Below are positions 1-64,000 of a DNA stretch of 64,000 bases, in pieces. The stretch is from assembly GCA_000827325.1 (NCBI GenBank), contig KN832870.1, positions 3,410,001 to 3,474,000 on the forward strand. The letters run 5' to 3'. The position numbers and the translations under genes were made by a program. The stretch's first letter is position 1; the number at the start of each line of letters is the position of its first letter. The notes beneath the pieces are model-generated. The model did no database searches, had not been told where the DNA came from, and saw only the letters and a list, made by a program, of their open reading frames with translations. The stretch is from Oidiodendron maius Zn (taxonomy: Eukaryota > Ascomycota > Leotiomycetes > Myxotrichaceae).

Positions 1-847
1 GAGACGTGCTGGCAGCCTGCAGCCCTCGCTTTTCAACGCCTCGGAATACCAACTGGTCCAGCCATTCGATCCGAGGGATCTCGCCCATCTCATGCTTCTT
101 AAATAGCTTCTCTAACCTGTCCAGCTCCTCGCTCTCCTTATCAACAAACTGGGGACCATCCTTTATCTTGACACCGCCTCGGCGCAGGACCGAGGGTGTC
201 GATGTGGAATCAAGGCCATCGGCAGCTTTGCGACGATGCAGGTAGCATTTTTGCCGCCCCTTTTGCAGCTGGTTTTCCTTATCGAATAGAGGGAGCGTAG
301 TCCCCCCAAACGGTATTGCATGTCCTTGTGCACCCTCGCCGCCAGTTGGTGATAAGTCCCATATTGTAATCGCCAGTTGGGAGCTTAAAGGTAATGCCGA
401 ATAGTTGATAGGGAGGGTGAGCCATTCATTCCATCTAGCAGAGCGTCAGCAAAAACATTAACCAAGGGCTATGCGCCGTCCATCCCTTCATACCTTCTCT
501 CATTCTTGAACGATTTGTATGCGGTCTGAACTGGTGTCGTCAGAGGTTTCGAGTCCGCCCACAACTGGACAGTGGCATAGAGATCCGAGTGGGGACTAGA
601 AGAGTGTATTAGTTACTATAGACATATAACCACGGTACATTCTAAAATACGTAGAATTTGATCCCACATGTCTCAACTCTGGCGTCTTTATCAATGTCGA
701 GAAGGGGATCGGCATCTGCTGCCCCTCAAGGCTGACACTGACGAGGCGTTAGTAACACAAAAAGATGAGACACTGAAGGGGCACTGACATTCTGATGCTC
801 ACTGGAAGCTCCAGAGCTTCGGAGGTAGCAAAAGAAAAGGGTTCCAT
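1..847 (-). CDS. vps34: Phosphatidylinositol 3-kinase Vps34, N-terminal part (cut by left edge)
   Basis: Class III PI 3-kinase, which makes PI3P for endosomal sorting and autophagy. Only the N-terminal C2 region is in the window (227 residues plus one base). Exons read on the minus strand are 847-789, 737-651, 595-494 and 434-1, all with GT-AG borders and frame kept. Family landmarks are the start MEPFSFATSEALELPVSIR, the C2 strand LAITIWDLSPTGG, the segment GHAIPFGGTTLPLFDK, and the linker IPRIEWLDQLVFRGVEK that precedes the helical domain. Helical and kinase domains lie beyond base 1. It is divergent from nse4. Three introns within the first 420 bases of coding sequence are small (50-60 bp). 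Identification is by recognised family motifs; confidence is high although the gene is incomplete. Confidence 0.9.
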
Positions 848-1199
848 GGCCAATATCCCATCTTCCCCCAGAAACGGTGATGGTGGGATAACTCCGGCAA
901 GCAGCGGGTGGAAGCTTGGGTCCAGGGAGGCATCATTGTTGGTCCGTGCATCCCGTGACGCGATTTCCAGGAAATCGAAATTCGAGACGCGACCAACACC
1001 AACATCAACGCCTCGCGTATGACATGATTTCAGGCAAAGTACAGCAACAGAGATACCCACCCACGCGCATCCAGAGAGCATCAGAAACAACCACAGCGTG
1101 ATCTCACCTTCCGCGCCTCGCGCTGACGACCCACAAGTGCAGACACCGGAGCCACAAGAGTTTAGGATACGATTTCAGCGATAACCAGGACACGAGGCT
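848..1199. promoter_or_regulatory. Divergent promoter between vps34 and nse4
   Basis: The 352 bases between the two start codons must carry both 5' UTRs and promoters. No TATA box stands out. Short reading frames on both strands have no family resemblance. The role is inferred from gene orientation only. Confidence 0.5.
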
Positions 1200-2725
1200 A
1201 TGAGCTCAGCCAGGATGGCGAGGTCTGCCAAGATATCAGAATCGCCGGCGCCGTTCACCCAAGATATATACGATGCTTCCCCAGAGCCCGACCGGCCCAG
1301 AACTGGACGGAATAGCAATGTCGCTGTGCCCTCAATGTCACCCTCACCCACGGCATCAATAAGCTCAGATAAGGAGAACCGATCGTCAAGGCACTCGGAT
1401 AAAGAAAAGGGCCGTGTCCCATTGGGCTTGTCTAGAGTGTCAGCGCCAGCATCGGCTCAAATCAAGAGGAAGCGCGCAATAGAGAGGGAAGCATCGTCAG
1501 AAAGAGTACGCCGACGGCGCACCATTGAGCCTGAGGAGGAATCGGACGATTCCCTCGATGACTACGATCCAGATCAACCTGTTGAGGAACGGCGGGAGCT
1601 ACGCAAAGGCTTCCGAGACCTTTCCCGGACGCTGACAGAGAACCGCGCCGAATACCTCACCCCTGACTCCAATGGCCTGCGAGATACACTGCTAAGAGCC
1701 AACGACCTTTCCAAGCGCGTGAAACAGACCTCCGATGCAACCATTGACTCCCGCCTACTCGTCACCACCGCAGATCTCTCTTACAAGAAGACAGTTGCAC
1801 TCATTGCGGGGGACACGTCGCAAGGTGTTGACTTGGAGGATTTCGTCTCTAAGTGCAAGCAATATATGGAGCAAGCAGATAAAGCGGATGGGCCGGTTTC
1901 GTCACTATCACAAGTGCCTAGCAGCACGCAGCGCCAGAGAAGAAGGGGTCATGTTAATGAGGAAGAGGGAGATGAGAATGGAGATATGCTTAACTGGCAG
2001 TACTTTGGTCGATACGCATGCTTACCTCACAACTCACGGCCGTCCGTACCTGGATTTTTATACGGGCCGCTGTCACTGGAGAAGCGTGCTCGCAAGCCAG
2101 TGGTGCGGAAAGCGGCTCTACGGCCCAACAACCTGGCAGAGACGCGGCCCGAGGTCCTCCGAGCTGGCGACATTGAGAAGTCGGAGAACGCGAACCTGAC
2201 TACGCTTTGCACGCAGATTCTAGGGAGGCTGAAGAAGGTCAGACGGGATGCTGCGGCGGCCGTCGAGGCGGCAACCATGGATGGCATGACATCAAAGCAG
2301 GAAGACGAGCTGCTCGATCGACATGGCATATCACGCAACGGAGGCATCGCATATTTCAAATTCATCATCAACCCGCATTCATTCGGCCAGACCGTTGAGA
2401 ATTTGTTCTACGTGAGCTTCCTGATCCGGGACGGGAAAATTGGCGTCGACCACGACGACGAGGGGATGCCGTTCCTAGGTACGTTTTCTTTATTCCCCGT
2501 CTCTCCCTTCACCCGGAAACTAACGTGCATAAAGAGATCAAGGAGCCAGGAGAACGCAGAGACTCCGGGTCCGCATCTGGCCCAGCGAAACACCAGGCAG
2601 TCATCGCACTAGATATGGCCTCGTGGGAGGAATTAATAGACCTATATGACATCACCGAATCTATGATTCCGCACCGGGAAGAGGAGGAGCATACCTCTGT
2701 CGGTGCGAAGGGATGGTACGCATAG
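1200..2725 (+). CDS. nse4: Non-structural maintenance of chromosomes element 4 (Smc5/6 kleisin)
   Basis: Kleisin subunit of the nuclear Smc5/6 complex, which acts in recombinational repair. CDS is 1200-2478 joined to 2535-2725 (489 aa). The 56-bp intron has donor GTACGT, a CTAAC branch site and a nearby AG; reading through it would lose the conserved C terminus. The N-terminal ~120 residues are Ser/Lys-rich with acidic stretches. The Nse4 N-terminal domain follows (about residues 130-225, with RELRKGFRDLSRTL and LLRANDLSKRVKQ). The C-terminal winged-helix domain holds NPHSFGQTVENLFYVSFLIR (about residues 392-411) and continues in exon 2 with MASWEELIDLYDITESMIP. This order and length fit fungal Nse4. 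The start is the first ATG of the open frame. Confidence 0.9.
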
Positions 2726-3238
2726 ATAAAAGTAGTTTGATTGCCGATAATAGATTCTTAGCAGTCACTGGCAAGGTGCTTTGGAGCCCGGCTTACTTGC
2801 TACATCGTCTGGTTTCTATTCATATATATCACTATTGCTTTCCCCGGTCCAGTGGGGAACGCAATTCTAGGGCTTGGCGGGTATATGTACGGTTTAAAGG
2901 AATTGCGCTTAAGGGCGCTGATTTGCTCATTGCATGAGTACGATAAATTTAATGACTGTCCCAGAGCTACCATGCCTTTGCTCTTCAGTGTTCTATATGA
3001 CTGCTTAATTCTACTTCAGAAGTTGTATACAGTAAAAGGCGAATTGGATGTCGCTAGTTCGTTAGTTAATTATTTTATGATGACACTTTGTGGTTAATTT
3101 ATCACCGCAGAGCGAGCGAGAGCCCATTTTTACTCATTCTATGCCTCACAATCTGATGTCTTTGCACTAGAAACAAAACCCCTTAGAGTACAGTCGCTTG
3201 TAAAACCGGCTTCACCTTTTACTACAAGCACAAAGGTT
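2726..3238. other. Intergenic, no gene seen
   Basis: A 513-bp stretch between the 3' ends of nse4 (plus) and the HET/ankyrin gene (minus). It should hold both 3' UTRs. Short frames here show no domain or codon signature. Confidence 0.6.
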
Positions 3239-6200
3239 CTACTTCGAGGTACTGTACTGCACCACATTGATCAGGGATTTTAGCCGCTTTACTACGGCCC
3301 CCATGTCCCATGGCATCAGCCCAGTGGAGCGGCAGCGGCCTTCAGCCATGGTAATTTTTGCCTTGGTATTAGCACCGCGATCAAGCAGCAACTTCACCAC
3401 AGCTTCATGTCTATTGGTAACGGCATAGCGGGGCGGCGTCCAGCCACGGCGAATTGCCTCAATATTGGCACCACGATCAAGTAGCAACTTTACCATGGCC
3501 ACATGTCCGTTCTTAGCAGCATGGCAGAGCGGCGTCCGGCTATCATAATTTTTTGCCTCGATATTGGCACCACGATCAAGTAGCAACTTTACCACGGCCG
3601 CATGTCCGTTATCAGCAGCACAGCAGAGTGCCGTATAGCTGGAGTAATCTTCTGCCTCAATATCGGCACCACGATCAAGTAGCAGCTTTACCACGGCCTC
3701 ATGTCCGTTATCAGCAGCAAGGCAGAGCGGCGTCCGGCCACCATAATATTTTGCCTCGATATTGGCACCACGATCAAGTAGCAACTTTACCACGGCCTCA
3801 TGTCCGTTATCAGCAGCACGGCAGAGCGGCGTCCGGCTATCATAATTTTTTGCCTCGATATTGGCACCACGATCAAATAGCAGCTTCACCACGGCCGCAT
3901 GTCCGTTCTCAATAGCCCAGTGGAGTGCCGTCCCATTATCACCCTTTGTATCCCAGTTAGCACCACGATCAAGTAGCAGCTTCACCACGGCCGCATGTCC
4001 ATTCTTAGCAGCACAGCAGAGTGCCGTATAGCTGGAGTAATTTTCTGCCTCGATATCGGCACCACGATCAAGCAGCAGCGTTACCACAGCCTCATGTCCT
4101 TTATTAGCAGCACAGCAGAGCGGCTTATAGCCAGTGTGATTTTTTGCCTCGGTATTGGCACCACGATCAAGTAGCAACTTTACCACGGCCTCATGTCCGT
4201 TATCAGCAGCAGAGCAGAGCGGCGTCCGGCCATCCCAAATTTTTGCCTCGATATTGGCACCACGATCAAGTAGCAACTTTACCACGGCCTCATGTCCGTT
4301 ATCAGCAGCACGGCAGAGCGGCGTCCGGCTATTATAATTTTTTGCCTCGATATTGGCACCACGATCAAGTAGCAACTTTACCACGGCCTCATGTCCGTTA
4401 TCAGTAGCAGAGCAGAGCGGCGTCTGGCTATCCCAATTTTTTGCCTCGATATTGGCACCACGATCAAGTAGCAGCTTCACCACGGCGTCATGTCCTTTGT
4501 TAGCAGCACAGCAGAGCGCCGTATAGCTGGAGTAATTTTCTGCCTCGATATCGGCACCACGATCAAGCAGCAGCGTTACCACAGCCTCATGTCCTTTGTT
4601 AGCAGCACAACAGAGCGGCTTATAGCCAGTGTGATTTTTTGCCTCGGTATTGGCACCACGATCAAGTAGCAACTTCACCACGGCTTCGTGTCCGTTATCA
4701 GCAGCACAGCAGAGTGGCGTCCCGTCATTACACTTTGCTTCCCAGTCGGCACCCTGGTCAAGCAGTAGCTTCACCACTGCCGCATGTCCGTTCCTACCAG
4801 CGTAGATAAGTGGCACACGGCCCAATTTATCCTTTGCATTGAAGTTGGCTCCTATTGCGAGCAAGAGCTTCACCAAAGCTTTATGCCCTTTCTCGGCAGC
4901 ATAGGAAATCTGCGTCCTACCAGTGTCTCCATCTTTCGAGTAGACGTTGGCGTCTGTCGCAAGCAATAGCTTGACGACTGCATCACGGCCTTTGGCCTCA
5001 TCTCCTTGGCATTGAAGGGATAGTTCCATCACTCTCTTCCCTCTAGAGAGATACTGTGATGCATCATTGAGTTCCTCCTCTGACACCCTAATCTCATCTC
5101 CTTGTTGCTGAAAAAGTAATTCCATTACCTCTCTATCAGCATTATGCGCTGTAGCAGCCATGATCATCTCTCCTGTGATTTCAAAATCTATTCGCTGAAG
5201 AATAATCGACATATTCTCCTTCTGAGATAATTTTATCTGCCTTTTGAGAGCAATTTTGTTTAAGACCCTAAGCTTAGGTAAAAGATCGTATATTGTCCCT
5301 AATTGATATGGCATAAGGACATTAGGCTCGTCAAAGTATAGGAACCGAATAACGTCGAGAGTAAGATCCTGAGTAGTCTTCTCATAATCTGGAAGTAGCA
5401 TATGAGATTTATTGGCGTATGATAACATTCCAAGTAATGCATATATCTTATCTCTTTCATCTTGTGCTTCGCTTCTTCCAAAGTTCCTGAGTAGGGTATA
5501 CAGATCCCGGCTTTGGCTCCACCAGGAGTCTTTTCTCGCTGGACCAGGCAATATGTCGAGGACGGCTTGGCAATGGGGATCCGGTATGAGACCTATTAGT
5601 AGCGGGGCAAGAGAGAGGAAGCGTGCCTGAACGTATTTCGTACCGCAATAGACTACAGCAGCTTGCGCATTGGCCGCTTCTTGCAAAATCCAAACCCTCC
5701 TAAACCAGGATCGGTCTAAAAGAGATCGTAGTCCCAACCGCTGATAGAAGGCCAGTTTGAAGTGTTTCAGCTGTAAGATTGGTTGAACCATCATCCAAAG
5801 GTCTGACCAGCGCTGGTCAGTACGTTTCCAATCCTTCCATGCATGCTTATTGCTCTCTACTTGCAGCTGATGTAGGGAATCTATAACAACATCTGTCTCA
5901 TATGTTGTTGGGCCTAGCCATACAATGACTTGCTCGGCATTCTTATAAATCTCTCCCATTTGTTGAACTTGATGCCCTCGTTCTTTCGTATGCCCTTGGT
6001 CGATGCAAATAGCGTCAACCCACAATACCCGATCTTGATCTCGCAAACGGAGATCTTGGAGCGCCCGGTACAGGTTTTGGGTGATGTGTAGCCATCTTCC
6101 GTTCACTTTTATTATGTCGCAAGTTTCCGTGGCGCCCCATGTATAGGATAAAGCTTCGTAGGAAACTACACTGTCCCGTTGATCGAGAAATGCCTGGAAA

Positions 6201-6298
6201 AGCTCGCAGACTAGATCTTGACCATCTCCTTTCAGAAGTCGAAGGAGCCGAAAAGCAGGTCTCTCGAGATCAATAGGATCGTATTTAAATGACTCCAT
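3239..6298 (-). CDS. HET-domain protein with long ankyrin-repeat array
   Basis: Single open frame of 1019 aa. The N-terminal HET domain (about residues 45-200) shows SYEALSYTWG, VDAICIDQ and QMGEIYKNAEQVIVWLGP, the three blocks typical of heterokaryon-incompatibility proteins that trigger programmed cell death after non-self recognition. A middle region (about 200-430) has no recognised domain. From about residue 445 to 1000 there are about 16 ankyrin repeats of 33 aa with core GHEAVVKLLLDRGAN. The repeats are very similar to one another at DNA level, so the array probably evolves by unequal crossover or conversion. The C-terminal ~20 residues lie outside the array. No intron is needed. In known families the repeat end is the sensor and HET the executioner; that split is inference here. 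Confidence 0.88.
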   Translation of the reverse strand: MESFKYDPIDLERPAFRLLRLLKGDGQDLVCELFQAFLDQRDSVVSYEALSYTWGATETCDIIKVNGRWLHITQNLYRALQDLRLRDQDRVLWVDAICIDQGHTKERGHQVQQMGEIYKNAEQVIVWLGPTTYETDVVIDSLHQLQVESNKHAWKDWKRTDQRWSDLWMMVQPILQLKHFKLAFYQRLGLRSLLDRSWFRRVWILQEAANAQAAVVYCGTKYVQARFLSLAPLLIGLIPDPHCQAVLDILPGPARKDSWWSQSRDLYTLLRNFGRSEAQDERDKIYALLGMLSYANKSHMLLPDYEKTTQDLTLDVIRFLYFDEPNVLMPYQLGTIYDLLPKLRVLNKIALKRQIKLSQKENMSIILQRIDFEITGEMIMAATAHNADREVMELLFQQQGDEIRVSEEELNDASQYLSRGKRVMELSLQCQGDEAKGRDAVVKLLLATDANVYSKDGDTGRTQISYAAEKGHKALVKLLLAIGANFNAKDKLGRVPLIYAGRNGHAAVVKLLLDQGADWEAKCNDGTPLCCAADNGHEAVVKLLLDRGANTEAKNHTGYKPLCCAANKGHEAVVTLLLDRGADIEAENYSSYTALCCAANKGHDAVVKLLLDRGANIEAKNWDSQTPLCSATDNGHEAVVKLLLDRGANIEAKNYNSRTPLCRAADNGHEAVVKLLLDRGANIEAKIWDGRTPLCSAADNGHEAVVKLLLDRGANTEAKNHTGYKPLCCAANKGHEAVVTLLLDRGADIEAENYSSYTALCCAAKNGHAAVVKLLLDRGANWDTKGDNGTALHWAIENGHAAVVKLLFDRGANIEAKNYDSRTPLCRAADNGHEAVVKLLLDRGANIEAKYYGGRTPLCLAADNGHEAVVKLLLDRGADIEAEDYSSYTALCCAADNGHAAVVKLLLDRGANIEAKNYDSRTPLCHAAKNGHVAMVKLLLDRGANIEAIRRGWTPPRYAVTNRHEAVVKLLLDRGANTKAKITMAEGRCRSTGLMPWDMGAVVKRLKSLINVVQYSTSK
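3340..4960 (-). repeat. 99-bp tandem coding repeats (ankyrin array)
   Basis: About 16 tandem 99-bp units, each one ankyrin repeat, in the 3' half of the HET gene. A five-unit periodicity is visible: the block around 4008-4215 reappears almost unchanged about 495 bp away at 4504-4710, including the shared variants NTEAKNHTGYKPL and ADIEAENYSSYTAL. This points to a recent multi-repeat duplication. Confidence 0.85.
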
Positions 6299-7466
6299 GT
6301 CTAGGTTGATGGAAAGGGAATATGGGCATTAATCGCTGTTAACTTAACGGGCTGAAAGCATAACGAGGCTCCTGGCTATCATGATAACGTGCAGTGGCTG
6401 TGTTTTGGAAAGTCAAGTGTGTACTGCGCCTCCGCCACGATTCATCTGTTGGAAGAGCAGGACACAGAACTGTGACTGAGTGAGAACTGACGTCGTGATA
6501 GTAGTTCTCACTTCTGCACAAGCCACAAAACCTGCCCCGCAGTCTATTAAAAAGAATTAACTAAAAAATTAGCGACACCCAATTCGCCTTTTACTATATG
6601 TGCTTGAACACTATTTCTTTTACTTCCCTGCCAGAGGGATTTAGTCGATGCAAACGGCGTTTGTGCCTCCGCCCCAAAAAGCCACGCTGAAATATTCAAG
6701 GAACAGATTAAAGCTACCTATGCACTGCCGAGGATGAAGGTGTCGTTCTATATGGGAAATGGGAGCGAAAGTCGGGTAGGGAGAGGCTCCCAAAGCGGGT
6801 GTTGAGAGGAAAAAGGAAGAGGGGGCGGTTTGTCGGTTGGGTCTGAGGAAATGTTGTGCGTCCCAACTGCATTACCAAATCAACGTAAACAAAACAAACT
6901 CCACTAAGTAGTCACACATGCATTCAACTAGCTATGCACTTCATGCTTAACCCGGTGTCAAGAAAAAGAAGCCTCAATGGCGTAAACCGGTGTAGAAATC
7001 ACCAATAATGCAAATGCCAGCCTTCTAACGGAAAATTCAAAGTCGCCCATGACTGCCCCCAATATGATCAAATGAACCGATTTCTGAATACGCCTTGAAT
7101 GCCTCTAATATCGTATCGGCTATGAGAAAAGAAGTAATAGACCTCTAACGCCTGCCATTCCGAGGTCGTAGCAGACGTGATATGTGAAGGTCGTGAAAAG
7201 GTCTGTCAGTGGTAGTACAGACTGAATATGAGAAGTCTACCCAAACGCCTGCCATATCATCATGATCGTAGCACTTTTCAAAATATGAGATCGAGAGTCG
7301 AACTGGCAGGTAGAGCGAGCAAAGAAGGAACCACCAATGCCTGCCATGTCGAACGAAAAGGAAAATCAGCAGACACAATATGAAGAAACACAGCGACAGC
7401 AGTTCGAAGGTCGTGCCGGCAAGATGCGAACGCCGAAGTCATAATATTTCCCTAGAGCAGAATATG
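6299..7466. other. Intergenic, no gene seen
   Basis: A 1.17-kb gap upstream of the HET gene and downstream of the coiled-coil gene. Short frames (such as 7145-7378 minus) have no recognisable features. It probably contains the HET promoter. Confidence 0.5.
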
Positions 7467-9492
7467 TCAACCAGGCATAGGATGATTGACTTTCAGGTTC
7501 AGCCCGAGGACCACCGTCTTGAACATTAGGCGGTCAATAGTGTGCTTCCATCCATCGGGGAGCATGAACAAGATTTTGGACACGCCGCTACGGAATGATT
7601 CCGGGTGGTCGAGGAGTTGACGAACATAGATGCGCGTACTGTCATTGGCAACTAGCCAAAGCTGGCGTTCTGCATATGCGCCGTAGACGAAGAGTAGAAG
7701 GGAGTAGACGATCAGATGGCAGGCAAAGCCGATGATCGTGGGCCTAGCCTGGGGCATCGTCTTCGGGTTGGTGATCGTGCTCCAGTCCCATACCCTGGGT
7801 CGGATATGCTCGAGATCGGCCTCTGGGGGTGGTTGCCCATCAGTCGACTGGGCGGTTGAAGTTTGAGGATCACCAGCAACAGGTCGGCTTTCTGTCGATG
7901 AGGCCGGTGGGCGCTGGGTAGCATTGCTCGGGCCAGCCTGTTCAGTGATTGGGCTGGATGTAGTCGCACTGGCGCTCACCTCAACAGCTGGGTCGCCCAA
8001 GACTCTTGATGCGAATCTCGCGACAATAGGGGTGAGAGCCGACACGAAGGCAAAGAGGAGAATGAGAAAGTTGAGCTCGACTTGGAACCAGCACAAGATA
8101 GGGTGGTGTGCCGCGACCTGGAATGGCCGGTCCACGATCTTAGTGCGATCAATGTAGACATTTTTGGTGACGGTTTGGGTGACGACTCGCTCTATCTCCT
8201 TTGGCATTACTGGAGGGATTCCGAGATGGCCAGGTCGGCGCGGCGCGCTGTCTCCTTCGTTCTCGGACTCGCTGGATGACCCCACCTCCGCAAGTTCATC
8301 TCCGAGAGACCTTCTCGATGATGCATGGGTTTTCTTGCGATTCTCGTCCGGGTCTGGGCGGAAGCCAAGCCTGTCGAAGTCCTCCTTGAGCCTTTGATAT
8401 TCTTTGCTGAGAGTTTTGTACCGATCTCTCTCATACTTGATATCGTCGGCAGCGTCATCGTAGATCTTTGCTTGGACGCGAAGAGCACTCAGTTCTTTGG
8501 CAGACATGTGACCAGACTGCTCGAGGTCGCTGCACCTGGCGAGCAGTCCTTTCGAGTCTTTGATGGCGGATTCGAGTTGTGCCTCAAGACCATCAGCTCG
8601 CTGGATGGCCTTCTTCTCGGCGACTCGGGCCTGATCGAGGAGCTGCTGATGGCGATCGAGCGCGCCCTGCTTCTCCTTGATGCTCTTGCTGTCTTCGCCG
8701 ACTTGCTTCTCGAGGGCCATGATAATCTTGTCCTTCTCAACCACGTCCTCATTGGCTTTGTCGAGCTTCTCCTTCTGGACCTTGGTGGCTTCGATCCAGA
8801 TGTCGAAATGGCGCTCCGAGGTATTGTACTTCTGCTCGAGATCTGTGTTGTATGCATCAGCATTGTCTATTTTCTCTTGAATCCTTGCCAGTTCCTTTTT
8901 GAGTGACGCATTCTCGAGCTCGAGCTCGAGCTCGCGCTCACCGCTGGCCATGGGTGTGATGGAGTGTTGGCAGACGTGAAGTTGGCGGGGGATCGGTTAT
9001 CGATAAAAATATAAAAAGTGATGAACGAGGGAGGCTGGGAATGACGATCTCGTACTCACCTTTGACCCGCGCCCGCAACAAAGACACCTCCTCTTCCTCC
9101 TCCTCCTCCTCCTCCTCACCCTCCTCCTCCCGCATCCGTCCTCCCTCCAACAATGAAAGCTCGGGAGCCTGAGACCGGCTCGGGCCCCCGAGACTTTCCC
9201 CCTCGTCCCCCGTGGTGCCGGCCGTCATCGGGGCTGCCTCATGGCCCTTCCCCTGGGCTCGGCGCATCCCTCGCGGGATGGCAATCTTTCGCCGACGGAT
9301 GTGGGCCTCGGCGCAGGCAGCGGCCAGGGCAGACGGCTGCGAGAAGGTGAATTGGAACTCCTCACTTCCAATCCCCTCCGCGCAGCCGCTGTCGAGGCCG
9401 CTGCCGTTGCCGTTGCCGCCATCGTCGGCGGATTGGCTTTGAGAGTCGCGCCCGCGCGACTGGTGCTCGAGAGTTGGTGCGTCCGTCATCAT
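7467..9492 (-). CDS. Coiled-coil protein with two C-terminal membrane segments, function unknown
   Basis: Best model is two exons, 9492-9056 and 8943-7467 (637 aa), using donor GTACGA and acceptor CCAG; this is the only nearby pair that keeps frame. Exon 1 encodes a Gly/Ser-rich segment with SEEFQFTFSQPSA, a basic patch HIRRRKIAIPR and a Glu run (about E14). Exon 2 opens with a repeated Glu-Leu tract and then about 220 residues of heptad-rich coiled coil, an acidic Ser linker, then two hydrophobic stretches (around LNFLILLFAFVSAL and HLIVYSLLLFVYGAYA) separated by a low-complexity Thr/Ser/Pro region. An alternative is a 494-aa protein starting at 8951, with exon 1 separate. No characterised family is recognised. 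A tether or organelle-scaffold role would fit the architecture but is only inference. Confidence 0.6.
9093..9132. repeat. TCC trinucleotide microsatellite encoding poly-Glu
   Basis: Run of TCC/CTC triplets read on the minus strand as a Glu tract in exon 1 of the coiled-coil gene. Such runs vary in length between isolates. Confidence 0.7.
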
Positions 9493-10657
9493 GTCGGCTG
9501 CTCTCGATCGATTTGGAGAAGGAGAGAGGGAAAAGAAGATGGCTGTGGGAGAAGGTCGGGGTCTTATACTGGAGGTGGAGAAGAAGCAGATAATGGCTAC
9601 GATTCTAGAGGATCCTATTGTGGTTGAGGACAATAGCCCTTTGTTGCGGAGAATAGATGCTACTGCTACATTTTCTGTGATATTCACTCTGCTAGAGCGT
9701 GCTTGGAGGAGCGAACGCTTCAGAGCACCATGAATGGTTGAAAGCAAGCTGCAAACCTATGCGTATTGCTTCTTTATGGTTGCTGTTGATCGCTGAAAGG
9801 TAAGATTACATAGACATCTGTAGTAATTGGTTTTAGAATGCTCAAAGGCGTATACATGACTCTGTCAAGGCGGTGCAGATGATGGTGCATATCGCTTGTA
9901 TATCTGAGGTGTTCCTGGAACTTCCGAGAAGCTCTCAAACTTTTCTTCTCATTTCTCCTCTTCTCCAGCTGGTGGCAGATATATACAGTACAAGTATTGT
10001 ACTGTACATCAGCCAGTGTGCTCTGCAGTCCTCGTGGACGAGACGCTGGCCATATCAATCCTGAGCTTCTCGAGCTCTGCAGCTCTGCCAGTTTGGGAGC
10101 TCAGTAAAGCTCTCCACTCCCCCGCGCACGACATGGGGCCCTGTCCCCTGTTCCCTGTTCTCTGCACGTTGGACGTTGCGATGGACTGACAGCTGCAGAA
10201 TTCCCCAACAAGGCGATCCGGTCCAGAGGGTCAAGGAAATCCCTTCGCAGCTCTGACCGCATACTTGTGAGCCGATGTGCCGCTCCTCGTATGGACCAGG
10301 AGAGAGGAATGCAGATATAAAATGCAAATCATCGAAATGCAAATATGATGAATCGCCGAAATGCAAATACTGTGCCAGGGCCCGGCCGGGGACGCCGTTT
10401 TTCTGGTTTGCCGATTTGGCATTAGGGGCCTCGGTTCCGGCCCTTCCTTGCGTCATAGCTCATCACTAATCACAGCGCGTCTGGACCACCGCCATTGCAA
10501 ATGTGAAGATATGTGTGGGCCTTTGAGTATGTATATGTATTTACAGATGCATTAATATAAATATGAGCTGCCCCTCTTCCCTTGGCAGAACACACCATCC
10601 AAGAGATCGCACATCAATCCCCTTCCAACATCTGAACACCCAAGCCTAACCGCCATC
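9493..10657. other. Intergenic region with triple ATGCAAAT motif
   Basis: A 1.16-kb divergent intergenic region between the coiled-coil gene (minus) and the DUF4336 gene (plus). No gene is supported. It contains three copies of ATGCAAAT at 10322, 10337 and 10361, about 300-340 bp upstream of the plus-strand start codon. Confidence 0.5.
10322..10368 (+). promoter_or_regulatory. Triple ATGCAAAT direct repeat
   Basis: Exact octamer ATGCAAAT occurs three times within 47 bp (10322-10329, 10337-10344, 10361-10368), upstream of the DUF4336 gene. Spaced identical octamers suggest a clustered factor-binding site. No factor is assigned. Confidence 0.35.
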
Positions 10658-11564
10658 ATGACGAGCAAATTGGTCCCCGCCGACCCTGAGAAGGTTATGG
10701 TGATCCGAGACGTCGCGCCTGGTATCACCACGCTCTCTGTCCCCTTCCTACGCTTCGGCACCCTCAGATGGGGCGGGCGTGCAACCATCGGTATGCTTTC
10801 CCCCGCCCTGACTCTCTTCAATTGGCCTCTCCCGTACCTCCTCCCTCTCACCAACTAACACACCCACCCTGACCACAGTCAAACTTGCCTCCGGCTCCCT
10901 CTTCGTCTTCTCCCCCGTCGCCCTGACCCCCGCCGTGCGCTCCAAGATCGACTCCCTCGGGGGACAGGTGTCGTACATCGCGGCGCCGGATCTCGAGCAC
11001 CACATCTTCATCTCGTCCTGGGCCGCTGCGTATCCCAAAGCGCATTTCATCGGCCCCGATGGCCTGCCCCAGAAGCGCGCCAATCTCAGCGCCAAGGACC
11101 CCTCCGTCACCAACGTGCCCTTCCAGACCGTCTTCAGCGCCGCTAACAAGCGCGAGGTGACTGTGGCGCCGGACTTCGACGCCGAGATCGAGTACGAGCT
11201 GATCGACGCCCACGTGAACAAGGAACTTGTGTTCTTCCACAAGCCGTCCAAGACGCTCCTCCAGGCCGACCTGTTCTTCAATCTGCCCGCGACCGAGCAG
11301 TACAGCCGCACGGGCGAGCGCGCGGACCAGGGATGGGCGAGTCGGCTGTCGTGCCATCTGCAGAGTGCCAGCAGCGTGTGGCAGAAGAGGATGATCTGGT
11401 ACCTGATCAGCTCGGGCGACCGCCCGGGGTTCAATAAGAGCATCAAGAGGATCAATGAGTGGGGCTTTGAGAACGTCATCCCCTGCCATGGCGACTCGAT
11501 CCTGGGCGAGGGGAAGACCGTGTTCCAGCAGGTCTTCCAGTGGCATCTGCAGGCCAAGAAGTAG
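10658..11564 (+). CDS. DUF4336 (metallo-beta-lactamase-like) family protein
   Basis: CDS is 10658-10790 joined to 10879-11564 (272 aa). The 88-bp intron has donor GTATGC, branch CTAAC and acceptor CACAG; frame is kept with one base before the intron. The protein begins MTSKLVPADPEKVMVIRDV, then has LRFGTLRWGGRATI, SLFVFSPVALTPAVRSKID, IAAPDLEHHIFISSWAAAYP and a C-terminal VIPCHGDSILGEGK. The order matches fungal DUF4336 proteins, which have a beta-lactamase-like fold but a reduced metal site (D-x-E-H-H-x-F retained). No catalytic activity is established for the family as far as I know. It is likely cytosolic, with no signal peptide. Confidence 0.8.
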
Positions 11565-12024
11565 GTTACGCGGGGCATGGGAATGGAGTTGGGTTGCATA
11601 TTCTGGAATTTTTGTTATAAGACTGTATGAATGATGGCTTTCTTATCTAGGTACATAAGGGGCGGTCATATGTAAGATTCTGTTAATATCTGGTCTATGC
11701 TATAATGAGATGGAAGTAATTATAGTACTTCATCTGACATTGCTTTTTGCTCTCTACCTCCCAGAGGCCTCCATAATATATTCATAATGCTTTATTATGG
11801 ATCTTCTCTCCTTCCGTATTTGCTGCGTAGAGAATTTCATATTCTCAGAAAACCATTGATGCGTTGTATTGATACGGGCCTCCCCCGAATGCTAAACCCC
11901 CGAAATGCCGCAGTAAGGTAGACGTATATTCTACCCCAGTTCCACAACGCCGAGCCCATGTCTCCGCAATCCATCCGATCCTGCCCACGTGCCATCTGTA
12001 CAACAACCGACACCTGCCACTCCC
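11565..12024. other. Intergenic between convergent genes
   Basis: 460 bp between the convergent DUF4336 and kinase genes. AT-rich, expected to hold both 3' UTRs. Nothing else seen. Confidence 0.55.
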
Positions 12025-13634
12025 TCAAAAATCCTTAAAATGGTCATCCCACTTCGCCTTTAGCTCTTCCGTGTACAGATCCCGCCCCATCTTTTCGTCC
12101 GGGTAGACATCAAAGCATTGCGAGTCTCCCTTGAACCGGATCTGTGGGATGATGGGGCCGCGGTTTCGCCGGTAGTACACGTCGTCCCAGTTGATGCCTT
12201 TGAAGAACGGATGGGCCTTGACGCGCCCAGCTCGCCCAGAGATGTTGCCAAGCCGGCGGGATCGGTCGACGGTGCAGAACTGGCAGATGATGTCTTTCGC
12301 TTCTGGTGAGAGGACGGGCTCTGCGGGGAAGACAACGGGTTTTGAGACGATCCTGAATTATAGAATGAGCTTCTGGGGGGGGTGGGCGCAGCCAGAGACG
12401 AGAAAGAGTCAAAGGGTAGACAGGATCAACCTACTGTTTATAGATCTCAATAGGATTGGCATGCCAGAACGGAGGGTAACCGGTCAGGAATTCATAGATC
12501 AGGATCCCCAGCGCCCACCAATCGACCGCCGTCGTGTGACCCTTGCTCTGGATGACCTCCGGGGCCAAATACTCCGGGGTGCCGCACAGCGTGTAAGTTT
12601 CCCCTTGACTCTGGTCAATATCACAGTCGAAGTACTCTCCCTCGAGACCAAGCCCCTTCTTCGGCCTCCGGAATCTTCGAAGGAGAGAGAAGAGAGTCTT
12701 ACTGTTGCCTAGCCGCTTCGCAAAGCCAAAGTCGACCAGCTTGATGTGTCCATCCGCGTCCAGCAGCAGGTTCTCCGGCTTGAGGTCGCGGTAGGCAATG
12801 CCCTCGCGCTCATGCAGAAATTCCAGGACGAGCACGATCTCGGCGGCGTAGAAGCGAGCCGTGTTCTCGTCGAACCGCTTAGCCCTTCGGAGGTAGGAGA
12901 ATACTTCGCCGCCCGGGCAGTAGTCCAGCTGGGGACGCGTTGTTAGCACTGAGGTTGTCAATGAGGGGAGGCGAACCACTCACCAGCATGTACAAGGAGT
13001 CGCGGTCTGAGAAAGAGGTAATTAACGTCGTAATAAAAGGATGGCCCGCCACGTCCGCCAGCAACTCACGCTCCTGGTTCACATGGTCCACCTGCTTGAG
13101 CCTGACGACTACCCAGCCCGTTAGCATAGCATTCATCCGTATCAGACAGAGAGGGAGAACCCACTCTCGGCCTTACGCAGGACCTTCAACGCGAAGACCT
13201 TGTCGCGGTCCTCCTCTTGCGGGTTGGCCAGCCTTACCAGCCAGACCCGCGCAAATGTCCCTACGCACGTAATAATCTCATCAGCAAGAGCCCCGATCGG
13301 CATCGCAGACCGTCTCCGGACGAGGCAGGTATGGAATGGCGGGAAACGCACCTGTGCCCAGCGTTCGCACGAGCTCGAAGTCCCGCACCGACAGCGCCTT
13401 CGAGCTGCAGCCCAGCTCCTTATTGCGCGGGTCCTGCTGGATCTTGTCGGGCGGCAGCACTTTCTGGTCGCTGCTGAACTTCGCGACGAACTGCTTCTCT
13501 TGCCGGACGGTCTCGGGCGTGACGATGGACGAGGCGGGCGACGAGGAGGCGGGCGAGGTGTGGTGCGACGGACCGTGTTGGTGGGGATGCAACAATCCCG
13601 CGGCCATCTTCTTGATGTCGCTCCCGCCCAACAT
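12025..13634 (-). CDS. cAMP-dependent protein kinase catalytic subunit
   Basis: AGC-family Ser/Thr kinase of the cAMP pathway. Six exons: 13634-13352, 13260-13165, 13108-12984, 12928-12703, 12603-12435, 12352-12025 (408 aa). The ~90-residue N-terminal extension is His/Ser/Pro-rich. Kinase landmarks in order: Gly loop [12 protein letters not shown], lysine in [11 protein letters not shown], catalytic loop [15 protein letters not shown] in [13 protein letters not shown], activation-loop motif [27 protein letters not shown], and a terminal FKDF matching the PKA C-tail FxxF. The intron between GN and TYTLCGT is open in one frame, so an unspliced reading would insert a false 36-residue segment. 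Pezizomycetes usually have two PKA catalytic subunits; this resembles the second class (pkaB/pkaC2), but paralogue assignment is uncertain. Confidence 0.88.
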
Positions 13635-14724
13635 TGAGTTGCGATCAATGCGCCGAGCGAGCAGCGGGGGAGCGACAGCACTCGGGATGGGCGACGGGTG
13701 TGTGGGAGAAGAATTGAGATGGAGAGGGTGCCAGACGCTTGCCGTGGGCGAAGGGAAGAGCTGTGCGCGGGGTGGGAGCGCGGGGTTGTCAGGCGGGTTA
13801 GATTGAGGTCGACGACGACATGGCAGCGAAGGCGGGGGGGGGTAATGGCGATGGCGACGGTCATGAACGACTGAAGTAATGATTAAGAGTTGCGGCCAGG
13901 TGGCGTGGGAATGCAGTCGACGTTTTGTTTGGATTCGGCGTCCCGATGGTCGGGCGGCGTTGGAGAAGAGAGGAGAGGAGAGGAGAGGAAGGTGGTACGT
14001 ACTGTATAAACCTCGCGACCAAGGTCGAGGTAGGGGCCAGGGTACGTACTGATGGAGATACGACTAGTAAGAACACCCTCACCATACACATGCACGTTAG
14101 ACATGACTGACACACACGAGGTCTCCGGCCTGGGCGGTGGGATGGCGGGGGGTTGGTTCACGAGCAGCATCATCTGCAAATGGCATTCCCCAATCCCAGC
14201 GGGTAATCGCTGGGCTGGCCAGGGATGGGTTTACCCCCCCACGCCTGTCATCACCTTACGGCCAGGGAGCTCGACGGAAAGGTCAGGAGCGAGCATCGTG
14301 TGGATTATTCCCAGCAAGTAGGATATTGTGCTCCGTCGGGTTGGTCAGATCCTTGGCTGGGTACGTCACCCAACAGCTGCTCGTGGGGAAGCAGGCACAT
14401 CGAGGAAATCTGTACCCCATACAACCACGCTTTCCATGCTGTCGTAGCGAGTTAGGTATCTAATATGTATAATGGATATCCTGTGCGGGCATAATACTAT
14501 ACTATACGGCGACGAAGAGAGAGGAGGGTATCGGTAGGCGGTCGTCCTGCTGAAACCGAGCATGTCAGAATCTTGCCACCGCCGGCCTCCTGTTTCACGG
14601 GATCCCATTCCGCTGACCTCGGTTCATGATTCACGCTCGTCCGACATGTAATGCTAATTGTCAAAATTGCCGCCTCTATTCTTTGCTGGCATCAATGTTA
14701 CACACCGTAAATATCACCCGTTCT
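13635..14724. other. Kinase upstream region with GAGAG microsatellite
   Basis: 1.09 kb upstream of the kinase gene and downstream of the acyl-CoA synthetase gene. It holds a GGAGA-type tandem run near 13967-13990. No convincing gene. Confidence 0.5.
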
Positions 14725-16792
14725 CTAACCAGCCTTCTCTCGCGTCCCCTTCCTGCCTGTCGCCTCCTTGAGCATCCTGATCCCCAACTCCCTCAGCGTA
14801 AACTTCTGGATCTTCCCACTCGCCGTCTTCGGGTACTCTTTAACCCAGAAGACATGCTTGGGCACGAGATGGCTGCTCAGCTGCGCCCGCACCCATGACC
14901 TGATGTCCTCCTTCGTCAAGGTCTGGCCCTCCCCCCTATTGCCGGAGTCTACGCTCGGCTCGCCAACCCCTGAATCATCAACGCCGAGCCTCACGTCCTG
15001 GTGCGCCACCACGAACGCCGCCGCACACTCCCCATATCTCTCGTCCGGTAGTCCCACTACGCTCACCTCGCTGACCAACTCATGCTTGAAGAGCACATTT
15101 TCGATCTCGAGCGGGTGGATATTCTCCCCGCCACGGATGATCAGGTCCTTGATGCGGCCCGTAATCCTCACGTAACCCTGCTCATCCATCTCTGCCTCGT
15201 CGCCAGTTCGCATCCACGCCTTCGCCACCGCCTTCCCATCTTCCATCACAAGCTCCACAGAACGCACTTCTGCGGTGTGAGCCTCGTCATCCCAGTAGCC
15301 TTTCATGACAAGATATCCTGAAACGACGAGCTCACCTCGTTGGCCGATGGGGAGGACTCGGGAAGGGTCGTCGATGGCAACCACCTTAGCCTCCGTGTGC
15401 GGCATCAGGCGGCCGACGGTATCGATGCGCTTCTCGATTGGGTCGTCTAAAGTTGTCATGCAACTCACGGGACTCGTCTCTGTCATGCCATAGCAGATCG
15501 TGAGCCCGGTAAGGTTGAGGATCTTGTGGAGCTTGTCCATGAGGTTGCTAGGGACGGAAGAGCCAGCTGCGATGCCTGTCCGCAGCCTATCGAACCCATG
15601 ATAAGGTACTGTTCCATTGGCGAGGAGCTCAAGCTCTGCAACAAACATGGTGGGCACGCCGTATAGCGCTGTTGCGCGCTCTTCCTGCACAGCTCGTAAT
15701 GAGGCTTCCGGGTTGAAAGCCTCGCTGGGAAATAGGATAGCTGACCCATGGGTGGCTGTTGCCATGTATCCTAAAACGAGGCCAAAGCAGTGGAATAAGG
15801 GCGGCGGACAACAAACTATGTCCTCTGGGGTCAGCTTCATCCGCGCGCCAATGAAGTACCCATTATTCAAGATCGATTCGTGGGTCAGGCACGCAGCTTT
15901 CGGAAGACCGGTCGTGCCTGATGTGAATTGGATGTTGATTGTATCAAGCTTATCTAGAGGTTCATCAGGGATGAACCTTCTAGCCTTTTCACTCGCTGAC
16001 CCAATTACAAGATCCGTGAAAGGAGTAGTTGCTTTGAGGGCAGACGTAGCTACCCTGCCCTTGGAGTTGTCGAGGAGTATGATATTGCGGAGAGAGGGCA
16101 CAGACTCTGATTGAAAGGTAGACGACGAGAGATCACCGGCAATTTCTTTCAGTAGTGTAGCATTCTCTCTTGGTGGCTTGTAGGGCAGGTTCGTTTCCGT
16201 ACCGATTATGAGGTGGGCGGCCGAGAGGTGAGCCAGCGCCGAAATAATCTGAACCGAGGTGAACGCTGGGTTCAGAGGCACCTGAAGGGTCATGTCAGCT
16301 TTTCCAGTTTTCCTTTCAAGCCAAGCAGGCAAAAGGACGAACTAGAATAGCTCCCATCTTATATAGCGCGTAATTCGTAACCGCATACTCCCAATTGTTG
16401 CCCAGACTGACGACGACCCGGTCGCCTTTCTTGACTCCTCGTTCCCGCAGGCCCCTAGCGAGGATATTACTTCTCTCGTCAAGGTCCCGGTATGTGAGTC
16501 GCTCCTTTTGGGCGCGTGAAATAACAGCCATGCGATCGCCGTGTGCCGAAACAATGGACGCAAAGTGCTCGGGGATTGTGTGGGTGAGAAGTGGCGGCTG
16601 GAGTGGGCATGAGTTAGAAGATAGCATGACAGCTGAGAAGAGGTAACTTGCTGTTGATGGCCCTTTGTTATGACTTTCCGTCAAGAGCCCTCTGCTCCAT
16701 TGCCTCAATCCCTTCCGTCTGAAGCTTTTCGATGCCCATCGTAGCTGGGAGTGGGTGAGACGGCCCTTGACGAGTACGGGTGGCATGCTCAC
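14725..16792 (-). CDS. AMP-dependent acyl-CoA synthetase (ACSF2-like)
   Basis: Activates a carboxylic acid, probably a medium-chain fatty acid, via an acyl-AMP intermediate to acyl-CoA. Exons 16792-16343 and 16281-14725 (668 aa), with intron donor GTTCGT and acceptor TTCAG. ANL-superfamily motifs: FTSGTTGLPKAACLTHE (phosphate loop), CYGMTE, MRTGDEAEMDEQGY, GRIKDLIIRGGENIHP and the C-terminal catalytic lysine segment KTASGKIQKFTLRELG. Residues 1-40 are rich in Arg, Lys and Ser and could be a mitochondrial presequence. The C terminus lacks an SKL-type peroxisomal signal, which fits the mitochondrial ACSF2 group better than the peroxisomal coumarate-ligase-like group. The exact start and substrate are uncertain; an extra N-terminal intron cannot be excluded. 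Confidence 0.85.
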
Positions 16793-18013
16793 CGTTCGGC
16801 ACCTGGGTGCCTCGCACTGTGTTGTGGACGAGGGAGAAGGTCGGCCGAGGAGAAGCTACGCAAGAACTGCCTTCCATGCATTCTCCGGCTGCCTTTCATA
16901 GACTTTAGAGACAGTGGTAGTGAGTTGGGGGTTCTAGGGCTGGTGTCGGGTATCGGGTAGCCGCGGTGCGGGGTGAGATCAGATCTCTAAACAGAGCAGC
17001 CAGTCGGTGCCCTGTGAAGATACTCCTTGACCACAACCCCCCTGTATACTCTAAGCCAGAAACGCCACAAAATACGAAGAATTAATATACAAAATATATC
17101 TACATAATACTGAACACACTATATGGGATGATACACTATTACTTTCACGGAAGCCCAAGCCTTGGCTGATCTTGTCGTTCGTTGCCCTCCCTCACTCAAG
17201 TGAGAGCCGAACCAAGACAAGACGTGATATCAGAGGATGACAATTCAGGCAAAATAGACTTATGATTTTGAACTTCGAACTATGTCTCCTGTATCTGAAC
17301 CTGCTCCTTTTCTCCTACTCTGTACCGATACCTGCATGCGTTGCATATGGCACCCCCACTTCAACTATACCATGGCGTCAGATTCCAGTGATTGCCAAGT
17401 GCAAGTCAGACAGGTAAACACATCTTCCAAGTAGAACCAAATTGCCCAAGTCTCTCTCTCTCTCTCTTTTCCCAGCACAATTTTTATGCTGGATCGTAAG
17501 TATGCTGTTGAGGACAGCACATACCCTGCGACGACAGCGTGCGAGCCGTTCGCTAAAGGGCAGATATCTCTTCCTTCCTTCCTTCTTTCCTTTTGTATTA
17601 TAAAAGAGAACTTCTCCCTGCTTGCTCTAAGCAAGGATGAGGTGTTCCCCACGTTCCCATGCTAACAAAAAAAAACACAAATCGACTCAATGCCTCCCCG
17701 TCTATTGTTTATCTCGATTTCATCCCGAGATAGTGAAAACCAAAATAAGATCCCAGATGCCACTACAATATATAGAGGAATAGGACCGGCCGAATTTTCC
17801 ATTATAAGGGGAAAAAAGTGACTCTCGCTTTTCTTCTGCCGTTACGTGCGTGGATGCCCGCCAATGCACCTAAAACGCTCTGCAAAACAATATACATGAC
17901 AATGATGTCGACGCCTCGCCGTGTTGCGGATGGAAAAGATTAATACATGAAGGAGAAATGGTTCTCTGCTTCTCAGAGCAGGATCGACGGTACAAGGGGA
18001 CGAAAACAGAACT
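16793..18013. other. Intergenic, no gene seen
   Basis: 1.22 kb between the acyl-CoA synthetase start and the GT32 stop. Contains a CT run near 17452-17468. Short frames have no support. Confidence 0.5.
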
Positions 18014-19221
18014 TTATTGTCCCATGTGCCGCTCACTGTCGGGTTTCCACGTCCCTGGAGAGATAATAGAGTCAGTACGATTTTGCTTCTGTGTATATGA
18101 CTAGGAGGCATGCTCTTCTTACCCTCGAAATCATGCTTCACAAACGCCATCGGGTCGTCGTACTCCCCGGCTCCCATCTGACCCACCCCGGGGCTGAAGC
18201 TCGTGATGGGTAGCACGACAACATCGCCGACCTTCTTGGGCGCCGTCATACCGGTGAAGTCCCTCCACGTGATATTCCCATTGCCCGTGGTCATGTCGAA
18301 GTACCTCTCGTCGTTCATGTAGTCGAAGATGGTGTCGGTCCACACGGCCGGCCCGGTGAACTCGATGACGTTCTTGTCCTTCACGGATCTCAGCTGGCCG
18401 GCCTTCTTCTTCTCCAGCGTCTGCAGCGTGATGTTGGCCACGACCTCGCGCAGCACCGGGTGACCCGCCTTCGCCTGGATGGTCCACTGGCAGAACTGGA
18501 TGCGGCGCGAATACCACTGGGCCCAGTCCGCCCGGTCCGGGTCCGCCTCGATGCCAATCACCAGCCCGACGGCCTCTCGTGGGACGCCTCCGGGGAGCCA
18601 CTCAATGGCTGACCGGATGGCGTAGGTGTCGATATCAGAATAGATCCCGCCTCTCGCCAGGAGGATCAAATAGCGGAAGAAGTCCGCCTTCAGCACGGGT
18701 AGGGGGAGGGCATGGTAGGCCTCGAGGACCTCTGGTATCGAGGCGTACAGGTGCCGCAGCAAGTGCACGGCAACCTGGTCGGTGATGACCTCGTGGATGA
18801 AACCTGGGTGCAGCTCCGACCAGCTTGCCTCCGCCGGGCGGAAGTTCTGGGCGAAGCTGCCGGACGCCGGGGTGTACTTCCACGTCTGCCAGATGTAGGC
18901 GGGGAACTTGGTATCGATGTCATAGGGGAACTGGTAGGCGAGCTTGTCTCGCAGCGGTGCGCGTGAAAGGTCGTGCAGCAGCGCCTGGCCGGCCGGTCCT
19001 TGACGTGAGGGTACGATGGGCACCTTGTCGGGAAGGGAGGTCTTGCGGCCATTGGCCGGCGGTTGGGAGGCGGTCGCGGTGCCTTTCCCTTGGGGATGCG
19101 TGGCCGGCCCCGAATCTTGCAAGGCAGTGGCCGTGGTGTCGGAAGGGTGGGATCGGGAGAGGAGGTAGATGGTGGTGAGGAGGAAGGCGGCCGCTATGAG
19201 AGCCCGCTTGAAGGTGAGCAT
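18014..19221 (-). CDS. GT32 alpha-1,6-mannosyltransferase-like protein (Och1 family)
   Basis: Golgi glycosyltransferase of the Och1 family, expected to transfer mannose onto N-glycan cores. Exons 19221-18123 and 18054-18014 (379 aa); the last exon supplies TWKPDSERHMGQ, the usual family ending, which an unspliced reading would miss. Residues ~6-22 form a single hydrophobic segment, giving a type II membrane topology. A Pro/Ser/Thr-rich stem follows, then FPAYIWQTWKYTP, VLKADFFRYLILLARGGIYS and the metal-binding DxD in DIDTYAI. The segment EFTGPAVWTDTIFDYMN is also typical. It could be Och1 itself or a paralogue such as Hoc1. The 3.7-kb gene-free stretch upstream is unusually long for a promoter. 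Confidence 0.85.
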
Positions 19222-22200
19222 GGCGAAGGGCAGGCGGGCGCCGAGCTGTCGACCCGGGCGGTCGTGGGCGAGGGAGAGGACGTCAACGCCGTGGTTGCGG
19301 AGGGGGAGTTGGGAGACGGTGGGAGGGAGATATGGAGGAGAAGAGACGAAAGGGGACGGGACGACGGGATCGGAGTGGTGACGTGGGCTCTTTCGTGGAC
19401 CCTGGAAGTGAGGGCGCGCGAGAGAGGGAGAACGTCAAAAATATGCTGGCCGCGCAAGGGGTGGAGCTGAAATGGAGCAGCGATGGGCGAGATGTTAGGA
19501 AGGGTGGTGGAAGGACAGGAGAGGAGGTGGCATTGAAAGGAAGGGGGGAGGAGGAGGAAGAGGAAGAGGAAGAAGAAGAAGAAGAGGCGAGAGAGGCGGA
19601 TTGATTTGAGGTTTTGGAGAGGGGGGGGTGTAGTGGTAGGTAGGAAGCGGCAGATGGTGGATGACGGATGGTGGATGGTGATTGTGGTGGTGGAAACTCT
19701 AGAGGTGGTGATGTTGGTGGCCGTCCGGGAATTGTGCTTTCTGTCCCAAAGCGTCGCGTCTGTCTGTTGGACCCAGGGAAGGTCGAACAGTTACCGTGCC
19801 GTGGTAGTGGAGCAGCAGCCACCCGAACAAGCGATGGTGATCTTGATGCGCCCATCAAAAATCCCCAAATCTTTCCCGTCCTCAGGCTCCCTCAGGCCCC
19901 CAGCCCTCTCCTCCTCCTTTCCGCCTTCCGCGCCCTGCAGAGAAAAGCCAAGCTGCCATCTGAAACACCCGACCAGCCCGATGACGTTGGGGTGATCTCA
20001 CAGGCCCACGCTGTGATTTCCGTTGCCTCGGGCGGGTTTTGCGCCCCGCGACCTGTTCGATTTATATTGCGAGACTCGCCGCAGCTACTAGAAGAGGCAT
20101 CTTCTCCCTCCCCCCTCCCCCCCAGGATACGATACTACGTACATGCAAGGAGAAGAAGGAGAGACGGTCGAGCGTGCTGGAGGAAGGTAGGGCGGAGAAT
20201 TGTACAGGACAGTCCGGTACCGTGGGTACGACGTGGATACGCACCACTGCAGGTCGGCCGCATCCTCTGCTTTCCCTATCAAACGCTCCTGAACAGTATG
20301 ATCAGCGCCCCCCCGAACACGCGCCCCGCCCCGTCTGACCACACCGGCCCTTTGGCTATGGCGGAACGATGGCATCGGGCTGCCAGCTGAAAATGATGCA
20401 ACTATGACCAGACAGGACCCAACGCTCGACGCTGCTAAACCCACCAGTCCGCCCAGCTCTATCCTGCGCCTCTCCCCCCCCATGCCGCTACGCACTAAAG
20501 AAAGCCTAGGTCGGCCACCGATATCAATCGTGTACAGTAGAAACATCCCTCAGCTCTACGCATCCCCACGTCCTTCATTACTGTAGTAGTAGATCTCCAA
20601 CTCTTCTTCCCTAAACAAATAATAAAGGCAGAAAAAAAAAATCCCCCCCCCCCGTACCCCCTACCCCTAACACCTAATCCATACTATACACTACACTGGT
20701 AATTCACCCTGAATCTCACGGGCTTCCGATTCCTAATTCCCCCAGCTTGCCGGCAGACACCTTGTGTGCCCCGACCAGGGCATCATCATCCCTTGCCCAT
20801 CCGGCAGTACCTGCTTCCCAAAACACTCTCCTCTTCTTGGCGATCCTGCGCGAACACTTTGTTTCATTTAGCCTGCCTCCCCTTTGCATGTCGATCGTAC
20901 GACCGGGTGCTTCCGACGTCGTTGCTGTTTAGTAGGCGGTGGGGATCAACGTTGCAGGGAGTGCGTTGACGATCCAGCAGAATGCTTTTTGCAATTTTGC
21001 AGGGTCGTAGCGGATACGAGGCGGTGACATTTGTGCGGTCCTAGCTATCGTATAGGTGTAGTTGGGAAAGGGCACGATATGCGAGAATGAGGTAAGTACA
21101 ATGTTTGGAGTTTTGAAACTTCTGATATGCCCTTGATATTTGACTACTATACTTCATACCGTATCCTGTGAAGTAAACTGCCCCTTCTGCGTGTTCCTCA
21201 TTTCCGCACTTCTCCTTCGTATATATCACCCAACTGCCACGCTCCGTGCTTTCCCTCTTCCATTACTGCTACCCTCTGGCCTCCTGTGCCGCGCATCCGC
21301 CCACCACCGTCCTCCATCCTCTCTGTACGGAGATCTGTCTAAGAGTCAGTCTCTTGACGGGGAAGAGCGACCACATGAGCGACCAGGGTGGACATGAAAT
21401 TTAGGACTCGGTACCCTCAGTAGACAATTCAGGCCATTGAACGACAAGAGCATGCGATCCAATCATATCCGGTGGGTCGAGCCTGCTGGCCTCAAGGCTC
21501 TATGAATTAAGGATGGGGAATGGGAATGGCAATGGGAATGATGGAGATTGAATATCTGACCCAGTATCACGAAGGGGGGGCATGAGAATGGCGTCGAAGC
21601 TCCTTATGTGAATTGGAGATTCATCAGTGCTTAGCCGGGTGGCCTCACTGCTGCCTCGCAAGGATCCATATAAAGCCCGACTAGATATGCTGAGGTGTAA
21701 TAGTCCTGAGCCTGGTCGACGGTTGTCGGCATTTGTCCTACCAGTGGGCTGTTCCGCGGTCGGTGTGGTGTAGGAGTAGGTATGCTTGATGTCGCTCTGG
21801 TTCGGGATCTCTTAATATTCACCAAGCCACTGTGAAGATACATACCGGGGAGCTTTGAAACTACCAACCTCAAACTCATTGGAGTCCGTGTTAGTTGTTT
21901 TGCTCACCCAACAAACGGCGTGGGCTACCTGGGGATAGATATTTGCCGTGCGGTATACTTAACCATGGTAGGGGGTCACGTCACGGCACACCTGGAGAGT
22001 CCATCTTGTTGAGTAGGCGAATAGGACGGTTTCCATGCGGAGAGAACATCCAATGGGCCAATCCAGAATGCTGTAGATGATAAATGTCCAAAGGGCAGTC
22101 CAACCAGATTGGTAACTATAGGCGCCAGATCAAACGGAACTATCAGTTAGCAACATGCACAGATAAACGACAGTATCCACAAGAGATCGGGTCTGAAGAG

Positions 22201-22913
22201 TAAGATCGTTCCGTTGCACTGGCTGAGCCTCATATATATGTACACATCACCTCTGTCACGCTGCCTGGTCCATAGCAAACGCCTCATTGCAATCCGGAAA
22301 ACCCACCCAATACATTACTCGGAGAGAAGTCCCCCAGACGGTTAAACCAAGTGGAAGCAGGGATCCAGGCAGCATGTTCCAGAGTGACATCCAAGATGAA
22401 AACGAAAGCAAAACGTATCCTGTACGCCTGTTCTGATGCAATCACTGATGCACTAAACAGTGGAATCCGCGCAGCAAGCTTATTTCTCCTAGTCCCAGTG
22501 TATCCCCGGTTCATAAGGCATTATGGGGCGCTGACCCATCAACCCCTGTATTGCACGGCCATTAATCGTTTTCCGCGTGTCGCATGTCCAGCCATCGATC
22601 CAGTCTCACCAGCAATATGTTTAGAATTGGGCAGAGCACATATCTGCCCCAGTACGAAAACAAATCTTGGTTTTCGTCTCCCTTTGGCATTTGTCCAATC
22701 TCGACGGGTCCTCAAAGTCTCAGGAAGGCCTGTGATGCATCCATAGTGGTATCTCCCATGAAGTAGGAAACTTCTCAACATGGCCGAGGTGTCCAGCATA
22801 TCCATGGAGTGGCTAGGAAATTAAAGAAAATAAATATCCAGAATTAGAGATGGAAGACCGACAATGGATCCGCACACGGCTACTCCACGGAAAGTCCAAT
22901 GGGGTGTATATCT
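19222..22913. other. 3.7-kb gene-free region upstream of the GT32 gene
   Basis: No reading frame here has a recognisable domain or intron-compatible structure. Visible features are a GA-rich microsatellite (19545-19590), purine and pyrimidine tracts, a poly-A/poly-C junction at 20631-20653, and many short overlapping frames on both strands. It lies between the 5' end of the GT32 gene and the 3' end of rfeG, so it should contain the GT32 promoter and possibly a long 5' leader or non-coding RNA. That is inference. Confidence 0.4.
19545..19590. repeat. GAG/GAA purine microsatellite
   Basis: Imperfect (GAGGAA)n passing into (GAA)n, about 330 bp upstream of the GT32 start codon. Confidence 0.6.
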
Positions 22914-24075
22914 CTAGCGCCTCCGATGGTGCCTACTACTATGCTCGGATTCCCCCTCCCGCTCACGCCTGGGTGGCGCCGCGGTGGAACTGGCCGCGGT
23001 GGTTGGGACCTGGGCTTGGCCATATCCTCCTTGGTCCTGGTATGACTGCATTGTACTGTCGCCATATATCCCAGATGTGGTGTCATAAGTACCTGTTGCA
23101 CCAGGGGCTAAACTGTTAGAGACTTTCATTTGCAGTGATCTTTACGAGAAGTAACGCTTGATTGTACGCACCACGACCGTAGATATCCGTCGACGTAGAG
23201 GCTTGGGCATACACGGGAGACGGGGCAGTCTGTGGCGGGTAGGCATAGCCTCTGGTATCTGCTTGTTGGTAGGTAGTCTGATACTGGCCCTGGTTCGTCC
23301 TTGGGACTGTCCCGGACTGCGCGACGGGAGCACGGTTTGAGCGGCTGTCAACCCCATAATCCGCTCCAGACACATAGTAGTCACTCTGGACAGAGTATCC
23401 TGGGTCAGGGGCATATACCGTTGGCTGCTGGGCATACTGTGGCTGCTGGTAGCCACCATCATATCCTCCTTGCGGGGTGGTTGATGCCGTCGGTGCGTAG
23501 GATCCTGCTGCGGCATATGCCTGGCTCGTGGCGGTTGAGGCCTCCGTGGGACCATAGTACTGCCGCGACTGGTGAGTCGTGGAAGAGCGATACTCCACTA
23601 TAGGTGTGTTAGACTGCCGAACTTGTTCGTTCGAGTCTCGCGAAGAGATACCATTTAATGGCTGCCCTCTTGAAGCCGTCTGACGCCGCTCGGCTTCCCA
23701 TCTTTCCGAGTCAGCCTTGAGGTCTGCGATCATTGCCTATCGCCCACGAGTATTAGTGAAAGCGGCCCTGTAACTCGTGAGGGAGCGATATTACTGTTGT
23801 TAGATTGCGGTAGGCGTTGATGAAGTAGCCTGGCTGGGCCACGCCCGTTCGCGGGTCCTGTCGCACCCGGTCATCAGTAACCACGTCTCGGCTCCTCTCT
23901 CTCGACGCAGTGAGCATACCTTGTAGGTGCCTGGTCGCACGAGGGCATCGTTGCCCAGGTATCGACAGATGTCGGCGGTGATGACCTCTCGGTCGATGCC
24001 TTCCTTGGGAACGAAATACTCATTGGTACGGCTGGAGCCTCGTGCTCTGTCTCTGTCGCGGTCTCTGTTTGCCAT
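22914..24075 (-). CDS. rfeG: RfeG-like putative transcription regulator
   Basis: Four exons: 24075-23920, 23857-23795, 23736-23168, 23112-22914 (328 aa); all joins are GT-AG and in frame. After a basic Arg/Asp start (MANRDRDRDRARG) comes the conserved N-terminal domain EYFVPKEGIDREVITADI, CRYLGNDALVRPGTYK, GYFINAYRNLTTAMIADLKA, which I recognise from RfeG-type proteins of Aspergillus. The remainder is Gln/Tyr/Ser/Pro-rich low complexity with many YGxx and YxPxxxY repeats, ending in an Arg/His/Ser-rich tail. Such disordered Tyr/Gln regions are common in activation or condensate-forming proteins. No DNA-binding fold is visible, so the label transcription factor rests on the family name rather than on sequence. 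Confidence 0.72.
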
Positions 24076-25387
24076 GGCGGAGCGAAGAAGATTTGAGAGT
24101 AGAAAGTTGGAGGAAGGAAGGAGGGAGGTTTTACGTCCAAACGTAAGTCATGCACAGTGCAGTGGGCCAAATTATCAACCGAGGGGTAGGAAGGCACGAA
24201 ACAAAAAGCAAAGAGTGAGGCTGGAAAGGGCAGTTCTGGTGGCAGGAAGATGTTGGAGAAGAGCCGGAGCGGAGGGGAGAAGGGCGAAAGGCGGAAAGAC
24301 AGCAGCTCGGTTGGCGATTCGGTGAGGGGCCTCTTTGGGTCTGGTCTCACGCCGCTTTGAACGAGATCAGCCGGTGTGGATTCCCCGCTGCTTTTACCTG
24401 GGAATGAAGGAGAGGAGAGGGTAGGATAAGCCTCTCTCGCGGTGGTGCCACCTGGATGTACTCTTGAGGGGCGAGTGTAATGGAGTCCTGTACAGAGAGG
24501 ATTCTGTAGCTACCGTCTTCAGGTCTTCTTCCTTGGACTTTTTGTGTGGGTGGATGCTAGAAGAAATGGCAGGAAGGGCAACACCGGTCCGGTCCGAACG
24601 CTTTTTCATCCTTTTCTCCAGATTTTCCCTGAGACGGCCGTCGCCAGTACTTATTAACTAGTAGAGACGTGCCAGCAGCTCGAGAAGCAGAATCCTGTAC
24701 ACGGCCATCGATTCAACGCTTTCTGATGCAGATACGTCGGGACCACGCATCACGCTCCGTTAGCCAGCCATAGCCTCTTGTCACCTTGGGTTGGGCCTCC
24801 ATGCAGTACAGCCTAATCATACCCAACGCCTCCCCGCCACTCATTCGCTGGCCCGGCGGTGACGATGCGACCGCCAGGGGGCTTTCGCATGTGCGTCGTG
24901 GGAGGGATGTGGCCGCGCTGGATCTCGTGATCTTGGGATCTGGGACACAGAACACTTTCGAGATGGACGATGAATTAGACACTCTACCACCTTGGTGAAG
25001 TCTTATATAAAAATGCCTTTGTTATTCAATCCAAGCGCCGCCGGCGGCGACGAGCGCCTGCCACCAACGGCATTACCCTCCAGCGCACAAGTGCGGCTGT
25101 ACTGCTACCAGGCCTTGGCCAACTCCCGGCTGTGATCGATATAAGGCGATAAGGCTCGCGATGCCGTGGCACTCTCTGCGACCTGCAGCTTTATCCCAAT
25201 CTCATCTTTGCGTCCGGCATCCAGTTATTCTAATGGGCACCTCCTCACGCTGTGTTTAGGGTGGAGACTACGAAACGTTCTGCAAGTTCGAGTCGCTGGC
25301 GTCGGCATCTTACAGATGTTGAGTCCACAGGAGGCCCTTCGTGTGGCATCATGCTATAGGGGGACAAACCTGCGCCTACATATCTGG
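24076..25387. other. Intergenic, no gene supported
   Basis: 1.31 kb between rfeG (start) and the polymerase eta gene (stop). Frames such as 24713-24982 on the minus strand show no domain. Expected to hold the rfeG promoter. Confidence 0.45.
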
Positions 25388-27469
25388 TCACCCGAAGGCC
25401 AATTTACTTTGCCCTTTCTCGGCCTTCCCTTGACCAGGTCTCCTCTGACGTGAGCTGTGAGGAGCCTTCCTTTTGCTACCCGCTGCACTTGGTCTACTAG
25501 AATGAAGAGGCTGCCCAAGAACCTCCTCTTGGAGATCTTTGGCAAGGTGCCAGTCCTGATGGTTCTGCAAGGCAGCTGCAGAAGAGAGGGCTGATTGACA
25601 TCGTTTGCATATAAATTCCGTAATTCGCTGCTGGTGCAGGGCCGACGGACCAGAGGGCATATCATCTATTTCCTCCTTCTCCATTGCCTCGTTTGCCTCC
25701 CTCGAGGAGTCTGTTATATTGCCATATTCTGTCGAAGCCGCATCTTGCCCTGCAAGGAGATCGGCGTCAGGCTGGGGCCACATTTGGGCTCCAAACTCTT
25801 CGTCATGCTCTGACGGTTCGGCCCTGGCGAAGAATTTGTCGATGCCCTTAGATGATTTGATGCGTCGATGCTTTCCTCGCCTATCATGATCCCCGTGTAA
25901 CGCATCTGAGCTTTGTAGTACTCTGTTTTGTGCTTTCGCGTCATCCCCTTTTATCAGGAAATCGCCAATACCCCTATTCCCAGTCACGCCATCCTCGAAG
26001 CCTCCGACGCTAAGACTAAGATTTAGACACGGCCATATCCTGCCCTCGAGAATTATTTGGTCCATCAAGACTTTTGCAAGGTCGAACAGCGTTGCCTCGT
26101 CCAGTTTCTTGCCTTGAGGAATTGGCGCCTGGCGAGATCGTGTCTGGCCTCCAGTGCGATGATGTAGATTAATTGTCCTCGGCCGTCTCTTGTTCTCTAG
26201 AACCCCCTCATCTACCAACCGGGAGTAGATATCTGCAACAAAGATGCGTAACCAACGTCTGGCTTGCTCTGCGCTATTGACACTTGGCCGAAAGGATTTC
26301 GCTGATAGCATAGATTTGATCTGTGTCCTGGCATTGACTTCACTCGTGTCGATGCCACGGATAATCTGATAAATCCACATACCTGTGTCGTCACCTATTT
26401 TCTGCTTAAGTTGCTCGATGGGAACGAGAAGCAGGTCTTTCACAGACTCTGTCCCGAAAGCTGAGGACACCTGATCCCCTAGCTTCCCCCCCAAGCCACG
26501 TATTTTTGCAAACTTGAAATCCGACAAGAACTGCTGGACTGCACGATTCCTGATAACCGTTTGCTGGTTTGGCTTCATATGCCCAGAACCTAACTTGGCT
26601 AGCATTTTATTGTGTGCTATCCCACCAGAACATGTATATTTGAGCTTCTCTCGGACAGCTGCACGGACAGTTCTTACAATTTCAGACCCAAGGAGAATTG
26701 CGACGTCATCCCAATCGGGATCGTCGTATTCAGTCTCACCAGAATTAAGATCAACAACTGTATCCGCCTTCCAATCAAGTACTGATGTAGGAGGCAAGGG
26801 AAGGTTCTCGTTTGGATCATTTCCGGGGGGAGGAAGGGTTAGCTCTGGATATGTTTCTAACATTATCGTGTGCACTTGTGCAGAGAGGTCCATAAACACC
26901 TCGTCAATGCTAGCCTTCTCAACCGTTTGCAAATGAGCAGGTAGAGTCTCCTTAATGCATGCCAGAATCCGTCTCGATTCCAGTCGGTACGGGTCCAGCG
27001 AAACCTTATGTGTAGCAATATTCTTGGAAGCGTCATCATGGTATGCCCACTTCTCATCTCCCTCCTTCCAGGTTGCCACATGCTGCAAAATAATGTCGGG
27101 GCAGAGCTTCTTCGCTTCTGCAATGGGTATGTGCCGCGAGAGACCGAACTTGCGGGATGGGTAATTGATAGCTATCAGACCTTGCCTAGAGCATCTTATT
27201 AGCCCCAGTTTGGACCATCAGGAACGTTGGGCTATATCTCAATGTTACCATTGTTGAACTGCCAAAGGCTGATCTTCTGCTACGCCGAGCCGCACCATCT
27301 CACATTGAGCATAGAATGCGTCGAGGTCGACGTGCGCGACGACTCGTAAAGGGCAGGCCGTGGATGACAGAGCAAGCTGGCCTAACTGCCTGTACGTAAA
27401 TCGGGATTTGCGAGGCTGGTTATTGTCAGGTAGGGAGGAAGAAGGTTGAAAGGATAGAGACGAAGACAT
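25388..27469 (-). CDS. rad30: DNA polymerase eta (Y-family translesion polymerase)
   Basis: Nuclear translesion polymerase that bypasses UV dimers. Exons 27469-27249 and 27185-25388 (672 aa); the join restores LAVQQWQGLIAINYPSR. Catalytic motifs: VVAHVDLDAFYAQCE (first Asp pair) and SIDEVFMD (palm Asp-Glu). The thumb and little finger follow (SGGIAHNKMLAKLGSG; FKFAKIRGLGGKLG; FRPSVNSAEQARRWLRIF). Near the C terminus is a UBZ zinc finger, CKRC...HQDWH (C2H2 spacing), which binds ubiquitylated PCNA. The extreme C terminus, QSKLAFG after a basic stretch, resembles a shortened PIP box. The start was chosen at the ATG opening MSSSLSF; an in-frame ATG seven codons upstream is possible. Length and domain order fit fungal Pol eta. 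Confidence 0.92.
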
Positions 27470-30400
27470 GGCGGGGCAGGTTTGATACAATCTGTCTAAA
27501 CAGATTGCAAGCTCTCGCGACGTATCAATGCATTAAATCAATAGTCATAATCGGCAATGGTTGTATATTGAACATTTCTTCAGGTTGATTTATGTTTCTT
27601 GTAGATATGGATGTAGATGCTGGCGGGTCACTGCATAAGGCGTTTGGAGACGTGACGATCGGCGGCACTCAACTTGATTCCGATGTCCGTCCTGTGTCGG
27701 TTACTCTCAAGTGAGCCAACACAAACCCACAAATGTAACCGAATAAACTTAACTCATCTGCTATTCTTACTTTCAGAGAGTAGTATTCTGCCTTGCCGCT
27801 TATCATTTGCGGCATCTACGTATATGTTAGTGGGAAACACGAGCCCTGAAAGGTGGTCTGTCTTGTCACATATTTTACATCAACATGCCGTCAGCTTTTC
27901 CGTCGCAACCTCAAGACCACTTCTGCAATTGGGCAGTTAGAGCCGCATCATCCTGGTGTCTCTCTGTGGTTGCACCCTCTAGCCCGGGATATTAGTGAAG
28001 TGGCTTGAAGAGGGTAAGACATCGCAGGGTATCTCTTATTAAGATAGCTAGCGGTTAGAGAAGATAATATAGAGACTTTAGTCTAGTCAGCTGCTATTTC
28101 CCTTAATCGGCCTCTTTCATTACATAGACATCTCACAAAGGTCTACTCCATAGATATAAGGTGGAAGAGCGTGTAGATGTGGAGATAACGGACAATGCAG
28201 GAACGCTGTGGCTAAAGGGCACGCAATGACAGTTGGCTGTTCCCCACTAGATCGTCCCTTCATCTGATCATCGCATTAACTTAGATATATGCATGGAATT
28301 ATAAGCCGTGCCCAATTGTTATTAGTAATTGTGTGGAGTGTGGACGGCGGCTGCATCGATGGCCTGCTTGTTCATGCGCGAGTTTTCATTTCGGGATCCC
28401 GTGTGTGCCTGCCAGCGCCACTTTTGTATCACGCTCCGTTGAGGCTCTCGGAAAGGATAACTTTATGGTGTGCTGAGCGGGAACAGCTGAGAAGAGAAGC
28501 AAGGATGCTGCTTTCCTCCCACATATGTACCGCGGGTAATGCCCTAGAATATCAATGTCCTCGGTTGCATGCCATTCCCTCCAGAGTGCGCTGCGCCATC
28601 ATCAATTAAAGGCCAGCAAATCTTCTAGAATGGACAACATATAAATAAGGTGCATGCCAGTATTCTCATCTCTGGGCGCCACACATTTGCAGATGCATCT
28701 CATGGCGCTTGGACCGTCGTCTGTTCGGGGGTGTTTGCGAGACGCCAGAGTGACCGGATCGTTTGGTAAGTACCGCACTTAGGACTGGCAGTTTTGGTCT
28801 TATAAGAGAGGCGTTTCTAATGAAATCAATAAACTGTAAGCAGCACTGACTGCTATTCACAGAAACAAAGCAGGATATGTCAACACTCGCTCATGGTTCC
28901 AACAGAGCAGTCTCTCGCTGCTCGGAAGCAGAAACGATATGGGCCTAGTATTATAAGGCTCGCTATAACGAGGAGCCGGCGGCATACCTGCAGTTCGAGG
29001 TGACGATCAAATCAACAGCCCTCTTCGAGAACTTCATTCCAACTGCGGAAGAATCACCTTGCGCTTATCCATACACTTGTGTGGCCCTGCCTCCTTCTTC
29101 ACAGCTGCAGTCTATCTTGTCTACTATGACAAATAGATGTATTAACGCCAGTGAGAGCACAACCAGAGAGGAAGGCTCAGCTTTTGCAGTGCATGAAAAA
29201 TGCTAACTTTTCTCTACTCATTCCAGCCTTGGGCGGAGCCGACAAAAAAAAAGAGAGGCTACCGCGGACGATTTCCTCTGAAGACCCACAATTTCGGATC
29301 TGGATACCCATCACGAGGCACCGAGATATACCTAGTCAAAGGCCTGTCTATTGCTACCCACCTTAATTGATATTGGGATGGGAATCTGGTGGAATAGGGG
29401 GTGTGAGCGGGTCCGACACAACGGCTGGGAGGAGGAATCGAACATATCAACCCCTATATTGCTTTGCAGGGTACATTAACAGCACCTATAACAGCCAGGT
29501 CGCTGCCAGGCTATGGTAAGAAATGCATGGTCGCTATTCGTGTTAAACGAGCTTTGGTCTTGGGAAAGTTTGTCATGAGACTATTTCCATTCTAGCCGGT
29601 GCATCACCGGAGTGCCCGAGCCACATTAGAGGCTCTCTCGACAGCCTGTCCTAAATCCCAACAGCGAGGCAATTTTAATCCACGATGAGGTGTGATAGGG
29701 GTGTGGTGGGAGGTATGGACGAGATTGGAAGAGACTCTCCTGGCCCATGCCAGCACCGTTTTGGCCGTTTTGGAAGAAAGGAAACTGATCGGATTGAACA
29801 ATATCGTTGGCCTTTCAAACTTGAAAGCAGCTGCCGAACAGGGCTATACATTGTCAGCAGCGGCTCTGTCTCGTTCTATAACCACTCATATCACATACGC
29901 CGTCGCCGATAGCATATCTCTTGATAGTGGCAGGCTTCGACACCACCGCTATGGTAGGCAGCGCGTCCAATGGCTATTGCCAGAAGGGAAGGGCTGATGA
30001 ACAAACTTGCCCAAGCCCTGTTAATAGGTTTCCTTACTCCCCTTGGAAGTGAAATTTGTTGCACATGAGCTAACCGCCAAGTTTCTCAGCCCCTGACTAT
30101 GGTGGATATAAAGTGCGGACGCGGAGCATTAATATTTTCCAAAACGACAAGAAGGCGCCGGCACTCAAAGAAGACGACAAGACCGAAGAGTCAATAACGA
30201 AGTCATTCGAACATCTCTGCACTGCATATCCCACTTCCAACTTGCCCGGGATCTCATCATCGCTCCCAGAGCCGCGCTCCTACAAGACCCGACCACCGAG
30301 AAAAGGTTCAGTCCAGATAATCAGGTATGGCGTGCACAACATTAATCTTTAAAAATGCAAACTAAAATGCTGGAAGGGTCTCAATGTGTCGCACCTTAAC

Positions 30401-32294
30401 TGCAGTAGCTCCCATGGCGGGATGGTGGATATGCTGCCAATGCCGTCGTGAAGTCAACTCGGGATCTTGGGGCTCTGATTGCCCGGACTGTTCGCATGAT
30501 CGATGCCCCTATTGCACCTCCCACTAGAGGCGTTTATCTAATGAAGGCACTAGCTGGGAAATATATCTGCGGCAGAGATAATCAACTGACAGTCATTTTG
30601 GAATCGCCGTCGAACCATCCCGAACACCAATCCACGGAATATAGGCGACGAGGTGGAATAGTCAACTAGAACATCTTGTGGAGAGGATGGGATAGAGTTG
30701 GATAACTGTGCAAGCTACTGTACACTTGTATAGAGTTCTGTAGGGCACAGAGGCCAGGTTCTGCCCAGCCCTTTTGTTGATTGTTTAATGCTTGTATTTC
30801 TCTTTTGCTTTTTGTTTCTTTCCTTTTTTTTCTCTCCTTTTTTCAACACTCGCTGTTACCTTTGATAGGTTGATGGTTTCTTCTATAATTGTAGTTCCAA
30901 AGTGCGCAAGTGTATTCTACCCTTGCTAATTTGGTTGGTTCTTGTGTTGTTAAATTAGCTTTTCGAGTTTTGCTCTGGAGGCATGTTTGATGCTTGTTGG
31001 TCTTTTGATATTTATGTAATTCGTATCAAGTTTTGTTGAGACCTAGTGCATCCATGATCAAATAGGCAGGTTCCAAGTGCTATAACTAGGTACTAGCGTG
31101 TTAGCTGTTGCGTGACTTATTATCGATGACTGAAGACATACCCAAGTAGGGTGAAAAGTGATATCCCGTTATTATTTGACACGCTGCACATCTCCAAGGG
31201 ATACATGAAAGTTTTCAGTATAACATTCGACCACAATAGTTGATATTTCCACTTTCAAGATCATCCAGCGGCGGACACTCTAGCCGCTAGTCAAGGTTCG
31301 GCTTTCTTTGAAAATCTCCCGAGGCCTGGTATGGTGTGGCCTTCCCGACAAATATTTGCTCTGTTCCTATGATAGGCTGGCTACCGTTGTATTGGATATC
31401 TGGTGGGCATGTCGAGGTATGCAGGTCCCATCAGAAGTTTCTTTGATTCATTCCGCTGCCCATCGCTCTAGCGGTACATCCAACGAGAGTTCTGGATCCG
31501 CACACAGAGGCTATTCTTTAAAAGGTCGAATTATTATACTGGCCCCAATGGCGTATCCCTGATTCTAGAATGCATCTCTTTTCGAAGGAAGCTATTTTGC
31601 TCTCTCTGGGGAGGCTCGATCTTCGTGTATGCTGATGTACGCGTATGGAGGTCGGGGGGAAAAAAGGCGGCGAAGGATTCAAGATTGGCCTGTCCTATAT
31701 GGTTCCCCCTTTCGTGGCACAAAGTTGGAATCACGTGAAGGCCTTGGATGACTCCCAACATTACGCAAGTTGTACGGTGCCCAACCTTTCGGTTCTCAAT
31801 CCTGGAGTTCAGCCTTCTTCTTGACATGTCGTCTGGCTGAAAACGCCTGTACCATTGTGCCGCACAGACCCACTTGATCAGGCTATCTTATAGCGTCCAA
31901 AGTGAAGATAGCAAGCAATTCGCAAGCCGTCTCCCGGGGCAAAAACACCATGGTCCTCACCTCGTGGGGTGTATTCCTAGTTTACTCGAATCACATGTCG
32001 ACTGTGCTGATCATTATTTCGGGTAGCTATACATGTATCTTGTACAAGCGGATTGGCCTATATAAACCTCTCCACCCGCCTTATGCCTTTCTTGCTATTC
32101 TTCTGTGCCGCTGTTCCTAAGAATACATGTAAGGATATACCCAACTCATTATGATGTATATTATAGCCAAAACGCCGCTCGATGTTGGGCATAATTCAGA
32201 CCACGAACGCTCCTCCAAGCCTGGATAGCAAATAATCTCTTCAACATGATCCGAGCCAATAAGGCCCTTACGTTTATAATCAAGGCAAGAAAGT
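27470..32294. other. 4.8-kb gene-poor region
   Basis: No gene is supported. Several frames of 60-106 codons exist (for example 28289-28609, 29692-29997 and 30113-30352 on plus) but none shows a family signature. The stretch 29692-30352 has a run of open segments in changing frames (LIGLNNIVGLSNLKAAAEQG; then INIFQNDKKAPALKEDD) that could be a decayed gene. A T-rich tract lies at 30776-30850. Composition is moderately AT-rich. Confidence 0.4.
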
Positions 32295-34021
32295 CTAGTG
32301 CTTGGAAGAATTGCTGCCGGGGCGCCAACGCCCACCCTTCGCTCTTATATCTTCAGCATTCATGAAGTGATACTTGGCTTTAATGCGATCAACCGCAGGC
32401 CCTAGTGTATAATGGCTCTCGGAGTCCTCATGGTTACAACATGGACTTCTCCTAAAGGGTAAAATGTACTCAAAAAGACTGCTACCCATAACTGTTTCAA
32501 GGTTGAGGAGTGACGATCCTAAGTCCCATGGATTCTCACCTGTCTCCATAGGCAGCACTGCAAATGTTCGCGTAGCCATCAAATCCCTAGATGAGACGAT
32601 ATCGGTATGCCTCCCAGCCCCAAGCGAAGGAGGTTTCTGCTGGGTTTCTATAGATAACCTAGAGTGAATCAATTGCGGCACAATGGGATTTGATGTTTCT
32701 GTAGATGAATCTTCGGAGCGCCGAGAGTCCACTGGAGCTGATGACATATCCAGGACGGGGTCTGATGATGATAATCTGGTAGATCTGGTAGGTGTCTCGA
32801 GCTCTGCCTGTTTGGTCTTCGAAGGGATGGGCGGAAGAGAGTCCGATAAGGCGCTTGCATTTGAGGTGGGAAAAGTCCAACCTTGGGAATGCGAATCTGG
32901 GCCATTTTCTAGAGGGTATGTAATCTCGCGGTAAGGAATCAGAGAGGACGCATGTGGATCAACATAATGGAGCTGGTCTGGAGACGGCTTAAGCACTGCC
33001 AGCTGGTAAGCTCTAGTTCCCGACCCTAGCCTTTCGACCTGTGTCAGATTTGTCATGGCCAGATGAATGCACGTGCCAAACATGCTTCCTGTAAACAATC
33101 CGAACATTCCAGCACTATGATACCAATCAGCATATCAGTTTTATGAGGCCAAAACTTGTTCTCACAGGGCTAAGATGGCGGCAAAATGAGGATCAAGCGC
33201 TTCGCCCTATTGTTATCTTCATGAGAAAACTCGCTGCATTGGTGGAAGTAAGATTAGGATCATACCTTGGTAGTGAGCTGCTGGCGAATGTAAATGGCCA
33301 TTACAACCAAAAGATGAATACAATATAGTGCCGTATACCCGTTGAATTGGATAAAGAACTTGAAGTTGTTCTCTCCGATAGGCCCACCGACCCAAGGGCA
33401 GAAGTGGTCCATCTTTCTTACGCAACGACCTGAGCTACTGCAGTGGTGCGTCCGATCTGGCTTCCAATTGGCACAGGAAGAGCACCAGCTCGGCCGTCCG
33501 TCCATCTCGCAGATAAATACGTCTTTAGTATAGAATAGTTCTAATCCTGGGGAGTCTGGGTCAGTGCGAGCTTTCGACTCGGCCGAGATACCTCTCAAAT
33601 CATCTCCTGGATCATATTCACCAAGTGCAATGCCATTCTCTAAACTCCGGGCTTTGCTTGTACTCTTGTAGTTGACACGGTGACGGTATGCTGGGGGTGC
33701 TGACGATCCCAATGGCACATATGGAGGATCGAATGTTGTTATATAGACGAGTCGAAGGAACGATGCTGCCATGAGAATGAACAACAAAAAGTATACGACG
33801 AGGATTGAAATTGCTGCGCCATGGCTATGTTGTTTCTTGAGGAGGTAATTGACTAGACATTGGGTGAGTCATGGCAACAGGAAAATTCCAGAAGTCTCAC
33901 CAGAGAGAAGTGCAACAAGAACATAGGTTGCGTATCCAACAACTCCAGCCAGTATCAACGGAATGATCTTCGCTGTCCATAGGCTGGATAGTATTTTATT
34001 GCGCTCTGCCCTGCTCTGCAT
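32295..34021 (-). CDS. Palmitoyltransferase, Pfa5-like, with DHFC core
   Basis: Membrane S-acyltransferase. Four exons: 34021-33901, 33852-33266, 33206-33166, 33114-32295 (522 aa). The third exon is only 41 bp and is required to read GEALDPHFAAILALAGMFG. Four hydrophobic segments: residues ~16-37, ~45-70, then two after the zinc domain (CIHLLVVMAIYI and LAGMFGLFTGSMFG). The Cys-rich domain reads CSSCANWKPDRTHHCSSSGRCVRKMDHFCPWVGG, so the usual Asp-His-His-Cys is Asp-His-Phe-Cys; the catalytic Cys is kept. The long Ser/Pro-rich C-terminal tail ends in a conserved block, NPWDLGSSLLNLETVMG, typical of ascomycete Pfa5. Assignment to Pfa5 over Pfa3 rests on this tail and is moderately sure. Confidence 0.85.
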
Positions 34022-36256
34022 TTTGACCTCAACTACTCGCTTAGGCCGTCATATTAATGGCCAAGTAATAGGATTATCGAAATTAAAAGGCTTATTCCAA
34101 TTATATTCAAGTCGTAGTACCGCACCTCTCTGAGGACTGGCGAAGCGTTCGATACGGATTATCTCAGATGGTTCAGCCACTATTCCTTAACTGGCACACA
34201 AAGCTGCGAAACATTGATGAGGACACAGAGGGCCTATCGCAGTCAATGGGTCAAAATATACTGGATGGTTGTTGGCAAGGTGTGATTTATTAAACATAGG
34301 GCATGATGACGTCCGATCTGTACGCGCCATGGCAGCGCGAAATGTTATTTGCTTACTAATACGATTGGATTGGCCTGGTGAGCCATTTTCCAGGCAGAAA
34401 AGGAGCGAGACCGAATTCAATTATCAGAATGAGGACTGTTCCACAGTTAAACCGCACATTGTGTTCAATTTGGTCATTTATCTGCCTTACTTGCTAGCAT
34501 TTTGATGGCCAGATATTGCTCATGGGGCTTCTCCAACCCGGGCCCACTCTCTATCAGCGCTGATGACCGAGGCTTACACGTCTTGGAGCAAAAACTTCTC
34601 TGTCTACATGAACATGAGCTGGGAAGATACATCCGTTCTGGTTTACAGTTGAATGCCTATGACTCTAACCGTGCTAATATATGCCCAGGTGGGCTTCCCG
34701 CCACTTTTAGACACAGGCGGTCTGCACTCGTCAGACTCATCTGTATCAGTCCGCCCAAACAGGGCGGCGCGATCTTCTCACCTTTTTCGCCCTGCGATTC
34801 AACTGCGTTGTCTATTGTCCTTCTATTTTGCAGCACAAGAAAATTTGTCGTAATTGTGGCAAGTACTCTGCATGCTCTTCAGCTAATACAACTCTTGTGA
34901 GGAAACGATGTACGAAGAGAGCGCTCTAGGGATGTAGTCCATACTTCTCCTCTAGAATCTCAAGTCCCTTTTGGACGGAGATTGTACTTTCACCATCCGG
35001 CAGGATTCTCAATTCTATAGGTCCGTTTTACAGTTCGTGCCTTTTAGCGAAGGACTGAGCATAGTTAGTTTGACAGTCAGTCATATTGAAATTAATCCCA
35101 CATTTTCTAGACATCCGCTAGTGCGGAGGACGGTCACGTTGACAACGATTACTATATTCTAGCTTTTGGCAAGTTAGAATCGGGCGTGGCGCTTTTTCCT
35201 CAGTCTTAGCTACTATGCCCCAGGGTGAGGTTTGTGCTTTGTAAGCTCTTTCAGCGTCACCTTAACAGAGGCGAAACAGATGAAGATATCTATCACAAAG
35301 AGAGGCAGTGAAACACCATTCAATTTTCGTTTTACTCTCTATCGCCTATGAACGGCGTACAGAATAATTTTCCCTGTGGCAGTGGATCGCTAGACGCGTT
35401 TGCTGTTGGCCTAGCAAGGCTCAGGCCGCAGCCTTACTGTCGCCCTAGTACACAGGCAGGACAGATCCACTCCGTGCCATTCCTGTCAGATGATTTCACC
35501 AGCGTTCAGCATGAGGATTGAAGAGGTCATGTTCATCAAGCAATCATCATTCAAATTGCCCTGCTGTTGAAAGCAGTGTCATTTCGCTTGTCTTTCACCG
35601 AAAACCATGCGGAGCAAGGCAGAACCCACTAGTTGCTACACGCCCTCTCAATCTCGGGCAAACCGAAATCGCTCACTTGGCTAACTAGCGAGATTTACGA
35701 GTGGCAGATTTACGAGTGGCCCCTCAGAAGCGTTATCTTTGAAGGTAATTAGTTCAAGCCACAATCATCGCCCCTTATGCACATTGCCTCGGCCAGCGAG
35801 ACGGCACTCATACATTTCTCCGGCTTTCAACACTTACCGGTTTCAGGATTTTCTAGATGGCTTCGCCACATTTTTAGCACAGGGCGGATTAAAGTCGATA
35901 GGAGGACGCTCGTCCTTCATAGAGAGTCACTATGATTTAGTGGACTGAGATTCAGGAGGGCGAAATGACGAGCGTATGGCCCCGCTGGACTCACCGATGC
36001 AAGAGATCATAGTGTTGTCGTCATTTCGCTCAGAGCTGAAGGGGATACCTCTAGCGCAGCACCCAGTGGCCATGAGTTGGAAGATAAATATGTTCTCTTT
36101 TCCCCTCTTTACCTCCATTGGAGCATTTCCACCAGATTCCAGTCAAAGAACCATTCTTAAACCATCCATTGCATCTGGGTCTACCTCCTAGTTTCGAGGA
36201 TAAGAGTAGAGACCTCCCTCAACTGCCCCATTCATAACATATACACAACAGTTACA
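34022..36256. other. Intergenic, no gene supported
   Basis: 2.2 kb without a recognisable gene. A direct repeat of GATTTACGAGTGGC lies at 35692-35720. Short frames show no family features. Confidence 0.45.
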
Positions 36257-36490
36257 ATGCCAACTACATCTCACCGTGGCCATCATGGCCATCATCACTC
36301 TTCGAAAGGTGGCGGCTCCTCGAAAGGATCTAAAAAGGAAGAATATCAGTACACTTGGCTCTGGACATGCTGCAATTGCAAACAAAATGGTGGCATGAAC
36401 GTCCATTCAACATTCAATTGCCCATCATGCTATCACGGGCGGTGCGACGATTGCAAGCTAGATAGAATAGCACTCCCACCTCATCGATAG
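36257..36490 (+). CDS. Miniature zinc-binding protein (W-x-C-x2-C type)
   Basis: 77-aa frame. The first ~28 residues are His/Gly/Ser/Lys-rich. The rest has a double zinc-ribbon-like pattern: WTCCNCKQNGG, then NCPSCYHGRCDDC (Cys-x2-Cys ... Cys-x2-Cys-x-His-x2-Cys-x2-Cys). This layout is common in tiny proteins of unknown function spread through Pezizomycotina genomes. It has no signal peptide. A second, shorter member lies at 37998-38144. No function is known; the natural His-rich start may add metal affinity. Confidence 0.65.
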   Translation: MPTTSHRGHHGHHHSSKGGGSSKGSKKEEYQYTWLWTCCNCKQNGGMNVHSTFNCPSCYHGRCDDCKLDRIALPPHR

Positions 36491-37997
36491 TTGTGAGTAA
36501 TCTCCTATGACAAGTCGCTCTCCGTTGTATCGTGCTTACCATACCCCAGGGACGTTGTTGCTGGTCAAAGTTGTTGTTTCTCTCGTCTGTGGACTGATTG
36601 GAAGCTATCTGAGTAGGAATGCGGATATGAGGCCCCCCTTACTTTTCATGTTATTGTCATATTTCGCTATTTCCCCTTACCCCCTTTTGCGTCTTTGCGT
36701 ACATCATCTCTTCTTCAGCTTCCATGTATTCCTACTCTATCTTTTTGCACAGCTCAGTCTGCTATTTCTTCTCAATGTTTGTCTGTCCCAGTCAGATCTG
36801 CATAGCATTAGATAGCGTAGATATTTCATAGTCAGCAATGATCTTAGTTGTTAACCTCCGAAACGCATTTCCAATTAGTGATCTTCTTGAATCCTAATCC
36901 ATCACTTTATGGTGGTCGGTCATACTAAACGGATGTTTTTTAATTGGCTAGGATCCCAAACTATTCGGTTATGACTGGTTTTCTGTTGTGTAACTAGCTC
37001 AGAGGCTCTGGGCGAAAATTTACCCGAGCTAAGAGGTGATGCGTAAAGAATTCCTCACCCAGCTGTCTTCGTCGCTTTCGCTGTGGGGCCTATCAGCCTG
37101 GCATCAGCCTTATGCAATACGGAATTTAGTGTTCTAGGCTTGAGGCTATGTAGAGGCTCGTTATGTCCACGTTCAATAACTTGGTGGATCTTGTCTCGGG
37201 TATCCGTGTAATCAGCGAATTCTGAACCCAGCTTGGATGCAGCACTGTTAGAGCGTTCGGCACATGGAACTTAGAGCGTATGAAACCATTAGAGGAGACA
37301 TCAATCATTAAGCTTCTATACCAAGTAGGAACGATATAACTTTCAGATAGGCGTATCTGCATTCTACTTGAAAGATCCTTTGACATCACTAGTGAAGGGA
37401 AGCGGCCGGAATGTTGGACATGTTCTGGAGGAACCTGTAGAAGGCAGCAAAGGGGCACTGCTACTGTGAACATATATAGCTGCATCTACTGCGCCATGGC
37501 ATGAACTCCAAGGCACCTTTCATTCTGACCTCACATCTGCCACCGAGACATTTCGCCCTGTGAAGCCGATCTTCGATGTGAAGCATTACCGGGCAAGCTC
37601 AAACTCAGCCATAGGACGAGTCAACACGGGCTATACAAAACCTAGCCAAGCTTTTGCTTCCGTTTTGTCCTGCCACCGTAATAATGGGGAGAATGTGAAC
37701 CAAATAGGGCTGTCGGAGGACCCAAGGCGAAATTATCACCGTCAGATTTCATCTTGTTTTCCGGCGATGGCGCAGCAACACGATGGCTACTGGTCATCAT
37801 TGAGGAGGCCTGCACTATGCTATTCACGGCGACCGAGGAGATTGTATATATTCGCCGTCAATTCAGATATGGTCCTGAAAGAATCAAAACTAGCTCTTAT
37901 TGTCACCTACCTCTTCATCACTGATAGTCAGCACTCCTCGTTATCCATACTCGAGTTCCTATAAGATATCGTCCTCCGGTACCGGATACATTTAGAA
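36491..37997. other. Intergenic between two mini zinc-protein genes
   Basis: 1.5 kb; the first part is probably 3' UTR. Frames at 36507-36815, 37126-37485 and 37560-37964 have no domain and no conserved pattern that I recognise. Confidence 0.4.
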
Positions 37998-38144
37998 ATG
38001 CCTGGGAGAAAGAGAACCAAGTATTGGACATGCCACGAATGTTTTGATAGCGGTATGACAATATTTGTCGACCTTTGTTCAAATTGCGGCCACGCAAAGT
38101 GTCATTACTGTGATGAGTATGAGATCAAGAGCCGGTCACATTAG
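37998..38144 (+). CDS. Second miniature zinc-binding protein (48 aa)
   Basis: Short frame of 48 codons starting MPGRKRTKYWTCHECFD. Cys/His layout is W-T-C-x2-C ... C-S-N-C-G-H-x2-C-x2-C, the same as in the 77-aa protein at 36257-36490, including Trp two residues before the first Cys. Spacing between the two halves is similar (about 15-17 residues). It has a basic N terminus instead of the His/Gly-rich one. The repeated, non-trivial Cys pattern on the same strand 1.5 kb away is the reason for calling so short a frame. Confidence 0.5.
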   Translation: MPGRKRTKYWTCHECFDSGMTIFVDLCSNCGHAKCHYCDEYEIKSRSH

Positions 38145-40654
38145 TGATGGGAGGTGAGCCAACGGGAAAGTTTCTTCGTAAGTGGTAAACGCTAATTGAA
38201 AATGCAGGATTTCGTAGTATGACATCGGTCCCATAAGTGGCGATCTGGCCGGGCGGAATCCAGGGGCGAGAAATTGGTAGGCGGCGTGCGGATGGGCTAT
38301 TTTGGTTCTCTCTTCTTGTTCTTCCTGATTGTTGCAAATGTATCTTTAGTTTCCTTATCCGTTCTCATGAGGACCGCGACAATATCGACAGCATCCCAAC
38401 ATCCGACGGCAGGCATATGATTAGGACATCGGAGGGATTATCCACAACATAGAGGCAGGCTAGAATAGATTCTTGTTTCTGACATAGGCCATACTTGCTT
38501 ACTGTATGACTGAAGAATTGCTTTCAACCTGGCTGCAAGCCGTCCGTTTGGCACTGCATTCCCATCCACCTTTTCGGTTGGTCAGCGGTCACTTCGCCAC
38601 GCCTTCACAATGGGACGCCTGGGCTAGAAAATATTCACCGTGGTGCAAGGCATCAGTCGTTCTAGAAGGCCAGCTACCGCCATTGAAGCATATAAAACAA
38701 AAGCCTGGCGGAACGCCTGCTCTGCTGAGCCCGGGCTAGAACCAACAGGCGGACTCAACCCATGCTCACGAAGCTCAGTTCGGACGAAGACCATGGCGTC
38801 GAAGAAAACGAAATTCTCCTTAGATATCCTTCACCGCTAGACACTGCCTCATTTCCGCGGCTTGCAGAGCCGCTTGGCTCACCGAGGTAAATGGTTCAAC
38901 GATTGACACGTTGTCTCGCTCGGGAGGCGCTGCTCTAGCAACATGGTCATGTAGTAAAGAGATGGAATGAGAAACGGCAGGCAGATCTGCTTTGTAGGAT
39001 CGTAGGGCTCCTTCCCCGTTCTCAGCTCTGTGAGGTAAGGGGTTTAGTGCTAGCTGTTCGCCTCGTGTCGCCCAACTCTGGGCAGACGACGCAAATAGGC
39101 AGCCAGGGGCAGAATGAGCGGTGAGGAGAAGAAGATAGCAAAATTCCGTCGGAAAATGGCGAATTGCCGGGCCTGTAAGTGTAAATGAAGGCTCATGCCC
39201 AATATGCTCTAAGAAGAAGGGGCGCCGTGTTGGGGGAAGTCGCGCACACCGCGTGCAGTGTTGAGCCTCAAAAAAACATACCGGGGGGGCGTAAATTGCA
39301 GCATGGAGCCGCAGCTTAACGAGGCTAGTCACCGAATCATAACCTCGGGCAAAACTTCCCCCCCCATGGCTGGGATCCAAATACTGACGATCGAGAGAAA
39401 GATACACGACAGTGCCAATTCATCAAATGGGCCGAATTAGTCGGATTTATTGAATCATTCTAATTACTCAATTATTCAAATTATTCTCATAGCACGTCAG
39501 GGGAGAGCGTCAAGTTGTGAGAGGAGAGCTTTGGGCACCTACTCGGCATAACTTCAGGCACGAATGAGCGTTGGCCTAGAACGCACCGCAGTTCAGGCTT
39601 TTCGGGCAATGCAGCCTCACGAACAAAGCAGAGCCGCATGATGAGTGGAAGCTCCTCGCAGTTGGCGCCCCAAACACTAAGGTGTTCCTGTAAGGTGGTG
39701 GTGATCAGTATGGCATACACACAGCTGCGATGTGGGCTCTTCACTGACACATGTTTATTGAAGGTCGCGGGTGCTTGAGGTGATGCTGCGGAAGCGCACT
39801 GGTGGCATTTTGATCAGCATTAGTAATAGCAGCGCTGCTGAGGAACCCGACTTTCTACTGCGAGGATAGAAGCACGCGGCGGTTGGAAGAAGTGTGTCTT
39901 GGCCGCGAAGGCTCTCTGAACTGTTAAGAGAGAGTGAGATCTTTGTCTTGGCAGAGGAAGCTCCAAAGATAGGCGGAGAAATTCTACAGCTGCTCCTGTG
40001 GGACGATCTGTCTTATAAGAGCGTGTGATCGATTCGGGCCAGATGCACCCGAGACAGGCATTAGCTCACTGTGACGAGGCCGTGGATTGCGACATGCACA
40101 TCCAGTCTCCGAGCATTCTACGGAATTTGGGCAATCGCCATGTGCTATTTAGAGGATAAACAACTCCCTGGAGAGCCGTGAGCTGGAACACCTTGCTCTG
40201 CCTTGCTGTCCGGTGTGGAGTCAATCCGTTTGGCCAACAACGGAGAAAAAGGCCACCTGTGACATGGCATGCTGGAACTTTGCTGGGAAGTTTCAGGTGC
40301 CTTTGGATTTCGCGACTTCAAAGCCAAATATAGAGCGTCATGCGCGAAGTTACGGTCCACTATCACACATCCACATGCTTGACTCGGTCCTATGCCTGGG
40401 CCAACTGGTGGCTCATGTCGCCATACAGAGTTGCAGATCCTGAACCCACCACTAAAATACTCCAATCAAGAGGAAGAATGCCACTAAGGAGCATATTGCT
40501 TCCGTATCTCCTTTATTGAATCAATATGATTGTCTGGTGCCACGTCTTTCTCGAAACATTCCTCATCACCAGTATTTAAACAATATTGTGAACAAATCTC
40601 CTGGCAAAATGTAATTCCCAACTAGAACTTCAGAACTTTGTGTACCATGACCCT
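38145..40654. other. Gene-free stretch
   Basis: 2.5 kb without a supported gene. The 195-codon minus frame at 38820-39407 has no family resemblance. The plus strand there contains a short CRACKCK string that is not part of a working zinc cluster. Confidence 0.4.
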
Positions 40655-41123
40655 TCACTCCTCAATCACGGCTTGCGTGGCGAGATCGATTTTTGTCTTC
40701 TTAAATTTTCGGGCCTTCACCTCGTTCTTTGGAAGAATGTCAATGTCAGCAAATATCCTATTCTTAGTCTCAGGCACACGAAAGTACGCACCGATGAGGC
40801 TCAACGCCATAAAGCCAACGTAAAAGAAACCGAGCTTGGCGCCCCAATTCCAAGAAGTGTTCTGCAGCATATGCGGAACCAGTTGGCCGTATACCATAAT
40901 GCAGACATTAAAAAGCTGATGTTGAAAATGCCACCATCAGTAGAGCGGTCGTCAGACTCTCCGGAGTCGTGGTTTCATCTGAGGGTGAAGAGCTTTTGCC
41001 CTTCGATATCAGAGTATACGACTCCTCGACTTTGAAGATTCTAAGTTGCCTGCGTAAACATACGAGGTTTTTCGGCCAACAGGAGACCTCTACACCTACC
41101 CAATGATCGACCAAATTTAGCAA
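40655..41123 (-). pseudogene. Remnant of an MFS sugar-transporter gene (C-terminal end)
   Basis: Minus-strand fragments match the last part of a sugar permease: QNTSWNWGAKLGFFYVGF, then AYFRVPETKNRIFADIDIL and a charged tail RKFKKTKID. Upstream (40908-41100) the match continues only in shifted frames (a VYAGNL-like stretch, then LISKGKSSS). The rest of the 12-helix transporter is absent. So this is a truncated, frameshifted copy rather than a gene. The family label rests on PETKNRIFADID, which corresponds to the PETKGRTFAEID-type motif. Confidence 0.7.
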
Positions 41124-41333
41124 ATGGGTGTTCTACGACTTGAAGCAAGTGGGCACTGTATACAAGAAGGAGTCACGATAAACAGCATGGATGAAGCTCG
41201 AGCCAAAGATGTCAAATTTTAAAGTCTGTATGACTACAGACCTATCAAATCCCGAACAGTAGACCTATCAACTTCCCACCAGAAAACTTCCCTCTCTCTT
41301 TCTCTAAAAGGGAAAGTGGGAGAAAAAAAAGAT

Positions 41334-41440
41334 GGCTTTCGACAGGAGAAAAAGATGGCTTTCGCCGGGAGAAGAGGAAGATGGCTTAGTGAGAGGCCCG
41401 CGCTACCCTTGCCCGAGCCTCATCAAGGGAGGCTTTCGCT
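41334..41440 (-). repeat. GGC-GNRA-GCC mini-hairpins in helicase 3' end
   Basis: Read on the minus strand (helicase sense), three copies: AGCGAAAGCC at 41440-41431 inside the last codons, GGCGAAAGCC at 41366-41357 and GTCGAAAGCC at 41343-41334 downstream of the stop. The last two are followed by ATC and a T/C-rich tract. A related TAAGCCATCTTCC stretch overlaps the stop codon. Confidence 0.7.
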
Positions 41441-43878
41441 TTAGGTTGTCTTAAGCCTTTATTACCGCCCTTCTGTGCCCATTTATCGTCTTGAAAGTAC
41501 TCCAGATCCTAATAGAGTTAGTAGATATAATACGATTAGTTGAATCGGACGCACGTACTATGAGCCAGGTAGGATCAACAGCTGTTACCGTCTGGATGTA
41601 CTGCTTGCCCGAATATATAAAGGTATCAAAGATAACCCACTGGTGTTGACAATCGATTAGGCCGCTTTCAGGGTGAATTCCTGCTTGGTAATTGCTGTGG
41701 ACGGTCATGTAAAGATCTCCATCACCAGTGTGGAAGGCAGACCGATAAAAGAAGCTCCGTGCTAAAGCCTTACGGATATTAAGGGCGTAGGCTTCATCGC
41801 TAAATGGTGTTGATCTTAAACTTCCGAGTAGGAACCGACAAGCAGGACCATAAAGCTGGTTACGGATATTGAGAACCTCGTCAAGCACACGGCGGTTAAG
41901 GAAAGCATCAAAGCACCACTGGTCCATGTTGATTTTCCCACTAAACTTTGCTTGGGCATAGGCGTGTAGTGCGCTGAGCTGGCTAAGGTGGTCCGAAGTT
42001 CCATCGAACCACCATCGCCGTACCGCATCTGCAACATATCGAAGCGGATACGGGCGAACAAAAATTGACTGCTGGGTGCTAGCAAGAGCGGCAAGGCTTA
42101 GCATCTCCTCGCTACAGTTGAGTTTATGAGCCTCGAGAATGGCTCTATACCAGACTGGGTCGACTGGTAGTTTTGCTGCCTTCACACCGCTATCCGTTAT
42201 CGACCCATCTGCATTAAGGTAGCCCCTATAACTTAAGATTAATTTGAATCTAAAACTTCGAGATGGGGTAATACTACTTACAAAGCAGTTAGCTCCTGTA
42301 GAGCATAAAGGTAGGGCTCTGGATGAGGCGGATCGATGAAATCGAACTTCCCAAGACCCTTATATCCAGCGGCCATTAAGAGCAAGATCTCTGGGCTTAT
42401 AGTAGCGGTGAGTATGCCGGGGGCGTTACTCTGGGGGAAGACATTGTTGAATGTGTCTTCCGAATACAGGCGGAAGCACATACCCGGCTGGGTGCGACCA
42501 GCTCGGCCAGCCCGCTGCCGGGCAGAAGCCTGGGAGATGGGCGCGGTTAAAAGAGTGTTTAAGCCTGCCCGCGGGTTGAACCCGGATTCCTTACATAACC
42601 CGGTGTCTGTCATTAAGTGTCAGTTACCTAGATTCTAAGGTAGCCTTTTAAATATCTTACCTATAACGTAGACGACGCCGTCGATCGTCAGGCTCGTCTC
42701 GGCAATGTTTGTCGAGACAATACACTTCCGGTTAGAAGTGCGTGCAAAGACACTCTTTTTACAGGCCGGCGAGAGTGCGGAATAAAGAGGTAATACTTCT
42801 AATCCTTGGGTATGTCTCCGGAGAATCGAGCAGACTTGCTCGATTTCCTCCACTGCCAAGAGGAAGAGAAGAATGTCACCAGACGGCAGCTTCTGGTGGA
42901 TATGCTGGACCGTGCTAATGGCCAAAGGTAGATAAAGAGGAGTTTCCCCCGAACCGCCGAGATAAAAGATTTGGACCGGAAAGGTCCGACCGACGATATT
43001 TAGCATTGATGTGGTGCTCTCGCCACCGAAGTATTGCCAAAACTTGTCGGCGTCTAAAGTTGCCGACATGATGATCACTTTCAAGTCATTTCGGAGCGAC
43101 ACAGCTTTTTTGAGCATGACCAGGAGGACGTCGGTGGCAATTGTACGCTCGTGTGCTTCGTCGATGATCACACAACTCTGTTATTGTAAGGAGCAGGTCT
43201 GGCGGCATTTGGTCGTACTTACATATTTCGAGAATATACCATCTTCCATGGCCTCTCGCATGAGCAGCCCATCCGTCGTATACTTCAGGCGGGTCTTCTC
43301 ACTGGTAGCCTTATCAAAACGAACATGGAATCCGACCTCCTGGCCGAGCTCCACATCCATTTCTTCAGCAACTAGACCTGCCACCTCAGTTGCAGCAATT
43401 CTGCGTGGTTGTGTGTAGACTACTATTTTGCTACTCGCCCATTCGTCAAATAGGACGTATTGAGGGATCTGGGTGGTCTTTCCAGATCCCGTCTCGCTTG
43501 ATAGTACCATGACCTGCAGGTATTGAGTTATTCTCTGTCAATATGTCTAGATAGAAAGAGAAAATGATGATATTTGCTTACCTGCTTGTCATGGTAAAAG
43601 TCCAGGAAGTCCTGGCGCCGCGTAGCAACGGGTAGGGCGCGTCGTTGCCTTAAGATATCGAAATATTTTGTAGTGTGGTTGCCACCGCGCAGAGGATGGA
43701 TGCTTCCATCCTCGATAGCTATGGCCTGGGCAGCCGTTGTATTGTTGCGCTGGAGTGATTCCATCTTGGCCCTGTGTTGATGATGGTGATGGTGGTGGGT
43801 GATGGTGGTAGTAGTAGACTGTTGTGGTGGAAGGGGAGTTATTTTGTTGTGGTGGGTCTCAAGATCGAGAATGCTCAT
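41386..43878 (-). CDS. Prp43-like DEAH-box RNA helicase
   Basis: Six exons: 43878-43582, 43513-43223, 43177-42661, 42606-42282, 42225-41559, 41508-41386 (739 aa), all GT-AG and in frame. Helicase motifs in order: ETGSGKTTQIPQ (Walker A), TQPRRIAA (Ia), IIDEAHERT (DEAH), IMSATLD (III), TNIAETSLTI (V), QRAGRAGR (VI). The winged-helix, ratchet and OB-like C-terminal regions follow, ending QTVTAVDPTWLIDLEYF. Size and order match Prp43, which disassembles spliceosomes and remodels pre-ribosomes. The C-terminal half is clearly diverged from the usual housekeeping form, and the N terminus carries a natural run of six His. I infer an extra, island-specific paralogue. The last exon contains one GCGAAAGC motif of the local hairpin family, read as Lys-Ala-Lys-Ala. 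Confidence 0.85.
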
Positions 43879-44534
43879 ATGTTTTTATGGGATTGCCAAA
43901 GATTGCAGTAGCTTGAACAGTGAATTGTCAAAGGTTGCCAGGCAGAGTACAATAGGTCACATCTACATCTACGCGTTCCCACGCCAACAAAGCCAGCGCC
44001 GCCTGCTCCCGAACCTCGACCGGTTGAAAGAGGATCTCGCCGACCTCACAGTCATAATTACAGTACCTGTCTATACGTTCGTTGTTCTCTCTCGAAATAT
44101 AAGGTCACTTCAATTGGGTGTATTCGGTGGTGTTATGGTTTAATGCCTGGTTTGTACGGCACAAATAGGAAAAGGGGTAAGCATCGTGTAAGCGAACGAA
44201 TGGGGATAATACCCTACACATTCAGACTCTGTACATATATTATTCTCCTGGTTCTCGGCTACCAAGGGCTTTGACACTGACCAGGCACAACTCGCACAGC
44301 ATTCACGTATCTAATCCTTAATACCTCTATATAGTGGTAATCAAGCTTCTGTCACTCTTTCATACCCTTTGACTCGTGTCTTTGACTCTGTACAACCCCC
44401 ATATTGCTATCTTCCACTTTCGCGCTAACCACATTCGGCCGAAAACATATATCTCTAGCATCATCATTCCTCGTAAATGTAAAAGTATTCCTTCCTCCAC
44501 AACTCCCACTCCCACTCCCACCCACCCCAACATC
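43879..44534. promoter_or_regulatory. Divergent promoter of helicase and HNH genes
   Basis: 656 bp between the helicase start (minus) and the chosen HNH start (plus). The HNH frame is open upstream to 44376, so part of it could be coding. Just before the HNH start is a CCACTCCCACT-type pyrimidine-rich leader. Confidence 0.45.
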
Positions 44535-45641
44535 ATGTCGTCGCCGTCGTCGCCCCTGACCCCGCCCGACGTGGCTCTCGCGGACGTGGAGAGTGAGAGC
44601 CAGTTTGGCGATTGGGTAGATGATAGAACCGCACTCAACACCGTCCTCGAGGGATATCCACCTGGAGATGACACCGCGTCCTTCCTCCGAACGTTTTTTC
44701 ACTATCTGCCCGAGCGCGAGGGCCAGCACAATCTCGCTATAGATGTGCATGATACGGCTCAGGTTGGAAACTTGCGACAGCTCCGAAACCACCTCGAGCA
44801 GGCCTTGCTGCAGGCTATGAGGGCCAAGGGAGGGAAAACCCCGGCTACCATCACTCCGTCGCCACGCCCTGCCGCCGAAGCTGCCACCGAGGAACTCGCG
44901 TCGCACCACGTCCAGGCGGCAACACGGGATAATCAATCGGGACTTAAGGAACGTTGTCAGAAGAGGGACGGTCATAGGTGTGTTGTCACGGGCGGCTGGC
45001 ATCCCGAACACGCCCCTACGGGAGCACTGTCAGGGTCCTTGGAAGCGGCCCATATTATACCGCTCGCGCTCGGTTCGTTCAAAAACGATGTAGAGTTACA
45101 GGGGCTTAACATCATTTGGGAAGCTATTTACCGCTACTTCCCTAGTATTCGTTCCCGCCTCCATCTTGAACTAGAGGATGTTAATAGGGAAGAGAATGTC
45201 ATAACGATGTACGCCCCGTTGCATCACGAGTTCGGGATTTTCAAATTTATTTTAGAGCAGACAGAGACCCGTGACCGGTATCGCATCAAGACATTCAAGA
45301 ATTTCTCTCTCTTCTTAGCCCCTTTCCTACCCGGCGATGGGTTTGTTACGTTACGTTCCCACGACGGCCGGTATCTCCTTCCGGACCCTAGTCTCCTCGC
45401 GCTGCATGCGGCAATCGGGAATATCTTACATGCAACCGGCAGCGCAGAGAGAATTGACAAGATCCTCCGGGATCTCGAAGGCGCTAGTGGTGGGCTAGCA
45501 CCGGACGGAACTACCGACATTAGTGCCCTATTGTCAATGAACCAGCTTTCGTTGGAATCATCACGAGATAGCCTGCAAAAGCCAAAGCCCGCCGCCCCTC
45601 CCCTACCGGGAGGGGAGAATCAGAAGCCGATGTGGAGTTAA
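44535..45641 (+). CDS. HNH-nuclease-domain protein (HNH_2 type)
   Basis: Single exon, 368 aa from the ATG at 44535 (MSSPSSPLTPPDVALADVES); the frame is open to an ATG at 44376 but that extension is low complexity. The domain lies at about residues 135-270: LKERCQKRDGHRCVVTGG, then LEAAHIIPLALG, NIIWEAIYRYFP and the block NVITMYAPLHHEFGIFKF. His of AAHIIP, the Asn and the later His are the expected metal and catalytic positions of HNH nucleases. This architecture is frequent in fungal genomes in variable regions; targets are not known. The C terminus is Pro/Lys-rich. Only 20 bp after the stop, a decayed helicase copy begins on the same strand. Confidence 0.82.
   Translation: MSSPSSPLTPPDVALADVESESQFGDWVDDRTALNTVLEGYPPGDDTASFLRTFFHYLPEREGQHNLAIDVHDTAQVGNLRQLRNHLEQALLQAMRAKGGKTPATITPSPRPAAEAATEELASHHVQAATRDNQSGLKERCQKRDGHRCVVTGGWHPEHAPTGALSGSLEAAHIIPLALGSFKNDVELQGLNIIWEAIYRYFPSIRSRLHLELEDVNREENVITMYAPLHHEFGIFKFILEQTETRDRYRIKTFKNFSLFLAPFLPGDGFVTLRSHDGRYLLPDPSLLALHAAIGNILHATGSAERIDKILRDLEGASGGLAPDGTTDISALLSMNQLSLESSRDSLQKPKPAAPPLPGGENQKPMWS
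45596..45617 (+). other. Perfect GC-rich stem-loop near HNH stop codon
   Basis: CCCCTCCC and GGGAGGGG are separated by a five-base loop, within the last codons of the HNH gene. It is an 8-bp perfect inverted repeat. A function in mRNA 3'-end behaviour is possible but not shown. Confidence 0.4.
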
Positions 45642-45660
45642 TGGTGCCACGCCAGGAATA

Positions 45661-46155
45661 ACATGGAGTCGAATGACCTCAAAGCTGCCAGTGCATCTAG
45701 CCTGGTATCATGCCATTCTAAAGGAGCACGAACTCAACTGCAGCGACGTGATGTTCAGCCTTGCCGTGCTCACCAACACGCAGCAGTCTATCTTTGTTCG
45801 CCCATATGGCCCTCGGCATACTGCTGACGCGACAAGGCCCCGATATCCCCAAAGGTAGCGCCCGCGCCGCTAGTAGCACGCTGATGCCCGTGTTTCGCAC
45901 GATGAAAGCGCTTGTTTCGCTAATGCCCATGTTCGCACGGTACAGGCGCTTATTTTGATTCTTTGTTTTAAAGGCCAGTTGTGTAAGCCTATACGCAACA
46001 CCTCTGGATAGAAGCAACCTACACTACCACGAGGATGGGGAAGGAGATAGAGACGAAGTAGGAGTGACTGTAGCGCGAAAAGAAGGCTACATTGGGGATC
46101 TTGAAGCCAAAGCCCTCGCTCGACGAGGCTTGGGCTAGGACAGTGGGCCTCTTCC
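45661..46155 (+). pseudogene. Decayed C-terminal copy of the DEAH helicase
   Basis: The plus strand encodes LPVHLAWYHAILKEHELNCS, then MFSLAVLTNTQQSIFVRPYG, matching helicase LPVDPVWYRAILEAHKLNCS and ALASTQQSIFVRPYP at 42150-42040 (minus). After a gap of about 250 bp (which carries a ~38-bp tandem duplication at about 45880-45955) the match resumes with KPKPSLDEAWAR, corresponding to the helicase ending KAKASLDEARAR. The helicase motor domains are absent. The copy is inverted relative to the intact helicase, with the HNH gene between them. Downstream sequence (46187-46350) also matches the helicase 3' UTR, so a whole gene end was duplicated. Confidence 0.75.
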
Positions 46156-46186
46156 TGGAGTATTTTCATGTCGGTCGAAGTTGTCT

Positions 46187-46325
46187 GGCGGAAGCCATCT
46201 TTTTTTCTCGGGCGCGAGCCATGTTTTTTTTCTCGGCGCAAGCCATCTTTTTCTTTCTCGGCGCAAGCCATCTTTTTCTTTCTCGGCGCAAGCCATCTTT
46301 TTTTTTCGGCGCAAGCCATCTTTTT
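46187..46325 (+). repeat. Array of six GGC-GNRA-GCC hairpin units behind helicase pseudogene
   Basis: Six ~24-bp units of the form GGCGNRAGCCATC plus a T-rich tract: 46187 (loop GGAA), 46211 (GCGA), 46235, 46260, 46285 and 46308 (all GCAA). Every loop obeys GNRA and every stem is GGC/GCC. The array is followed by CTTTCCCTCTTTTTAGAGAG, close to the sequence after the intact helicase 3' UTR repeats. Confidence 0.75.
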
Positions 46326-46813
46326 TCTTTCCCTCTTTTTAGAGAGAGGAGAGAGAAGAGAGCAAGAGAGCATTTCTTCTAGTTTACAATAGACTATACT
46401 TGCTTTGTCCATGTTGAATGATTCACTCCCACCGCACCTTTACACCTTTAAGTGCTAAGCAACACTTTTATTTTAGTAAGACTCTCCAAAGAAGGAGAAA
46501 TCACGTAAGGCGGTTGATCTGTACATGATCACCATCGTTTTTAATGCAGCGATAAATTTAGTGATTATAGCAACTCTCGATACAATCTCTAATTCTTAAT
46601 TCGGTAATGGATACAACGCTCAGTTTGTCAAACATAGGAGTGGCTATAAATTGTTCCTCGTTAATTAACCTAATCGTTCCTCTCCACTCACAAAGTCTAC
46701 TTTAGAACCTATTTAGCAATCGTAGTACAGAGACTCCTAGAGCCTCTTCAAGACCCAAATTGAGCACTTGGTTACTCGATTTGAGAGATTCCCTTTAGTT
46801 ATCCAGATACTTT

Positions 46814-49275
46814 ATGTTAGAATCGGTTAGTTCAGAATACCATAGAGCTAGCTCGAATATCGACTTGCCATCCACCTTCTGGACTCTTCATAAAGGATTT
46901 GAGTTTATGACTAGAGAATGCTCTTTTGAGTCGATAGTGATAATATTGACAATATTTGAAGTGGAGTTGACGACGATTCTTAAAACTAGAGGGAGGAGCT
47001 ACCCTATATATAAGGGTCGCATAAGCAACTCGTCTGTGCCGCACAGTGTTGTATACACTGCCGCACTAATCCTAGGCAGGGCTCAAAAGATCGTACGATC
47101 ATCACACTGTGTATTCGACGAGTCAGAGCCTCTAGAAGACCTAGAAACCCCTGAAAACACAGATGATTTAACCCGGCCGCCGGGGAAAATCAGATATATC
47201 CCTAAAGCTACTAGCCAAGGGGAAGACGGTAGCCTTGATCAGGAATACATCCCCCTCACGACTATAGTAGTCGATATAGAGGTAGATCAGGAGGATAGTG
47301 ATAGCGATCCTAATCCACTACCTGCACCTATAGAGAGGGTCGACTAAAAGGATTAAAGAACAAGCTAAAAGCTTCTGAACTACCAACTATTCGACTACGT
47401 TTAGAGACACCTAGTCAGACAGGACTATCTGACTATATAGATCAAGGGGAGCCTAGTTAGGGGAGCATGGAGGCACCTTAGGGTGGCTAAGACTAGAATC
47501 TCCTAGATCTGTTAAACTAATAGATTACTCGATTATATACCTAGAGTAACCTAGCCCTATTTGCAACTGCCTTACTAGCTATATAGGTTAGTGGATATAT
47601 AGCAGCTGTTTTAGACTATAAGGAACCGAAAACACTCTATTACCTGACTGGCTAGAATAGCTAGAAGCTATATATACAGAACTAAGGTCCCTAATTAAAC
47701 ATAAGACTTAGAAAGCTATATTAGTTAGCAAGGGCTGCCTAAAAGCCTAGAGCAAGAAGGCTCTAGGTGCTAAGTAGGTATTTAAGATTAAGTGTAGTGC
47801 TAATGGCTAGATTATCTAGTACAAGGTACACTAGATAGTTAAAGGATATAAACAATAATACAGCCTAGATTATAACTAGACCTTTGCTAGCGTTATATAT
47901 ACAGCCATCTAGAGAATTATCCTAGAGCTAGTAGCAGTAAACGACTAGGAAGTAGACTAGATAAACGTTAAATCAGCCTTCCTATCATATGCAAATCGGG
48001 GTGACGCCAACAACCCGCCAACAGCTGCTAACGGCGCTACGGACGCAAGTCGATTATTTTGGCGCCAGTCAAAACACTATACGACCAACTGGCAACCAAC
48101 TGGCAGGGCTGGCTTAAAGGCTTAAAGGATTCAGAGGCTTTGTAGGTTCGAAGGGCTGGCTCAAAGGGTTCAGAGGGTTCGGAGGCTTCATAGGTTCGGA
48201 GGCTTCGTAGGTTCGAAGGGCTGGCTCAAAGGGTTCAGAGGCTTCATAGGTTTGAAGGGCTGGCTCAAAGGCCTTAAAGGGCTAGCTAGCTTAAAGGCTT
48301 CAATTCGGAGTGTATGGTTTGCCAACCAGTCGCCAACACCCACCAACGCTGCCAACACCCGCCAGTGAGTAGCCAGCTAATAGCTATTGGAGCCATTGGC
48401 AAACCATGAAATCACTGGCGCTCTCCCGGTTTGCGGATGATATAGTGAAATTAATAAAGAGGTCTATATTAATCTATCTAATAGCTAGGAGTTGTTCCCT
48501 AATATATTTAAGTTAGAGGAGATAGCCCTATTACTCTAAAAGGCCTTATATAGCCTAAAACAGTCGCCTTAACTCTAGTAACTTACCCTAAAAGCAGTAC
48601 TTAAAAGGCTAGGCTACCTAGCTATATAGACAAGGTATAATATTGCATTTACAGCCTCTATATTATCACGATTCCAAGTTAATCTAGCACTAGCTTATAT
48701 TAAGTCAGCTAAGAGGGTCCTATAATACCTTAAGGGGACTATAATATATAGGATTATACTTAGAGGACTTAAATACAGCCTGTATAACCTAGAAATTCAA
48801 CTGTATACAGACTCAGACTATACTAGGGATTATAATATATACAGGTCAACTAGTAGATATATAAGTTTTGTTATAGGAGGGCCAGTATCCTGGCAATCGA
48901 AGTAACAGTCGGTAGTTGCTTAGTCTAGTACAGAGGCTAAGTATATAGCTATATCTGAATCAGCTAAGGAGGTAACCTGGATACATTACCTACTAGAGGG
49001 ATTGAGATATACAGGACAAGACCTTAAGCGTATTACCCTGTCAGGTGATAATCAGGGCGCACTCTCACTAGCTGAGAACCCTACCTTTCATTACGGAAGC
49101 AATCATATAGCTGTCCGCTACCACTTAATACGCCAGGAGGTCAAAGAGGGTAGGCTACAGCTAGCCTATATACCTATAGACTGTATGCCAGCTGACGGAC
49201 TAACAAAGGCTTTGAAGTCACCAGTGTATGCAAGGTTTATACGGCTCCTGACGTTAGTAAAAGAGGTCAAATAAG
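46814..49275 (+). pseudogene. RIP-like Ty1/copia retrotransposon polyprotein remnant
   Basis: AT-rich, stop-filled copy of a copia polyprotein. The junction after integrase is seen near 47080 (KIVRSSHCVFDES). Reverse transcriptase pieces at 47650-47985 (VKGYKQ, SLDYN, TFASVIYTAI, INVKSAFLY) resume at 48441 (EINKEVYI) after an insertion. RNase H runs to 49274 (SSTEAKYIAISESAKEVTW; then VRYHLIRQEVKEGRLQLAYI). Many stops are TAG or TAA where Gln or Trp is expected, as C-to-T/G-to-A mutation (RIP) would give. Gag and protease are not recognisable. The element cannot be active. Confidence 0.82.
47986..48439. mobile_element. 454-bp TIR element (MITE-like) inserted in the copia remnant
   Basis: The insertion splits the reverse transcriptase frame; removing 47986-48439 restores a continuous reading F-L-Y-S-E-I-N-K-E-V. 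The ends are imperfect terminal inverted repeats: CATATGCAAATCGGG on the left against CATCCGCAAACCGGG as the reverse complement of the right end (12 of 15 match). A 2-bp overlap (AT) could be a target duplication. Inside are about four copies of GGGCTGGCTCAAAGG (48108-48300) and a perfect 12-bp inverted repeat ATGGTTTGCCAA / TTGGCAAACCAT (48314-48325, 48396-48407). It codes for nothing and is much less AT-biased than its host. Confidence 0.65.
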
Positions 49276-49330
49276 GAGGGTATTCGAGGTGTTTTTTACT
49301 TAGAAGTGCATATGCATTCAGCCAGGGGAG

Positions 49331-49561
49331 TGTTGACCGGTATTAGGGCTTCAAGCACACACGTCGCGATGTCTTAGGGTTAGTGGCAACATACGCAATT
49401 GCACACGACGATGTAGTCGTAAGGGCCTACACATGTTGCCACCTGAATTGTTATATAATGAGTGTTGTGTACTCTAGTCTTAACCCTTAGTTGTCTCTGT
49501 ATCACTCAATAGTCAATATAACTCTTGAGTTTCACCTTGATATCCGACTACAACCTGTGCA
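49331..49561 (+). mobile_element. Copia 3' LTR
   Basis: Starts TGTTGACCGG directly after a purine tract CCAGGGGAG (49322-49330, polypurine tract) and ends CCTGTGCA. The 3' end is set by comparison with a second fragment at about 54330-54377 that shares GAGTTTCACCTTGAT and ACCTGTGCA and diverges right after CA. Length is about 231 bp. The 5' LTR was not found. Confidence 0.6.
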
Positions 49562-50145
49562 TTACCTGCCCTCTAATCAAGAGATAATAATTCTCAAGGC
49601 TTATGAATTGAAATGCCTTTACCGTAGGTTTGTTTCATTTGCACAATGCAATGCGCTTCTCACTCAAATAACTACCCACGCACGGGCTTTAACCTCATTT
49701 CTGTCACCGAGAACAGCCGTCACGTAAGTCGGTATGATTCGTTCTTGTGGACAGACGAGTGGCTGTTAATGTATTCCACTAGCCTAATGGGGGGAAGCAA
49801 CCACACACACACCGGACTGGCCGCCAGAGAAAAGAAGAGAAAAGAAAAGAGAAGGCTTTCGCCTGATACACCCCGACAACATGAGGAAGAAATGAAAAAA
49901 GAAGGCTTTCGCCTGTATGAGGGAGGAAAAAAGAAAAGAAAAGAGAAGGCTTTCGCCTGATACACCTCGACAACATGAGGAAGAAAAGCAAAAAAAGAAG
50001 GCTTTCGCCTGATACACCCTGACAACATGCCTCGTTGCTTATACTCCGCCCCAGCTAGTCCGACCTCTCCCTATCCCTCCCTCCGCTGCGCCCTCCTCGA
50101 TGGCCGCCCCCTTGATCGGCCTCGCCCTGTTGATCGGCGTCCTTT
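49562..50145. other. Region downstream of the RRM gene with hairpin repeats
   Basis: 584 bp between the LTR end and the RRM stop codon. No gene. Its right half holds the four-copy hairpin array described separately and is probably RRM 3' UTR. Confidence 0.5.
49854..50009 (-). repeat. Four GGC-GAAA-GCC hairpin units behind RRM gene
   Basis: On the minus strand (RRM gene sense) GGCGAAAGCC occurs at 50009-50000, 49957-49948, 49913-49904 and 49863-49854. Each is flanked by A and T, extending the stem to AGGC/GCCT, and is followed by TC plus a T-rich tract. Three of the four are preceded by GTGTATC, itself after ATGTTGTC. Confidence 0.75.
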
Positions 50146-51619
50146 TTATCGTTCCCTTCGAGGCACCATTTCGAAAAGGGTTTTTGGCAATTTTTCATCC
50201 CGCTTGGTCTCTTCCAGAACGGCGTCATTAATAGTACACGTCATCCCAGGGGTTCCAGCCGGAGAGTCGCGGGCGGGAACGTACTGGAAGGTTTTCTCGG
50301 GGAGTTTAGACCGTTCCTTGTTTTCCACCATCTCCGCCCTCACCTGGCGCCCATGGATCTGCCACTGACGGAAAAGGTCAAAATCGCCCCAACCCGCGCC
50401 TATACCTGCTGGACGTGGAAACTTGGGTATATGACTGCGCGAGGTTGCCGACTGGAGATTGCTAGATGACTCGGAGGGGGGGATAAAAGTCGGGGAATAA
50501 GAAAGGAGGGCTTTCGCCAAGGGATCCAGTCCAAGAAGTTGGCCTGGCTTCCAGCTAAGGCCATCTTGGCGACATGACATCTCGATTCCTGCGGCAAAAA
50601 TGCGAGCGGTATCCTTATAAGGCGCATCGGTAGTCCAGACATCTTCTATTTTTAGGATCTTTCGAGGATCCGCGTCGGAGCCTTCCTTCTTCATTGGTCT
50701 ACCCGCATGTAGCCACCGTTGCCAGCCCGCGGCCTCGAACTCGGGCAGGCGGTCCAGCTCGATGTTCTTCAACTCCTGTTTCCCCGGGTTGCCCTTAACC
50801 ACTTGAATCCAATTTTTGTTCCAGTCGGCGGTGTTTTGCGAGGCAGGGCTCGGGTTCCGCTGGGAGATAAGCTCTCCCGTTTCCCTGTCCACGATTGGCC
50901 AAGGGATACCGGCTTTCTCGAAAGCCGACTCGAGCTTCTCCATTCTGCGCATGAGCGATTCTTTGGCTAGGCCATGCATGGAGGGGTCACTCGTATAATA
51001 CCACTCCTTGGGATATTCGGTCAGGTGCAGAGACTCTAGGGACGACAGAACCTTCGGTTCCGACTCATTGGTCGCCTGCACGGCGGGAGCGGGAACGGGA
51101 GCGGGAGCGGGAGAAGCGGCGGGAGAAGAGAAGAAAGGGACGGCTTTCGCCGGAAGGGAAGGCTCTCGACTGAAAGCACTTAGAGACCCATCTGGCGGCG
51201 CTTGTGCGATGGGAGCTATCGTGGGCTGGACTTGAGGTCGTGGGGCTGGCTTTTGAGGTGCAGCCTAGGCAACATTAGCGACAACGTTCTGAGACTACCT
51301 TGATCTTACTTACGGCCGTGCTCGGAATCGTCCCGATCTTGATGGGCCTTCCCTTTAAAGACGCGTTCTCCAACGCGCTCTTTGCGGCCTCCGCCGTCTC
51401 CTTGTCTGCAAATTGTACACGGCACCAGCCCTTATGCTGCCTTGGCTCGTTGGGCGGCATGTCGATCCAGAAAAAGGTGCATCTAGAGAAGCCACGCTCT
51501 CTGACGAGCCTCTCGACGTCGGTCTTCTTAGACACTAGATTAAGATTCGCTAGATGGATGACGCGGCCATCTTGACACGCGCTCTGTTGTAGTTGTTTAA
51601 TGCTCTGATGGGCGGCCAT
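50146..51619 (-). CDS. RRM RNA-binding protein with unrecognised C-terminal region
   Basis: Exons 51619-51314 and 51264-50146 (474 aa), with intron donor GTAAGT and acceptor CCTAG. Residues ~18-98 form one RNA recognition motif: GRVIHLANLNLV (RNP2-like) and GWCRVQFADKETAEAAKSAL (RNP1-like, with Trp-Cys in place of the usual Gly-Phe). A Pro/Ala/Gln-rich linker follows with a Pro-Ala dipeptide run. The C-terminal ~310 residues (for example EWYYTSDPSMHGLAKESL, EKAGIPWPIVDRETGELI and GWGDFDLFRQWQIHGRQVR) look folded and conserved in style but I recognise no domain. Two GGCGAAAGCC motifs lie inside the coding sequence (51151-51142 and 50518-50509), read as Ala-Lys-Ala. It is nuclear or cytoplasmic, with no signal peptide. 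RRM identity is sure; function is unknown. Confidence 0.78.
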
Positions 51620-52428
51620 TTCTATCCTAATTAGCTATACCGACGGCAATCCGGCAATGTTAGAAATACTCATTGTCGGCGTTAGACTCGCAATGTTGTA
51701 TGTGACGAGGTGATGAAGTGTGACGGGCGTGAGGTGTTGCTGAAGATTAAAGGGCAAGAAAAGTAGAAGGATAACTTTAGGGTGCTCAATATTCACTTTA
51801 CCCACTGTCACGTTGCAAGAACATTGTACATTTTCGCAACGCTTTGATTATAAGTAACATACTATCTTGGAGCATAGCAGCATTTGAGCTTCAGAAGGGC
51901 TCTGGATCCACTATGAGCCTCGAGGGAAAATGTGCGTGTGCTTCCTTGTATTCTTGACGAGACGACTAAATATGGCGAACAGGATGCATTTTTCGGTCTG
52001 GAGTGGTGTTGGAAATGGGCTTAGATTTCGGAAGCTCCTCGAACAGAGCGCGAAGGATGTGCGTGCCATTCTCGAATCTTGACTTCCTAAAGATTCGTCT
52101 TTTGGCATTCATCTCAAAACTCTATCGGGAAGCAGTGCCGGTAAGATTTAGAGGAACGTTCATGTCCTGCATTTGGTTCTATTAAATGGGCAAGTCGATT
52201 ACTCGTCGGATGGTCCGATATTCGCTTTATAGTTCAGTGTCCCAAATCCAATCTCCACAATATCTGATGCCCAGTTGCCCAGTTGCCCAGTTGCACCACG
52301 ACTGTCTCCTCACTAAAGCCTGACTTGAATATTTGCCGCAGATAACTGACACCGCACGGACGGCGGTGTCTATCACAAGCTTTTATCAAGAACAATAAAT
52401 TACTGGCATTGCCGTTATCGTACTATAA
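51620..52428. other. Intergenic with 10-bp tandem repeat
   Basis: 809 bp upstream of the RRM gene and downstream of the phosphatase gene. Contains three tandem GCCCAGTTGC-like units at about 52263-52295. No gene seen. Confidence 0.5.
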
Positions 52429-53712
52429 TTAGTATCCAAGGAGTGCTTTGACAACCAGGTAAGCACCAACAGCACCCACCACCATAGCCAGCATAAGCCC
52501 ACCACCCTCTGCGGTTGTCATCAGGTATAATGAGGATCCAGAGATAAGTTCCAATACCCTCGCCCGATCTCTCCTACTTTTCCAGTTGACATCCACATTG
52601 AATGGTGGTTTCGCCCTTGGGTCATCTGTCTCTTCTTCGTCCGGTTCCGGGATAGGAGTCAGGGGGAGGGAGAGGTCTAACGCTACTGGCCGGTGATCTG
52701 AGGAAGATAATAATGGTAGTGCAGTATACTTGTGCACGGTTATTACTGCATCTGAGGCTTGGCTCTTTAGCCAAGGCGGAATGTCGAGATAGAGAATACG
52801 ATCGCACCAGCTAGGCCATCGATGTGTAGCCCAGTGCCACTTCGACAATTCCGCGTCTGGAGTGAGAAACGGGCCTTTGGGTAGGTACTTATATGTCGGA
52901 GGGAAAGATATAGGAGCTTCGACAAACCCGTGGCAGGTCCGGCCCGCTGTGCGCTCTCGGGTTAATTGATCTCTTTCGAAGAAAGGAGTTAATGAGGCAT
53001 GACCTGGCTGTGGAAATGAATTGTTGTAGTCTGCAGCGGATGGCTTGGTAGAAGACGTTCGGTAGTTTAGATCACCTGCGAGGAAGAGATGAGATGTTGA
53101 TTTGTAGATCGATGCATCGTGGGCCGATATGGAGAGAAGTGGCCGGTCTTCACCAGCCATCGCAACCCCGCCGTCCTTGGCCGAAGAGGCGAAGACCAGC
53201 CGGCGTACTATGTTCTTCCAATCCTCATTGCGGCGTAACACGGCGCCCTCCATCGCAGCTAGATGAGCTGCCACGAACGCCAGTTCAGTGTAGGCATCTC
53301 CCCTATGATATGTAAAGCGGGCACCGACTGCGCCTTTGTTCCCCATCTCTGCAATACCCACCCCAACTCCCCCCGTCTCGAGATCACGCACGGCAGAGGG
53401 ATCTCTTACAAATATCATAATGCCCGTCATGCCCACACTTCGTGCGGATATCAGGGTATAAGAGTCATCATCCTCGCCTGACAGCTTCCGCGCCGCATTC
53501 TGAACTGCATGTTGGAATCTCCCAAAATATGGCGTCAGCAAGAAGCTGCCCACAAAGGATCGAGATATTGGCGCGAGCTCCTGAAGAGAGAGCACGACAA
53601 TATCGGGGAGTTTAGGGGTGCTGAGGCCGGCGAAGAACTGAGAAGCAAATGGCTCGACGTCAACGATTGCTCGGGCGCAGTTGAAGGTCAGTATGTAGAT
53701 ATTGAGTGCCAT
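52429..53712 (-). CDS. Inositol polyphosphate 5-phosphatase, Inp54-like, C-terminally anchored
   Basis: 427 aa, no introns. Endonuclease/exonuclease/phosphatase fold of the 5-phosphatase family, which removes the 5-phosphate of PI(4,5)P2. Motifs in order: LTFNCAR and VLSLQELAPI (metal Glu), GNKGAVGARF, VAAHLAAMEG...RRNEDW, FLAGDLNYR, WPSWCDRILY and the catalytic SSDHRPV. The last ~25 residues (GLMLAMVVGAVGAYLVVKAL) form one hydrophobic segment ending at the C terminus, which matches the tail-anchored, ER-associated Inp54 type rather than synaptojanin or OCRL types. The start is the first ATG, directly before the fold (MALNIYILTFN). Confidence 0.9.
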   Translation of the reverse strand: MALNIYILTFNCARAIVDVEPFASQFFAGLSTPKLPDIVVLSLQELAPISRSFVGSFLLTPYFGRFQHAVQNAARKLSGEDDDSYTLISARSVGMTGIMIFVRDPSAVRDLETGGVGVGIAEMGNKGAVGARFTYHRGDAYTELAFVAAHLAAMEGAVLRRNEDWKNIVRRLVFASSAKDGGVAMAGEDRPLLSISAHDASIYKSTSHLFLAGDLNYRTSSTKPSAADYNNSFPQPGHASLTPFFERDQLTRERTAGRTCHGFVEAPISFPPTYKYLPKGPFLTPDAELSKWHWATHRWPSWCDRILYLDIPPWLKSQASDAVITVHKYTALPLLSSSDHRPVALDLSLPLTPIPEPDEEETDDPRAKPPFNVDVNWKSRRDRARVLELISGSSLYLMTTAEGGGLMLAMVVGAVGAYLVVKALLGY

Positions 53713-55031
53713 TGGGGCGATTTGCGTGTTGTTGCTGATTGATGTTGGACGTTGATTACACGACTCACTGACGTCACAGCTCTGGCGCCATTAGACGCCC
53801 AGATGGAAATATTATTTCGTACTACTTAACAACCCAGCACAGCAAAAAGTATCAGGAAATATGCTACGGTTAAATAAATCATGATACGGACCACGCTAAC
53901 AAATAGGCCTCGGTGGTTTATTGAATTGTGACGAGTATAATTCTAGTATGCATCTTACGGATATCTAGGTCCCTCTACAACATATCCAATAGCACTCGGA
54001 ATCGCGAACCAGGGAAGCGTAACTCCCGACACCAGGAACCTGGGGCCGATATGAGCAATTTAGAGGACGCACATTGAGTAAAGCGGCGGGGCCGTTGCAT
54101 TAAGTACCACAAAAGCACCATTTACAGGTTATCGAATACTAGAATTAAAAATGAAATAAGGTTATTAATCGAAAGGAAATCGAGGTCAATGTGTTCGAAA
54201 TTGTATTTTAAGGTAGCGGGGAGAGGAGCAAATACTGTGTTGACCACGTTGGATCGTAGAAATATCCGCCGATTTCATAGACTGAAATAAAGGATTTCAG
54301 AAATAAATGCGTCGGTGGTATGCCAAAACATATAGTATAACTGAGTTTCACCTTGATTCCTAACTACGACCTGTGCAGCTAATAAGGAACAAGCCAAAGT
54401 TTCGCTTCCCGATGGCAACTAGTTAGATTGATAGACGAAGGGGTGTTTACAGCTGTCTGGCTTGTAGACGACATTTTTGTGTACCATGTCTCTCAAGGCA
54501 ACTTTGGAAAGGATGTCCCTTGTGTTATTTTCGATAGGTTTGCGAGAGTTTGGGACCTGCCGCAATTCCAGTATGTCCCTATTTCTCTCGAGACACTTCT
54601 CACTAGGGGCATGGTCAAGTCTTCAGGAGAGAAGCATAGGATGGTGTAGTCATCGAAGTTGTCAAAGATTTGCTTTGTTTGGGCATCGAGCTGCTGAATG
54701 GTTTAGACGAATGCCAAAGCTCCGCGTGTCACGTCCATGGTTCATAGAATTAGGAACAATCATAATCAAGCGATTCTAGATTTTTGCTAATCATGATCAT
54801 GAAGATACCAGTTATTCCTAGTATTAGGATAATTCCTAGTCTTAGGTGCGACTCGAATTTGTGGTTAACCATACAACTACGGATGGCATTCAAAGTGACT
54901 CTAAGTCGTGACTTTTATAACCAATAATTCTAGCATCTAACTTCCAATACCACTTAATCTAAGATATTTTCCCAATCCGACCGCCCATTTCGCCTCATCA
55001 TCGCCATCTGCCACCTTATCATGACCAATGT
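53713..55031. other. AT-rich intergenic with LTR fragment
   Basis: 1.3 kb upstream of the phosphatase and downstream of phosphofructokinase. AT-rich, with a short copia LTR-end fragment (listed separately). Frames at 54428-54779 show no domain. Confidence 0.5.
54330..54377 (+). mobile_element. LTR-end fragment related to the copia LTR
   Basis: Shares ACTGAGTTTCACCTTGAT, then ACTACGACCTGTGCA, with 49520-49561, and ends at the same CA. Only about 48 bp are recognisable, so it is a truncated, diverged solo LTR. Confidence 0.5.
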
Positions 55032-57512
55032 TCAGATCAGACCCCTTTTCTGATCCTTCGCTTTCAAGCCAACCGCAGGGCTTTCGGGTCGGGGGACATT
55101 CGGCCTGCCACTCAACGTGTCAACAACCGCCTTCAACGGCGTCCAAAATTCATTCTTAGGCCGTCGATTTGGCCAGTCAGTTTCGTTCTCCTCCACTTCC
55201 TTCATCGGACTAAAGACTACCTTCGCACCTCTGATACCGATAACGGTGGCACTCATAAGATTGTTAGAGATCTCTTCCTCTGAAGCCTGTCCGAGGCTTT
55301 CAAGATGCTCAATACATTTGATAGCAAGTCTTACAGCACGAGTCCGGTCCATCGGCGATGGGACACCACCTTGTTGCACATGTCCCGGGATGCTGTCTCG
55401 CGATTCAAAGCGGTCTCTGGCCTCCTCGCGGATCATATCAGCAATCAGTTTCGCGTTGTAGACTTTTGACGCCTTCTCATTGATGAGAATGAGCCGCCCG
55501 GCACGAGACTGGCCCGAATCATGAGCAAAGACACTTTTCAGGTGCTCGATATCTGCTGCGAGCATGCTGATACTAATTCCTTCTTCAGGGGTATAGACAG
55601 CAACTGCACCGACGGACAGACCTGCGAGAGTAGCAATGTAGCCAGAGCGCCCACCTTGAGTCTCAATGACGAAAACACGGCGACGAGAAGCAGAAGCAGA
55701 TTGCTTGATCGTATCGCAGTAGCGAACAAGCTCATTGAGACAAGTATCAGACCCGATCGAATATTCGGTTCCCGGGACATTGTTCGAGATCGTGGCCGGT
55801 AGGAGAGTCATGGGAATGCGGAAAGAAGGGTACTGCTCTCTTGCTCGTCGGAGCTGAGAGAGCGCATGAAATGCTTCGAAGCCACCGATTATGAAGAGGC
55901 CATCAAATTTATATAACTTAAAGAGGTCGGCAATAAGGTCCATTCCGGATTCGGATGGTATTTCGCGGTTCATGCCAATTTCAGAGCCTCCTTTGCTCGC
56001 CCAGCCGTCCACTTCTAACCAATCAAAGGGTCGCACTGAGCCTTGAGGTTCGTCATCGTGGTGTCTAGCAAAGCCAGCAAAACCGTTGTGGATAGCAATT
56101 GGGGTATGGCCACGGGTAAGGCAGTAAGCCACGGCAGCTCTTGTAGCTGCATTAACGCCACCCGCTGGCGCACCAACGTGGATGATTGCAATTCGCATTC
56201 GCTATTTAGAAGTTAGCTCAAGGTACTCAAAATTAGAGCCAGATATTCCATACTTTTTCTAGAGCAACCTTCTTCGAATCATCAATATCAGTAGTGGTAG
56301 TCGTCATATACGAGTTATAGAAATCGGAAAATTCAGTATCACGCAAGCCCATGGCCCTGTCAAAGTCGCGAGCTTCAATGGCTTTTGCTACTTCCTTCGT
56401 ATCCTCCACGGCCTGAACAAGAGGTTTCCGAGTGATTTTGTTCTCATTGATTGCAATAAATGGAGTAGGCGTAGTTGGCGTGGCATCTAGAACTGCATTC
56501 ACAGCCTCCACGCCTTGCAGAGTTGCAAGGTATCTATCGTAGGCACATGCAGAGCCTCCACGCTGGACATGACCGAGTGTTGTAATGCGAGTATCCAAAG
56601 CGAGACCCTGCTTATCCGCAAGAAGATTCTTAATTTGTTCTGGTGTAATTTTGTTTCCTTGCTGGTCGTGAGCCCCTTCAGCAACGATGACTATGGTCTT
56701 CCTTTTCCCAAGCTGTCTATGCTGTAAAGCATTAGAAAGTTGTTCCAAATAATATTGGAAAAACGTACTCGAGCCACAATTGTGCACATTTCCTCCCTCC
56801 ATCTGTCTGCACGAGGCTTCTCAGGAATGAAGATAAAATCTGCCCCAGTTGCAACACCCGCCATAAGTGCTAGCCATCCACAGTGTCTGCCCATAACCTC
56901 AATAACGAACGCTCGAGAATGTGAGGATGCCGTAGCCTCGATATAATCGACCATCTCGCAAATTCGGCCAAGAGCGGAGAAGCAACCGATTGTAGCATCC
57001 GTGCCGGACATATCGTTATCAATTGATCCGACGAGACCGACGATATTGAGGTGCTTGAAGGGCTCGACCTGTTCTGCAGTTAACTGCTTTGTTTCGACCA
57101 GTTCCTTCAACAAGCTCGGCCACTCTGAGCGGAACTTGTCGGCACCCGTGAGCGATCCATCACCACCGCAGATGACCAGCGCGTCAATGCCATTGAGCAC
57201 CATGTTCCGGGCCGCCTTCAGTCTTCCTGGCCGTTCGTAAAAGGCCATACATCTGGCAGTGCCGATGAGGGTGCCACCTTCAGAGAGCCAGCCTCGCACA
57301 TCGGACCATTCCATTTTGCGAATGAAATTTCCACCTTGAACGAGGCCTTCGTACCCCTCATAGACACAGTACGCCTCACAGCCTCTCTCCAAGGCTGTGC
57401 GGATGACCGCTCTTGTCGCGCCGTTCATGCCAGGAGAATCCCCTCCGCTGGTCATCATCGCAATGCGCCGCCTCTTGCCAGAGAGGGGTGGTGGGGTTTG
57501 GTGGGGGGCCAT
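55032..57512 (-). CDS. pfkA: 6-phosphofructokinase
   Basis: Eukaryotic ATP-dependent PFK, the committed glycolytic step, cytosolic. Exons 57512-56769, 56721-56254, 56201-55032 (793 aa). N-terminal catalytic half: [17 protein letters not shown] (ATP site), [10 protein letters not shown], catalytic [22 protein letters not shown], then [10 protein letters not shown] linker follows, then the duplicated regulatory half beginning [17 protein letters not shown], with [10 protein letters not shown] and [13 protein letters not shown]; its active-site Asp is replaced ([11 protein letters not shown]), as usual for the effector-binding half. The start was set at [10 protein letters not shown], since the upstream extension of the open frame is not conserved in style. 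Length and two-domain order fit fungal PFK. Confidence 0.93.
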
Positions 57513-58744
57513 GGTTTGTTGAGGAGCGATAGAGTCGAGGCAGTAGGGGATCCAAGAGGAGGCAGAAGAGGATCCAAGAGGAAGCAGAAGACAAGAAGCA
57601 AGCGGCCACACGTGTCCACACTCTCTTGATGTGGCCAAGGATAAAGTTGCTTTTTGTTCGGACAATAATGACGATAGCTGTGGGACGGCACGGAGTCCAG
57701 GTGGGGTGTTGTATCGCAGCTGGGAACGAGGCTGAAATTAATTGGATACGAGACTACGAGTCACTAATTTTACCTAGTTGAAGTATAATAAGCTAGAGTA
57801 TTATTCAGGATCAATTAGCGATACCTTATAATAAGTATTAAGTAAATGGTGATACTATCAGTGATTCAATATAGATGATTCAGACAGCTAGGTAGAAGCA
57901 AATAGAGGCCCAACCACTTTCGTATTAGGAATGATGACTCAGCACATCTCGTACGGACGTTGGTGTGGTGCAGAGATGCACCACCAGCACCTAACTATAC
58001 CACTGTACCTTGCTTTTTTATGATCTGATGTACAGGGGTCGGATTGCTTATTACAATCAAGGCTCAAGAATCATATATTTTTTGAACCCATCTGCCTTCA
58101 TAACGATATAATGCCCTTCCTACTTTCTAAATTAGGCTACTAAAATTAAGTGATACCGTAGGTAGTTACGAGTATAATAGCTTAGAGAACCGTTATCTAT
58201 TACGAACTACTTCCTTTGATCAAGTCTATTAATACCAGTAAGTGACGTGTAATATAGACTTTTACAGTAGTCAAAGTCCTGACGATGCTCTATACTTTAC
58301 TTTAGTATTAGGTTCAAAGCCATCCATTGTTGAATATTTATTCTCTAATATTAACTCAGTTGGTTTTATTCTCAATAATAACTCTCTGGTTAATGTTGTC
58401 TTTTATTTTAATTACTATTATAGCTTCCTAACTACAAAAGCGGCAAAATTAATAGGCTGAGTAGTGGAGATCTTATCTCATGTTGATAAAAATACGCTCG
58501 GTGCTTTTATCCCTAGCTAGTGGGTATTCGTTGATGCTAGGAATACTAGCTACGTTCTTAAAGGACAAGGTTGTCAATCCATCAAATTAGCTGAAATGAT
58601 GGCATTGTTAAGAGCCGTTACTCGTCGTCAGAATCAGGACCTTATTAGCTTACCTAGAGTTTTCTAGGGATATATCGAACAGGGCGGTCCCGCCATCATC
58701 CCAGATCGCCGATGCACGCGTCCTATCCGGCGCTTGGCATACAG
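57513..58744. other. AT-rich region with unidentified open segments
   Basis: 1.2 kb upstream of pfkA. The first few hundred bases should be its promoter. From about 57740 the DNA is AT-rich, with many TA-rich words. Plus-strand open segments at 58242-58460 and 58470-58660 (such as VFVDARNTSYVLKGQG and IKLAEMMALLRAVTRR) may be remnants of a transposon or gene, but I could not name the family. Confidence 0.4.
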
Positions 58745-59175
58745 CATACACGGTTCGGACCTCAAGCTCCTCCTTGATTCTCTGGACCCGGTTCAGCTTA
58801 GCTAGACGCTCAAATATAGCCGCAGCGCCAGTCTTAATACGGGGGGGTTAGTCACGGTTAAATTGTTGCTAACAATTTAGAAGTTTGAGGTCTTGTAGGC
58901 CTCCTAGTTGCCTTCAGTAAAGGGGTCCTCGACACTAATAATCGTATGCTTATTGACTAGTACCTTAAACTACTTCAGTAGCTGTTTACAGGCATTCTGT
59001 ATATATCGCTATCTAGATTCTTGAAGTCAAGATTGTACTTTTTAGTATCTTCCTTATAGAAGTTATTTGAAGCAATATCTATAGATATATCATCCTTCCT
59101 AGTATGGCTAGTAGACTTAATGGCCTTAATAATAAGCTCTAGGGCCGGCCTCCTTGGCTACTGGATATAGTAGCA
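58745..59175 (-). pseudogene. Enolase pseudogene, internally deleted and RIP-like
   Basis: Read on the minus strand from 59175: LELIIKAIKST (helix), DISIDIASNNFYKEDTKKYN, LDFKNLDSDIY, then after a frame break HTIISVEDPFTEGN, EAYKTSNF, IVSNNLTVTNP. It then jumps (about 90 residues missing) to RIKTGAAAIFERLAKLNRVQ and RIKEELEVRTVYA, the enolase C terminus. Stop codons stand where Trp (TGG to TAG) and Gln (to TAA or TAG) occur in enolases, and several Asp/Gly codons became Asn/Ser, consistent with G-to-A change. The N-terminal third is absent. So it is a dead duplicate of a glycolytic gene lying near pfkA. Identification is firm from IISVEDPF and LTVTNP. Confidence 0.85.
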
Positions 59176-59625
59176 ACTACCCTCGTCTCTAACGGCTCTC
59201 TGAATGACTAAGCCCGATTGTAGAGCAACGAGCACCATTCTGTCCGACCTGGGTCACTAATGCGAGATATGCTAAACGGAACATCCATATGATCACTATA
59301 GTTGAAGGAGAAGAAGCTAGCCATAATTCAACGATGTATACTTGAGGGAAGAAGAGAATTGGAAAAACGAACAGTGGAATAACTTTTGGCTTTCAGTAGG
59401 CTAATAATTCTGCCTTTGGTATCATCCGAATGAAAGGAACAAAACAAGAAATCAAAAACCAAAACAAGGCAAATTTTTCCCTACCCGTGACTCCTTAAAA
59501 CGCCGGATAAATGCAACCCAGAAACCAGAACGCCATTCCCAAGTACAATACAGACGCATGACCCTTCATCTGCCTGTCAAATCTTAAATTTATGGCCTCA
59601 GTCTCCCCTGTTAGCCCTGCTGGCC
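59176..59625. other. Intergenic, no gene seen
   Basis: 450 bp between the enolase remnant and the small secreted protein stop codon. Nothing recognised. Confidence 0.5.
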
Positions 59626-59937
59626 CTACTGCCCCTGCTGGCCCTGTTGTTGTTGTTGCTGCTGCTGTTGTTGAGAGCTCCCATGGTGGAAAACGTCGTT
59701 CCACAGGTTCTTGGCTCCATTGACAACGCTGTCTCCGACCTGAACGGCTTCATTCACAGCACCTCCTATTTTTTTGGCATCCTCGACGCCTTCGGTAATA
59801 GTAGAAATCCAAGAAGGGTCCCGCGCCTCCACGGCAAAGGGCTCTGGGATGGGGGCCGCGTTGACTATGGAAGCAAGTGACGGGGCGGAAAGGCAGAGAA
59901 CGGCCAGAACAGTGGATGCTTGAGTAGAGAAAAGCAT
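59626..59937 (-). CDS. Small secreted Gln-rich protein
   Basis: 103 aa from the ATG at 59937 (MLFSTQASTVLAVLCLSAPS); the frame is open upstream, but this ATG directly precedes a clear signal peptide (hydrophobic core ~8-26, small residues before AAPIPEP). The mature part is acidic to neutral with WISTITEGVEDAKKIGGAVN and VVNGAKNLWNDVF, predicted amphipathic helices, and ends in about ten Gln residues followed by Gly-Gln repeats. It has no Cys, so it is unlike classic disulfide-rich effectors. No family is recognised; the CAG/CAA run probably varies in length. A secreted or cell-wall-associated role is inferred from the signal peptide only. Confidence 0.65.
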   Translation of the reverse strand: MLFSTQASTVLAVLCLSAPSLASIVNAAPIPEPFAVEARDPSWISTITEGVEDAKKIGGAVNEAVQVGDSVVNGAKNLWNDVFHHGSSQQQQQQQQQQGQQGQ

Positions 59938-60719
59938 TTTGAGGGTGGTTGGAGATAGGTGTTGAAAAATATTTGGGAGATTGGTGTGAGAAAGGAGTTG
60001 GTAGTGATAATCTGACGCTGTGAATTGAGATGTAGAACTCAACACCGGGTAATGCTTGAGTTTATATCTTCAAAACAAATGAAGCTCTCGTGCTTCCATC
60101 GAGGCTCGGTCGTACACATTCTCTTGGCTGGCAGGCCCGATCCTCATTTTCGAGCAGATGTAGTATTCCTCAGACGGATGCTACGGTATGCTTACTGTGA
60201 ATTATCGAATATAAATGGTGCATTTCCCATTTACAGCTGCCAAGGGTGGCTACATGGGATCAAGTGTTTATAAAAAATTTGAAGGAGCCGATCAATGGTG
60301 TTAAACTGTCTCTGTTCTATGAGGCTGGAGATAAATGCCAAGATCAGATGAGGCTGAGGACTAGCTTCCGTACCATGACATGGAGCTCCGATCCTCCTTG
60401 GGGACAAATTTCACTGGTGACAAGTAAGCTCAATTTCCCTGGGAGATATTTCAGGCTAAGAAGGATTCGATTCCGGGGTTCATAATCAGATGGAGCTATT
60501 TCTGTCGCTTATCCAATTGTTGGTGGTGGCTGTTCCCCTGAAATAATAAGCGAGGTTTCCTGTTTAGTACGACAGGAGCATATGCCTAACTTGTAAGCGT
60601 AAATGCTTATCTCACTAAAGCATAATGGCCTATCCGCCATGCCTATTATGATAATTAAATTGGAAACAAGAATCTGATTAAACACCGGCATAATTAAACA
60701 GAATATATTAGACTCCAAC
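59938..60719. other. Intergenic, no gene seen
   Basis: 782 bp upstream of the small secreted protein and downstream of the E1-like gene. Short frames only. Confidence 0.5.
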
Positions 60720-62347
60720 TTATCTATACTTCTCATACTGCAGTTCCTCCGCAATACGTGCCTCTACCAATGCCACGGTCTGTTTATCATAAATCTCCTC
60801 TGGTCTCTTCGATCCTCTTAACACCTCTTTTTCATGCATAGCTGCTTCCTCTTTTGTCATGCACACCAGATCTTTCAGCTTCACTGTACTACTCTTTTGT
60901 CCCTCAACCTCAAGACTAATCGGGCTCTCCAAGGGTTTCCTCCACCGTACTAGGGCGAGCCTAGTTGTGATCCCACTAACTACGCTCTTCCCTCTAAATA
61001 CTTCCTCAACCATGTACCCTACATCACCAACAGAGACACCTACCTTCAATCCTTGGGCATTCTCTCCGGGTATCATCGCCCTCACGAGCTTCTCTTCGCT
61101 GCTTTGCAGTTGAGCTAGTATCCCGTCATACATCTTCTCTCGTCCCTTTGCCGGGAACTCTTCACATGGATACCCCGTAATCTTCAAAATCACGTAATTT
61201 GCACACGCGTACCCGAAAACAGCTGGCATCGTTCCCAACACCGGGAGTATCCTGACTCGGAAATCTGGAAGCACACCGAGGTCTCCAACGGAGCCCTTAG
61301 CGAATTCTTCGTCGGGAAGTGGCAACAGTTGTGCTTTCCCTTCACCAGGCTTCTCGGTCGAGTATACGACGGGAATGCCGCTCGCAACCCCCGCAGCTCG
61401 AAGACGGCGACGAGTTGAGCGGGAGAGTGGATCTTCCGTACTGGCAGAGATATCGCCAATTAGTATCCGTGTTGGGTCTGATTTGCATCCCGCTCCCATA
61501 GAACTAATGACTGGCAAATTGTTTTTATGGCAGTATTCCAATAACGCAACCTTACTATCGATATTGTCAATCGCATCCACGACAAAATCAGGTTTCTGCC
61601 CTTCCCAGGGCCCTAATTGTGCAGCTGCGGCATTCGCGGCAAAGAGCTCGTTCTTGAGATCGAACCGTACCCAGGGTGTGATTTGCTGTAAACGTCGGCG
61701 TAGACAGCCAACCTTAGGCGTCCCAACGTCGGCGAGGGTAGCCACAGCGTGTCTGTTCAAGGAGGACAGCGTAACTTGGTCGAAATCGATCAGACGGATG
61801 CGGGATACACCGCTACGTGCTAATGCTGAGGTGCAATGCGATCCTACTCCTCCGCAGCCAACAACTATAACGAATGCCGAACGCAACTTCTTCAAGCCAT
61901 CGTCTGTAAGGAAAACACGATTGCGGGCCAATTGCTCCAGTATGAGATCTAATATGATTAGCCCATTCTCTCCTACAATGCATTTCAATCTTACCATCGT
62001 CAAAATCCCCTCTCTGTGCTCTTTCCGCAAGTTCGATGGCCCTGAGATCCTCCTTGCCGAGAACCCCGGAATCATTAATGGCAGCTCCGAAATCTGTGAG
62101 CTTCACATTAGCTGTTAGCCTACACCTTCGTTTCAATTGCATCAAAATATTCCTCCCTTGGCAAAACACAGCATACCTTATCCGCCTGGTGCTCTTTCCC
62201 AAGCTGTGGAATCGAGCTTTTTAAGTCCTCGATTTTCTCCTGCCGTCGCACATGCTGGTATCCCAGTATACCTCCTGCCACAATTGCGCCGGATACTATG
62301 GCAGTAGCGGCGAGTTGCGCCTTTGGATTTGAGAGCCACGAGGCCAT
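60720..62347 (-). CDS. tRNA threonylcarbamoyladenosine dehydratase (TcdA/Tcd family, E1-like)
   Basis: ATP-dependent dehydratase that cyclises t6A37 of tRNAs; the yeast Tcd1/Tcd2 proteins sit on the mitochondrial outer membrane. Exons 62347-62177, 62100-61995, 61948-60720 (501 aa). A hydrophobic anchor at residues ~10-32 (LAATAIVSGAIVAGGILGY) follows MASWLSN. The conserved LILEQLARNRVFLTDDGL leads into the ThiF/E1 nucleotide site VIVVGCGGVGSHC, IRLIDFDQVTLSSLNRHAVA and VVDAIDNIDSKVALLEYC. The C-terminal ~200 residues are the fungal extension. An alternative start at 62482 would add 45 low-complexity residues before the anchor; I prefer 62347 because it begins just before the anchor. It is probably the single Tcd gene or one of a pair. 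Confidence 0.88.
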
Positions 62348-63173
62348 GGTCGAAGTTTGTGCGCGTGGAGGCGATGGCGTGTGGCTTTGCGATGTTCTAG
62401 AACTGGAGGCAGGTGGGGCCCGGCGGTCGTCTGAATAGGAAAAGTGCCGGCTGTTGTCGGGACGGTTATATCGTCTATCCATGATGCTGGTGCGTCATGG
62501 CAGGCGTGGCGTTCATAGTGGTGTACCTCAGCGCTCGTCGGGGATTGCGGAAAGATTTCTCGAGGTTCGCAGCCTCGCGGTTTACTCTGAGTGTTTTGCT
62601 CATCTGGCCGATCACCTGCGCGCCGCTTTTAGCAGGGCGTGGGGTGGATGCCTCAAGTGCTCCTGCAGCCAAGAGTGCCGCCTTTAACAGCGTCAGGGTG
62701 ACGACTCAAAACCCGGCCCAAGTACTTCTACGACTTACATTGTCTGTTATAGACTTAATGGCGATATAATAGCCTGTAGATTACTATTTACATCCCAGAA
62801 ACTAGAAAACGGACGCTCCAACTATTAGGGGAAATCGGTTGCTCTATTGATGCACAAAGGAATAGCTATGTAACATTTGACTGTTCTCGGGCCTATACGG
62901 CCGTTATATCAAAGGAAGGAAGTTTGGGGCATCTACGATAACTTCCTCACTTTAGTACCTGCCGAAGCGTTTAGAGGGTGATTGGGTGAGGCGCGGTGAG
63001 CTTTCTCCACAAAACCCTCAGCCTCGACTGTCTAGTTGGAAGAAAACATCAAAGGCTCCCTCCCCTCTCCAAAGACTTCCACTGTCAATGACTTCTAGAT
63101 GTATCCTCTTCGTAGACCTTTGTATCCTCTTATTAAGTCCTATCCCTGTCTAATATCTCCTTACTTCTCGAGA
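62348..63173. other. Divergent intergenic region
   Basis: 826 bp between the E1-like and VOC start codons. It contains the possible 45-codon upstream extension of the E1-like gene (62348-62482, minus) and otherwise no gene. Confidence 0.5.
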
Positions 63174-63740
63174 ATGGCATCCATACATTCCGCTTCTATC
63201 AAATCACTGGATCATCTTGTTCTTACGGTCAAATCTATACCAGAAACAACCGAGTGGTATTCAAAACATCTAGGAATGAGAGCCGAGTCGTTTGTCTCGG
63301 CAGCGACTCCACATATAACTAGATACTCTCTCATATTCGGGCAGCAGAAAATTAATCTTCATGAACTTGGAAAGGTACATAATACATTCTTCTATCCTTA
63401 ATTCTTCCCCTGGCCGGTGGGTGGGCGTTGCTAATTCACGCAGGAATTTGAGCCAAAGGCCCTCCGCGTCAAGGATGGCAGCGCAGATCTGTGTTTTTTG
63501 ACCGACGACGACGTGAAGGGAGTTCGTACACGTCTTGTTAACGCGGGGGTCGAAATGGTAGACCTTGGAACTGAGAAGACAGATGAAGGGACAGTTATGA
63601 GAACTGGCGCGAGAGGCAAGTTAAGGAGTATTTATTGTAGAGACCCGGACGGGAATCTGATCGAGTAAGTTTGCAACGACTATAGTAATAAAACAGTTAT
63701 AGCCAAGACTAACTTGCACAGGATATCCAACTACATATAA
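63174..63740 (+). CDS. Glyoxalase/VOC-superfamily protein
   Basis: Exons 63174-63374, 63444-63664, 63722-63740 (146 aa). One vicinal-oxygen-chelate module pair: KSLDHLVLTVKSIPETTEWY with the first metal His, SKHLGMRAESFV, FGQQKINLHELGK with an acidic ligand, DGSADLCFLTDD, and the closing CRDPDGNLIEISNYI with the final Glu. This matches small fungal proteins annotated as glyoxalase/bleomycin-resistance/dioxygenase. The last exon encodes only ISNYI after the split Glu codon. The start was set at MASIHSAS; an in-frame ATG 25 codons upstream would add a possible presequence. The substrate is unknown. Confidence 0.82.
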
Positions 63741-63874
63741 ATATATGGCTTGCTAGTACATATTTCATAAGACGTCATCAACTCGCACGCTTTGGATATA
63801 TTGCGCCAATTGCCGACTGGTTCGGCACCCATATACACATTCCAGTCCGCCACAGGATGTACAATAAATAATGC

Positions 63875-64000
63875 TCACGAGACGCGCTTTGACTTATAAG
63901 CGCTCAACCCTAAAACCATATCCTTCTCCTCCTGTAATTGTTTGTGGCCTTCTCCCATCCTGGCCTTTTCCTCGAGATGCGGGGCCTCACCTGGTAAATA
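63875..64000 (-). CDS. 3' end of an unidentified gene (cut by right edge)
   Basis: An open minus-strand frame enters from the right edge and ends at a TGA at 63875-63877. The last 41 residues include HLEEKARMGEGHKQLQEEKD and end GLSAYKSKRVS. It reads as a charged helical C terminus of normal codon use, but no family can be named from so little. It would be convergent with the VOC gene, 134 bp apart. Confidence 0.4.
   Translation of the reverse strand, partial: YLPGEAPHLEEKARMGEGHKQLQEEKDMVLGLSAYKSKRVS

Follow-up and report, generated by a model that had tools for sequence, protein, structure and literature searches.

A family of short hairpins with GNRA loops follows the stop codons of several unrelated genes for nucleic-acid enzymes in this genome. 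We observed the element itself, its places and orientation, its loop rule, covariation of its outer stem pair, and mosaic 3' modules in which it takes part. The original prediction described a 10-mer of GGC, a GNRA tetraloop and GCC (pattern GGCGNRAGCC) at 15 sites in the window, the whole 64,000-nt stretch of DNA analyzed here. All 15 coordinates are correct, with loops and strands as claimed; 13 sites are exact, and 41334 and 41431 differ by one change each. The window holds 14 exact 10-mers, compared with a mean of 1.20 in shuffles (0 of 100 shuffles reached 14). The fourteenth, at 8357 (+), lies outside the 10-kb island and was taken as a chance match because neither covariance model lists it. 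A covariance model trained solely on 17 copies from outside the window found 12 window matches at E<0.1, all within 41322-51154 and all in the claimed orientation. Copy 46211 reached only E 1.9 with this model, and 41357 is not listed separately, as the match at 41334 overlaps it. The features are as follows.

41386-43878 (-), multi-intron gene for a DEAH-type helicase (Helicase_C, HA2_C, OB_NTP_bind); predicted gene model, with an ORF start at 43878 as putative gene start
41386-41388 (-), TAA stop of the helicase in the same predicted model, after a last intron ending TACTAACTCTATTAG
41357-41366 and 41334-41343 (-), cores of two hairpins on the helicase 3' side, the first beginning 19 nt past the stop
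41065-41257 (-), 3' tail past the helicase hairpins
41431-41440 (-), AGCGAAAGCC within the final coding exon of the helicase, probably no family member
44376-45641 (+), HNH_2 gene, lying 5' of the helicase pseudogene and of the array that belongs to it
45668-46237 (+), helicase pseudogene, similar to the C6 helicase 3' end in two pieces (45668-45839, 89.5%; 46102-46237, 72%)
46187-46317 (+), six-hairpin array 3' of the pseudogene fragment (outside-trained covariance model; TRF period 25), with starts at 46187, 46211, 46235, 46260, 46285 and 46308 and loops GGAA, GCGA and four times GCAA
50146-51619 (-), RRM gene, with RRM_1 in exon 1 and an uncharacterised exon 2
49854-50009 (-), four hairpins in the RRM gene 3' region (E 9e-5 to 4e-4, outside-trained model), cores 49854-49863, 49904-49913, 49948-49957 and 50000-50009, all CAGGC-GAAA-GCCUUC and then a pyrimidine tract; TRF array 49838-50029, period 52
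50509-50518 (-), hairpin in RRM coding sequence (Leu-Ala-Lys-Ala; E 0.054, outside-trained model), where the C6 paralogue has GGCGCGAGCC (Gln-Ala-Arg-Ala) at the matching codons
51142-51151 (-), hairpin in RRM coding sequence (Pro-Ala-Lys-Ala-Val; E 0.078, outside-trained model), with the C6 counterpart GGCGGGAGCT (Pro-Ala-Gly-Ala-Val)
C6:2094-2103k, C7:1077k, C11:1256k, C3:583k and C1:1841k, further copies in the same genome
C2:2284023, C14:1001440, C1:1962568, C12:411461 and C21:712768, further genome matches

The 10-mer at 41431 had been counted as a member. It is listed by neither covariance model and reads Lys-Ala-Lys-Ala, versus Glu-Val-Lys-Ala in the C6 paralogue, and it probably does not belong to the family.

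Confinement to the 10-kb island holds within the window, but not genome-wide. The bare 10-mer is at chance level in the genome (556 matches versus 520 for a reversed control pattern). Adding an NTC-TTTTT tail gave 24 matches versus 2 in the control, and since 21 of the 24 fall at six places, the family extends beyond the island and is also no microsatellite spread through the whole genome. A stem-relaxed form gave 20 matches versus 0, 17 of them at the same six places. One match, C1:1816588 (GGCGAGAGCT), was read by eye and judged to be chance. The hairpin-bearing contigs are 1.8-6.6 Mb long and carry intron-containing nuclear-type genes, and thus are not mitochondrial DNA.

The proposed sense-strand orientation and 3' position were borne out. 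All 11 hairpin arrays are in sense orientation, a strand bias relative to genes, and the first hairpin lies 16-64 nt past the stop codon in eight of nine genes and 136 nt past it in the ninth, always in sense. The host genes encode DEAH helicases, RRM proteins, two diverged HNH_2 types and a probable PD-(D/E)XK nuclease (REase-like), and within the block, proteins of RNA-binding type are the products of two genes (RRM_1 and DEAH helicase). Because four of seven REase-like matches, most HNH_2 genes and all more distant helicase matches carry no hairpin, the element is not needed by these gene families in general. The AlphaFold2 model of the REase-like family (182-304 aa) has a mean pLDDT of 80.8. 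No PDB structure matches it at E<=0.001; the best are 6okh (E 2.4e-3) and 3ot2, a putative nuclease of the DUF820 type (E 1.4e-2). The family has no Pfam match, and no relatives were confirmed in bacterial genome contigs or viral contigs.

Among 25 perfect stem-and-tail matches in the genome with the loop left free, 17 have GNRA loops, all at the six places, and the eight others are scattered. In loop-unscored units from 11 3' regions, GNRA occurs in 21 of 22 units scoring at least 13 of 14 and in 5 of 7 scoring 12, compared with 1 of 13 antisense units and 2% of shuffles (mononucleotide, 12 sequences). The GNRA rule therefore held, and loop changes outside GNRA are not as common as those within it. 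Six GNRA loops were found (GAAA, GCAA, GCGA, GGAA, GGGA and GTAA). Alignment A2, which includes four coding copies and the degenerate copies E1, E3, J2 and J3, has GNRA in 30 of 33 copies, the exceptions being E1 (TCGA), E3 (GCGG) and J2 (ACAA). It omits 51161 (GTCGAGAGCC), 41431, L036:5408 and L039:4889 (GGTGG[GA]AGCC) and L036:5443 (GTCGTGATCC). The loci were first found by GNRA-containing patterns, so loci with only non-GNRA loops could be missed, but the loop-blind search argues against many of these. The coding copies in the RRM genes keep Ala-x-Ala, where x is K, R, Q or G (seven readable sequences at site 2, five at site 1), all obtainable from an NRA codon.

The stem was compared across copies. 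In 31 distinct copies the fourth pair is UA in 11, AU in 10, CG in 2 and unpaired in 8; outside the window 16 of 17 copies pair, and sliding the partner position lowers pairing from 92.6% to 15-50%. The third pair is GC, AU or GU. At one orthologous position ATGGC-GCGA-GCCAT (C7) corresponds to ATAGC-GTAA-GCTAT (C1), so that GGC/GCC has become AGC/GCT. A possible fifth pair forms in only 9 of 31 copies. The predicted covariation is thus present, with about three independent pair changes: the A-U/U-A switch tracks gene type, C-G comes from one coding site and its paralogue, and one G-C became A-U. Two of five covariation counts show no excess over shuffles (both-side-change pairs 64/500; pair types 500/500). 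Of 10 stretches folded, 9 have a GNRA hairpin in the minimum-energy structure, but whole arrays are no more stable than shuffles, which speaks against the RNA reading. With few independent events in one genome, the results support a selected RNA hairpin.

We propose, with moderate confidence and from sequence evidence, that the hairpin serves as a binding element in the 3'-UTRs of a small set of genes that recombine, and that it spread by duplication and recombination. The element is (A/U)GGC-GNRA-GCC(U/A)UC followed by a U/C tract of 10-20 nt, in one to six copies just past the stop and twice inside the RRM coding sequence. Each copy in an mRNA would fold as a mini-hairpin with a GNRA cap, next to a pyrimidine tract that stays unpaired. 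The hairpins may be docking sites for one RNA-binding factor, the prime candidate being the block's own RRM protein or helicase. Docked transcripts would share one fate, whether in 3'-end formation, stability or localisation, and gene-plus-hairpin units would have been duplicated, recombining with each other at the hairpin arrays. Transcription of the element, its binding by a protein, the binder and the downstream effect are what we infer here.

The 3' regions bear on a different reading, which is possible and which we hold as tentative: GC-rich mini-palindromes with a purine/pyrimidine strand could be DNA break or template-switch sites, with the RNA shape incidental. Equally tentatively, such sites would exchange gene 3' ends, hence arrays would mark the junctions of duplicated gene units. 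Similarity between the 3' regions of unrelated genes does begin at the first hairpin: the C6 RRM and C11 HNH_2 regions match at 84.8% over 99 columns, and the window helicase and C6 REase-like tails, just past the hairpins, at 77.6% over 196. Three REase-like units (85-86%), each ~1.1 kb long and with its intron retained, terminate within the hairpin array. In the C1 copy, the sequence past the hairpins includes a piece that resembles the 3' end region of an HNH_2 gene, with 66 of 70 positions identical. Within a locus, unrelated genes also tend to carry matching loops (GAAA at 4 of 5 sites in the window, 0 of 10 elsewhere; Fisher 0.004). However, a palindrome gives no reason for GNRA on one strand or for 11 of 11 sense arrays, the RRM coding copies are not at visible junctions, and no target-site duplication was seen by eye around the three REase-like units. 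The original prediction had no view of the rest of the genome, where further unrelated genes are trailed by this element and shared 3' modules begin at it.

We consider it unlikely that the arrays are an ordinary 3'-UTR minisatellite of single origin, copied as genes duplicated and through ectopic gene conversion, and decaying at present, with GNRA reflecting shared ancestry. Like 3'-UTR minisatellites, they have tandem units of 23-52 bases (TRF periods 23, 25 and 52); adjacent copies are nearly identical, and the degenerate copies with TCGA, GCGG and ACAA loops would fit decay. Folding energy is unremarkable as well, being no better than in dinucleotide shuffles over 10 stretches (z +2.1 to -1.4). 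Unlike in such minisatellites, a structured core of 10-14 nt is kept while spacers vary, and it is common to unrelated genes that have no other common 3' sequence upstream of the hairpin. Moreover, most changes fall on the N and R of the loop and on a covarying pair, and some orthologous copies differ by two bases within the set of six GNRA loops (GAAA/GCGA and GCGA/GTAA).

The binding element might also be a code private to each locus, with a block-specific loop, its own RRM or helicase reader, and hairpins doubling as gene-swap joints; this is improbable. It is doubtful to the same degree that the loops divide into GAAA for the window RRM and helicase genes, GCGA for the C6 RRM, helicase, HNH and REase-like genes and GCAA for C11. 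If so, nuclease, helicase and RNA-binding genes that form a mobile or driving set would mark their own transcripts, and the joints would be a eukaryotic, nuclear parallel to the attC sites of bacterial gene cassettes. Captured or convergent bacterial-type intrinsic terminators (hairpin plus U run) are very improbable: the 20-base pattern has matches in 35 viral-contig stretches, as would be expected of phage terminators, whereas the fungal copies stand in tandem, with stems of only 3-5 bp, at nuclear intron-bearing genes on multi-megabase contigs.

Cis-acting RNA hairpins in 3'-UTRs are known in general. One hairpin common to unrelated nucleic-acid-enzyme genes, co-duplicated with them, present also in coding sequence and sited exactly at the points of module recombination, would be a new means of linking selfish or defensive genes into one set in a fungus. 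The proposed binding element offers a 30-nt site for testing, the RRM protein encoded in the same block as a testable partner, and loop variants that form a natural series. The literature searched yielded no described match to it, Rfam gave no match above the gathering cut-off in the window and five loci (L036, L037, L038, L039 and L041), a tRNA search found none, and a protein search with the translated array as query found no arrays in other fungi. Protein matches show that soil metagenomes contain close relatives.

A comparable case is that of the recombining REase-like and HNH gene families of fungi, Crinkler-type ones included (see PMC5289972). We know of no common 3' hairpin in them. The fungal ies6 motif (PMC5640933) is a GNRA-tetraloop hairpin, single, extended, found in many species and lying antisense to the gene it accompanies. 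Judged by its loop rule and covariation, our element shares the GNRA cap and short paired stem of ies6; unlike ies6, it forms tandem sense mini-hairpins in a single genome, past the stops of unrelated genes. In fungal mitochondrial DNA, mobile GC clusters and double-hairpin elements (PMC4478555, PMC7218506) are similarly short, GC-rich hairpins dispersed over several places, but here the copies lie on nuclear chromosomes, at gene 3' ends, on one strand and at about six places.

The window RRM gene itself differs from its C6 paralogue. A suspected nonsense codon sits at a probable intron 3' end (TAG|GCT), so that only a frameshift of the C-terminus relative to the C6 paralogue remains.

All 15 listed hairpin sites (a GGC-GNRA-GCC mini-hairpin followed by a pyrimidine tract) are correctly positioned, 13 of them exact and two with one change, and the window holds 14 exact core 10-mers (GGCGNRAGCC) compared with 1.20 in shuffles. 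The genome is fungal and nuclear, with 45.9 Mb in 58 contigs (the window being C1:3410001-3474000). Genome-wide, the bare 10-mer is not enriched (556 matches versus 520 for the reversed pattern). For the tailed motif GGCGNRAGCCNTCTTTTT, with one mismatch allowed, we found 24 matches versus 2 in the control, and 21 of the 24 fall at six places. A looser form gave 51 versus 24 matches and a stem-relaxed form 20 versus 0, 17 of the 20 lying at the same six places. The original prediction had confined the element to one 10-kb island; copies also occur at five further places, listed here with the genes that carry them.

Places of the tailed motif and carriers of the element
This window: helicase; helicase pseudogene piece; RRM gene
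C6:2094-2103k: RRM gene; helicase; 461-aa HNH-like gene; REase-like gene (probable PD-(D/E)XK nuclease family)
C7:1077k: REase-like gene
C11:1256k: HNH_2 gene
C3:583k: orphan, with upstream sequence similar to the end of the HNH_2 gene
C1:1841k: REase-like gene

The proposed covariance-model scan, run with the 17 copies outside the window, found the island independently (12 matches at E<0.1); the next best window match (E 0.21) lies elsewhere than the island, and the best match on 15 control loci had E 0.2.

The predicted GNRA rule for the loops holds when the loop is left unscored. The loop-blind pattern GGCNNNNGCCNTCYTTTY has 25 matches in the genome without mismatch. GNRA loops occur in 17 of them, every one at the six places, a location that is partly by construction because these places were first located with GNRA patterns; the other eight are scattered and none has a GNRA loop. 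The GNRA excess itself (17/25 versus ~3% of random loops) is free of that construction. With one mismatch, the signal is drowned by background (293 versus 207). Across 11 3' regions, loops are GNRA in 21 of the 22 units scoring at least 13 of 14, in 5 of 7 scoring 12 and in 4 of 27 scoring 10-11; the antisense strand gave 1 of 13 and shuffles 2%.

Alignment A2 has 33 copies, 31 of them distinct. Among these 31, the fourth stem pair is U-A in 11, A-U in 10, C-G in two and unpaired in eight; it is formed in 16 of the 17 copies outside the window (9 U-A, 7 A-U). Sliding the partner along lowers pairing from 92.6% to 14.7-50.0%, and none of 500 shuffles reached the real pairing or covariation score. 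Two further pairing counts were within the shuffle range (64/500 and 500/500 shuffles), and only 9 of the 31 distinct copies have a fifth pair. Because the pair type tracks gene type (A-U in RRM and HNH genes, U-A in helicase and REase-like genes), it points to one switch or a few. At an orthologous place in the REase-like gene, C7 has ATGGC-GCGA-GCCAT and C1 has ATAGC-GTAA-GCTAT. At least one such hairpin appears in the predicted folds of 9 of 10 stretches, but the stability of the stretches does not exceed that of shuffles (z +2.1 to -1.4). The fourth-pair covariation, resting on few independent events, and the GNRA rule favor selection for RNA folding. RNA-level constraint on the hairpin is the better reading, and recombination at the arrays is real alongside it.

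As predicted, orientation follows the sense strand: at all loci, every array lies 3' of a gene on that strand. The first hairpin follows the stop codon by 16, 19, 20, 22, 22, 35, 36 or 64 nt (the 20 nt refer to a degenerate first copy at the C6 helicase, where the first intact copy is at 51 nt), and by 136 nt in the RRM gene of the window. This gene has a frameshifted C-terminus: in the region 50060-50150 its stop at 50146 is early, and an RG-rich tail resembling the one in the C6 paralogue follows in another frame. Carrier domains are Helicase_C, HA2_C and OB_NTP_bind; RRM_1; and HNH_2, for which the 461-aa gene is barely above the cut-off (21.5 versus 21 bits). No Pfam family matches the REase-like proteins, which are common across Sordariomycetes and Leotiomycetes (364 proteins) and whose predicted structure has a weak likeness to a DUF820 putative nuclease. 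The C6 block is a paralogue of the window block, with RRM gene and helicase in the same order and 70-73% DNA identity. Some paralogues of the carrier families lack the element, so it is tied to a particular set of copies rather than to families.

Similarity between the 3' regions of unrelated genes begins at the hairpin, not upstream of it. The C6 RRM and C11 HNH_2 genes share 99 columns beginning one base 5' of the hairpin; between the window helicase and the C6 REase-like gene, 196 columns past it are shared, a tail found only at these two places genome-wide (E 0.01). Three REase-like units of ~1.1 kb, 85-86% identical including an intron, end inside the array, and directly past the array of the C1 REase-like copy lies a piece that matches the region downstream of the HNH_2 domain at C3:1865k in 66 of 70 positions. 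Together these place the arrays where recombined gene units join. Beside the C6 REase-like gene, L037:3598-3681 is an RRM-gene coding fragment (90% over 84 bp to L036:4976-5059, also on C6), a sign of gene-piece shuffling in the C6 block. Between the C6 helicase and HNH-like gene, L036:9270-9475 is a near-perfect 206-bp palindrome (93.7%), part of which is found again at L037:1512-1554.

Loops also tend to agree by locus. In A2, window RRM and helicase copies have GAAA in 8 of 8, and the pseudogene array between these genes has GGAA, GCGA and four GCAA. On C6, GCGA occurs in 6 of 9 across four unrelated genes, the remainder being GGGA and two degenerate loops. With sites collapsed by hand, GAAA occupies 4 of 5 window sites versus 0 of 10 outside (Fisher 0.004), and GCGA 5 of 6 C6 sites versus 2 of 9 others (Fisher 0.04). 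Local gene conversion could account for this agreement, as could a locus-specific partner.

The claim of copies within coding sequence (Ala-Lys-Ala) stands for two minus-strand copies in the window RRM gene, which are among the 12 covariance-model matches (E 0.054 and 0.078), but not for 41431, which is probably chance. Their C6 counterparts are weaker, with E 0.12 and 0.59. At 50509, GCG-AAA-GCC (Ala-Lys-Ala) corresponds to GCG-CGA-GCC (Ala-Arg-Ala) on C6, and in readable relatives the middle residue is R, R, Q, K and R. At 51142, in an otherwise freely variable linker, the residue between two alanines is K in the window, G on C6 and R, R, R in three relatives. K, R, Q and G could all be obtained from NRA codons, which, with the relatives read as protein, is suggestive only.

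Another REase-like paralogue has a different 3' array on C2 (L078:2053-2429; C2:2356985-2357314; 78 bp x 4.8). Its unit contains the hairpins CGTGC-TACGT-GCACG and CATGC-TACGT-GCATG, which differ by a compensated pair. This pattern occurs nine times in the array with at most one mismatch; elsewhere there are only two-mismatch matches (12 versus 15 in the control). Between the pseudogene array and the RRM gene, window 46500-49300 is a stop-ridden remnant that we take to be a Copia-like retrotransposon. At window 3454-4722, a 99-bp unit is repeated in 12.8 tandem copies (83% matches), possibly of ankyrin-repeat type.
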